The position numbers and the translations under genes are program-made. A stretch of DNA of 35,789 nucleotides from a virus: positions 1 to 35,789 of the IMG/VR virus record IMGVR_UViG_3300032287_002806; one strand, given 5' to 3'. The notes beneath the pieces are model-generated. The model was not told the origin of the DNA. It saw nothing but the letters and a program-made list of their open reading frames with translations, and searched no databases. This document shows, in pieces, positions 1-35,789 of this stretch (within the stretch, counting starts at the first letter, position 1; the number at the start of each line of letters is the position of its first letter).

Positions 1-2
1 CT

Positions 3-650
3 CCAGCTTTACTAGATCGTTTGATTGGCGTTACTGGACTAACGCAAGCAATCGCTGATTCTGGTTGGTTGGTAATTCACTCCGGTGGCCTGACTCTTCC
101 GAACTTTGAAACACACAACGGAAAGACAGCAAAAGACCGTGCTTTGACCGCTTCAAGGGTGGCAAAGACCAAGAGTAACGCCAAAGGTAACGCTCAGACC
201 GTTACCGAACCGTTAGCTAGAGAAGAGAAGAGAAGAGAAGAGAAGAAAGTAAATACAGAGAGAGAGAGCAGCCCACGCGCTACGCGCCTCTCCCCTGATT
301 TGACTCTCCCTGATGACTGGTCAGATTTCTGCCAAGCCGAACGCCCAGACCTCGACCCTGCCAAGACCTTTGACAAGTTCCGCGACCACTGGACAGCAAA
401 GGCTGGCAAGGACGGCGCAAAGGTGGATTGGCTGGCGACATGGCGCAACTGGGTACGAGCTGAACGCGCAGGCACTGCCACTGCCAAGCCCGCAAAACAA
501 ACGAAGTCCTTTGCCCAACAGGAGCGCGAAGCAGGCTGGGCACGTTGGGAAGAAATGACCAACCGAGTTCACCCTGACCGCATCAAGGCCGAGCAGCAAA
601 ACGGCCAAGTTATCGACATCACCCCCAAACCTTTGGAGATTGAGCAATGA
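3..650 (+). CDS. DnaT-like phage replication protein, C-terminal part (5' end outside window)
   Basis: The frame is open to the left window edge, so this is the 3' part of a larger gene; the TTG at 21 is not a credible start. The first visible residues, with the motif LPNFETHNGKTAKDRA, resemble the end of the N-terminal winged-helix region of phage replication initiators. A charged linker (REEKRREEK) encoded by a pentanucleotide repeat follows. The C-terminal third (LPDDWSDFCQAERPDLDP through DWLATWRNWVRAE) matches the DnaT-like single-stranded-DNA-binding domain. The role, loading replication proteins at the phage origin, is known for the family and inferred here. The stop overlaps the next start by 4 bases, so translation is coupled to the candidate helicase loader. 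Confidence 0.8.
   Translation, partial: PALLDRLIGVTGLTQAIADSGWLVIHSGGLTLPNFETHNGKTAKDRALTASRVAKTKSNAKGNAQTVTEPLAREEKRREEKKVNTERESSPRATRLSPDLTLPDDWSDFCQAERPDLDPAKTFDKFRDHWTAKAGKDGAKVDWLATWRNWVRAERAGTATAKPAKQTKSFAQQEREAGWARWEEMTNRVHPDRIKAEQQNGQVIDITPKPLEIEQ
221..269 (+). repeat. pentanucleotide (AGAAG)5 tract followed by an (AG)6 tract
   Basis: Five tandem AGAAG units (221-245) run into further purines, and an AG dinucleotide run follows at about 257-268. Both lie in frame in the linker of the replication protein. Because five is not a multiple of three, gain or loss of one unit would shift the frame. Such REEK-type linkers are common in phage initiators, so this may be plain low complexity. 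Confidence 0.75.
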
Positions 651-1090
651 GCGCAGCCGCAGCCGTTGACCACGTTTTTAACGTCCTAGGAGCTACCTAC
701 GGCTCCGCATGGGAGCGCAGTCTAGGCACTGCGCCTATCGCTGATGTGAAGACAGCTTGGGGCTATGCACTGAGCGACTTCTTGCACTCACAAGACGCCA
801 AGCAAGCGATTTTCTGGGGACTGAAGAACCTGCCCGACACAGTGCCAAACCCACGCCAGTTCCGCAGCCTGTGCCAACGCGCACCAAGCAAGGCGCCTGT
901 GATGCTGCCTGCCCCTGTGGTGAATCCTGAGATTGCCGCCAAGGTGCTGAACGGCTTGATGGCAAAGACTTTTGAGAAGGTCGATCACAAGGCTTGGGCG
1001 CGAAAGATTTTGGACGACTACGCAGCAGGGATGAAGAAATCCCCAACGGTAGTGCAGATGGCTAAGAACGCACTGAAGGAGGCAGCATGA
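647..1090 (+). CDS. candidate helicase-loader-type replication protein (lambda P position)
   Basis: 147 residues. The N-terminal half (VDHVFNVLGATYGSAWERSL, then NLPDTVPNPRQFRSLCQRAP) has the pattern of small phage proteins encoded directly after the initiator in lambda-P position: an N-terminal helical region, then a phrase about skipping to columns of arginine and cysteine. The C-terminal half is helical and basic. ATG at 647 overlaps the previous stop (ATGA), and its own stop overlaps the next start in the same way. The helicase-loader role is inferred from position and weak pattern similarity; no ATPase motif is visible, so the protein could equally be an accessory factor. Confidence 0.6.
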   Translation: MSAAAAVDHVFNVLGATYGSAWERSLGTAPIADVKTAWGYALSDFLHSQDAKQAIFWGLKNLPDTVPNPRQFRSLCQRAPSKAPVMLPAPVVNPEIAAKVLNGLMAKTFEKVDHKAWARKILDDYAAGMKKSPTVVQMAKNALKEAA

Positions 1091-1452
1091 AGCCAGAGAA
1101 AGCCCTCGAACTGGTGACGCGCTACGCCGTCTTGACCAAGGCCATCAAAGACGCAAAGCGCGAGATTGGCGAAAACCTGAGCAACTGCAAAGGCGTATCC
1201 GGCAATCGATTGGTTGGCGATCCGTTCCGGCACGTTGAAGTGGACGCAAAGAACCGAGAAATCGACCTGCATCTGGTGCAGTGGTACACGCCAGAACGCA
1301 CCGAGTTCGACTACGAGTATTTTGAAATAAGCATAGATCAGCAAGAAGAGTGCGCCCATTGCTACGCCGCGCACCTTGCTGTGCAAAAGCGCAAAGCTGC
1401 CCGCAAGTCTTTGGGAGCAGTGAAGGCGGCAATGACTCGGAGTGCTGCATGA
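1087..1452 (+). CDS. hypothetical phage protein
   Basis: 121 residues, start ATG overlapping the upstream stop by 4 bases. The N-terminus (about 1-40) is a predicted helix with alternating charged residues. Near position 93 there is a single CAHC pair followed by a lysine/arginine-rich tail (KRKAARKSLGAVKAAMTR). One CxxC pair alone does not establish metal binding. The position, inside the replication operon and translationally coupled on both sides, suggests an accessory role in DNA metabolism. I do not recognise the family. Confidence 0.75.
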   Translation: MKPEKALELVTRYAVLTKAIKDAKREIGENLSNCKGVSGNRLVGDPFRHVEVDAKNREIDLHLVQWYTPERTEFDYEYFEISIDQQEECAHCYAAHLAVQKRKAARKSLGAVKAAMTRSAA

Positions 1453-1562
1453 GCTACTCCGAAGCAGTCTCCATCCTGATTCGCGTACGTGCTGGCGACA
1501 AGACGCCAACCCTTGCACAGATCACACAAGCACTGGTTTTGACCGGCGACTTGGATGTTTAA
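1449..1562 (+). CDS. small hypothetical phage protein (37 aa)
   Basis: The ATG at 1449 overlaps the stop of the preceding gene (ATGA), the pattern used throughout this operon. The product begins MSYSEAVSILIRVRAGD and ends ALVLTGDLDV. The frame is also open upstream (from 1350), but the coupled ATG fits the operon better. Its end overlaps the next small gene by 8 bases. Function unknown. Confidence 0.6.
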   Translation: MSYSEAVSILIRVRAGDKTPTLAQITQALVLTGDLDV

Positions 1563-1734
1563 GGGCACGGAATGGCACACGCAACAACTAGCCAAATGGT
1601 ACGCACACCTAGCAACTCAGCAGGGATGGAGCGAGTACGTCAAGGCTCGATTAATGGAGCTGGAGCCGGAATGGGAAGGGCTGACAGAACTGGCACGGCA
1701 GGAATGGAAGAAGTTAAGGGGGGCAAATGAATGA
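1555..1734 (+). CDS. small hypothetical phage protein, W-rich (59 aa)
   Basis: This frame starts at ATG 1555 inside the end of the 37-residue gene and runs to TGA at 1732-1734. The product is MFKGTEWHTQQLAKWYAHLA then QQGWSEYVKARLMELEPEW, with many tryptophans and charged residues, consistent with a compact helical protein. The phrase QLAKWYAHLATQQGW resembles small proteins seen in early regions of other Burkholderiales phages. The end overlaps the start of the methyltransferase gene, continuing the coupled pattern. Function unknown. Confidence 0.65.
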   Translation: MFKGTEWHTQQLAKWYAHLATQQGWSEYVKARLMELEPEWEGLTELARQEWKKLRGANE

Positions 1735-2638
1735 GCTGGAGCTTTTCGCAGGTGCTGGTGGGGGAATTCTTGGGGGGCAGCTCCTTGGACACCGTACCGT
1801 CTGCGCCGTTGAATATGACGCATACGCCCGATCAGTTCTATTGGCCCGACAAGCCGACAGAACATTCCCGCCTTTCCCGATTTGGGATGACGTCCGAACC
1901 TTTGACGGCAGACCGTGGCGCGGAGTTGTTGACATTGTTTCTGGAGGATTCCCGTGCCAAGACATATCCGTCGCAGGCCGTGGGGATGGATTGGACGGAG
2001 AACGTAGCGGACTCTGGCGGGAAATGGCGCGAATCATTGGCGAGGTACGACCCCGATACGCATTCATTGAAAACAGCCCAGCTCTCGTTAATCGAGGACT
2101 GGACAGGGTGCTCAGTGACCTTGCCGCGCTCGGGTTTGATGCTCGATGGACAGTGCTGGGAGCTGCCGATGTTGGGGCGCATCACCAGAGAGATCGAATC
2201 TGGATTCTTGCCAACTCCCGTAGCAACGGACGCAGGGAGCGGCAGATTCAACACATCGGTGGGGGGCAAACCACGCCCGACGCTGGCGCTGATGGCTCGC
2301 AAGGACTTGTGGCCAACACCAAATGCAATGCTGGCGACAAGCGACCTGAATTTTCAGGTGAGCGGAGACGGAAGGAAGAAACCCAACAAATTGGGGTGGG
2401 CGGTGGCGCAAAAGATGTGGCCTACACCTACAGCGCACAACGCCAAAGAAACCAACGCGCCTTCGGAGGCCCAACGCAATACACCAACACTGGCGGCGCA
2501 AGCTGGTGGTCAACTGAACCCGAATTGGGTCGAACAACTGATGGGATGGCCCATAGGACACACCGACTTAAAGCCATTGGGAACGGACAAGTCCCCCAAT
2601 GCCGTGCAGCAGCCTGGCGAATGCTTGGAGGTGTCTGA
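1727..2638 (+). CDS. C5-cytosine DNA methyltransferase
   Basis: 303 residues. The sequence shows AdoMet motif I (LELFAGAGGGILGG, residues 4-17), catalytic motif IV (GGFPCQDIS with Cys77), motif VI as ENS (115-117), motif VIII (HHQRDRIWIL, 152-161) and a C-terminal motif X (RLKAIGNGQVPQ, GNGQVP at about 285-290). The enzyme should transfer a methyl group to cytosine in a specific DNA site, plausibly shielding phage DNA from host restriction. The stretch between motifs VIII and X, where the target-recognition domain belongs, is short and rich in G, Q, N and R, and a clear motif IX is missing. Exactly this part is overlapped by the conserved-looking half of the second frame. The SD-like purine run at about 1715-1724 serves ATG 1727 and ATG 1731. 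Confidence 0.88.
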   Translation: MNELELFAGAGGGILGGQLLGHRTVCAVEYDAYARSVLLARQADRTFPPFPIWDDVRTFDGRPWRGVVDIVSGGFPCQDISVAGRGDGLDGERSGLWREMARIIGEVRPRYAFIENSPALVNRGLDRVLSDLAALGFDARWTVLGAADVGAHHQRDRIWILANSRSNGRRERQIQHIGGGQTTPDAGADGSQGLVANTKCNAGDKRPEFSGERRRKEETQQIGVGGGAKDVAYTYSAQRQRNQRAFGGPTQYTNTGGASWWSTEPELGRTTDGMAHRTHRLKAIGNGQVPQCRAAAWRMLGGV

Positions 2639-2642
2639 ATGA
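1731..2642 (+). CDS. overlapping-frame phage protein with repeated PTP motifs and LNPNWVEQLMGWP box
   Basis: This frame starts 4 bases after the methyltransferase start and stops 4 bases after its stop, giving a product of the same length (303 aa). Its N-terminus is MSWSFSQVLVGEF. The middle holds YDPDTHSLKTAQLSLIEDW (about 107-125) and LPRSGLMLDG (131-140). The C-terminal half has three spaced motifs FLPTPVATD (159), LWPTPNA (193) and MWPTPTAHN (229), then LNPNWVEQLMGWP (262-274). I recall this arrangement from phage proteins of unknown function, which supports real coding. A 303-codon open frame wholly inside another gene is itself unlikely by chance. Function is unknown; a link to DNA modification is inference from the overlap. 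It could be a conserved shadow frame. Confidence 0.6.
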   Translation: MSWSFSQVLVGEFLGGSSLDTVPSAPLNMTHTPDQFYWPDKPTEHSRLSRFGMTSEPLTADRGAELLTLFLEDSRAKTYPSQAVGMDWTENVADSGGKWRESLARYDPDTHSLKTAQLSLIEDWTGCSVTLPRSGLMLDGQCWELPMLGRITREIESGFLPTPVATDAGSGRFNTSVGGKPRPTLALMARKDLWPTPNAMLATSDLNFQVSGDGRKKPNKLGWAVAQKMWPTPTAHNAKETNAPSEAQRNTPTLAAQAGGQLNPNWVEQLMGWPIGHTDLKPLGTDKSPNAVQQPGECLEVSE

Positions 2643-2794
2643 AACCTCGCATCACATTAGCAAGTGCCTGGACTGATTGCGGCTGGCGCTATGAGTGGTG
2701 GACTTGCTCCATCCCCAACGATGAGACGGTAGGTTTTGGGCCATCTAAGCAGTGCGCCTATATCGACTGGCTGGCAAAGCGGGGTGGCGCATGA
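2639..2794 (+). CDS. small hypothetical phage protein (51 aa)
   Basis: ATG 2639 overlaps the stops of both methyltransferase-region frames, and TGA at 2792-2794 overlaps the ninB start. The product is MKPRITLASAWTDCGWRYEW, continuing with WTCSIPNDETVGFGPS and ending WLAKRGGA. Tryptophan and cysteine are frequent for so short a protein. Coupling on both ends is the main evidence that it is translated. No family recognised. Confidence 0.65.
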   Translation: MKPRITLASAWTDCGWRYEWWTCSIPNDETVGFGPSKQCAYIDWLAKRGGA

Positions 2795-3192
2795 ACATCA
2801 CGCTTGACCTATTCAACCCACAGCAAGCCGGTGTTGTGATGAAGAACATCTGGCCCGAGGTCAAAGCGCATTTGATGGCCGGTACTCGCTTGCAACTGTC
2901 CGTCAAAGGCCAGCGCCGCAGTAACCCGCAAAACCGCCGCTACTGGGGCCAAGGCGTACTAGCCCAGATCGCAGCGCAAGCAGTCGTAAACGGCAAGCAG
3001 TTCAGCGCTGAGACATGGCACGAACAGTTCAAGCGCATGTTCATCGGCTTTGACGAACTGCCTAACGGCCAAGTCATCGGCAAGAGCAGCACAAAGCTGA
3101 CTAAGGCCGAGTTTTCCGAGTTTTGCCAAAAGGTAGAGGCATATGCAGCTACTGAGCTTGGCGTGGTGTTTTTTGATTTACCAAAGGAGTGA
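2791..3192 (+). CDS. ninB: NinB/Orf-family recombination mediator
   Basis: 133 residues from ATG 2791 (ATGA overlap with the upstream gene); a GTG at 2752 in the same frame is less likely. The diagnostic run is QRRSNPQNRRYWG with ...VNGKQFSAETWHEQFKRMFIG and the C-terminal SEFCQKVEAYAATELGVVF, which is the NinB family pattern. Lambda NinB (Orf) is 146 residues and acts as a mediator that helps load annealing or strand-exchange proteins on SSB-coated DNA. Here it would cooperate with ERF and SSB encoded on the opposite strand. The position ahead of NinG mirrors the lambda nin region. Confidence 0.9.
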   Translation: MNITLDLFNPQQAGVVMKNIWPEVKAHLMAGTRLQLSVKGQRRSNPQNRRYWGQGVLAQIAAQAVVNGKQFSAETWHEQFKRMFIGFDELPNGQVIGKSSTKLTKAEFSEFCQKVEAYAATELGVVFFDLPKE

Positions 3193-3194
3193 GC

Positions 3195-3362
3195 ATGTTC
3201 AAAGTCCCATCAATTAAGCAATGGATTCTGAAAAAGCGGCTTTGTCGTGCTGCGGCATTGCTTGGCTCTGTCGGCTTGAGCGTGGTGAAGTTTCGTGAGG
3301 TGGCCGGAACGATTTACATCGAAAAGCAAACCGGCGAATTGTTGAAGCTCTCCCGCAAATGA
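3195..3362 (+). CDS. small basic hypothetical protein (55 aa)
   Basis: ATG 3195 follows the ninB stop by two bases, with AAGGAG at about 3183-3188 as ribosome site overlapping the end of ninB. The product starts MFKVPSIKQWILKKRLCRAA and has a hydrophobic middle (ALLGSVGLSVV), then KFREVAGTIYIEKQTGEL. The hydrophobic stretch is short for a membrane span. Its stop overlaps the ninG start. Function unknown. Confidence 0.6.
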   Translation: MFKVPSIKQWILKKRLCRAAALLGSVGLSVVKFREVAGTIYIEKQTGELLKLSRK

Positions 3363-3973
3363 AGCGCTCTCTCTGTCCCCACTGCCGCAAGCGCCTAGAA
3401 GAAGGCCAGCGCATCCACCCTGGCTGCATAGACGGTTACGCAACTGCCCAAGCCGCAAAGCTAGAGCGCGAGGAATGGAAGCGCAGCCGCGAAGCAATCA
3501 GGGCTGAGAAGGCCGAAGACCGTAAGAAGCGTGTAGCCATGAAAAGCCGCGCCGATTGGCTGGCCGAGGCCAAGAAGCTACTCCAACGCCGCCGCCGCCT
3601 TGAAGAACTGGCAAAGGGCAAGGGCTGCATGAGCTGTGGCCGCAGTCAATCCGAGGTCATGGGGACTGACGGATGGAAGCCAGGAGGCGCGTGGGATGGC
3701 GGGCACTTCATGAGCAAGGGTGCACGGCCTGAACTAGCCCTAGAGCCACTGAACATTTGGCTGCAATGCAAGTCCTGCAACGGCGGGTCAGGCAAGTACG
3801 CACGCAAGGGCTACACGGTGGGCGTGAGCTTTGAAGCGAATTTGAGGGCAGAACAGGGTGACGCGCTGGTGGACTGGCTCAAAGGTCCGCACGACCTCAA
3901 GCATTACAGCGTGGATGACCTGATCGCCATTTGTGCAAGCGAGAAATTGAAATTGAAGGAGCTACAGCAATGA
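3359..3973 (+). CDS. ninG: NinG/Rap recombination endonuclease
   Basis: 204 residues, the same length as lambda NinG. The N-terminus carries a CPHC pair (6-9) with a nearby C23, then a long basic coiled region (about 30-80, rich in K, R, E). The C-terminal half has CMSCGRS, a GGHFMSKGARPELALEPLNIW segment and CKSCNGG, which together form the HNH-like zinc-coordinated core of the family. NinG/Rap cleaves branched recombination intermediates such as Holliday junctions and D-loops. It is coupled to ninB through one small gene, so the products should act on ERF-made intermediates. Confidence 0.93.
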   Translation: MKRSLCPHCRKRLEEGQRIHPGCIDGYATAQAAKLEREEWKRSREAIRAEKAEDRKKRVAMKSRADWLAEAKKLLQRRRRLEELAKGKGCMSCGRSQSEVMGTDGWKPGGAWDGGHFMSKGARPELALEPLNIWLQCKSCNGGSGKYARKGYTVGVSFEANLRAEQGDALVDWLKGPHDLKHYSVDDLIAICASEKLKLKELQQ

Positions 3974-4272
3974 GCGAAGTAAACGAGGCAGTTCTTACTG
4001 CAGTGAACAAGTGGTTATCTATTAACCCCGTTCTTGATGGAAAAACTGGAAAGAAGGTCATTTTGCAAGCAGACCCCGTAAACCACCCAAAGCACTACAC
4101 CAACCACCCCTCGGGCATTGAGTGCATTCAGATCACTGAACACATGGGCTTCAACCTTGGCAACGCCATTAAGTACATCTGGCGCGCAGACCTGAAGGCA
4201 GACGCCATCGAGGACTTGAAGAAGTCGGTTTGGTACATCCAGCGCGAGATTGCAAAGCGGGAGGGCAAATGA
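3970..4272 (+). CDS. DUF3310-family phage protein
   Basis: 100 residues from ATG 3970, which overlaps the ninG stop; the frame is open further upstream but only inside ninG. Residues about 38-95 carry the DUF3310 pattern: VNHPKHYTNHPSGIECIQI, then GFNLGNAIKYIWRAD and EDLKKSVWYIQREI. This domain is widespread in phage early regions and is associated with nucleotide metabolism loci, but its biochemical role is not established. The conserved histidines, the aspartates and the YIWR segment are all present, so the protein looks intact. Confidence 0.88.
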   Translation: MSEVNEAVLTAVNKWLSINPVLDGKTGKKVILQADPVNHPKHYTNHPSGIECIQITEHMGFNLGNAIKYIWRADLKADAIEDLKKSVWYIQREIAKREGK

Positions 4273-4397
4273 AGCGTGCAGAGGCATTCCGTCGCCGCCT
4301 ATTAGACCAAGGCCGCATCAATGAAGAAAAGGTAGTCCGTCAAGCAATCAACCTGATGAAAAAGGACATCAAAGAAATCATGAAGGGGAAGAAATGA
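4269..4397 (+). CDS. tiny basic hypothetical protein (42 aa)
   Basis: ATG 4269 overlaps the DUF3310 stop and TGA 4395-4397 overlaps the next start. The product MKRAEAFRRRLLDQGRINEE ends in a lysine-rich helix (MKKDIKEIMKGKK). It is very basic and entirely helix-compatible. Coupling at both ends is the only support for translation. Function unknown. Confidence 0.6.
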   Translation: MKRAEAFRRRLLDQGRINEEKVVRQAINLMKKDIKEIMKGKK

Positions 4398-4645
4398 AGC
4401 ACGAAATTGTTTACCGCGCAATCTGCCAAGGACTCAAGAGCCGCAAGGAAATCAGCTACTCCACCGGCCTGAACCGTCACCAGATCGGATGTGCCATCAC
4501 CTATTTAGCCAGCTTGGGAAGGATTGAATCTGATGGGCAGATCAAGAACGCGCAGGGAAAGATGGAAGCGCTGTGGACGGTAGCTACACCGAAGCCGCCG
4601 AGCATCTTTGCAGGGGCTAACTCAATTTTTAACTTGGCAGCTTAA
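4394..4645 (+). CDS. small winged-helix-like DNA-binding protein
   Basis: 83 residues. The first 55 residues (IVYRAICQGLKSRKEISYST, then GLNRHQIGCAITYLASLGRI) read as a helix-turn-helix with a following wing, like small MarR/ArsR-sized regulators that sense nothing by themselves. The C-terminal 25 residues are less structured. The start overlaps the previous gene. It lies at the end of the nin-like block just before packaging genes, the position where many phages encode a late-gene activator. That role is positional inference only. Confidence 0.6.
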   Translation: MKHEIVYRAICQGLKSRKEISYSTGLNRHQIGCAITYLASLGRIESDGQIKNAQGKMEALWTVATPKPPSIFAGANSIFNLAA

Positions 4646-4654
4646 GGAGGGGAT

Positions 4655-4831
4655 ATGAACGAAAAACTGTTAAACACTTTGATTGCGTTTTTTATTTTGC
4701 TGATTCTTGCGGCAATCGCCATGCCTCTATTTGGCTTCAAAAGCAAGACTGAAACCGAATTTACAGAGGCTTGCCAGAAGGTAGGCGGAACACCCGTTTG
4801 GGATCGCAAGCAATGGCAATGCCTTAAATAA
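4655..4831 (+). CDS. small single-span membrane protein (58 aa)
   Basis: An excellent ribosome site (AAGGAGGGG, 4643-4651) precedes ATG 4655. Residues 7-25 (NTLIAFFILLILAAIAMPLF) form one transmembrane segment with little N-terminal sequence before it, so it could also be an uncleaved signal anchor. The remaining 30 residues contain two cysteines (ACQKVGGTPVWD...WQC) and are soluble. A protein of very similar build is encoded at 32555-32728 on the other strand. No function recognised. Confidence 0.65.
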   Translation: MNEKLLNTLIAFFILLILAAIAMPLFGFKSKTETEFTEACQKVGGTPVWDRKQWQCLK

Positions 4832-4886
4832 GCCATCCCTCCCGCCCATACACCCGCATCAATCACTACTTAAGCAGGGGCAAGAC

Positions 4887-5123
4887 ATGAACTTCAACCG
4901 ACCACTAGGGCCGTTTGCAATCCTCTACAAGACGCCAGAGATGCAAAAGCCGCCTATCTTCGAGATGCCTAACTTCAAGTGCATGAGTCGTGAAGATGCC
5001 AACCGGATACGCATGCGGGATTGGTACTGGGCAAAGAAGGCAGGTTTTAAGCACTTGTCTGATTACTACAGGGACAAGGTTGAGAGTTCACTTGCAGCAC
5101 ATGGAAAGGTTAAATGGGAATGA
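4887..5123 (+). CDS. hypothetical phage protein preceding terminase
   Basis: 78 residues from ATG 4887, preceded by a GCAGGGG ribosome site. A 55-base gap (4832-4886) without recognisable signals separates it from the upstream gene. The product contains MSREDANRIRMRDWYWAKKA followed by a tyrosine-rich LSDYYRDKVESSL, suggesting a small helical basic protein. The end overlaps the terminase small subunit start by 10 bases, tying it to packaging. Function unknown. Confidence 0.65.
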   Translation: MNFNRPLGPFAILYKTPEMQKPPIFEMPNFKCMSREDANRIRMRDWYWAKKAGFKHLSDYYRDKVESSLAAHGKVKWE

Positions 5124-5560
5124 CGCCAAAACAAGAACTATTCGTGCGGGAATACCTCGTTGATCTAAACGCAACGCAGGCCGCTATTCGTGCTGGCTAT
5201 GCGCCTAATCGTGCTGATGCCATGGGTTATGAGAACCTGAGAAAACCAGAGATAGCCGAAGCGGTGCAATCAGCAATGAATGCACGCGCCAAAAAGGTGC
5301 AACTTACAGCCGAGGATGTGCTTAGGGACATCAATTTGGTGAAAGATGACGCTATGCAGTTGACTACTGATAAGGATGGCAATCGAAGCATGGCAAACCA
5401 TGCCGCAGCTTTGAAGGCGCTAGAGCTTCAGGGCAAGCACCTCAAGATGTTCACAGAGAAGCATGAGCTAACCGGCAAGGATGGCGAGCCAATCAAGACT
5501 GAAAGCACCGTCACTCTGACCGCTGAAGAAGCCTATAAGAGGATGCTCAATGGCGGCTGA
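5114..5560 (+). CDS. terS: terminase small subunit
   Basis: 148 residues. The N-terminus (TPKQELFVREYLVDLNATQA then AIRAGYAPNRADAMGYENL) is the helix-turn-helix DNA-binding pattern of the Terminase_2 family: KQELFVxEYLxDLNATQAAIRAGY. It recognises the packaging start on concatemeric DNA and regulates the large subunit. A second ATG at 5120 would remove two residues only. The start overlaps the upstream gene by 10 bases and the end overlaps the large-subunit gene by 11 bases, so stoichiometry is probably coupled. Confidence 0.93.
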   Translation: MGMTPKQELFVREYLVDLNATQAAIRAGYAPNRADAMGYENLRKPEIAEAVQSAMNARAKKVQLTAEDVLRDINLVKDDAMQLTTDKDGNRSMANHAAALKALELQGKHLKMFTEKHELTGKDGEPIKTESTVTLTAEEAYKRMLNGG

Positions 5561-7052
5561 TTGGAAACCAAACTACGAGGCTGAGTACCTCAAGCGTGCA
5601 GAGCGTCTGAAGCGCATACGCGAAGAACCTGCCATTTTGGAGGGCTTGAAAGAGTATTACAAAGACCATCCGGCAGAGTTCATATGCGAATGGGGCGTTA
5701 CCTTTGACCCTCGTAATGCAGAGGTTGGTTTACCTACAACCATGCCTTTCCTCTTGTTCCCCAAACAAGCCGATTTCATTAACTGGCTGCGTGATCGCTG
5801 GCTAGGGCGTGAGGATGGACTAGCAGAGAAGTCTCGGGATATGGGCGTTTCGTGGCTTTGCGTGGGCTTTGCCGTGTGGATGTTCTTGTTTCATCCTGGC
5901 ACTGTGGCAGGCTTCGGGAGCCGGAAAGAAGAATATGTAGACAAGCTGGGCGACCCCAAATCGCTGTTTTGGAAGATTCGCCAGTTCATCAACCTTTTGC
6001 CGGTGGAGTTTCGGCCTAAAGGCTGGGACCAGAAGAAGCACGCGCCATTCATGAACATCGTGAACCCTGAGAACGGGGCCGCGATTGTGGGCGAAGCTGG
6101 CGACAACATCGGGCGAGGCAACCGAACCAGCATTTATTTCAAAGACGAATCAGCGTTTTATGAACGGGCTGAATCGATTGACGCCGCCTTGTCTCAAACC
6201 TCAAACTGCAAGATAGACATATCGACGCCCAACGGCAACGGCAACCCGTTTTTTAGAAAGCGGCACGGCGGCAAGATCAAGATATTCACATTCCACTGGC
6301 GCGATGACCCACGCAAGGGGCCGGAATGGTACGCAAAGCAGCAAAACGACTTGGACCCCGTTGTATTGGCTCAAGAGGTTGACATTGACTACAACGCTAG
6401 TACATGCGACGCATGGATAAGCGGCGAACTGATTGAAGCCGCACAGCGCAAAGGACCGGCAGACGTGGAGGTAAATGGGCCGTGGGCTATTGGTGTGGAC
6501 GCTGCGCACATGGGAGACGATGAAAGCGTTATCACTAAGCGCCGAGGGCTTCTGACCTTGCCGCAGATCAGCAAGCGCAAGCTAGACGGGCCTGAACTGG
6601 CTGGAGCTGTAGAGGAAGAATGTCGCACACTGGAAGAAGCTGGAGGAATCATCGGCTCTATCGTCATTGAGCTTGATGGCCCCGGCGTTAGTGCTTACGA
6701 CGCACTAAAGCGCGGCAAATGGGCCTCTGCTGTGGTGGGTGTTCATACGGGAACAAGGCTCTCAGATGACCGGAACTACAACCTCAAGGCGAAGCTATGG
6801 CGAAAGGCGTTGGAGTACCTGAAGCGCGGCGGCAACTCCATGCCAATAGACTCCGAGACTAAATCCCAGCTCAGTTCATACCGTTACAGCTATCGGGACG
6901 GATTGCTATTGATGGAGGCAAAGAAGGATTACAAGAAGCGCCTAGGCAAATCGCCTGACCGTGCCGACTCTTGGATTCTGACCTTTGCTGACATGCCGAT
7001 GAAGGCGCAACACGATTACACGAAATCAGCAGCTCAGGGGAGGGTTATCTAG
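5550..7052 (+). CDS. terL: terminase large subunit (ATPase-nuclease)
   Basis: 500 residues, the usual size. The ATPase part carries a deviant Walker A (EKSRDMGVSW, residues about 93-102) and Walker B (SIYFKDE, 194-200) with the catalytic glutamate. The RNase-H-like nuclease begins near IGVDAAHMGDDES (first aspartate about 317), continues with IVIELDGPGVSAYDAL and ends with the third acidic site in DRADSWILTF. The enzyme translocates DNA into the procapsid through the portal and cuts it. A P22-like portal and coat follow, so headful packaging is likely, though the mechanism is not readable from sequence alone. Confidence 0.96.
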   Translation: MAADWKPNYEAEYLKRAERLKRIREEPAILEGLKEYYKDHPAEFICEWGVTFDPRNAEVGLPTTMPFLLFPKQADFINWLRDRWLGREDGLAEKSRDMGVSWLCVGFAVWMFLFHPGTVAGFGSRKEEYVDKLGDPKSLFWKIRQFINLLPVEFRPKGWDQKKHAPFMNIVNPENGAAIVGEAGDNIGRGNRTSIYFKDESAFYERAESIDAALSQTSNCKIDISTPNGNGNPFFRKRHGGKIKIFTFHWRDDPRKGPEWYAKQQNDLDPVVLAQEVDIDYNASTCDAWISGELIEAAQRKGPADVEVNGPWAIGVDAAHMGDDESVITKRRGLLTLPQISKRKLDGPELAGAVEEECRTLEEAGGIIGSIVIELDGPGVSAYDALKRGKWASAVVGVHTGTRLSDDRNYNLKAKLWRKALEYLKRGGNSMPIDSETKSQLSSYRYSYRDGLLLMEAKKDYKKRLGKSPDRADSWILTFADMPMKAQHDYTKSAAQGRVI

Positions 7053-7074
7053 TTTCTGTAAAAAACGATTAGCC

Positions 7075-7114
7075 TAAGGGCCTTCGCAACGTTGGGAAAC
7101 GTCCGATGCCCTTA
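7075..7114 (+). promoter_or_regulatory. nested hairpin upstream of the portal gene
   Basis: Outer arms TAAGGGC (7075-7081) and GCCCTTA (7108-7114) enclose a perfect inner hairpin ACGTT-GGGA-AACGT (7089-7102), whose loop fits the GNRA tetraloop class. It fills most of the 76-base gap between terminase and portal. It could set translation of the portal relative to terminase or be an RNA processing site. No strong uridine run follows, so it is a poor terminator. Confidence 0.6.
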
Positions 7115-7128
7115 TTTATGAGCCTGTC

Positions 7129-9306
7129 ATGAGCGACGTTCTTAGCGACGCTCAGAAATTGTTTACCGAATCGCTTGATGCGATGCGGGAACAGCGCATT
7201 CAAATCGAGCAGGATTTGAAGTTTTCCGACCCTTCCGACCCGCAACAGTGGGACGAATCGGTAAAGCTGGCGCGTGAGAGCGACCCTGGCGGCAAGCGTC
7301 CTTGCTTGGTAATGGACCAAGTTGGGCAGTATGTCGCTAACGTGGCAGGCCAGATCGAGAAGCAGCCCCCGTCCATTCACGCAATTCCTGTGGGTGGTGG
7401 GGCTGACAAGAAAGCCGCAGAACAGATTGATGGCCGCTTCAGGCACATCGAACACGCTTCCAGAGCATCACAACACTACGCCCGAGCATTGACCAGCGCA
7501 GCCCGTACAGGGGTGGGTTATCTCGTTGTGCGTCCGGTGTATGTAGATCGTGCGCTAGGCTGGCAAGAACCCCGCATTAGCTCAGAGCCTGACCCGCTAA
7601 AGGTCATTTTTGACCCTTGGAGCGTGGAGACTGATGGCAGTGATGGCACGTTTGGCTATCTGCTCACCAGCATGAGCATTCCCACGTTCAATGCGCAGTG
7701 GAAAGGCTTAGACCCGCTGGATTTTGGAGATACAGAGGGAAGCCGACGCGAGCAAAACCGCAAGTCTGTTCTCATTGCCGAGCAGTGGTATCAAGAGCAG
7801 AAAACCCGCAATATCGTTGTCTATTACGACTTGAACGGGCAGGAGACTTCAGGCACTGAGGACGAATATCACGCTGCGAGCATGGCCGCAGGCGTACAGC
7901 TTGAGTACATCCGCAACTACTCGGACAAATACAACTGCGTCAAATGGCGTCGTATGTCTGGCGCTGATGTGCTAGAGGAATCTGAGTATCCCTCCGACTC
8001 TATCGGTATCGTGCCGGTTTATGGCTATGTAGGTTTCTCTGATGGCCGCATGCGCTATTGCGGTATGCCACGACGCGCAAGGGCACCGCAACAAGCCTAC
8101 AACTACCATATCAGCGAGCAGCTAGCCTACATCGGCACCATGCCAAAGGCACCTTGGCTGGTGAGCAAACGCGCAGCCGCTGGGGTGGAGACGCTGTGGG
8201 ATAAGGCTTCGTCCGAGTCTCGCGCATGGCTCCCGTACAACGACATTGACGAAATCGGCGCAATCAACGTGCCTAGCCGTGTCAATGCTTCGTCCAACGC
8301 AGTCAACCATGAGGCAGGAGCAGCGCAGGCACTACGAGACATTCAGGCGTCGCTTGGTATGTATCAGGCCAATTTAGGCGCACAGAGCAACGAGACCAGC
8401 GGCGTAGCTATTGAGTCACGCAAGCAGCAAGGCGAAGCATCTACAGCGCATTTCCCCTCACACATGGCCGCAAGCCTTGGGCAAGTCGGCAAGATCGTGA
8501 TGGAGATGGACGCCCGTTTGTCTGACACGCAGCGCAAACAGCCAATCATGGGTGTCGATGGCGCGTCTGGGTCTGTGATGGTCAACCCCAAGCAGGAAAC
8601 CAGCTTCGAGCGCAGTCCTGAAGGTGTGAGCATTAACCCGAGTGTCGGCAAATACTCCGTCCGTGTGGTGGTTGGTGCAAGCTACAGCACACAGCGCACC
8701 CAGACTAATGCAGCGTTTGGCGAAATCATGCGCGGTAATCCTGAGCTGGCCCCGACTGTTGCACCTTTCTGGGCGCAGACGCTGGATTTCCCCGGCTCAG
8801 ACAAGTTCGCCCAAGCTATGGCAGCAATGGCACCGCCTCCGGTTAAAGCTATTTTGCAACCCGAAGGCAGCGACGATGCACCAGACCCCGCAGCACTTGC
8901 CCAGCAGGTCAAGCAATTGCAGGAAGCATTGCAAGAGGCTATTCAACACGCTCACGAAGCACAGCAAGACGCAGACGAAGCCGAGCAGAAGGCTAACGAA
9001 GCGGAACGCATGGCGAAGGTGAAAGAGGAAGCACTCGAAATCGATTGGTACAAGGCCGAGACAGACCGCCTGAAGGTTACCGGCGCAAACGTTGACCAGA
9101 TTGAAGCCGTAGTGGGCGACCTCATCAACAAGATGCTGACCAGCGAGCAACCGCTAGGCGATGAACAGCCTATGCCGCAAGACCCGCAAGCATGGCAGGG
9201 CGGTTTGCCCATGGAGCAACCAGAGGAAGCCGCAGAGCCTTTGCCTGAGTACCAAGAGCCTGAAGGCTTGCCCGAATACCCCGAATCACCGGAGCCAATG
9301 CAATGA
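7129..9306 (+). CDS. P22-type portal protein
   Basis: 725 residues, the same length class as P22 gp1. The N-terminal core has conserved phage-portal features (RPCLVMDQVGQYVANVAGQI, then the stem/wing region and GVAIESRKQQGEASTAHFPS in the middle). The C-terminal 130 residues are a long glutamine/alanine/glutamate-rich helical region (about 590-680, heptad-like, coiled coil) followed by a proline/glutamate tail. This matches the barrel helices of P22-like portals. The dodecameric ring is the DNA entry and exit channel and the packaging motor dock. ATG 7129 is preceded by the nested hairpin; the end overlaps the next gene by 4 bases. Confidence 0.92.
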   Translation: MSDVLSDAQKLFTESLDAMREQRIQIEQDLKFSDPSDPQQWDESVKLARESDPGGKRPCLVMDQVGQYVANVAGQIEKQPPSIHAIPVGGGADKKAAEQIDGRFRHIEHASRASQHYARALTSAARTGVGYLVVRPVYVDRALGWQEPRISSEPDPLKVIFDPWSVETDGSDGTFGYLLTSMSIPTFNAQWKGLDPLDFGDTEGSRREQNRKSVLIAEQWYQEQKTRNIVVYYDLNGQETSGTEDEYHAASMAAGVQLEYIRNYSDKYNCVKWRRMSGADVLEESEYPSDSIGIVPVYGYVGFSDGRMRYCGMPRRARAPQQAYNYHISEQLAYIGTMPKAPWLVSKRAAAGVETLWDKASSESRAWLPYNDIDEIGAINVPSRVNASSNAVNHEAGAAQALRDIQASLGMYQANLGAQSNETSGVAIESRKQQGEASTAHFPSHMAASLGQVGKIVMEMDARLSDTQRKQPIMGVDGASGSVMVNPKQETSFERSPEGVSINPSVGKYSVRVVVGASYSTQRTQTNAAFGEIMRGNPELAPTVAPFWAQTLDFPGSDKFAQAMAAMAPPPVKAILQPEGSDDAPDPAALAQQVKQLQEALQEAIQHAHEAQQDADEAEQKANEAERMAKVKEEALEIDWYKAETDRLKVTGANVDQIEAVVGDLINKMLTSEQPLGDEQPMPQDPQAWQGGLPMEQPEEAAEPLPEYQEPEGLPEYPESPEPMQ

Positions 9307-10772
9307 CCGCACTAGCGCAGAACACATCCACCACCATTACGCTTCAAGATGGCGGCTTGGTGAACATCTCTACCAATGGTGGCATCGCTTCGGTGACTGC
9401 TACGCCAACGGGTGGAGCGGCACAGTCTCAGAACTTGGGGCCGCTTCCAACGCGCCTAACCGTTGGGCCATTTGCGGAAGGTGGCACGGTAACGATATTC
9501 AACCAGACAGCCGTTTTAGACTATGACCGGCCTTATGGAAACGTCGCTACTTACTCCGTAGATTCAAGCGGTAAGGCTACGGGCTTGGTTGGGCCTACAG
9601 GTGAGGCGATTAGCTTAGGTGGCGCTCGCGTCCGTTCTTCCACCTATTTCGCCCTGCGTTCAATGGATGGCGGTGACTGGCGTCAAACCGACGCAAGCAG
9701 CACACCTATCGTCGTCACCAGCGTCACCGACATGAATAGCTGCAATCCATATCGGGTTGTGCGTCGTGCGGGTCGCTTCCGTGCAGTCTGGACGAATGGA
9801 ACAGGCGGCGCAAGTGTGGCGGCTATCCGCATCAAGGCCACGGTGGAAGTGCCGGTCAAAAACGGCTCCGGCACATTAATCATCCCCTTGCAGTTCAACT
9901 CGCAAGACACCGTGGATTTGCCTGCCAACGCTGGCCGCATCGTTTATAGCGACTGGGTGACATATCCGCTAGAGCCCAATGATCTGGTTGTTGTAAAAGG
10001 CTATTACGTGGCACCCGCTGGCGGCGCTTTCAACGCCCTGACAGTGTTCCACGGCTCCGATGGCACAACCAACCCCGCAGGTGCTTTCAGCTCGGCACGG
10101 GTGAATACTGCAACAGACTCTACCGGCGTTGCATATCTCAGCGGTACATGGGCAAGCGCCAACTTTGCGGGCAGCTTCAAAGAAATCGGCATCGAAACTG
10201 ATTCTTTTATCCCCAATCAACTCACAACCGTTGACCTCTGGGGCGATTCCATCATTGCAGGGACTAGCACAACTTACATTCAGCGCACTTTGAAGGCGTT
10301 GAATATTCCCTATGCCAGCTTCGGCCTGTCTGGTTCAAGTCAGGTAACGCTGCCAGCTTCTGCGCTGGCTCGCATGAACTTGGCGCGGGGTGATATTGCT
10401 TTCTGCAATCACGGTCACAACTCCATTGGCAGCACAGCAGCACTTGGCAACGTGTGGAAGATGCTCCGTCAGCTTGGATACCGCAAGATTATTCAAACAC
10501 TGATTACCGAAGATTTCAGCTCTACGGACTCTTACGCAACCACAGCCAACCAGACCCGATTGACGGACGCCACAGCCATGAATGCATACATCTTGGCAAA
10601 CAAGGGTGTTGGCGATGGGCCGGACGCAGTGTGGGACATTCCTTCGATTGCACAGCCCGGCCGCAAGTGGGTTCCATTGTGGACAACAGACGGTATCCAC
10701 CCAAGCTCTACGGGTGAGGCGGGTATAGATGCTGGCATCCGTGCTGCTGGCTGGCAGTCTGATCTGACCTAA
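9303..10772 (+). CDS. virion-associated SGNH hydrolase-like protein
   Basis: 489 residues. The N-terminal 75 residues are beta-rich and resemble head-decoration or structural adaptor modules. A beta-rich middle (about 80-300) follows. The C-terminal 180 residues form an SGNH/GDSL-like domain: block I LWGDSIIAG with Ser316, a block II-like GLSGSS glycine, block III CNHGHNS (about 368-374, an atypical form of GxND) and block V DGIHPSSTG (Asp463, His466). This predicts an esterase or deacetylase acting on acetylated glycans. It is coupled to the portal gene by a 4-base overlap. Its place between portal and scaffold is unusual for a tailspike enzyme. Confidence 0.75.
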   Translation: MTALAQNTSTTITLQDGGLVNISTNGGIASVTATPTGGAAQSQNLGPLPTRLTVGPFAEGGTVTIFNQTAVLDYDRPYGNVATYSVDSSGKATGLVGPTGEAISLGGARVRSSTYFALRSMDGGDWRQTDASSTPIVVTSVTDMNSCNPYRVVRRAGRFRAVWTNGTGGASVAAIRIKATVEVPVKNGSGTLIIPLQFNSQDTVDLPANAGRIVYSDWVTYPLEPNDLVVVKGYYVAPAGGAFNALTVFHGSDGTTNPAGAFSSARVNTATDSTGVAYLSGTWASANFAGSFKEIGIETDSFIPNQLTTVDLWGDSIIAGTSTTYIQRTLKALNIPYASFGLSGSSQVTLPASALARMNLARGDIAFCNHGHNSIGSTAALGNVWKMLRQLGYRKIIQTLITEDFSSTDSYATTANQTRLTDATAMNAYILANKGVGDGPDAVWDIPSIAQPGRKWVPLWTTDGIHPSSTGEAGIDAGIRAAGWQSDLT

Positions 10773-10822
10773 CTCCATCCCCTCAGCACAAAGATTCCAC
10801 GCTAATCACCTAGCTAACCGCG

Positions 10823-10838
10823 AACGCTGTAAAGCGCC
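10823..10838 (+). promoter_or_regulatory. short hairpin of the AACGCT family, scaffold leader
   Basis: AACGCT-GTAA-AGCGCC: four core pairs closed on a GNRA-type loop, lying 50 bases before the scaffold start. Related hairpins precede the portal, coat and fibre genes. The rest of the 116-base gap (10773-10888) shows no gene; a ribosome site AGGAG at 10878-10882 serves the GTG start. Confidence 0.5.
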
Positions 10839-10888
10839 GCTGCCCTCCCTGGTGACTTGAGAGAGTGCAAAGACTATAGGAGTCCTCT

Positions 10889-11719
10889 GTGACCACTGAA
10901 GAACTGAGCATTGCCAACACCGAACCAGCGGCAAGCCCTGAACCCGAAACAACCCAAGTTGAAGGCGCAGAGGTCGAATCTGGCACGGAAGAACAAGCGG
11001 AAGAAGCAAAAGAGCAGAAGCCGGAAAAGACGCCGGAAGAAAAAGAACGTGAGCGGGAGCGTAACCGCTTGCAGCGCGGCATTGACCGACGCACACGCCA
11101 GCTAGCAGAGGCTCGCGCAGAGGCTGCACTGCTACGGGAGCAATTGACCCGAGGCGTAAAAAATCCCAACAATCAAGACACGACAGACGACAGCGAACCT
11201 CTGACGCTGACTAAGGCCGAACTTGCGGAATTTGTCAAAGCTGAAGCTGCAAAGCTCGCACCGACTATTCAAAGCGAACAAGCCGAAGTTCAGCGTCGTC
11301 AGGGTGTGATTACGTCGCTTGAGAAAACGTGGGGTAAAGAAAGATTCGATGAAGTTTCGTCCGATTTGGATGAAGCATTTGGAGGACTCACAGACCGTAG
11401 CGGCAGGCCCAAGCCAGCCATTGAAGCGGTTTTTGAAGCTGAAGAACCTGCAAAGGTCATTGAGTATTTGGCAGACCCCGACAACGCCGACGAAGCAGAA
11501 GCCATTGCACGTATGAGCGCAGTTCAAGCAGGGCGAGCAATCGCAAAACTTGAATCAAAACTCAGCACCGCAAAGCCCAAGCCCAAAACGGAAGTGTCAA
11601 AAGCACCTGCACCGCTTGAGACTGTGCGCGGCTCTGGTGGCGTGGCTTCTACGCCTAGCCCAACAGATACCAAAGCATGGATTAAGTGGCGCAATGAACA
11701 GGAGCGCAAAGGGCTCTAA
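10889..11719 (+). CDS. scaffolding protein
   Basis: 276 residues from a GTG start with AGGAG 7 bases upstream. The protein is acidic at the N-terminus (TEELSIANTEPAASPEPETT, then repeated EE/AEE), has a highly charged coiled-coil from about 45 to 90 (KEREREREN-like arginine/glutamate run) and a basic C-terminus ending in WIKWRNEQERKGL. Length, composition and position immediately before the coat gene match P22 gp8-type scaffolds, which direct procapsid assembly and leave before DNA fills the head. Scaffolds diverge quickly, so the call depends mainly on context. Confidence 0.82.
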   Translation: MTTEELSIANTEPAASPEPETTQVEGAEVESGTEEQAEEAKEQKPEKTPEEKERERERNRLQRGIDRRTRQLAEARAEAALLREQLTRGVKNPNNQDTTDDSEPLTLTKAELAEFVKAEAAKLAPTIQSEQAEVQRRQGVITSLEKTWGKERFDEVSSDLDEAFGGLTDRSGRPKPAIEAVFEAEEPAKVIEYLADPDNADEAEAIARMSAVQAGRAIAKLESKLSTAKPKPKTEVSKAPAPLETVRGSGGVASTPSPTDTKAWIKWRNEQERKGL

Positions 11720-11738
11720 AACGGTTTTTCGATCAATC

Positions 11739-11761
11739 ACTTAACGCTGAGAAGCGCTGGA
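11739..11761 (+). promoter_or_regulatory. structured translation-start element, coat gene leader
   Basis: The block CTTAACGCTGAGAAGCGCTG then GAG contains AACGCT-GAGA-AGCGCT, a hairpin with a GNRA-type loop and one A-C mismatch. The GGAG directly after the stem is the ribosome site for ATG 11769. Almost the same block precedes the tail-fibre gene (20712-20735). Confidence 0.65.
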
Positions 11762-11768
11762 GAAATAC

Positions 11769-13064
11769 ATGCCAAACGCATTAGTTACCTCGTCCGTAGT
11801 GACGAATGAAGTACTTCGAATCGCCCACAATGCATCTGCATTCTTGGGCAACATGAACACCGACTACGACGACAAATGGCAGGGCCAATACAAGCCCGGT
11901 CAGACTGTTAACGCACGTCGCCCCGTTCAATTCACACACCGCACCGGCTCCACTGCGAACATTCAGGACGTCACTGAATCTAGCGTGCCCGTCACCGTTC
12001 AGCCTGAATTGGGTATTGACTTTGCTGTCAGTTCCAATGAATTGGCTTTGTCGGTTGGCTCTAACGGCAACGTGTCCAAAGAGTTCAAAGAGCGCTATCT
12101 GAAGCCTGCCGGTTTGAAGATTGCCGCAATCTTGGACTACAACATTGCGACCATCATCAAGAACGCTTCACACCAGATGGTTGGTACTCCTGGCACTCCC
12201 CCCAGCTCGATTACCGACATTCTGAATGCTCAGGTTCCCCTTGATCGCATGAGCGTTCCCCGCGACGGTAACCGCATCGCTGCTCTGGAACCAGGCGCTA
12301 ACGCTTCCGTGGTGGCTGGCTTGGCTACTCTGTTCAACAACCAGCAACTGCTGGGCGAACAGTACAAAACCGGCGTGCTGAAAACGTCTCTGGGCTTGGA
12401 CTTCGCCATGTCTCAGAACGTGCCTTCGCACACAGTCGGCCCATTGGGTGGCACTCCGTTGATTAACGGCGCTAACCAAGGTCTGATTAACTCCGGCGCT
12501 ACTGACAACCCCTATGCAGCCACTACCTCTCTGGTGACTGACGGTTGGACTGCTGCTGCGGCTGCTCGCTTGAACCAAGGCGACACATTCACCATCGCAG
12601 GCGTGTTCTCTGTCAACCCAGAGACCAAGGCTTCTACCGGTGTGTTGCAGCAGTTCGTTGTGGTTGGTCCTACAGCTTCCGCACCTGGCACCGTGTCCTC
12701 CGATGCTTCGGGCAATGCGACTTTCGCAATCAGCCCTGCAATCATCGCTGGCGGTGCTTTCCAGAACGTGACTGCTCGCCCTGCCGATAACGCAGCGATC
12801 ACCATCACCTCCGGCGCTGCAAACCAGACCTACACCAACAACCTGATTTGGCACCGTGACGCCGTGACTTTCGTATCTCCGAAGCAAGAACTGCCCGGCG
12901 GTATGGACATGGCTTACCAAGCCAGCCTTGCGGATGAAGGTTCTATCAGCTTGCGCTTCGTGCGCGGCTTCGATGTGACCAACAACCGCTTTATCAGCCG
13001 TTTCGACGTGTTGTGGGGCGCTGCTGTGACTCTGCCGAACTTCGTCGTGAGACGTACGAATTAA
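11769..13064 (+). CDS. P22-type major coat protein
   Basis: 431 residues, the length of P22 gp5 (430). The start MPNALVTSSVVTNEVLRIAH, the early FLGNMNTDYDD region, then RRPVQFTHRTG and the FAVSSNELALSV segment are the P22 coat pattern. The central insertion domain is alanine/glycine/threonine-rich (about 240-350). This is the capsid shell subunit with HK97-like fold assembled on scaffold. Codon use is smooth and strong, as expected for the most abundant virion protein. It is followed after only 6 bases by the convergent end of an HNH endonuclease gene. Confidence 0.95.
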   Translation: MPNALVTSSVVTNEVLRIAHNASAFLGNMNTDYDDKWQGQYKPGQTVNARRPVQFTHRTGSTANIQDVTESSVPVTVQPELGIDFAVSSNELALSVGSNGNVSKEFKERYLKPAGLKIAAILDYNIATIIKNASHQMVGTPGTPPSSITDILNAQVPLDRMSVPRDGNRIAALEPGANASVVAGLATLFNNQQLLGEQYKTGVLKTSLGLDFAMSQNVPSHTVGPLGGTPLINGANQGLINSGATDNPYAATTSLVTDGWTAAAAARLNQGDTFTIAGVFSVNPETKASTGVLQQFVVVGPTASAPGTVSSDASGNATFAISPAIIAGGAFQNVTARPADNAAITITSGAANQTYTNNLIWHRDAVTFVSPKQELPGGMDMAYQASLADEGSISLRFVRGFDVTNNRFISRFDVLWGAAVTLPNFVVRRTN

Positions 13065-13070
13065 ATCGGC

Positions 13071-13742
13071 TTATGCGCTGGCCTTGGGTTTACCTCTTGG
13101 CTGGCGCATTGATGGGGTGGTGAGTGCAAGCAAAGGCTCCCATCCCATTTTGGTAACTCGGTGATAAACAGAATGATAGTTAACGCCAAAATGATTCGCC
13201 CAGTCTTTCAATATCTTTGTCTCTCCATCAATGGTGACAAAAATATTGTTGCGCCTGTTTCGCATCTGTTGGCCTTTGGTAGACCATTTGCAGTTACTTG
13301 GTTCGTATCCCTTGTTGTTGTCTATGCGATCAAGCTGCAATCCATCCTCATAGCTCTCGCTCATATCGGCATGAAACTTCTCAAGGTCATGCCAGCGTTT
13401 GCAAACAGTAATGCTGCGAGCGCCGTAATCAGCAAACCTCGGATTGCTTGGATTTTCGCAACGGTCAAGCATGTGTCTCCATACGCGATACAAAGGGGAC
13501 GACCAGAAGCCGTGTTTCGTGGTGTCCTCTCTGTTCTTGCATCCGCAGCTTCTGGTTGTACCTATTTGAATCGAACCAAGCTGCGTCATTTTTATGTTTC
13601 CACAGTCGCACTGATAAACAGCGCGATAGTGATAGCCGGTAGGTTTTTTCCCAGTGGCAAGGATGACTATTCGTCCAAATCTATCCCCGGCTTTAACCGT
13701 TGCACATTCATGCGGAATCAATCCATAGTCTGAGAGTTTCAT
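13071..13742 (-). CDS. HNH homing endonuclease, inserted antisense in the late operon
   Basis: 223 residues on the minus strand. A zinc-ribbon-like part (CDCG ... TRSCGC, about 52-75) is followed by a core (LYRVWRHMLDRCENPSNPRF) and an HNH-like signature (LQLDRIDNNKGYEPSNCKWS, then TKGQQMRNRRNN, about 135-170). The C-terminal 45 residues resemble a helix-turn-helix (WANHFGVNYHSVYHRVTKMG) that would contact the target site. Free-standing phage HNH enzymes cut a specific site in related genomes and copy themselves by repair. The gene is the only minus-strand gene of normal size among the structural genes; its 5' flank (13743-13790) is very AT-rich and may hold its promoter. Confidence 0.88.
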   Translation of the reverse strand: MKLSDYGLIPHECATVKAGDRFGRIVILATGKKPTGYHYRAVYQCDCGNIKMTQLGSIQIGTTRSCGCKNREDTTKHGFWSSPLYRVWRHMLDRCENPSNPRFADYGARSITVCKRWHDLEKFHADMSESYEDGLQLDRIDNNKGYEPSNCKWSTKGQQMRNRRNNIFVTIDGETKILKDWANHFGVNYHSVYHRVTKMGWEPLLALTTPSMRQPRGKPKASA

Positions 13743-13798
13743 TTAATTAATCCATAAATAATGGTTAACTAATTTTACTATTTTAAGGAAAAATTGCA

Positions 13799-13957
13799 AT
13801 GTATCCCTTGTCTGTCCAACTCCCTGAACCCCAAATCGGTTTTGCAGTGGCTAACGACGAAGCCGAACACAAGGCATTGACAGAGGCCGGTTATCTGCCT
13901 GCCTACGTCGCACCGGCTAAAGGTAAGAAAGCTGCTCCCGTAGAAGCCTCGGAGTAA
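13799..13957 (+). CDS. small hypothetical structural-region protein (52 aa)
   Basis: ATG 13799 with AAGGA at 13785-13789. The product begins MYPLSVQLPEPQIGFAVAND and ends with a lysine/alanine tail (GKKAAPVEASE). It ends 3 bases before the gp4-like gene. In other P22-like phages very short proteins sit at this point after the coat gene. The HNH gene separates it from the coat gene, so it may once have been directly downstream. Function unknown. Confidence 0.65.
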   Translation: MYPLSVQLPEPQIGFAVANDEAEHKALTEAGYLPAYVAPAKGKKAAPVEASE

Positions 13958-13960
13958 TCC

Positions 13961-14608
13961 GTGAAGGCTATAGAGATCATTCAAGACGCTTTTGAGCGTT
14001 GCAACCGTCTCAGCCCCGGCGAAACGTTGGGCGCTGATGATGTGGCGCTTGGCATGCGTCGCCTTAACTTGCTGGTGGATGAACTCTCAGGACAGAACAT
14101 CTATCTGTTCTTGAATACGCTTACCAGCAACCCACAAAGCGGGCATATCACGCTAGGGATTGGTGCATGGGCTTCTGTGCCTCAAGGTGAAGAAGTAATT
14201 AGCGCCACGGCTGACAACATGGCTATGTTGCCGATCACCATGAAGCAGTTTAACGAGCTGTATCAGCCCACCTCTACCGGACGCCCTACCGTGTGGGCAC
14301 AAGACGGGCTAGGCACTGTTTACCTTTGGCCTGTACCCACCGGACACACCATCAAGATTCAGACTCGCGGCACCGTGGCCGAGTTCGTAGACGAGACTAC
14401 AGACTACATCGCACCGGCTGGCTACAAGTCGGCATTGGGCGCTGCTCTGGCTGTGCGTATCGCTCCAAACGTACTCGGCGCGGTTCCTGCCGCATTGGAA
14501 AAGGCGGAGCGCGATTTGATGGGCAACATCAGCAAGTATTCGCCCCAGATCATCCATACCAGCTCTTACACCGGCAACCGTGGCTACTTCCCTCCGAGGT
14601 TGTTCTAA
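13961..14608 (+). CDS. P22 gp4-like packaged-DNA stabilisation (head completion) protein
   Basis: 215 residues from GTG 13961, with GGAG at 13951-13954 as ribosome site. The pattern AFERCNRLSPGETLGADDVA then MRRLNLLVDELS matches the N-terminal helical part of the gp4 family; the long helices, the NISKY segment and a C-terminal GNRGYFPPRLF fit. P22 gp4 binds the bottom of the portal after packaging and begins tail assembly (it also has muramidase activity in P22; this homologue is not obviously enzymatic). The start of the gp10-like gene lies directly after its stop. Confidence 0.85.
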   Translation: MKAIEIIQDAFERCNRLSPGETLGADDVALGMRRLNLLVDELSGQNIYLFLNTLTSNPQSGHITLGIGAWASVPQGEEVISATADNMAMLPITMKQFNELYQPTSTGRPTVWAQDGLGTVYLWPVPTGHTIKIQTRGTVAEFVDETTDYIAPAGYKSALGAALAVRIAPNVLGAVPAALEKAERDLMGNISKYSPQIIHTSSYTGNRGYFPPRLF

Positions 14609-15988
14609 ATGGCTGGTAACAACGTTGTTTCGGCGATTGGCCCTTCATACCATCTGGATGACAGAAAGGCGGCGTGTCAGACCGCTGTCAATATGTATCT
14701 GGAGGCGATTGAGAGCAACGGCGAACCGCGCGCACTCAATCAGGTAAGCGCCCCCGGCTTGACTTTGTTTACCTACCTTGGTGCAGAGATTCGCTGCCAG
14801 CGTATGGCCTTCGGGCGCTGGTTTGTCGTGGCTGGTAACACTCTGTATGAGATGGTTTCCGGCGCTCCGGTAAGCCGTGGCACTTTGCTCACATCCAGCG
14901 GCACAGTGTGGATGAGCAACAACGACACACAGCTTGCAATCACTGACGGTGCAAACCTGCATGTCATGGTGTTGGCGACTAACGTGATCTCGCGGGTAAC
15001 GGTACCTGGCTGGCGCGGCACCATCGACATGCACGAATTGGACGGATATACGCTCTTTGTAGCGCCTGACTCCGATCAGTTCTACATATCGGCAAACGGC
15101 GACACGACAACTCTAGACCCGCTCGACTTCAGCAGTGCAGACGCATTGCCCGACAACATCGTTGCCCATAAGGTGCTGCATCGTGAGTGGTTCCTCTTTG
15201 GCGTCTATAGCGCTGAAGTGTGGGTGAACTCGGGGGACTCTACGTTTCCTTTTGCTCGCTATAACTCCGTCACCCTTGATGTGGGGTGTGTGGGCAAAGA
15301 CGCTGCAATCGTTGCTGCTGACTCTATTTATTGGGTTGGGCAGACCCGTAACGGTGCGGGAATCGTCTACACCTTGAACGGCCATTCGCCCGCTCGGGTA
15401 AGCACTCGCGCTATTGAGCAAGCTCTTGCAAAAGCTGATTTGGCAAGCGTAAAAATGTGGTCTTATCAGGTGGATGGACATGAGTTCATTGCCATCAATG
15501 CGGTAGGCATGGCTACGACCTTGGTTTTTGACGCAGCGACACAGCAATGGCATGAACGCGCTGAATGGCTGGATGGCTGGTTTCCCCTTCGGGTAAATAG
15601 CGTGTGCTTTGCAAACGGTGTGCATTACGCAGGCGACGCCCGAGGCAATTTGTATGCCATGAGCCAAACGGCCTATGCATACGGCAATGACCCGATGGTG
15701 AGGGAGCGCACATGGCCGCACATGACACAGCAGAGCATGGAGCCAATTAGCTTCTTTGGCCTTGAGTTGGGATGCACTACGGGATATGGGGGCAATGTGA
15801 CCTTGCAGATTTCCAACGATGGCGGCTACACCTTCGGGCCTCCCCTGCTGAAGTCTTTGGGAGCTATTGGCCGATTCATGCAGCGGGTGCGCTGGAATAG
15901 CTTGGGCACTGCTCGGGATAGGGTTTTCAGGATTCGCTGCTCTGATGCGGTTCCTTTCAACATCCACGCAGCTACGGTGGTGACATGA
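14609..15988 (+). CDS. P22 gp10-like head-closure/tail hub protein
   Basis: 459 residues, close to P22 gp10 (472). The start MAGNNVVSAIGPSYHLDDRK followed by AACQTAVNMYLEAIESNG is the conserved N-terminus of the family. The body is beta-rich with repeated DG and NG turns, consistent with a propeller fold, and includes YWVGQTRNGAGIVYTLNGH. In P22 gp10 forms the next ring after gp4 and stabilises packaged DNA. The gene abuts the gp4-like gene without a gap and overlaps the following gene by 4 bases. Confidence 0.87.
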   Translation: MAGNNVVSAIGPSYHLDDRKAACQTAVNMYLEAIESNGEPRALNQVSAPGLTLFTYLGAEIRCQRMAFGRWFVVAGNTLYEMVSGAPVSRGTLLTSSGTVWMSNNDTQLAITDGANLHVMVLATNVISRVTVPGWRGTIDMHELDGYTLFVAPDSDQFYISANGDTTTLDPLDFSSADALPDNIVAHKVLHREWFLFGVYSAEVWVNSGDSTFPFARYNSVTLDVGCVGKDAAIVAADSIYWVGQTRNGAGIVYTLNGHSPARVSTRAIEQALAKADLASVKMWSYQVDGHEFIAINAVGMATTLVFDAATQQWHERAEWLDGWFPLRVNSVCFANGVHYAGDARGNLYAMSQTAYAYGNDPMVRERTWPHMTQQSMEPISFFGLELGCTTGYGGNVTLQISNDGGYTFGPPLLKSLGAIGRFMQRVRWNSLGTARDRVFRIRCSDAVPFNIHAATVVT

Positions 15989-16434
15989 CCACACTTTCAC
16001 TGCCTAAAGCGGCGCGGGTTCCTATCGGGCGTGTTGGTGGTCAATCTGTGGAGCTGTCTACGGAGTGGCAAAGGTTCTTTGAGGTGATGAATGAACGCGC
16101 CGGAAACATGACCGGCACTGCGCAGGATGTACCTATTGCGGTTCCTTTGCTCAATAGCTGGGCGAACTTTGGCGCTCCTTATGGGGCGGTGAGCTATTAC
16201 CGCGATCAGTTCGGAGTGGTTCGATTGTCTGGAGTGATGAAGTCGGGCGCTATCGGTTCCGTAGCGTTCAACCTTCCGGCCAACTGCCGACCCGCTAACA
16301 CGATGCGTTTTGCCGTGGAGAGCAATGGTGCTTTTGGTTATGTGACGGTAAACGCTGCGGGTGATGTAGTCCCTGCCGGTGGGTCGAATGTGATTTTTTC
16401 CCTTGATGGGGTGTCTTTTATGGTGGCGCAATGA
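15985..16434 (+). CDS. small beta-rich virion protein, tail/needle-region candidate
   Basis: 149 residues. The N-terminus (TTLSLPKAARVPIGRVGGQS then VELSTEWQRFFEVMNERAG) is like linker regions that attach to tail hubs. The C-terminal 90 residues are beta-rich, with a phrase (YRDQFGVVRLSGVMKSG, then FNLPANCRPANTMRF) seen in receptor- or fibre-associated domains of other phages. It takes the place of the P22 gp26 needle in the gene order, but no long trimeric coiled coil is visible, so a needle cannot be asserted. Confidence 0.6.
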   Translation: MTTLSLPKAARVPIGRVGGQSVELSTEWQRFFEVMNERAGNMTGTAQDVPIAVPLLNSWANFGAPYGAVSYYRDQFGVVRLSGVMKSGAIGSVAFNLPANCRPANTMRFAVESNGAFGYVTVNAAGDVVPAGGSNVIFSLDGVSFMVAQ

Positions 16435-16877
16435 CTGACGTACAGCTATCAATGCGGGAGAAGGTGGAGAGGCTAGAGCAGTCCATGCTTGACCTTCCGC
16501 AGATCGCTTGCCCTGTTCGGCATTACTTCGCACCCGGCTTGTACGCCCGAGAAATCACCATCCCCAAAGGCGCAACCGTCACCGGAGCAGTTCATAAGAC
16601 TGAGCACCTAGTGATTGTGTCCATGGGGCGGCTTCAGGTCATGACCGATGACGGAAGCAAGGAAGTGTGTGCCGGTGAGGTGTTTACCTGCCGTGCGGGT
16701 ATGAAAAACGCAGTCTATGCAATCGAGGATTCGCGGTGGACAAACTTTGTCCCCAATCCAAGCAACGAGCAAGACCCTGACAAGCTCACAGAGATATTTA
16801 CAGAGTCCAAGGCATCGGAGCTGCTGGGCGGTCCAGATAACAAGCAGCTCGCTTGCAACTTATTGAAAGGGGTTTGA
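16431..16877 (+). CDS. cupin-like phage protein
   Basis: 148 residues. Residues about 45-105 have the small cupin pattern (EITIPKGATVTGAVHKTEHL, then VSMGRLQVMTDDG and AGEVFTCRAGMKNAVYAIED). Related cupin proteins occur beside tail genes in many podoviruses; some annotations treat them as tail assembly or metabolic helpers. The usual multi-histidine metal set is incomplete (only H62, H65-like positions visible), so catalysis is doubtful. Coupled by overlap to the preceding gene and 1 base from the ejection-protein gene. Confidence 0.75.
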   Translation: MTDVQLSMREKVERLEQSMLDLPQIACPVRHYFAPGLYAREITIPKGATVTGAVHKTEHLVIVSMGRLQVMTDDGSKEVCAGEVFTCRAGMKNAVYAIEDSRWTNFVPNPSNEQDPDKLTEIFTESKASELLGGPDNKQLACNLLKGV

Positions 16878-16878
16878 T

Positions 16879-17496
16879 ATGTCATGGGGTGTAACAGCAA
16901 CATTTGCAGCGGCGGCTATTGGCGCCGATGGAGCGCAAAAAGCAGCAAACACGCAAGCTGGTGCGACTGGCTCGGCCATCGCGGAGCAGCGCAGGCAGTA
17001 CGACACGACACGCGCAGACTATGCTCCTTATCGTGAAGCGGGCGTAAAGGCTCTGGGGCAGTATCAAACGGAGATGGACGCCCCCATAAACACTGCTGAC
17101 GTGATGAGCGATCAGGGCTATCAGTTCGGACTCACTCAAGGGCAAACAGCACTAGACCGTAAAGCGGCGGCGGCTGGTGGGCGTGTATCGGGTGCGGCTC
17201 TCAAGGCAGCGGCTCAGTACGGCAACGACTACGCAACGACCAAATATGACGCAGCGTATGCCCGACGCAGTGACCGCCTGAATCGCTTGGCTGCTCTGGC
17301 TGAGATTGGTCAATCTGCTACGGCTGGCACCGCCTCTGCGGGCACCAACTCTGCAAACAATACATCCAGCCTGATTAGCTCGCAAAGTAACGCCTCCGGT
17401 GCTGCGTCTATGGCTCAGGGAAACATTTGGGGTAAGGCGCTCAATAGTGCGGCGGCTGCTTGGCAGAAACAAGCTCAAACACCAAAAACCGCTTAA
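16879..17496 (+). CDS. DNA ejection protein, P22 gp7-like
   Basis: 205 residues. The N-terminal 25 residues are hydrophobic/alanine-rich (WGVTATFAAAAIGADGA). The diagnostic middle QRRQYDTTRADYAPYREAGV, then DVMSDQGYQFGLTQGQTALD and AAAGGRVSGAALKAAAQY is the gp7-type injection protein pattern. The tail is rich in S, N and A. These proteins are packaged with the DNA and leave first, helping to build a conduit through the cell envelope. The gene opens a three-gene ejection cassette. Confidence 0.85.
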   Translation: MSWGVTATFAAAAIGADGAQKAANTQAGATGSAIAEQRRQYDTTRADYAPYREAGVKALGQYQTEMDAPINTADVMSDQGYQFGLTQGQTALDRKAAAAGGRVSGAALKAAAQYGNDYATTKYDAAYARRSDRLNRLAALAEIGQSATAGTASAGTNSANNTSSLISSQSNASGAASMAQGNIWGKALNSAAAAWQKQAQTPKTA

Positions 17497-17505
17497 GGGG
17501 AAATC

Positions 17506-18888
17506 ATGGCAGCAGATGCAGGAATTTTTCAGCAGTACCTACAGCCGATCAAATCTGTAGCGGATTACCGCGCCGGATTGGATGCGCAAGAACAGAACGC
17601 GCTTCAGCTTGCGGCAAGTCGTATGCAAGCCCAGCAAGCACAACAAGACTTCGCGGACGGTCAAACGCTGCGCACAGCAACTATGGAAGCGGCTGGCGAC
17701 CAAAACGCGCTTGTCAAGGCATTGAACGCTAAAGGCTTATACAAGCAAGCGCAGGCTATTCAGGCCAACATCCAAAGCACTGAAAAGACAGCCGCAGAGA
17801 TTGCCGCATCCAAAGCAAAGGCCGGAGCCTCTACTGCTCAGACCGAAGCGGCAAAGTACGAACTAGAGCAGAAGAAGCGCACAGCAGCAGCTACACGCAT
17901 GGCAACATTTAAGACGCCTGAAGAAGCCTTGGCCGACCTGCAAGCAAAGATTCAAAGCGGCGAAGTCACGCCAGAGCAGGGCGACCAGCTCGCGCAATCC
18001 ATCCCACGCGACCCCGCACAGTTTGGGCAATGGCAGCTTGGACATCTGCGAAGCCTGCTAACGCCTCAGCAATTGATTGAACAAGGCACAGCCAAACCGG
18101 TTGCGGAGTCTGACGGACAAGTTAAGTTCTATCGGGACATGAACCCCAACAGCCCGACCTATGGCAAGGTTGTAGACGGTACAAAGCTGCAACTGCAAGC
18201 AAGTCCTGAAGCTGTAATGACTGACGCACGTACACGCTCCGAAGGTGCTGCTGGTCGTGCAGTGACTATGCGCGGCCAAGACCTTGTTAATGCTCGCGCT
18301 GGTGAGGCCCTTACGTTTGAAAAGACAAAAGAAGCGAACAAGACAGGTGCAGACAAAGCATCCCATGCAACAGAAGGCGAGCGCAAAGCCGCAACGCTCT
18401 TGCAACGCATGCAAAGCTCAGAGGCGCAACTTGAAGCCGCTTTAAAGCTAGACCCCAACGCAGCAAAACCCGCGCTTGTCCCTCAAGGGCTGAACGCTAT
18501 CGGAATGAACACCACTGCGAACGCACTTACTCCTGAAAACCGTCAGAAGGTAGAGGCCGCGCAGTTGGACATTCTGGACGCTGCCTTGACGCTTGGCACT
18601 GGCGCTGCTTACACCAAGGAGCAGTTGGAGGGCTATCGGAAATCGTACTTCCCTCAGATTGGTGACAAGCCAAACACCATCAAGGACAAGCAAGACCGCC
18701 TAAACAACGTTTTGGCTGCTGCTCGGATTGCTGCTGGCCGTGCTGCTGGTCAAGTCACTGCACCGGCACCAGCAGAAAAGACAAGCATAGCCTCAAAGAA
18801 CGCCAAAGGCTGGACATTGCACACTGACGCGCAAGGCAATAAAGCCTATGTAAGCCCAGACGGTAAATCATTTGAAGAGGTGCGCTAA
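17506..18888 (+). CDS. DNA ejection protein, P22 gp20 position
   Basis: 460 residues with AAGGGG 9 bases upstream of ATG 17506. The sequence is alanine/glutamine/lysine-rich with long helical, coiled-coil-compatible stretches (for example ASRMQAQQAQQDFADGQTL and EAAKYELEQKKRTAAATRMA). There is no enzyme motif. Composition and place between gp7-like and gp16-like genes match the large internal ejection proteins, which form part of the periplasmic injection channel. Assignment is by context and composition; direct homology to gp20 was not established. Confidence 0.72.
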   Translation: MAADAGIFQQYLQPIKSVADYRAGLDAQEQNALQLAASRMQAQQAQQDFADGQTLRTATMEAAGDQNALVKALNAKGLYKQAQAIQANIQSTEKTAAEIAASKAKAGASTAQTEAAKYELEQKKRTAAATRMATFKTPEEALADLQAKIQSGEVTPEQGDQLAQSIPRDPAQFGQWQLGHLRSLLTPQQLIEQGTAKPVAESDGQVKFYRDMNPNSPTYGKVVDGTKLQLQASPEAVMTDARTRSEGAAGRAVTMRGQDLVNARAGEALTFEKTKEANKTGADKASHATEGERKAATLLQRMQSSEAQLEAALKLDPNAAKPALVPQGLNAIGMNTTANALTPENRQKVEAAQLDILDAALTLGTGAAYTKEQLEGYRKSYFPQIGDKPNTIKDKQDRLNNVLAAARIAAGRAAGQVTAPAPAEKTSIASKNAKGWTLHTDAQGNKAYVSPDGKSFEEVR

Positions 18889-20594
18889 TGCCTTTTGATC
18901 TTGCAACCGCAAAGCCTGCCGCCGCTCCAAAGTCGGGCGGTTTTGATCTTTCGTCTGCCAAGCCGGTGGATGCTGTACCAGAGGACAAAGGAACACTTGA
19001 AACGATTGGCGCAGCCCTCGGCAAGGCTACCGGCGACACAGTGCTAGGCGCTCAGAAGCTGGTGGGCATGGGTGTTAAGAAGCTGGGCGGCGTTGGTAGC
19101 GAACCCAAGCTGTCTGACTTGATCGTAGGCAAAAAGCAGAACATGGTGGAGCGTGCCGGTCAGTGGCTGATTGATGACGCTGACCAAGGCAAGGCCAAAC
19201 TTGCAGCCGAAAACCAGCCATTCAAAGATGCCAATCCCATCACCAGCGGCGTGGCTGAAGTAGGCGGGCAAGTCCTGACAACTCTGCCCGTTGGTGGCTT
19301 GTTGGCTAAAGGCATGTCTGCGGCTGCTCCAGCAGTGGTGAAACTTGCCCCAAGTGCTGCGCCTGCTTTTAATGCGCTGACTCGGGCGGTGGGAACATCC
19401 GGCATGACAACCGGCGTGAAGGTTGCCCCTGGCATTCTTCCGGCTGCTCAGAACTTGGCGACTCGCGCTGTAGGTGGCGGCATTACCGGCGCAACATCTT
19501 CTGCATTGCTTGATCCCAGTAGTGCAGATACTGGCTTCATGATTGGTGCAGGCTTGCCCGTAGTCGCTCAAGGTGCAGGCAAGGTTGCAAACTCTTTGGG
19601 CAAGGTTCTCCGAGGCCCAGAGGTTGCGCCAGAAATGCAAGCCGCAATCAAGAGCGCAGTTGATGCTGGTTATGTCATCCCCCCGACTCAGGCAAAACCA
19701 ACGCTGATTAACCGCTTGATGGAAGGCTTGGCCGGAAAGATCACCACAGCGCAGAACGCAAGTGCCAAAAATGCAGGCGTGACAAACGCACTGTCTGCCA
19801 AGGCTCTGGGATTGACTGATGATGTGAAGCTGACGCCCGAAGTGTTGGCAGACATTCGCGCAAAGGCTGGCAGCGCATACAAGGCCATTGGGGACGAATT
19901 GCCCATTCGACCTGCACAAGCTGCTGACTCCCTGACCAACCGACCCGCAGTGGAGGCAATCGACCCCAAGAAAATGGTGTTTGATTTGCGCAAGGCTCGC
20001 AACGAGGCAGACGCTTGGTTCAAGTCTTACGGACGCACGGCAGACCCTGATTCGTTGGCAAAAGCAAAGGCGGCAAAGTCCGCAGCCCAAGAGCTGGAGT
20101 CTACGCTTGAGAATTACGCAAAATCAATGGGCCGTGAAGACCTGATTCCAGAAATGGCGAAGGCTCGGCAATTGATTGCAAAGACCTACAGCGTAGAAAA
20201 CGCGCTGAACAGTACCACTGGCAATGTGGACGCCAAGAAACTGGCGCAACAGTTGGCAAAGGGCAAGCCGCTATCTGGTGAGCTGAAGCAGGCCGCAGAG
20301 TTTGCAGCGCGATTCCCTAAGGCTGCGCAGACAGTTGAAGGCATGGGAAGCCTGCCACAGACTAGCCCGCTTGATTGGGCGGCTTCTGGTGCGATTGGTG
20401 CGGCAACGTCTAACCCCTTGGCTTTGCTGGGTGTGGCTGCGCGTCCTGCTGCGCGTGGTCTTGCTTTGTCGGGGCCTGTGCAGCGTGGATTGTCTGGATC
20501 GCAAACGCCAAACAAGCTGGTGCAGTTGCTGAGTAGCCCAGAGGGGCAGCAGTTACTTTATCGGTCAGCACCTCCGCTGGTTACTTCCCGTTAA
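18888..20594 (+). CDS. DNA ejection protein, P22 gp16 position
   Basis: 568 residues; its ATG overlaps the preceding stop (TAATG). The N-terminus repeats the phrase FDLATAKPA / FDLSSAKPV within 30 residues. Hydrophobic glycine/alanine-rich stretches (about 95-130 and 195-245, for example GGGITGATSSALLD) could insert in membranes. The later half is helical and charged. Large internal proteins of podoviruses have this mix, and the position as third gene of the ejection cassette supports it. No lytic transglycosylase motif is seen. Confidence 0.72.
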   Translation: MPFDLATAKPAAAPKSGGFDLSSAKPVDAVPEDKGTLETIGAALGKATGDTVLGAQKLVGMGVKKLGGVGSEPKLSDLIVGKKQNMVERAGQWLIDDADQGKAKLAAENQPFKDANPITSGVAEVGGQVLTTLPVGGLLAKGMSAAAPAVVKLAPSAAPAFNALTRAVGTSGMTTGVKVAPGILPAAQNLATRAVGGGITGATSSALLDPSSADTGFMIGAGLPVVAQGAGKVANSLGKVLRGPEVAPEMQAAIKSAVDAGYVIPPTQAKPTLINRLMEGLAGKITTAQNASAKNAGVTNALSAKALGLTDDVKLTPEVLADIRAKAGSAYKAIGDELPIRPAQAADSLTNRPAVEAIDPKKMVFDLRKARNEADAWFKSYGRTADPDSLAKAKAAKSAAQELESTLENYAKSMGREDLIPEMAKARQLIAKTYSVENALNSTTGNVDAKKLAQQLAKGKPLSGELKQAAEFAARFPKAAQTVEGMGSLPQTSPLDWAASGAIGAATSNPLALLGVAARPAARGLALSGPVQRGLSGSQTPNKLVQLLSSPEGQQLLYRSAPPLVTSR

Positions 20595-20673
20595 GGCCTT
20601 TCCAGAAGTTCCAGACGATGGCTAAAACGACGATAACGCCAGCTTTTAAAAGCATGTAATCGGTGTATTCCAT
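20581..20673 (-). CDS. tiny single-span membrane protein on the minus strand (30 aa)
   Basis: Minus-strand ATG at 20673, stop TAA at 20581-20583, overlapping the end of the plus-strand ejection gene. The product starts MEYTDYMLLKAGVIVVLAIV and ends WNFWKGLNGK: one transmembrane helix of about 15-18 residues with an acidic N-terminus and a basic tail. A TTGCGG/TACATT pair (17-base spacing, about 20678-20706 read on the minus strand) could be its promoter, placing the start of transcription close to ATG. No clear ribosome site, so translation is uncertain. Small proteins of this shape occur between late genes of other Burkholderiales phages. Confidence 0.4.
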   Translation of the reverse strand: MEYTDYMLLKAGVIVVLAIVWNFWKGLNGK

Positions 20674-20711
20674 GTTGCCAAATGTAAAGACTTAATAAAA
20701 TTCCCGCAACC

Positions 20712-20735
20712 CTTAACGCTGTGATAGCGCTGGAG
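20712..20735 (+). promoter_or_regulatory. structured translation-start element, tail-fibre leader
   Basis: The block CTTAACGCTGTGATAGCGCT then GGAG contains AACGCT-GTGAT-AGCGCT and ends in the ribosome site for ATG 20742. It matches the coat-gene leader (11739-11761) except in the loop. Apart from the minus-strand micro-gene, the gap 20595-20741 holds nothing else recognised. Confidence 0.65.
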
Positions 20736-20741
20736 TGAAAT

Positions 20742-22205
20742 ATGGCTTCTCAATCGGGCGAATTTAACGTCCAGCAATTCAACGACTTGGGCGACCCGCT
20801 CATAGGTGGCAGGCTTTACACCTACGCTTATGGGACAACTACGCAAAAAACAGCGTACACCGACCCAGCCGGAGCAGTACCCCACACCTACACCAGCGAC
20901 GGGCTAGGCGGTCAATACATCGCTTTGAATGCTCGGGGTGAGCTTCCCGCACCTCTTTACCTTGGCAATGGCCCGTACGACCTGACGCTAAAGACAGCAG
21001 CGGGCGCAACCATTTGGACGCGACGCGCTCAAGGTACGTTGATTGCCTCAAACATTATTCCGGTGCAGCTTGCATCTGCGGCAACGGTGGATATTGGCGG
21101 TCAAGGCGTCACCAGTATTGAGATTACCGGCAACACCAATATTTCCAGCTTCGGGACGAACTATGCAGGCCCGATCTTTGTGCGCTTCCTTGGCTCGCTC
21201 ACGCTGGTTCACAACTCTGTCACGCTGAATCTTCCGGGCGGCACTAACAGCACCGTTAACCCTGGCGACATTGTTATTGCTTCCGGCAACTCAAATAACA
21301 ACGGCTGGAACGTGCTGGTGGTTAGCCAAAACAGCTTTGCAAAAACCGGCGTAAACAATGACATCACGGCTTTGACTGCATTGGCAACTGTGCCGACAGT
21401 CATTGCCACGGCTATTGCAGCCGGTGCTAATGCAACCCCTACAGTTCGACAAACTGTATTGAATGGCCCCGTTGACACTAACGGATTTGCATCCTTTGGC
21501 GGCAGCACTGGAGGCACTACCGTAACGGCTTCTGGCACTTTGACTGCTACAGCGGCTAATGGGACTGCGAACCGCACCGGCTCCATTGCTAATCCGTCTT
21601 GGACAAGCCTTTCCACCAACGGCACGATGTACCTCTATCTGGACATTGCAGCAGATGGCACTTGCACCGCTGGCAGCACGACCTTGGCTCCCACTTATCG
21701 CTGGGGTGGTGCTGACGTAACCGCAACCAATCAATTCACCTTCAACATCCAAGAAATGGTGGGCAAGGTAGGCAACGGCACCACGGCTGCGCAAGTGTGG
21801 CGGGTGTTTGTTGGCGAGGTGACTGTTTCCGGTGGTGTGGTCACTGCTATTGCTTGGTATGCACTGATGGGGCGCTATCAGAGTCCATGGACTGCAACCC
21901 TTCCGGCTGCTAGTGCGGCTGTTTCGTTCAACCACAACATCGGCACGGTAGACCTGAGCGTAAAACTGGAAGTGCAATGTACGACTGCTGAATTTGGCTA
22001 CTCGGTTGGCGATACCGTCACAGAGGTAAACGGCAATACGGGCGGCGTTGCTGCTCCCATTTCAGTTGTTCGCACCAGTCGCGCTGTCGGCTTCACCGTG
22101 AGTAACACCGGCTCCATGCTGGTGCTGAACAAAACTACTGGTGCAAATGCCACTATGACGCTAGCAAGCTGGCGTTACCGCATGACCGCGCAGCGGGGGT
22201 GGTAA
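20742..22205 (+). CDS. tail fibre/spike protein
   Basis: 487 residues. The N-terminal 95 residues (SGEFNVQQFNDLGDPLIGGR, LYTYAYGTTTQKTAYTDPAG, ...PLYLGNGPYDLTLKTAAGA) are the head-binding domain common to phage tailspikes and fibres. A low-complexity T/A/G/N-rich shaft (about 115-290) follows. The C-terminal part has NQFTFNIQEMVGKVGNGTTA and VWRVFVGEVTVSGGVV, found in receptor-binding fibre ends of several phages, and closes with ASWRYRMTAQRGW. It recognises the host surface. No polysaccharide lyase or hydrolase signature is visible. Confidence 0.85.
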   Translation: MASQSGEFNVQQFNDLGDPLIGGRLYTYAYGTTTQKTAYTDPAGAVPHTYTSDGLGGQYIALNARGELPAPLYLGNGPYDLTLKTAAGATIWTRRAQGTLIASNIIPVQLASAATVDIGGQGVTSIEITGNTNISSFGTNYAGPIFVRFLGSLTLVHNSVTLNLPGGTNSTVNPGDIVIASGNSNNNGWNVLVVSQNSFAKTGVNNDITALTALATVPTVIATAIAAGANATPTVRQTVLNGPVDTNGFASFGGSTGGTTVTASGTLTATAANGTANRTGSIANPSWTSLSTNGTMYLYLDIAADGTCTAGSTTLAPTYRWGGADVTATNQFTFNIQEMVGKVGNGTTAAQVWRVFVGEVTVSGGVVTAIAWYALMGRYQSPWTATLPAASAAVSFNHNIGTVDLSVKLEVQCTTAEFGYSVGDTVTEVNGNTGGVAAPISVVRTSRAVGFTVSNTGSMLVLNKTTGANATMTLASWRYRMTAQRGW

Positions 22206-22207
22206 GC

Positions 22208-22492
22208 ATGTGGACTGACGGACAAGGCTTTTTTTACTCCGGCGATTGCCGTGAAGGTCATCGGGAAGCTACGCCGCAAGAAGTTGCTACATGGGAACTG
22301 TCAAAGTTACCAAGCCCACAGGAGCAAATTGATGCACTGGAGCGCCAGCAACTCATGCTCCGTGCTACCCGTGAATTCATGCTCACTTTTATGGAGCTGA
22401 ATGCGCCCCCTGAAGTCTTGGCGGTGAATCCTGGCTACCAAGCAGTCAAAGCCTTTGATAACCAGATAAAGACTCTGAGGGACAAGCTGTGA
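22208..22492 (+). CDS. fibre-associated small protein (tail fibre assembly candidate)
   Basis: 94 residues from ATG 22208 with a GGGGGTGG site upstream; a GTG at 22199 would add three residues and overlap the fibre gene. The N-terminus (MWTDGQGFFYSGDCREGHRE) and the helical middle (SPQEQIDALERQQLMLRATR) resemble short proteins placed after fibre genes, some of which act as fibre-folding chaperones. The end overlaps the next gene (GTGA). Role inferred from position. Confidence 0.65.
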   Translation: MWTDGQGFFYSGDCREGHREATPQEVATWELSKLPSPQEQIDALERQQLMLRATREFMLTFMELNAPPEVLAVNPGYQAVKAFDNQIKTLRDKL

Positions 22493-22773
22493 TCTTCCTA
22501 TTCCTCATCCTCCTAAAGCCTGCCCTGCAATGCGTTGAATCTGGCAAGTGGTGGCTCTTTTGGGCTGTGCTGCCTGCTTACCTGCTTGATGTGTTCATTG
22601 CTCACACGACATGGGCGCTGGTTTTCGGCTGGCCTAAGCGTGGCGAGTGGACGATTTCCCACACGCTGGAGCGCATCGTTTCAGAACACAAACACCCGCG
22701 CTGGTTGCTCGCTGCTGCCGTCGCTCAGGAAATCAATACCGTGCAGCGCGGACACATCAAGGCCATGTCATGA
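22489..22773 (+). CDS. membrane-associated phage protein in the lysis region
   Basis: 94 residues from GTG 22489 (overlap with the previous stop). Two hydrophobic segments (about 1-10 FLFLILLK and 22-45 WWLFWAVLPAYLLDVFIAHT) suggest membrane association. The phrase VFGWPKRGEWTISHTLERIV is shared with small proteins found ahead of endolysin genes in other proteobacterial phages. It could be a holin partner or membrane-bound regulator; the segments are not the classic two- or three-span holin layout. Confidence 0.65.
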   Translation: MIFLFLILLKPALQCVESGKWWLFWAVLPAYLLDVFIAHTTWALVFGWPKRGEWTISHTLERIVSEHKHPRWLLAAAVAQEINTVQRGHIKAMS

Positions 22774-22982
22774 GCGATATAGACCCCGTTCAATTCGGAG
22801 CGCTCACAGCGCAAGTCACCACGCTTGAAAAACAGGTGGAGAGCCTGTCAAACGATGTGAAAGCCTTGCTAGAACTTGCCAACAAATCTAAAGGCGGCTT
22901 CTGGATGGGTATGGCAATCGCCTCCGCAATCGGGGGCTTTGTCTCTTGGATGGTCTCTAACTTCCATGTGAGCATCAAATGA
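22770..22982 (+). CDS. holin candidate with coiled coil and one C-terminal span
   Basis: 70 residues; ATG 22770 overlaps the upstream stop and TGA overlaps the endolysin start. Residues 12-40 (TAQVTTLEKQVESLSNDVKA) form a short coiled coil; residues 45-63 (FWMGMAIASAIGGFVSWMV) form one transmembrane helix. This XhlA-like layout is typical of small holin or holin-helper proteins. Direct coupling to the GH108 endolysin gene supports the lysis role. Confidence 0.72.
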   Translation: MSDIDPVQFGALTAQVTTLEKQVESLSNDVKALLELANKSKGGFWMGMAIASAIGGFVSWMVSNFHVSIK

Positions 22983-23449
22983 CTTGGTTCGACCAATGTT
23001 TTGACAAGCTGATCTCGCATGAGGGCGGCTATGTAAACGACAGTCGCGACCCTGGCGGTGAAACCAAATATGGGATATCGAAACGGGCCTACCCTCAAGT
23101 CGATATCAAGAACCTGACGCTAGACGCAGCCAAGGCCATTTACAAGCGGGACTATTGGGATAGAGCGCAGTGCGACAAGCTCCCTCCGCAGCTTGCCTAT
23201 CTGCTGTTTGACGCTGCTGTTAACAGTGGCATTGGGCAGGCTATCCGCTTCCTGCAACGTGCGCTAAACGTGGCAGACGATGGGGTTATTGGCCCCATGA
23301 CCATTGCAAGCATTAACAGATTGGATCCGGAGTCCATCTGTGCGCGATTCATTGGGCAGCGCTTGGAGTTCATGACAAAGCTGACCACATGGGACACCTA
23401 CGGCAAAGGCTGGGCACGCCGACTTGCTGACCAGCTCAAGGGGGTTTAA
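22979..23449 (+). CDS. endolysin, GH108-type N-acetylmuramidase
   Basis: 156 residues. The N-terminus FDQCFDKLISHEGGYVNDSR has the GH108 catalytic glutamate in HEGGY (Glu15), followed by DPGGETKYGISKRAYP and YKRDYWDRAQCDKLPPQLAY. The C-terminal half (FLQRALNVADDGVIGPMTI) is the peptidoglycan-binding-like half of the family. It cleaves the glycan backbone of peptidoglycan. There is no signal peptide, so export depends on a holin. The gene is coupled to the holin candidate upstream and touches the next gene. Confidence 0.94.
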   Translation: MTWFDQCFDKLISHEGGYVNDSRDPGGETKYGISKRAYPQVDIKNLTLDAAKAIYKRDYWDRAQCDKLPPQLAYLLFDAAVNSGIGQAIRFLQRALNVADDGVIGPMTIASINRLDPESICARFIGQRLEFMTKLTTWDTYGKGWARRLADQLKGV

Positions 23450-23965
23450 ATGGATCCAATCTCTATTGCCTTCAGCCTTGCTCAGTTTGCACCCCAAATC
23501 ATTAAATGGATTACGGGCAGCGACAAAGCCGCAGACGCAGCCGGTGCAGTGGTTGACATTGCCGAGACGGTAACGGGCCGCAAAGGTTCGGAAGCCTTGG
23601 ACGCACTCAAGGCAGACCCCGCACTTGTCTTGCAGTTTCGCCAATCCGTGATCGCTCAAGAGGCCGAACTAGACAAGGCATATCTGGCAGACCGTGCAGA
23701 CGCTCGCAAGCGCGATGCCGTGTTTATCAGCTCAGGCACACGCAACTACCGTGCCGACTTCATGTTTTTGCTGGCAGTGGGAATGATCGCCGGTTTGGTG
23801 TGGCTTGTCTGGAAAGACCCAAGCATCAATGAGTACATGAAGGGCATTTTTACCCTTGTATTAGGCCGGTTCCTTGGCTACTTGGACAACATCTACAACT
23901 TTGAATTTGGCAGTACACGGACTAGCAAGGCGAAAGACGCGACCATCGAAAACCTAACCCGATAG
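23450..23965 (+). CDS. 3TM-type holin family protein
   Basis: 171 residues; ATG 23450 starts one base after the endolysin stop. The soluble N-terminal two thirds (ITGSDKAADAAGAVVDIAET, then GSEALDALKADPALVLQFRQ, VIAQEAELDKAYLADRADAR) and the hydrophobic C-terminal part (FMFLLAVGMIAGLVWLVW, then FTLVLGRFLGYLDNIYNF) match the holin of 3TMs family known from gene-transfer agents and phages. At least two spans are clear. Two holin-like genes flank the endolysin, so one may be an antiholin; which is which cannot be read from sequence. Confidence 0.75.
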   Translation: MDPISIAFSLAQFAPQIIKWITGSDKAADAAGAVVDIAETVTGRKGSEALDALKADPALVLQFRQSVIAQEAELDKAYLADRADARKRDAVFISSGTRNYRADFMFLLAVGMIAGLVWLVWKDPSINEYMKGIFTLVLGRFLGYLDNIYNFEFGSTRTSKAKDATIENLTR

Positions 23966-23973
23966 GGGGATTT

Positions 23974-24153
23974 ATGCGCAACGTACTCATTCTGGCTTCA
24001 CTTGTAGCCGCATCAGCTACAGCCCAGACACCCCCCGTAGAGGTAGGAGCCATGTGCGACAAGCACGGCAACATTTTGATAGCAGTCGCAGCGCATCAGG
24101 CCGGACTCTACAAGTTCACGCTCCCCGTTAACTTTTGCGGTGTGGGCGTTTAG
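23974..24153 (+). CDS. small secreted protein of the lysis region (59 aa)
   Basis: ATG 23974 is preceded by AGGGGGA. The first 18 residues (MRNVLILASLVAASATAQ) are a clear signal peptide with an ASA-TAQ type cleavage region and no lipobox cysteine. The mature part is about 40 residues with two cysteines (MCDKHGN...NFCGVGV) that could form a disulfide in the periplasm. It stands where an Rz1-like spanin lipoprotein is often found but is not a lipoprotein. Function unknown. Confidence 0.65.
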   Translation: MRNVLILASLVAASATAQTPPVEVGAMCDKHGNILIAVAAHQAGLYKFTLPVNFCGVGV

Positions 24154-24165
24154 CCATTCATAGAT

Positions 24166-24354
24166 ATGAGCAAAACCCCGATTCCTATTTATAGCTCTAC
24201 GTGTGCAGATTGCCGACTGTGCCAAGAGACTGAAGACGGCGTTACCTGCTGGGCAATGCCTCCCCGTATTGAAGATGAATATGTAGTGCGCGGCGTGACC
24301 ACGGAGCTAGATGGTCATGAGTGCTATTACTTCAAACCGAAGCTTTCAGCATGA
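24166..24354 (+). CDS. small cysteine-rich protein (62 aa)
   Basis: 62 residues. Cysteines lie in CADCRLC (13-19), then VTCW and HECYYF, with a histidine close to the last cysteine. Four or five ligands of this kind fit a small zinc-binding fold, although no named finger is matched. No strong ribosome site is visible, but the end overlaps the next start by 4 bases. Function unknown. Confidence 0.6.
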   Translation: MSKTPIPIYSSTCADCRLCQETEDGVTCWAMPPRIEDEYVVRGVTTELDGHECYYFKPKLSA

Positions 24355-25511
24355 ACTACAAAGACCTCACGCAATACGCCACACAGCGCGAGCTTGACTA
24401 CATCGAAGCCCTAGACAAGCACGGTAGCACCCGCAAGGCTGCAAAGGCGCTAGGCGTGGCTCGAAGCGGCTTCTGTGAGGCTCTGGCACGGCTCAAGAAA
24501 CGCGCAGCCCTTAAAGGCTACAGCCCCGAACACGACATGGTTCATACCGTGCCGGATGGCTTCAAGGTCAAGGGCGTGTCCACCTACTACAACGCAGAAG
24601 GAAAACCGTCAGGCCAGTGGGTGAAGTCTTCGGCTGACGCCGAAAGACAAGCAGAAATGATGCGGGAAATGATCGATGCCATGTGCAGAGACGTTCCCAA
24701 ATTGGGTACGGTCATACCCCCAGAGGGTACAAGTTCCAAGCTGCTGAACGTGATTCCTATGGGTGACCCGCACCACGGTTTGTACGCATGGGCGGCGGAA
24801 TCGGGCGACGATTTTGATAGCGAGATTGCCCGCAAGCTAACCCTTGGCGCAGTAGATCGCCTCATGGCGGCCGCTCCCAATGCTGAAACGTGCGTCATTC
24901 TTCCTCTGGGTGACGTTTTCCACGCCAACGACCAAAGCAACGTAACGCCAGGACACAAGCACCAGTTAGACGTTGATTCGCGCTTTGTGAAGGTGCTAGG
25001 CATTGGCATTGAGACTTACCGCTACGCAGTCATCAAGGCGCTAGAAAAGCACCAAAAGGTAATTGTCCGGTTTGTCTCTGGCAACCATGACCCGCAGGCA
25101 GTGTGGGCGTTGGCCTTCACCATTCAGGCGTATTTCTCTGATAACCCTCGGGTAACGGTTGACTTGTCACCCTCTAAATTCTGGTTTCACGAATTTGGAA
25201 AGGTGCTGATCGGCGCAACCCACGGCGATACAGTGAAGCATGAAGCGCTCCTAGGTGTGATGGCTTGCGACAAAGCCGAAGCATGGGGCCGCACCAAACA
25301 CCGTTACTGGTACACCGGACACGTTCACCACAAGAGCGTTAAAGAGTTCCCCGGCGTTGTGTGCGAGTCTTTCCGCACCCTAGCAGCAAAAGACGCCTAT
25401 GCAGCGGGACACGGCTACAGGGCAGGGCGGGATATGCAGTGCATCACGCACCACATTGAGCATGGAGAGATTGAACGGCATCGGTGCGATGTCGGAATGA
25501 TTGAGGCTTAA
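24351..25511 (+). CDS. calcineurin-like metallophosphoesterase with N-terminal helix-turn-helix
   Basis: 386 residues from ATG 24351 (ATGA overlap). The N-terminal 50 residues (LDYIEALDKHGSTRKAAKAL, GVARSGFCEALARLKKRA) are a helix-turn-helix as in terminase-small-subunit-like or NUMOD-like DNA-binding regions. The rest has all metallophosphoesterase blocks: GDPHHG (138), LGDVFH (186), SGNHDP (243), THGD (290) and GHVHH (323). It should bind two metal ions and hydrolyse phosphodiesters, probably nucleic acid given the DNA-binding head. It is the last late-strand gene, directly before the attachment region. Confidence 0.88.
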   Translation: MNYKDLTQYATQRELDYIEALDKHGSTRKAAKALGVARSGFCEALARLKKRAALKGYSPEHDMVHTVPDGFKVKGVSTYYNAEGKPSGQWVKSSADAERQAEMMREMIDAMCRDVPKLGTVIPPEGTSSKLLNVIPMGDPHHGLYAWAAESGDDFDSEIARKLTLGAVDRLMAAAPNAETCVILPLGDVFHANDQSNVTPGHKHQLDVDSRFVKVLGIGIETYRYAVIKALEKHQKVIVRFVSGNHDPQAVWALAFTIQAYFSDNPRVTVDLSPSKFWFHEFGKVLIGATHGDTVKHEALLGVMACDKAEAWGRTKHRYWYTGHVHHKSVKEFPGVVCESFRTLAAKDAYAAGHGYRAGRDMQCITHHIEHGEIERHRCDVGMIEA

Positions 25512-25565
25512 AGGGTACGCACAATCTGCGTATCCCCAAGGGTGTGCGCTATCTGTACCCCCTTT
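25510..25565 (+). terminator. large inverted repeat after the last late gene, possible terminator
   Basis: AAAGGGTAC (25510-25518) pairs with GTACCCCCTTT (25555-25565, two extra C), and GCACA (25519-25523) pairs with TGTGC (25543-25547). The structure begins inside the stop region of the metallophosphoesterase gene and ends in TTT only, so efficiency as an intrinsic terminator is doubtful. It could instead protect the mRNA 3' end. Confidence 0.5.
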
Positions 25566-25620
25566 CGACTCTAACCAGTCGTTATACCGCTCGGCCATCT
25601 ATGGGGAAATCCTATAGTTG

Positions 25621-25648
25621 AATACCCGCCATTACGGGTATTTGATTT
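25621..25648 (+). terminator. perfect 8-bp hairpin, candidate terminator
   Basis: AATACCCG (25621-25628), loop CCATTA, CGGGTATT (25635-25642), then TGATTTG. The arms are perfect. The uridine tract is weak and interrupted, so this is a moderate candidate. Together with the repeats at 25510 and 25928 it would isolate late transcription from the attachment site and int. Confidence 0.55.
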
Positions 25649-25691
25649 GTCAGGAAATCCAACAAATGGCAAGCTGCCTGCTAGCCCCCTA

Positions 25692-25738
25692 AGCTATTCA
25701 CAAAGCTATTCATTACTCTATTCACGAATAGCGAATGG
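25692..25738 (+). repeat. three 12-bp iterons plus inverted copies beside the attachment site
   Basis: CTATTCA occurs at 25694, 25706 and 25718, exactly 12 bases apart, within units AAGCTATTCACA, AAGCTATTCATT and ACTCTATTCACG. Two inverted copies follow directly: CGAATAG (25725-25731) and CGAATGG (25732-25738). The cluster lies about 125-170 bases from the tRNA-like core, the distance and arrangement expected for integrase arm-type or excisionase sites. A replication-origin role is a less likely alternative. Confidence 0.65.
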
Positions 25739-25862
25739 CGCTTAAATGTGCTGGGGATTTTTTGGCATATCGCATAGAAACGGGCGTATCCATGTACTGT
25801 ATGAATCGACATGGGCCCAATATCCATGCGGGTTCCGGCGTAGTTGGTAGGTTCTATGCCTC

Positions 25863-25919
25863 ACTCGAAATCAAGCGTACCGCAAGGTACCGAGGGTTCG
25901 AATCCCTCCTTCTCCGCCA
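25863..25919 (+). other. attP core: 3' half of a tRNA-Ser(CGA) gene
   Basis: From the anticodon loop CTCGAAA (25864-25870, anticodon CGA) to CCA (25917-25919) the sequence is a good class II tRNA-Ser 3' half. It has the 3' anticodon strand TCAAG, variable arm GTACC-GCAA-GGTAC (25877-25890), T arm GAGGG-TTCGAAT-CCCTC (25892-25908), 3' acceptor strand CTTCTCC and G-CCA. The 5' anticodon strand does not pair properly (CCTCA instead of CTTGA), and no D arm or 5' acceptor strand follows upstream. So it is a partial copy. Phages that integrate in tRNA genes carry such a copy to restore the gene. The int gene ends 36 bases away. Confidence 0.88.
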
Positions 25920-25927
25920 ATGTAGAT

Positions 25928-25972
25928 AAGCGTCTAGTGCTATTAAATTGATAGCCTAGGCGCTTTTTCTTT
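25928..25972 (+). terminator. strong intrinsic terminator between attP core and int
   Basis: The arms AAGCGTCTAGTGCTAT and ATAGCCTAGGCGCTT (25928-25965) pair with small bulges around the loop TAAATTG, followed by TTTTTCTTT. On the plus strand it would stop transcription coming from the late genes or, after integration, from the restored tRNA gene. It overlaps the int stop codon; in the minus direction the tail is poor in uridine. Confidence 0.75.
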
Positions 25973-26951
25973 GTGTGATGCTGGGGATTTTCTGCCCGAT
26001 CTTACCAACTGCTGCCGTTAGCGTTTCCGTGGCTAGGTGGCTATATCGCTTCGTACTTCTGGCGTCCTTATGCCCCAGAACCGCCCCCACGGTGTACAAG
26101 TCAACCCCGTTATTCACCATTTCTGAGGCGCTGGAATGCCTCAGATCGTGAAAGTGCAAGTGTTTCAGCTTGGCGGCGTTTCTGGCGTTCTCCCAATTGC
26201 GTGTGAGCGTGCTTTTGGGCATCGGCTTAAACCTACGGGCGCACACTGCAACCTTTGGATGGATTGGCACTATCCGAGGGTTTCCGTTCTTCGTGTCTCT
26301 CAGCACCCATGCGGTGCCGACCACTTCAGCCCGAAGAATCTCCCCCATTCGCATTCCTGAGTAAAAACCCATCCTGATTGCCATGCGTGCGTTTTTGTTG
26401 TGGCACTGTCGGCAGATCGCGAGCATTTCCGCACGGCTGGCGTAGTAGTGGCGCTCGTTCTTCACTTCGGGCACCACCACCCGAGCGGCTGGGTCACTCT
26501 CTGCCATGCCGTGATGTTTCCATCCCCAGCGACATGCAGCGGTCATGTAGCGGATTCTCAGCCGTATAGACGCATCAGAGAGGGGCTTTCCATCTTGGCG
26601 GGTGGCTTTGGTCTTGTAGTCCTTGCAGACCTCAGCCAGGCTGCTTATGGGCTTGCCTATGTAGTACGGCGCAAGCCTAGCCAGCTCCTCATGCACGGTG
26701 ACGCCTGATTTGAGCTTGGGAATGCGCTCGGACACGTACTTGGCAACGGCTTGGTCAATCGTGAAGTTTTGCCGCTCTATGCTGGTTGAGACTGCAAAGA
26801 GTTTCGCTGACTCCTTTCGATCATATTTATCAGCTTGGGCTTTGCTCCAATCTTTCGGAAGGCTTTTAACAACTCTGATCCGCTTCCCTTCAATGAGACG
26901 GTCGAACTCAAAGACGAACGTGCCGCGCTTTTTATCTCTGTAAATCGACAT
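25956..26951 (-). CDS. int: tyrosine integrase
   Basis: 331 residues. An N-terminal arm-binding region (YRDKKRGTFVFEFDRLIEGK) is followed by a core-binding domain and a catalytic domain carrying Arg201 (SGMRMGEIL), Lys221 (DTKNGNPR), His268-Arg271 (HDLRH), His294 (LGHKD) and the nucleophile Tyr303 (KRYSHLA). It joins phage attP with a tRNA-Ser attB and, with an excisionase, reverses the reaction. GGAG lies upstream of the minus-strand ATG 26951. The gene points at the att core. The start overlaps the 3' part of the excisionase-like frame. Confidence 0.95.
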   Translation of the reverse strand: MSIYRDKKRGTFVFEFDRLIEGKRIRVVKSLPKDWSKAQADKYDRKESAKLFAVSTSIERQNFTIDQAVAKYVSERIPKLKSGVTVHEELARLAPYYIGKPISSLAEVCKDYKTKATRQDGKPLSDASIRLRIRYMTAACRWGWKHHGMAESDPAARVVVPEVKNERHYYASRAEMLAICRQCHNKNARMAIRMGFYSGMRMGEILRAEVVGTAWVLRDTKNGNPRIVPIHPKVAVCARRFKPMPKSTLTRNWENARNAAKLKHLHFHDLRHSSASEMVNNGVDLYTVGAVLGHKDARSTKRYSHLATETLTAAVGKIGQKIPSITQRKSA

Positions 26952-27097
26952 TGATTTTTGTACTCCATAACGTCTGAGGCGTCGAAGATGATCCGACTCC
27001 CAATCCGAGTGCAGGGGATAGGGCCATGGGGTGCAGCCAGCTTGTAGACCATGGCGCGGGATACTTCAAGCTTCTGGGCTGTTTGCTTAACGTCCAT
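26777..27097 (-). CDS. excisionase/AlpA-like helix-turn-helix protein
   Basis: 106 residues from ATG 27097, preceded by GAGG; a TTG at 27127 is less likely. Residues 1-48 (MDVKQTAQKLEVSRAMVYKL, then CTRIGSRIIFDASDVMEYKN) match the HTH_17/excisionase pattern in which a small winged helix bends DNA at arm sites. The remaining 58 residues are coded in a frame overlapping the int start by 175 bases, look low-complexity and may not be important. Position directly upstream of int supports Xis function; a transcription regulator is the alternative. Confidence 0.75.
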   Translation of the reverse strand: MDVKQTAQKLEVSRAMVYKLAAPHGPIPCTRIGSRIIFDASDVMEYKNQCRFTEIKSAARSSLSSTVSLKGSGSELLKAFRKIGAKPKLINMIERSQRNSLQSQPA

Positions 27098-27215
27098 AGT
27101 TGTTTTTTCCTCGTAGGAATGAGCCAATTCTTAGGGTGACTATGTTTGTTTGGGCATCCATAAACTCCCCAAACAGCACCCATGAAAATTGCTTTCTCAT
27201 TTTTCGCATCTTCAT
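27087..27215 (-). CDS. tiny basic hypothetical protein (42 aa)
   Basis: Minus-strand ATG 27215 to TAA 27087-27089, six bases after the upstream gene and overlapping the excisionase start by 11 bases. The product MKMRKMRKQFSWVLFGEFMD is basic and continues with RIGSFLRGKNNYGR. A weak AAGGG site lies upstream. Support is positional only: it fills what would otherwise be a 124-base gap in a gapless operon. Confidence 0.4.
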   Translation of the reverse strand: MKMRKMRKQFSWVLFGEFMDAQTNIVTLRIGSFLRGKNNYGR

Positions 27216-27221
27216 GATTTG

Positions 27222-27617
27222 CTATCCCTTTGAGTCTTCACTGGCTTGCTTATGAGCATCTACGGCTCTATCAATCGCCTCTGGATATGCAGCGCGTATT
27301 ACCTCTATTGCTGGCTCCACATTAATCTCATCCTCAAGCGCTTTGCGAATCTTTATTGATAACGAGCGCGGAATGTGCGCGTGAACCAAGACGCGTCCAC
27401 ATAGGTTCCGCAACGCAGCTGTCTCTTTTCTTAGATCGTTAATCTCACGCTGCAAAAGAACTTGATTGGTAAGGTTTTCGCGCTGATCCTTTATCCACCC
27501 CTCAATTTCTTCAGCTTGTTTTTTGATGGTAAAGGTGGCAATAGCAACATCAACCGCCATTTCTGGCTGAGTGCATTCCACTCGCTTTAGTTTGGTGACT
27601 AGATACGGTATGTTCAC
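27222..27617 (-). CDS. hypothetical early protein with coiled coil
   Basis: 131 residues from GTG 27617, which overlaps the upstream stop (GTGA) and has GGAGG in front. The middle (VAIATFTIKKQAEEIEGWIK, then LLQREINDLRKETAALRNLC) is a coiled coil; the C-terminal part is helical and charged and ends DRAVDAHKQASEDSKG. Such coiled-coil early proteins are frequent in lambdoid leftward operons. No known domain recognised. Confidence 0.7.
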   Translation of the reverse strand: MNIPYLVTKLKRVECTQPEMAVDVAIATFTIKKQAEEIEGWIKDQRENLTNQVLLQREINDLRKETAALRNLCGRVLVHAHIPRSLSIKIRKALEDEINVEPAIEVIRAAYPEAIDRAVDAHKQASEDSKG

Positions 27618-27775
27618 TTCCCTTCCTCCTTCTGTTGCTCGGGATAGAGCTTCAGCTCCTCCGTTGTATCAATCAATTCAGCCACTCTGCGACCCCAATC
27701 AATCGCATCAAAGGCTTTGCTGAATGCTTCGTGGTCTGTTGACCTTTGGGTTGAACCCTTTCCTCCGTCGCTCAT
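27614..27775 (-). CDS. small hypothetical early protein (53 aa)
   Basis: Minus-strand ATG 27775 overlaps the stop of the upstream gene and TGA 27614-27616 overlaps the next start. The product includes STDHEAFSKAFDAIDWGRRV and ends LKLYPEQQKEEGK. Coupling on both sides argues for translation. Function unknown. Confidence 0.65.
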   Translation of the reverse strand: MSDGGKGSTQRSTDHEAFSKAFDAIDWGRRVAELIDTTEELKLYPEQQKEEGK

Positions 27776-28059
27776 AGCACCTCCCCAATGGCTGCGGCTG
27801 CTCTCACGATTGCGCGGCGGGTGGCGGCGTATCTATCGCCATCTATTGGCACTTTGTTATTAATGCACCAAAACCCCCCGAGCTTTTCACAATAGACCGA
27901 CGCGTTTTCATCGCCACAAGCTGGAACAATACGCAGCTTCACAGCCAGCCGCAAAGCCTGCCCGTCATCCTCCAAAGGATTCCAAGGCCATGCGCTCTCT
28001 GGGTCATATTCGCAATCGGCTGCTAGTGCCGCTTTCTCCAATAGCTCTCTATCTGTCAT
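27772..28059 (-). CDS. hypothetical early protein (95 aa)
   Basis: 95 residues from ATG 28059. The sequence has MTDRELLEKAALAADCEYDP, WNPLEDDGQALRLAVKLRI and GDRYAATRRAIVRAAAAIGE. Proteins combining WNPLxDDGxALRLAVKL and ATRRAIVRAAAAIG occur in many prophages as small unassigned early proteins. It is coupled at both ends. Function unknown. Confidence 0.75.
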   Translation of the reverse strand: MTDRELLEKAALAADCEYDPESAWPWNPLEDDGQALRLAVKLRIVPACGDENASVYCEKLGGFWCINNKVPIDGDRYAATRRAIVRAAAAIGEVL

Positions 28060-28451
28060 GTCTGCTCCTTTGCGCGTGCTGCGTCCTCTTTGGCATGGTC
28101 AACCATGAACGAGGCGCGGTTGTAGCTGATTCTTAGATGGCGCTGAACCAACGAAACACTGTATTTCTGGTGCTTCTCTATTAGCTCCAAAGCATCGGCA
28201 TACATTGGGTCATTTCTGCCCATGGTCACTAGGTCTAGTGTTGCGTAAGCCGGTGCGCAAAAGCTCCGAATTGGATGTTCGTCAATTTCCTTGCGCAACA
28301 TCTCTATCTCAGCCTTCAGAGGTGCGGCTACAAGCTCCGCAAAGCGCTCAAGCTGCTCCACGTTGAATGTGTGCGTTGGGCGGCCTGGGTAGTGCCGGTT
28401 TGTGTACGGCGTTGCTCCAGCCTCTCTAGCCAGTTTGATGATGTCGGTCAT
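28056..28451 (-). CDS. early protein with FtsK-gamma-like DNA-binding domain
   Basis: 131 residues from ATG 28451, which overlaps the preceding stop; the longer frame upstream lies inside the next gene. The C-terminal part (about 81-120) reads DPMYADALELIEKHQKYSVS then LVQRHLRISYNRASFMVDHA. This is the winged-helix pattern of the FtsK gamma domain: a helix, S-x-S-LxQRxLRIxYNRA, then a recognition helix. In bacteria the domain reads KOPS motifs that orient chromosome segregation. The N-terminal 60 residues are a charged helical region. A role in binding host or phage DNA at such motifs is inference. Confidence 0.78.
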   Translation of the reverse strand: MTDIIKLAREAGATPYTNRHYPGRPTHTFNVEQLERFAELVAAPLKAEIEMLRKEIDEHPIRSFCAPAYATLDLVTMGRNDPMYADALELIEKHQKYSVSLVQRHLRISYNRASFMVDHAKEDAARAKEQT

Positions 28452-29656
28452 GCTTTCGCCTCCGGTGGCGTTGGCATGGGCATCCAGTGGGTCGGCATCC
28501 ATGACGCGCCCCAAACATGCCACCCACTGTCATCCTGATAGCCGCACTTGATTCGCCAATCGTTTGAGCCATAAAACTCCCCAGCAACCAGAACAATCTG
28601 CTCAATTGGCGCTGATTCAATCGACTGCCATGCTGGCTCCGCTTGCTTGGGTGCTGCCAGCTTGAAGTTTTGCGCCATTGGTGGCAAAGCAAACACGGCT
28701 TTGGCTAGGTAGGCATCATCAGCATCAGGGCCGAACCACTGCGCGCACCAGTCTTTCCACTCATTCGGGCCAGTTGTCCATGCGACGCATTTGTCTACCG
28801 GCTCTTGTGCTTGCTTGCCTGCTTTGACGCCAGCTTCATAGATCGCGTGATCCCTAGCGGATGTCAGTACTGTGCCGACCGTCACAGGCTCTTGCGCTTG
28901 CTTGGGTGCTGCTGCAAGCATTGCGCTGTAGATGATCGTCACGCGGGTGCCTTTGCTTGGTACATGATCAAGATTCTTCATTTCCGGCTCGTCGCGCAGC
29001 CATTGCGGTATCTCGGTTCCGCAGCGCTCCAGATGCTTAAACAAGCTGCCAGCGGTGTGACGCCCATCCATGTCTAGCCACATCATCACGTCGCGGGCTA
29101 GTCCATTCCATTGCGCCTCGGTGGGTATTACCGGCACCAGCTTGTAGCCTTCTGGCTCCGCTTGCTTGGGTGCTGGTTGGGTGTAGAGCGCCTCAAACTC
29201 GCACAGCGGCGGCGGCGTGTCGTGGCGGGTGTAGGTTTCCTCGCCGTTATGGACTTCACCAGTTGCGACAAGGTACACGCACTCCACCGGCTCTTGCGCT
29301 TGCTGATTTGCCGCAAGCCATTCATCCATCATCTTTCCAACGTCTTCCCAGCCATCGGCGTGACGTTCGATCAGGTGCCATGCCGTTGTTCCATCCATGC
29401 CAGCCCAATTCTGCGAGTTATCTGGAACTGTGGCGGCAGGCTCTTGCTGCGCTTGCTTGATGGCGGTGATGGCTTCCCGTGCAACAGATGCGCGAGACGC
29501 TGCATACCCGCGCACCTCGTCAAAAAGCCCCATGTAGGTCTCTACGCGCTCTCCGCTGGCGTCAACGTAATGCCTTTTTCCTGCAAGACGGCTGATTGTT
29601 TCCAGTGATGTAGCGGCTTCTTCCAGCGCAAGTGCTAATACGTCTTTGGTGGTCAT
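28448..29656 (-). CDS. linker-repeat modular early protein ending in a DUF551-like domain
   Basis: 402 residues from ATG 29656. The protein is a string of short unrelated modules separated by near-identical linkers: KQAQQEPA, QQAQEPVE, PKQAEPEG, PKQAQEPVT, KQAQEPVDK and PKQAEPAW. The first module (KDVLALALEEAATSLETISR) is helical. The last, WQSIESAPIEQIVLVAGEFY through WHVWGASWMPTHWMPMPTPP, fits the DUF551 pattern of small phage proteins. Such layouts are known from mosaic phage genes in which modules are exchanged by recombination at the linker DNA. No enzymatic motif is visible. Confidence 0.78.
   Translation of the reverse strand: MTTKDVLALALEEAATSLETISRLAGKRHYVDASGERVETYMGLFDEVRGYAASRASVAREAITAIKQAQQEPAATVPDNSQNWAGMDGTTAWHLIERHADGWEDVGKMMDEWLAANQQAQEPVECVYLVATGEVHNGEETYTRHDTPPPLCEFEALYTQPAPKQAEPEGYKLVPVIPTEAQWNGLARDVMMWLDMDGRHTAGSLFKHLERCGTEIPQWLRDEPEMKNLDHVPSKGTRVTIIYSAMLAAAPKQAQEPVTVGTVLTSARDHAIYEAGVKAGKQAQEPVDKCVAWTTGPNEWKDWCAQWFGPDADDAYLAKAVFALPPMAQNFKLAAPKQAEPAWQSIESAPIEQIVLVAGEFYGSNDWRIKCGYQDDSGWHVWGASWMPTHWMPMPTPPEAKA
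28635..29460 (-). repeat. dispersed imperfect linker repeats inside the modular gene
   Basis: Six copies of a 17-28-base element, consensus GGCTC(C/TTG)CGCTTGCTTGG on the plus strand, lie at 28635-28656, 28800-28820, 28887-28914, 29154-29175, 29289-29305 and 29439-29460. The first and fourth share 22 identical bases (24 with flanks). They encode the repeated K/Q-Q-A-(Q)-E-P linkers. Confidence 0.8.
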
Positions 29657-29925
29657 AGCGTTTCCTTCATAGCTCGGATGGCTTGAGCGCGTTCGTATGC
29701 CATTTGGATGCGGCCCACGCACTCCCCACGGGACTCTGTATCGGTGCAAGTTTTGTAGCGCTCCTCGTAAGTTGCCTGCTCGTTGTCGCACTCCTTCGCA
29801 GCTTCCTCCAGCAAGTCGCGCCCGTACTGTTTCATTTGCGCTTCGGTGAAGCCATCGGCGCTGCCTTGAAAGCCTGATTCACTCGCAAAAGAACCGCCTT
29901 GCAGGTGGGGTTTAGGCATCTTCAT
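29653..29925 (-). CDS. hypothetical early protein (90 aa)
   Basis: 90 residues from ATG 29925. A GF-rich start (MKMPKPHLQGGSFASESGFQ) is followed by a helical, acidic core (MKQYGRDLLEEAAKECDNEQ) and MAYERAQAIRAMKETL. It has three cysteines without a recognisable pattern. Start and stop overlap the neighbouring genes. Function unknown. Confidence 0.7.
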   Translation of the reverse strand: MKMPKPHLQGGSFASESGFQGSADGFTEAQMKQYGRDLLEEAAKECDNEQATYEERYKTCTDTESRGECVGRIQMAYERAQAIRAMKETL

Positions 29926-30109
29926 GCTGGCCTCCCTGCAACACTTCCACGCCTACCAGTTCGCGCAGGTCGTAGCTTCCAGCGTTGTCATGTCCACCGC
30001 CAAGCAATGCGGCCTCAAGCTCAGGACACTCCGCATCTACCGTTTCAAAGGTGCTAGTTCCAACGGTTCGCCCGTTGTCCATGTGCCGTTTGATGATGAA
30101 TCGAATCAT
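29912..30109 (-). CDS. small hypothetical early protein (65 aa)
   Basis: ATG 30109 overlaps the upstream stop, and its end overlaps the next gene by 14 bases. The sequence MIRFIIKRHMDNGRTVGTST starts beta-like and continues FETVDAECPELEAALLGGGH then SYDLRELVGVEVL. This alternation fits a small alpha/beta protein. Function unknown. Confidence 0.7.
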   Translation of the reverse strand: MIRFIIKRHMDNGRTVGTSTFETVDAECPELEAALLGGGHDNAGSYDLRELVGVEVLQGGQHEDA

Positions 30110-30615
30110 TGCTGGCCTCCCTTGTCTTGGATTCCGTGAGCGGCTTCGATGGCTCGAGCACCAGCCATATAGCCCTTGTGCCAGCAATCCCGAAAGCGCA
30201 AAGCGTTCCAGTCGCCTTCATCTTCGTTGTGCGCCATTAGGCTAATTTCCACATCTTTCAGTGCAATCAACGGCTTACAAGGTAGAGGCCAAGGGTCAAC
30301 CGCAGAAATTATCCTGTTTAGGCATTCTTGGGCTGTGATGCCATTTGGCGGCAAGTAGTCACGCACAGCAACCAGAACCACAGACAAGGGCTGGCGCTCA
30401 TCAGCTTCCAGAGTCGCCAGCTTTGCAGCAAGGGCGTCACATTTAGCCTGTGCAGCTACGCACGAATCCGCGACAAGATCAAAGTCAGCCTTTATCCGCT
30501 CGTTCTCTGCTTGCAGCGCTTGAATGGCATCGGCGGCTTCTCTTTGTGTGATACGTGCAGCATCTGTCTGTGCGCCTTCACCTGCATAAACGCGCAGTCG
30601 TTCAATCAGTGTCAT
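30106..30615 (-). CDS. hypothetical early protein with coiled coil (169 aa)
   Basis: 169 residues from ATG 30615. The start TLIERLRVYAGEGAQTDAAR is followed by a coiled coil (ADAIQALQAENERIKADFDL...AALAAKLATLEADE). The C-terminal part, DEGDWNALRFRDCWHKGYMA then GARAIEAAHGIQ, resembles the end of other phage early proteins that carry DWxxLRFRDCWHKGYxAG. The modular look suggests mosaic evolution like that of its neighbour. Function unknown. Confidence 0.72.
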   Translation of the reverse strand: MTLIERLRVYAGEGAQTDAARITQREAADAIQALQAENERIKADFDLVADSCVAAQAKCDALAAKLATLEADERQPLSVVLVAVRDYLPPNGITAQECLNRIISAVDPWPLPCKPLIALKDVEISLMAHNEDEGDWNALRFRDCWHKGYMAGARAIEAAHGIQDKGGQQ

Positions 30616-30983
30616 TTCGGCTCCTTGAGGGTGAATAGGGGAGTTCCAGCCGGTGCATGGAATTCTTCCCATATCTGAGAAGATTCAACAAAACCAAAGT
30701 GACCAGCAGGCTCCGCACTAAGCTGGCTTGCTGCTCCCTGTGCGTAGGCTTGGCGTAGTTGGTCGGCGGTGTAGTACGGCTTTTTCTTATCAAAGATTTG
30801 CGGCTGAAAGTAGTTAGGCTCTGGTAACTCCGCACTAGCCAGCTTTGCCAGAATCGCTTTCTCTGCTACATCAAGCGCAAGCTGAAAGCAGTCATAGAGG
30901 CTCATCGTGTCGCCAGCAAGTGCAGCGGGGCCAAGATGCTCTAGCACCAATAGCGCTTTGTCATCGTCACTCAGTAAGCTCAT
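30612..30983 (-). CDS. hypothetical early protein (123 aa)
   Basis: 123 residues with AAGGAGG ahead of ATG 30983. The first 55 residues are helical (DDDKALLVLEHLGPAALAGD, then LYDCFQLALDVAEKAILAKL). The last 45 (SAEPAGHFGFVESSQIWEEF, HAPAGTPLFTL) resemble a short module also found in other phage mosaic proteins. A short hairpin at 30995-31008 lies immediately before its ribosome site. Function unknown. Confidence 0.7.
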   Translation of the reverse strand: MSLLSDDDKALLVLEHLGPAALAGDTMSLYDCFQLALDVAEKAILAKLASAELPEPNYFQPQIFDKKKPYYTADQLRQAYAQGAASQLSAEPAGHFGFVESSQIWEEFHAPAGTPLFTLKEPK

Positions 30984-30994
30984 ACATCCTCCTT

Positions 30995-31008
30995 GGGGCC
31001 GTAGCCCT
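30995..31008 (-). promoter_or_regulatory. short UNCG-type hairpin between early genes
   Basis: On the minus strand GGGC-TACG-GCCC lies in the 30-base gap after the Gp157 gene and directly before AAGGAGG of the next gene. A close relative lies on the other side of the Gp157 gene (31529-31542). No uridine run follows. Confidence 0.5.
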
Positions 31009-31013
31009 GTTGT

Positions 31014-31511
31014 TCACTTAATCGTCAGGCGGTCTTTGCGCACGATTCGCGCACCTTGCACGGCCTCACCGGCCAGGATTGCGGCTCTGATCTTTGTCTT
31101 GCTTGGTGCTGGTGGCTTGGGGTCACTCAGTAGGGCAGGGGGGAAGGTTGCCCCTGCTTCAATCTCTACCGACTCGTCACGGTCTGGGTACAGCTTCACA
31201 ATGAATGAACCGTCTGTAGCCTTCAGTTCACTGATTCCGCTAGCCTTCATGTTCTCGGCCAGATATTCCCTAATGCGCTCCGCTTTGCGCTCTAGAGAGA
31301 TTTGCAGCAGCTTGATGCGCTCAATCGCTTGCCTTGCTTGCTGTGCGTCTGCTTCACAGTTCAGAACGTAAGCGGCTACTTGATTAGCCTTGCTGCTCCA
31401 CAGTGCGCGGCATTGTTCAAACGCTGGCAGTGCTTCGCCTGTCTCTGGGTCAAATGCGTTGTCCAGTGATTGGCGCAGATCGTCGGTGAGTTGGTAGAGA
31501 CTGATATTCAT
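31014..31511 (-). CDS. siphovirus Gp157-family protein
   Basis: 165 residues from ATG 31511. The pattern SLYQLTDDLRQSLDNAFDPE, then a long helix with ADAQQARQAIERIKLLQISL and ERKAERIREYLAENMKASGI, and a beta part SFIVKLYPDRDESVEIE is the Gp157 family. The family was named from a streptococcal phage protein linked to phage-resistance phenotypes and is found in recombination clusters beside ERF and SSB, as here. It is bracketed by two short hairpins, which may set its expression apart from its neighbours. Confidence 0.87.
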   Translation of the reverse strand: MNISLYQLTDDLRQSLDNAFDPETGEALPAFEQCRALWSSKANQVAAYVLNCEADAQQARQAIERIKLLQISLERKAERIREYLAENMKASGISELKATDGSFIVKLYPDRDESVEIEAGATFPPALLSDPKPPAPSKTKIRAAILAGEAVQGARIVRKDRLTIK

Positions 31512-31528
31512 GATTAGTCCTGAGAGAA

Positions 31529-31542
31529 GGGGCCGAAGCCCC
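31529..31542 (-). promoter_or_regulatory. stable UUCG hairpin between ssb and the Gp157 gene
   Basis: On the minus strand GGGGC-TTCG-GCCCC, a five-pair stem with the very stable UUCG tetraloop, lies in the 36-base gap after the ssb stop. No uridine run follows, so it is more likely an mRNA-stability or translation-spacing element than a terminator. Confidence 0.6.
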
Positions 31543-31547
31543 GTTGG

Positions 31548-31940
31548 TCAAAATGGGATTTCGTCAAAATCAGCCGGTGCCGCTGGTTGCCTTGCTCGGG
31601 CTGCGTCATGCTTCCGGTTGGTCTGCGGTGCTTCTTCGCGCTTACCGCCTTGCAACTTCAGATCGTTAACCCGCAAATCCATGCTGGTGCGCTCTTGGCC
31701 GTTCTTGTCGGTGTAGGTGCGCTGCGTCACTGTTCCCGTAACCGTCACGGCTTGGCCCTTGGTTAAGTAGGGTGCGAGTGATTCGGCACGTTTCCCGAAA
31801 AGCTGGCAGTTCCACCAGATCGTGGGCTTGTCTTTGCCTTGGTCATCTGCAACGCTGAAAGACGCTACAGGGTCGCCATTGGGGAGAAAACGAATCTCTG
31901 CATCTTTGCCGAGTCCACCGGCTACCATCAAGCTGTTCAT
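31548..31940 (-). CDS. ssb: single-stranded DNA-binding protein
   Basis: 130 residues from ATG 31940, overlapping the ERF stop by 4 bases. The OB-fold pattern is clear: MNSLMVAGGLGKDAEIRFLP, PVASFSVADDQGKDKPTIWW, NCQLFGKRAESLAPYLTKGQ and VTVTGTVTQRTYTDKNGQER. A basic, glutamine-rich linker leads to the acidic C-terminal tip DFDEIPF, which recruits partner proteins. It should coat single strands for ERF and NinB. The length is shorter than host SSB (about 170), normal for phage forms. Confidence 0.93.
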   Translation of the reverse strand: MNSLMVAGGLGKDAEIRFLPNGDPVASFSVADDQGKDKPTIWWNCQLFGKRAESLAPYLTKGQAVTVTGTVTQRTYTDKNGQERTSMDLRVNDLKLQGGKREEAPQTNRKHDAARARQPAAPADFDEIPF

Positions 31941-32485
31941 GCTGTTTCCTTTTCTGTGAGTTGGTTTTTGCGCTCGTCGTAAGCGCTCTTGATTGCGACC
32001 TTTTCCACCTTGTCTGCCATCTTCCAAGCAGCGCCAAAGTGGGCTTGCAAGTCGTCCAGCGTCTTAGCGTTCTTGATGACAGAGACGTAATCAACCGCTT
32101 GCCGTTGTGCTGGCCTGCTGGCTGCGTTTCCATCGTCATCCTCTGGAGCAATGCCGCAAGCTGCCATCAGGGAATAGCGCCGTGCGTAGGTCATTGCAGA
32201 GCCAAACCCTTGCGGGTCGTTCTTGGCTGCTGGAACGTGCAGGGGGCCGCTTTCCAGAATCTCACCTGATTCGTGCATGAAGACGGTTTCCACGGTTACC
32301 CCTGTGGGGTCTTGGTGGGTCTTCTGAATCATTGCAATGCCGTTGTTGTTCAGGGCATCAATGACAGCCTCAACGCACGCCGAGAGGTCTGCGTACTTGC
32401 TCTTGAAGTGTGCGTTGCTGTTTGTTTTGAGTGCTGGCCCAAACTCCTTCTGGGCTTTGACGAATGCTGTTGCTATGTTTTTCAT
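31937..32485 (-). CDS. erf: ERF-family single-strand annealing recombinase
   Basis: 182 residues, with AGGA before ATG 32485. The ERF core is clear: AFVKAQKEFGPALKTNSNAH, FKSKYADLSACVEAVIDALN, GIAMIQKTHQDPTGVTVETV, FMHESGEILESGPLHVPAAK and the signature DPQGFGSAMTYARRYSLMAA. It anneals complementary strands and circularises the genome after injection, as in P22. The C-terminal part is helical and charged. Coupled to ssb, with NinB and NinG encoded in the other operon. Confidence 0.95.
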   Translation of the reverse strand: MKNIATAFVKAQKEFGPALKTNSNAHFKSKYADLSACVEAVIDALNNNGIAMIQKTHQDPTGVTVETVFMHESGEILESGPLHVPAAKNDPQGFGSAMTYARRYSLMAACGIAPEDDDGNAASRPAQRQAVDYVSVIKNAKTLDDLQAHFGAAWKMADKVEKVAIKSAYDERKNQLTEKETA

Positions 32486-32558
32486 ATGCTTTTCCTAGAG
32501 TTAGTGTTAGTGGTAAGCCTTCTTCCATCAGGCCGATCAGGTGTTCTTTCAATCTCAT
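32370..32558 (-). CDS. possible small protein overlapping the erf start
   Basis: 62 codons from ATG 32558, which overlaps the stop of the upstream gene and follows GGGAGG at a good distance. The product begins MRLKEHLIGLMEEGLPLTLT, then LGKAYEKHSNSIRQ. The last 116 bases run inside erf in another frame and look like extension. A short leader peptide that couples to erf is an alternative. The ribosome site is the only real support. Confidence 0.35.
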   Translation of the reverse strand: MRLKEHLIGLMEEGLPLTLTLGKAYEKHSNSIRQSPEGVWASTQNKQQRTLQEQVRRPLGVR

Positions 32559-32728
32559 ACAACCTCCCTTGTTACCTTCATGCACTTGTCCGCAACCCAT
32601 TCCAGCTTTACGGATTGGCATGCTTCCTTAGCGCCCGCCTTCTTTCCATCAATGAAGCCCAATGCGCCAAAGCAAATAACAGCAATGAAAATCAAAAGCC
32701 CCACTAAAAAACTTTCTGATGCGCTCAT
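32555..32728 (-). CDS. small single-span membrane protein (57 aa)
   Basis: ATG 32728 is preceded by GGAGG. Residues 6-26 (SFLVGLLIFIAVICFGALGF) form one transmembrane helix; the rest (AGAKEACQSVKLEWVADKCM) is soluble with two cysteines. The layout closely resembles the small membrane protein at 4655-4831: short N-terminus, one span, two cysteines in a soluble tail. Its ends overlap both neighbours. Function unknown. Confidence 0.65.
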   Translation of the reverse strand: MSASESFLVGLLIFIAVICFGALGFIDGKKAGAKEACQSVKLEWVADKCMKVTREVV

Positions 32729-32910
32729 ACAACCTCCGCATGTTTCAGCGCTAACGTCTCACCGTCATAAACCAGCTTCAGATTGGAGCCAGCAGCTACG
32801 GGAAACGCATCGGATATGCCTGCAACCTTGTATTCACCAATCGTTGCAATAGGCCGAGCAATGCTGAATAGAACAATGTCGGGCTTTGGCTTTTTCTGTT
32901 CGTCACTCAT
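32725..32910 (-). CDS. small hypothetical early protein (61 aa)
   Basis: 61 residues from ATG 32910. The sequence MSDEQKKPKPDIVLFSIARP continues with ATIGEYKVAGISDAFPVAAG and LVYDGETLALKHAEVV, alternating beta-like strands. The stop overlaps the next gene. The longer frame upstream lies in the preceding gene and lacks a good start. Function unknown. Confidence 0.65.
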   Translation of the reverse strand: MSDEQKKPKPDIVLFSIARPIATIGEYKVAGISDAFPVAAGSNLKLVYDGETLALKHAEVV

Positions 32911-33032
32911 TTGCTGCACTCCCATGCTGTAGTTGCGGAAAGACGAACGCCCCAAGCATTTCGCCGGTAGAGCTTGAACAAGAACCAGAACTTAGAAAGC
33001 CGGTTCTCTTTCTTCCATTTGCGCTCTGTCAT
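32907..33032 (-). CDS. tiny basic hypothetical protein (41 aa)
   Basis: ATG 33032 overlaps the upstream stop and has a GGAG site. The product MTERKWKKENRLSKFWFLFK is basic, aromatic-rich and continues YRRNAWGVRLSATTAWECSK. Its composition resembles a membrane-interacting or RNA-binding peptide, but no motif supports either. Function unknown. Confidence 0.55.
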   Translation of the reverse strand: MTERKWKKENRLSKFWFLFKLYRRNAWGVRLSATTAWECSK

Positions 33033-33226
33033 GCTGTCTCCTTCGCTTGCCTTGCCGCTTTGTTCTTTGCCACTTGATTGCAGTCCCGCAAGCAATCGCG
33101 CACTTGAATGCTCATGCCTTCGGATAAATCGTTGTGGTAGCGGTTAAGCAGCGTTTGAAGAAGAAAACCAGCGCCGATAACGATGTCTTCAAGTCGCTCC
33201 GCTTTCTTTGTTGGGCTTTTGCTCAT
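33029..33226 (-). CDS. small hypothetical early protein (65 aa)
   Basis: 65 residues from ATG 33226 (overlap with the upstream stop). The sequence MSKSPTKKAERLEDIVIGAG leads into FLLQTLLNRYHNDLSEGMSI and a basic tail with NQVAKNKAARQAKETA. It is helical throughout. Function unknown. Confidence 0.65.
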   Translation of the reverse strand: MSKSPTKKAERLEDIVIGAGFLLQTLLNRYHNDLSEGMSIQVRDCLRDCNQVAKNKAARQAKETA

Positions 33227-33381
33227 GACCACCCCCCAAGCAGCACCGGCAGATAGCCAGACATCAGCAAGAACACACAGCCAAAAGCAGCCACAGTGCC
33301 GACCAGAGCACGCACACGCCAAGGACTGTGGTTCTCGCGCAGGTTGCCGAACTCGTCAAAGTTGCGTTTGTATTGGTTCAT
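33223..33381 (-). CDS. small membrane protein (52 aa)
   Basis: Minus-strand ATG 33381, stop 33223-33225. The N-terminal half (MNQYKRNFDEFGNLRENHSP) is polar; residues 23-46 (VRALVGTVAAFGCVFLLMSG) form one transmembrane helix. Coupled to both neighbours by 4-base overlaps. Function unknown. Confidence 0.6.
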   Translation of the reverse strand: MNQYKRNFDEFGNLRENHSPWRVRALVGTVAAFGCVFLLMSGYLPVLLGGWS

Positions 33382-33788
33382 TGCTGCTCTCCTTCTGCTT
33401 TCTTCACAATTGCGCGCGTGCGTGGCATCACTTCGGACGCGTTGAAGCCATGCCGCTCATAGAAAGCAACGTCGCCCAAATCAAGCGCGTCTAGATGCCA
33501 CTTCAAAGCCTCCAGAAGCTTAGGCGCTGCGGCTATTAGTCGGGCGTTGGCAAGCGCAACGATTCGTCCTTCTTCTTCATCGTCGCCAAAGTCGTATGCG
33601 TCCAAACTAACAATGGTTTTGCAACCCCTGATGCGGCTTCTAGTAACTTCGCCCACAGGATTACCGCCCATCACATCAAAATCGTCTCTTTCTAAGAGTT
33701 CAGATTCGATTTCGTCCTTGTCCATGCCTTCCTCTTGCATGGCTCGCTCTTTCCAGATGAACCAAGGCCCTTGTGTGTGCTTAGTCAT
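33378..33788 (-). CDS. hypothetical early protein, HTQGPW family type
   Basis: 136 residues from ATG 33788. The start TKHTQGPWFIWKERAMQEEG and the later EGRIVALANARLIAAAPKLL then EALKWHLDALDLGD are shared by a broad group of prophage early proteins of unknown role (HTxGPW ... NARLIAAAPxLLxAL). The middle is acidic (DDFDVMGGNPVGEV). Intact and coupled on both sides. Confidence 0.78.
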   Translation of the reverse strand: MTKHTQGPWFIWKERAMQEEGMDKDEIESELLERDDFDVMGGNPVGEVTRSRIRGCKTIVSLDAYDFGDDEEEGRIVALANARLIAAAPKLLEALKWHLDALDLGDVAFYERHGFNASEVMPRTRAIVKKAEGEQQ

Positions 33789-34153
33789 ACAACTGCATTC
33801 CCAATCTCCGCAGCATTGCGGTCTATGTAATCAGCCGCTACCGCTTCGCGCAGTGCAGCAACGAGTGGGCATTCGCTATTCGCAAACACCGAAAGAAGCG
33901 CATCTAGTGGCTTTCCGTAGGTCATGGCGTCCTTGATTGCTTCATCCATTTCTAGGTGGGTAATCACTACCCTGTCATTCAGTCCAAGCGGAAGGGGAAG
34001 GCTCAGGCGCTTGGGGTGAACCTTGCGCACTGTCACTGTCAGCAGCTCGCGTATCTCAGCGGCTGCGTGTTTCTCAGCCTTGATCTGCCGAGCCAATAAG
34101 CTGTCTTGCATATCGACAATCTCGTCGGCGTGGGCTATTGCGTCTAAGTGCAT
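33785..34153 (-). CDS. hypothetical early protein (122 aa)
   Basis: 122 residues from ATG 34153. The sequence is helical with LLARQIKAEKHAAAEIRELL and a later KPLDALLSVFANSECPLVAA. I recognise no domain. It ends overlapping the previous gene and is separated by 10 bases from the HNH-AP2 gene upstream, so it is probably the original first gene of the operon before the endonuclease arrived. Confidence 0.65.
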   Translation of the reverse strand: MHLDAIAHADEIVDMQDSLLARQIKAEKHAAAEIRELLTVTVRKVHPKRLSLPLPLGLNDRVVITHLEMDEAIKDAMTYGKPLDALLSVFANSECPLVAALREAVAADYIDRNAAEIGNAVV

Positions 34154-34163
34154 GGTGTTGCTC

Positions 34164-34730
34164 CTAAGTCGTGTGATGCGTGAATAGAAGATCGCGTCCA
34201 GCTTTTGCGGCAACTCCTGCCATCTCTTCGGACTGGTAGTAGCCAAAAACTTTCATCTTTCCGTTGACACTTGCGTAGGCTTTCCACTTCTCTTGCTGCT
34301 TGCACCAGCAAACCCCGCGAAACTTTGACTTTCCGTAAACCTTTATTCGGTTTTGAGAGTTTTGTTGTCGTGTTACGCACCGTAAGTTTTCAAGGCGGTT
34401 GTCAACTCTGTTTCCGTTGATGTGATCAACGTCATGCTCTGGCCATGTTCCTGTTTCGTAGAACATTGCAAGCCGGTGTGCGCTGTAGTAGCGGCCATAC
34501 ACGTAAACCTTGATGTATCCGCGCGTTCCCAATGAACCAACGGGAACTGCATTGCCGCTTGCATCAAGTTTTGTGATGTTGAAAAACTGGCCTGTTTCCT
34601 TGTCATATCTAAGTAGCCGAAGCAATGCAGCGTGATCAAACAAGCGCTTTGGCTTTTTTGCTGCTTTTGCGTCGCCTCTTCTGCGAATCTCTGCAAGCAA
34701 TTCCTTGGTGGTAAAAGCTGACAAATCCAT
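34164..34730 (-). CDS. HNH homing endonuclease with AP2 DNA-binding domain
   Basis: 188 residues from ATG 34730, with AGGAG upstream. The HNH core (GYIKVYVYGRYYSAHRLAMF, then GTWPEHDVDHINGNRVDNRL and ENLRCVTRQQNSQN, about 75-130) is complete, including DHxxGxxxDNRxxNLR. The C-terminal AP2 domain (SKFRGVCWCKQQEKWKAYAS then GKMKVFGYYQSEEMAGVAA) supplies target recognition. The layout is typical of free-standing phage homing endonucleases. It sits at the head of the leftward operon, separated from the rest of the operon and from the promoter by short gaps. Confidence 0.93.
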   Translation of the reverse strand: MDLSAFTTKELLAEIRRRGDAKAAKKPKRLFDHAALLRLLRYDKETGQFFNITKLDASGNAVPVGSLGTRGYIKVYVYGRYYSAHRLAMFYETGTWPEHDVDHINGNRVDNRLENLRCVTRQQNSQNRIKVYGKSKFRGVCWCKQQEKWKAYASVNGKMKVFGYYQSEEMAGVAAKAGRDLLFTHHTT

Positions 34731-34740
34731 AAAGACTCCT

Positions 34741-34773
34741 AAAAACAGAAGCACCCAAATAGATGCTTTTGTT
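34741..34773 (-). terminator. bidirectional hairpin terminator/attenuator in the leftward leader
   Basis: On the minus strand AAGCAUC-UAUUUG-GGUGCUU (one U-G pair) is followed by CUGUUUUU; in the plus direction AAGCACC...GATGCTT is followed by TTGTTTT. It lies between the predicted leftward promoter (34916-34944) and the first gene, so it would stop transcripts unless modified by antitermination. Confidence 0.6.
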
Positions 34774-34890
34774 TTCCCTCTCTTGCGAAAGGGCACGCCA
34801 TCGCCAGGGCGCTATGCAACTTCCATTCGTTGCCTGTTCCATGTTTCCAGCCGTGGTAGCTGCTCGCTGTGGGGCATTCCCTTTGCTGCT

Positions 34891-34906
34891 CCGCATTTGT
34901 TTGCGG
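34891..34906 (-). promoter_or_regulatory. leader hairpin directly downstream of the leftward promoter
   Basis: On the minus strand CCGCA-AACAAA-TGCGG, a perfect five-pair stem with an A-rich six-base loop, begins about 10 bases from the predicted start of transcription. The rest of the leader (34774-34890) has no gene I can support. A boxB-like role in antitermination is inference; no boxA was identified. Confidence 0.45.
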
Positions 34907-34915
34907 CATGGGTGT

Positions 34916-34953
34916 ATTAAAGCATTCTTTCTTTAAACATGCAAGCATTCTTT
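34916..34953 (-). promoter_or_regulatory. predicted leftward early promoter with duplicated element
   Basis: On the minus strand TTGCAT (34939-34944) and TTTAAT (34916-34921) are separated by 17 bases: 4 of 6 and 5 of 6 matches to the sigma-70 consensus. The element AAAGAATGCTT occurs twice, 23 bases apart (plus-strand 34920-34930 and 34943-34953), covering the -10 edge and the -35. This fits operator half-sites of an early repressor. Confidence 0.6.
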
Positions 34954-35018
34954 AAATTTATTTTTTAGAGGTGCTGCAAAGTTCTGGAAAACTTGGCGCT
35001 TCAAAAAGGGAGTGATCT

Positions 35019-35438
35019 ATGAAGAAAATCTTTAGCGCCTTGGCGCTTGCCTTGGCTGCATCCGTCTCGATGGCTCAAAACGTTTACCGAATGGAGTACG
35101 AGACGCAGGTTCCAGCGACTGACTTATCTGGAACCGTCTTCAATGCCGAACTGCTATCAAGCATCAGGAACAGCAAGCTCTTAAATGTGGGAACTGGCTT
35201 CCCGTTGCCAAGATTGCGTGTGTCGGTTCGGACACTAACAATCAGCGAGCTTTCAACGCGCGTGAGTGTCTGGGATGTTCTGTTTCTTTTGGATCAGGAA
35301 GACGGAACGTCCACCTACTTGGGGTCGTGGCCAGGCTATTCAGACGACGAATCTTCCAAGATGTTTGCCAAAAGCATTGCCTCAAAAATCGTCAAACAAG
35401 TTGAAGAATTTGAAGCTTCGCAATCTCAAAAGAAGTGA
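35019..35438 (+). CDS. secreted protein gene in the control region (moron candidate)
   Basis: 139 residues with AGGGAG ahead of ATG 35019. Residues 1-19 (MKKIFSALALALAASVSMAQ) are a clear signal peptide with SMA-Q type cleavage. The mature part has YRMEYETQVPATDLSGTVFN and VWDVLFLLDQEDGTSTYLG and a helical tail SKMFAKSIASKIVKQVEEFE. It has no lipobox and no second membrane segment, so it should be periplasmic. It lies between the two divergent early units with its own terminator, like lysogenic conversion or superinfection-exclusion genes. Family unknown; the role is inferred from location. Confidence 0.75.
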   Translation: MKKIFSALALALAASVSMAQNVYRMEYETQVPATDLSGTVFNAELLSSIRNSKLLNVGTGFPLPRLRVSVRTLTISELSTRVSVWDVLFLLDQEDGTSTYLGSWPGYSDDESSKMFAKSIASKIVKQVEEFEASQSQKK

Positions 35439-35458
35439 AATATTTGCTTATCAACCAG

Positions 35459-35480
35459 ACCCGCTTCGGCGGGTTTTTTC
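35459..35480 (+). terminator. strong intrinsic terminator after the secreted-protein gene
   Basis: ACCCGC-TTCG-GCGGGT (35459-35474) with the UUCG tetraloop is followed directly by TTTTTC. This is a textbook plus-strand terminator and shows the upstream gene is an independent unit. Confidence 0.9.
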
Positions 35481-35506
35481 TTGTCTGCGCTCAAAAAATG
35501 ACAAAT

Positions 35507-35526
35507 TCACAAAACCGCTTTTGTGA
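35507..35526. promoter_or_regulatory. palindromic operator candidate
   Basis: TCACAAAA-CCGC-TTTTGTGA: a perfect 8-bp-arm inverted repeat, 55 bases upstream of the predicted rightward promoter. Related half-site-like strings (TGACAAATTCA, GTGAAAAATGTCAC) lie at about 35499-35509 and 35563-35576. A dimeric repressor or Cro-like protein is the natural binder. Confidence 0.6.
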
Positions 35527-35580
35527 TTCCGTTGGCTTGACGCGAATCAACAAAGTACAGGCGTGAAAAATGTCACTTTT

Positions 35581-35610
35581 TTGCTGACCAATTAGTCAAT
35601 TCACTCTAAT
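35581..35610 (+). promoter_or_regulatory. predicted rightward early promoter
   Basis: TTGCTG (35581-35586) and TCTAAT (35605-35610) with an 18-base spacer: 4 of 6 and 5 of 6 sigma-70 matches. A TTAGTCAATTCAC string in the spacer resembles nearby half-sites. It would transcribe the gene starting at 35665, which has AGGGAGGGG as ribosome site. Confidence 0.5.
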
Positions 35611-35664
35611 GGGGGAGTGTTAACCCTGTAACTGCTTGTAAGAATCGCAATTCAGGGAGGGGTT

Positions 35665-35789
35665 ATGCACTTGGTTTACAAGGGTGCAAGCGCCAAGTTA
35701 AGGCGTTTGTCTATTTGGGATTGCAACTACTCGGGGCCGCTAGATCGGCACACATCGGTAACGCTTGGAAGGTACGTCAGGGGGGTGAC
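35665..35789 (+). CDS. first rightward early gene, truncated by the window edge
   Basis: ATG 35665 follows a very strong ribosome site (GGGAGGGG). Only 41 codons are visible: MHLVYKGASAKLRRLSIWDC, NYSGPLDRHTSVTLGRYVRG and V. It is basic and not recognisably a repressor or Cro protein. The frame does not connect in phase with the left window edge, so more sequence lies between. Function unknown. Confidence 0.55.
   Translation, partial: MHLVYKGASAKLRRLSIWDCNYSGPLDRHTSVTLGRYVRGV

Follow-up and report, generated by a model that had tools for sequence, protein, structure and literature searches.

A phage C5-cytosine DNA methyltransferase probably encoded as two polypeptides by completely overlapping reading frames

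Introduction

Two open reading frames of identical length that cover almost exactly the same DNA raise the question of whether both encode proteins and, if so, how the two products relate to each other. Such a pair lies near the start of the viral record IMGVR_UViG_3300032287_002806, which was analysed over its whole stretch of 35,789 nucleotides, here called the window. Frame 1 (alpha) runs from an ATG at 1727 to a stop codon at 2636-2638 and frame 2 (beta) from an ATG at 1731 to a stop codon at 2640-2642, so the two co-extensive frames of 303 codons with starts and stops 4 nucleotides apart are present where the original prediction had placed them. That prediction described frame 1 as a C5 methyltransferase and frame 2 as a truly dual-coded protein that might act as its partner or supply its specificity.

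Precedents exist for parts of this arrangement. The multispecific C5-methyltransferases of Bacillus phages are single chains. For the methyltransferase M.EcoHK31I, Lee, Kam and Shaw reportedly described in 1995 a small gene that lies inside the large one in another frame, and to our knowledge few relatives of such a two-frame methyltransferase have been studied. Split C5 methyltransferases are active, as exemplified by M.AquI, M.EcoHK31I and fragments of M.SssI, and in M.EcoHK31I the large subunit carries motifs I-VIII and X together with a predicted target recognition domain (TRD), while the small subunit carries motif IX (PMC3404938). In the Bacillus phage enzymes of SPR, phi3T, rho11 and H2, tandem TRDs between motifs VIII and IX lead to multiple targets (PMC8936443).

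Results

Table 1 Features of the overlapping alpha/beta locus in the window.
Feature	Position	Strand	Description and basis
Shared Shine-Dalgarno-like stretch, around AAGGGGGG	1709..1723	+	Upstream of both start codons
alpha (frame 1)	1727..2638	+	C5-cytosine methyltransferase, predicted catalytic subunit; motifs I-VIII and X, Cys77; 303 aa
alpha motif IV (GFPCQDIS region), catalytic Cys77 codon at 1955-1957	1943..1966	+	Alignment to M.HhaI; PCQ invariant in alignment A6
alpha linker, residues 166-268, through module DNA	2222..2530	+	Mostly predicted disordered; pLDDT <50 for residues 179-259
alpha motif X (THRLKAIGNGQVPQCRAAAWRML)	2558..2632	+	GN invariant; AF2 helices 274-285 and 290-301
beta (frame 2)	1731..2642	+	Probable overprinted specificity subunit, +1 frame, 303 aa; phrog_1008, open +1 frame, synonymous-site constraint
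beta N-terminal conserved module, aa 95-159, KWRESLARYDPD...KTAQLSL...TLPRSGLMLDG...ESGF	2013..2207	+	Overlaps alpha motifs VI-VIII
beta module 1 (LPTPVATDAGSGRFNTSVGGKPRPTLALMARKDL)	2208..2309	+	Cluster 10; also in L003, L004, L005, L013
beta module 2 (WPTPNAMLATSDLNFQVSGDGRKKPNKLGWAVAQKM)	2310..2417	+	Similar module in Escherichia phage K1ind2; replaced in L003, L004, L005
beta module 3 (WPTPTAHNAKETNAPSEAQRNTPTLAAQAGGQ)	2418..2513	+	Cluster 0; replaced in L003, kept in L004 and L005
beta putative motif-IX element LNPNWVEQLMGWPIGHTDL	2514..2573	+	P, E, M invariant in 107 betas; alpha third-base bias 1.5-2.1 bits here

Alpha matched the Pfam family PF00145 (DNA_methylase) over residues 1-170 (2.5e-32) and phrog_363 over residues 1-300 (4e-70). 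It possesses the features of a C5-cytosine methyltransferase, namely motif I, PCQ (IV), ENx (VI), RxR (VIII), GN(A/G)xxP (X) and a SAM-dependent fold, and the residues P76, C77, Q78, N116, R155, R157 and G285 are invariant; the profile matches and motifs I, IV (with Cys77), VI, VIII and X bear out the assignment of frame 1 to this family. In an AF2 model, pLDDT exceeded 90 for most of residues 1-165 and residues 280-300 were also modelled confidently, while most of residues 179-270 were disordered; the model aligned to M.HhaI with a VIA-align Z of 24 (192/327 residues aligned). On the basis of this model and alignment, alpha is predicted to consist of the large domain plus motif X, without the small domain. 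We found neither a TRD nor a motif IX in the alpha chain, with no small domain and no IX-like motif in frame 1. This agrees with the anticipated absence of a TRD between motifs VIII and X, and the unconstrained, low-complexity appearance of this region can be explained by its being a read-through linker.

Judged from the window alone, the second open frame is only moderately unlikely (P = 0.014, with 2.9 stops expected after shuffling of the synonymous codons of frame 1), and the case for dual coding therefore rests on relatives. We gathered about 300 loci by searching viral contigs, species genomes and phage records; these counts are of loci rather than of independent lineages, and a few loci were fetched twice from one contig. 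In 185 of the 186 loci of the first set, the match to beta lay in the +1 frame of alpha on common DNA, and across 142 dereplicated loci the same shuffling gave a median P of 0.001, with 80% of the loci below 0.01, so that the openness of the second frame across relatives is beyond chance. A sequencing frameshift in the window was considered and rejected, as neither frame is interrupted over its 303 codons and the same organisation is seen again in hundreds of loci as well as in finished phage genomes.

The relatives also permitted a view of selection on both frames, for which the third base at four-fold degenerate alpha codons was compared with the codon usage of each locus. Among 108 dereplicated loci in which the open frame of beta reaches back to the alpha start, the bias amounted to 0.6-0.7 bits over alpha codons 1-70, 0.3-0.4 over codons 71-100, 0.7-0.95 over codons 101-145 and about 0.95 at motifs IX/X, and the third base of alpha residue 271 was T in 98/98 loci. 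Relatedness alone does not produce this signal, because the conserved alpha residues P109, A151 and H152 showed 0.01-0.07 bits in the same 108 loci. In 14 loci with a late beta start, the bias was 0.04-0.06 bits over alpha codons 1-55 and 0.3-0.7 after the start of beta. Between close pairs, third-position changes made up 0.62 of all changes in flanking control genes, 0.49 in codons 101-165 and 0.40 at IX/X, and there was little suppression over codons 1-100, so the N-terminus of beta is constrained more mildly than its core. The strongest synonymous-site constraint in the 5′ half (KL 0.7-0.95 bits per site) fell on the DNA of beta residues 95-159, for which two hairpins were predicted with pLDDT of about 70-80. 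Synonymous-site suppression, which had been proposed as a check, is thus evident as strong bias at alpha four-fold sites where beta is read and no bias where it is not, and together with the open +1 frame of the relatives it substantiates true dual coding. The proposed split of constraint, with frame 1 selected in the 5′ half and frame 2 in the 3′ half, stands for the module stretch, where frame 1 is merely an open linker, but not for the 5′ half and the IX/X region, where both frames are constrained in the clade of the window.

Beta matched phrog_1008 (4.8e-31, beta residues 62-280, profile positions 33-281), a family that also matched gp56 of Paenibacillus phage Shelly (8e-74) and the beta of L177, including its motif X (2.5e-35). 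Searches of Pfam, NCBIfam and PDB with beta returned nothing meaningful, and its AF2 fold, modelled from 107 sequences, had a mean pLDDT of 57.6 and no PDB match at E <= 0.001. The function of this family had been thought unassigned, but PHROGs labels phrog_1008 as 'DNA methyltransferase'. In the window, three ~30-aa 'PTP' modules begin in beta at the end of alpha's motif VIII and are followed by LNPNWVEQLMGWP, after which comes motif X of alpha. We consider LNPNWVEQLMGWP a candidate motif IX on account of its position and its L.P......MG.P pattern rather than of a profile match; when the IX-X segment was used for profile searches of Pfam and PDB to link LNPxWVExLMGxP to canonical motif IX, no canonical enzymes were found. 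The element lies in the +1 frame of alpha in 291 of 300 loci (X in alpha in 278, X in beta in 10, no near X in 3), and where beta carries X too, it sits between the modules and X in one frame. Beta carries both the modules and the motif-IX element that are missing from alpha, which supports the suggestion that it is a partner of the methyltransferase or supplies its specificity.

No intact stand-alone beta was found among the ~300 loci. Stand-alone homologues had been put forward as a test of the second frame, and although none came to light intact, the test appears to be the wrong one, since beta would be the other half of alpha's enzyme and is expected to sit with it. One locus (L189:3001-3690) contains the C-terminal half of a beta, with modules, IX and X, without an alpha, which we read as a remnant; the ORF upstream is tyrosine recombinase-like and may have replaced the 5′ part. 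In two further loci (L158:2278-3642 and L105), a sequence resembling an HNH endonuclease (HHIDQD...NIQTLCK.CH) adjoins the motif-IX element and looks like a homing insertion between IX and X, through which the alpha frame of L158 is open. In L007:2497-3723, alpha has about 100 additional codons, its linker peptides are similar to those of L158, and the beta IX element occurs twice (before 3238 and at 3596-3712), suggesting an L158-like insertion with a duplicated site. L105, L193, L196 and L269 possibly contain single-base indels, and none of our conclusions depends on them.

Cutting 298 betas at the PTP motif yielded 809 modules, 0-7 per beta and mostly 1-4, with many recurring types, whose numbers are approximate because some types are fused by single-linkage clustering and because the cutting also produced a few units from sequence that precedes the first module. 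For instance, WPTPTVCGNHNRKGAS... and its variants were found in 56 loci. A module type was shared by 16% of the pairs at 20-40% alpha identity versus 26% at 70-80%, and even at 90-97% alpha identity just 11% of the pairs had the same module string; module sharing depends weakly on alpha divergence. Between the window and L003, identity is 95-100% over 1741-2280, drops to 0.39-0.75 over 2281-2520 (modules 2 and 3, for most of which it is about 0.4-0.6) and rises again to 0.88-0.97 over 2521-2640. Module 2 of the window shares 59% identity over 46 residues with the module of K1ind2, a phage whose alpha looks very different. Judging from these comparisons, the beta modules are recurring cassettes that are swapped between loci, as is known for the tandem TRDs of Bacillus phage enzymes (PMC8936443), and the locus has tandem exchangeable units between motifs VIII and IX, as multispecific methyltransferases do.

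The position of motif X provides a natural experiment. When motif X is in alpha, the module stretch is free of stops in the alpha frame in 250 of 253 loci, compared with 17.7 expected after synonymous shuffling of the beta codons. When it is in beta, none of ten loci (L141, L177, L187, L188, L190, L192, L248, L295, L299 and L082) is stop-free in the alpha frame, and the mean number of stops is 7.5 versus 8.2 expected. If alpha needs motif X in cis, its frame must stay open through DNA that carries the message of beta. In three of the ten, from Paraburkholderia (L141), Alicyclobacillus (L177) and mycobacteriophage Cici (L299, genes 76 and 75), alpha ends right after motif VIII. Two loci (L193 and L196) show motifs I-VIII, modules, IX and X in one frame; both are metagenomic viral contigs in which a one-base error could explain the single-frame order. 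In a tree of the alpha N-domain, the X-in-beta and single-frame forms are scattered among the overlapping ones, and for this reason parts of the enzyme seem to have moved between frames repeatedly. In L299 (Mycobacterium phage Cici 45971-47066), two neighbouring genes annotated as 'DNA methylase' resemble the alpha (I-VIII) and beta (modules-IX-X) parts of one enzyme and overlap by only 23 nt; such a gene pair is annotated likewise in many mycobacteriophages.

With regard to expression, GGAG, GAGG or AGGA occurred at -13 to -2 in 66 of 93 double-start relatives versus 5-15 of 93 in windows further upstream, which supports the idea of one ribosome site serving both ATGs. The beta ATG is located at +4 from the alpha start in 94/108 loci, as xTGAATG in most relatives of the clade of the window, and we infer that beta is translated. 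In about ten loci, including L019, L022 and L036, the alpha start is lost and the beta ATG kept (e.g., TTAAATG); in L019 and L022 an in-frame start a few codons further upstream may serve alpha.

Among the immediate neighbours of the locus that were tested, no restriction gene or endonuclease partner was recognised. The neighbours include relatives of NinB and NinG in a nin-like region, and the genome also contains terminase, portal and integrase genes. Alpha and beta look like an orphan methyltransferase of a temperate tailed phage, which would most likely guard phage DNA from host restriction. The same genome encodes a Mu Gam-like end-protection protein on the minus strand (31014-31511). In Salmonella phage S9-5 (L018, 907-1500), an annotated adenine methylase gene lies directly upstream and overlaps the alpha/beta pair by 4 nt; this phage may carry two kinds of methylation.

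The alpha/beta overlap is ancient and widespread in phages and prophages of many phyla. Genome matches were labelled as Pseudomonadota, Bacillota, Actinomycetota, Myxococcota, Spirochaetota, Planctomycetota, Verrucomicrobiota, Nitrospirota, Chloroflexota, Bacteroidota and one archaeal MAG, with the MAG phylum labels possibly including binning errors. Both genes are already annotated as overlapping in Paenibacillus phage Shelly (g55/g56) and Escherichia phage K1ind2 (ORF29/ORF28), and in the Vibrio and Pseudomonas phage records examined the beta frame alone is annotated, as a hypothetical protein. In the open-access literature, we found no paper on the alpha/beta overlap.

Discussion

Beyond the dual coding, the division of the motifs, the natural rearrangements of the two halves and the exchange of module cassettes documented here, the locus very probably encodes a single orphan phage C5-cytosine DNA methyltransferase made as two polypeptides from overlapping frames, with beta as a detachable and probably multispecific specificity subunit. 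Alpha would provide SAM binding and the catalytic cysteine through motifs I-VIII and X, its stretch between VIII and X serving as a linker through foreign-frame DNA. Beta, in which a short N-terminal element is followed by a series of exchangeable ~30-aa PTP modules and then by the putative motif-IX element, would form the target-recognising small domain. Starting at ATGs 4 nt apart behind one Shine-Dalgarno sequence, the subunits would pair into a heterodimer and methylate phage DNA, presumably as a defence against host restriction. In this heterodimer, beta would bind alpha and determine the target, and each module may have a target of its own.

Other explanations have to be weighed against this one. 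Programmed frameshifting, with ribosomes entering frame 2 from frame 1 once motif VIII has been read and returning ahead of X, would yield one full-length chain and no separate frame-2 protein. It would account for the change of frame exactly at the end of motif VIII and again before X, the X-in-beta loci would need one +1 shift, and L193 and L196 show the one-chain order. The main form, however, would require ribosomes to shift twice, in opposite directions; beta has an ATG of its own at +4 (94/108 loci) with a Shine-Dalgarno sequence; and already upstream of the supposed shift point the beta frame is open and under constraint. Moreover, no conserved slippery site is visible, because the alpha four-fold sites near the end of motif VIII (H152, A151 and G150) are unbiased (0.01-0.19 bits), and we regard frameshifting as very unlikely. 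It is scarcely credible that frame 2 is untranslated and its conservation a passive echo of frame 1 plus constraint at the nucleotide level: the similarity of the 5′ half of beta does track that of alpha, and beta is absent from Pfam, but wherever beta is read the third bases of alpha are fixed (T in 98/98 loci at residue 271, for example), whereas they vary freely in the same region of alpha when beta is not open, tandem loci keep beta open while alpha is full of stops, and the modules are conserved as protein cassettes in the beta frame.

Beta might also be a functionally separate overprinted protein, anti-restriction or regulatory for example, next to an alpha that works alone with a TRD between its own motifs VIII and X, as could be argued from the TRD predicted in the large subunit of M.EcoHK31I (PMC3404938). 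Against this, the VIII-X stretch of alpha is predicted to be disordered and is gone altogether in L141, L177 and L299, where X is in beta, and in the X-in-beta loci the IX-like element stands between modules and X in one frame, which makes a separate function of beta highly improbable. A two-polypeptide methyltransferase with beta as its specificity subunit is the reading that we compare with known systems below.

M.EcoHK31I, a two-polypeptide C5-methyltransferase for YGGCCR that we compared by its description, shares the split of motifs I-VIII and X from motif IX, and in the window the IX-like element, assigned by position and pattern, is likewise in frame 2 alone and X in frame 1. However, the TRD of M.EcoHK31I is predicted in its large subunit, whereas the whole variable region of this locus is in beta and alpha there is a linker predicted to be mostly disordered; M.EcoHK31I is part of a restriction-modification system, whereas the window has no recognised endonuclease partner nearby; and the ORFs of the window are co-extensive, with beta a modular array. 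The alpha/beta enzyme M.AquI (CYCGRG) is similarly split after motif VIII, and the tandem relatives share with it the location of IX-X in beta; this division into I-VIII and IX-X is found in L141, L177, L299 and seven others but not in the window, where alpha retains X and the overlap of the two genes is complete. Like the multispecific C5-methyltransferases of Bacillus phages, the locus has exchangeable tandem recognition units between VIII and IX, but its array is a separate +1-frame protein with 0-7 modules per beta across the relatives. The pairs in Shelly (g55/g56) and K1ind2 (ORF29/ORF28) and phrog_363/phrog_1008 are the identical two families in the identical overlap, although the relation of the products is not stated there beyond 'internal gene', 'Mte8-like' or 'DNA methyltransferase'. 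Thus, the split C5 methyltransferase itself is already known from M.EcoHK31I and M.AquI, and new here are the complete overlap, a beta that contains the entire TRD, the array of modules and the wide distribution of the family.

A broader claim, which we hold with even confidence for and against, is that of a widespread class of phage methyltransferases in which a detachable array of standardised cassettes from a shared pool, each reading its own target, is overprinted on the catalytic subunit, with the catalytic frame reading through every cassette out of frame.

The two-frame split methyltransferase, until now a curiosity of one or two restriction systems, would become a large family of phages and prophages in many phyla. 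Half of the enzyme is missing from several phage annotations because the records annotate one of the two frames. The family offers a clean natural test of dual coding, with stops following motif X when X changes frame, and it brings to light a large stock of recognition modules that can be exchanged. Should each module set a target, a table assigning sequences to modules could be derived by matching module strings to phage methylomes, and the family would provide a naturally split, re-targetable C5 methyltransferase.
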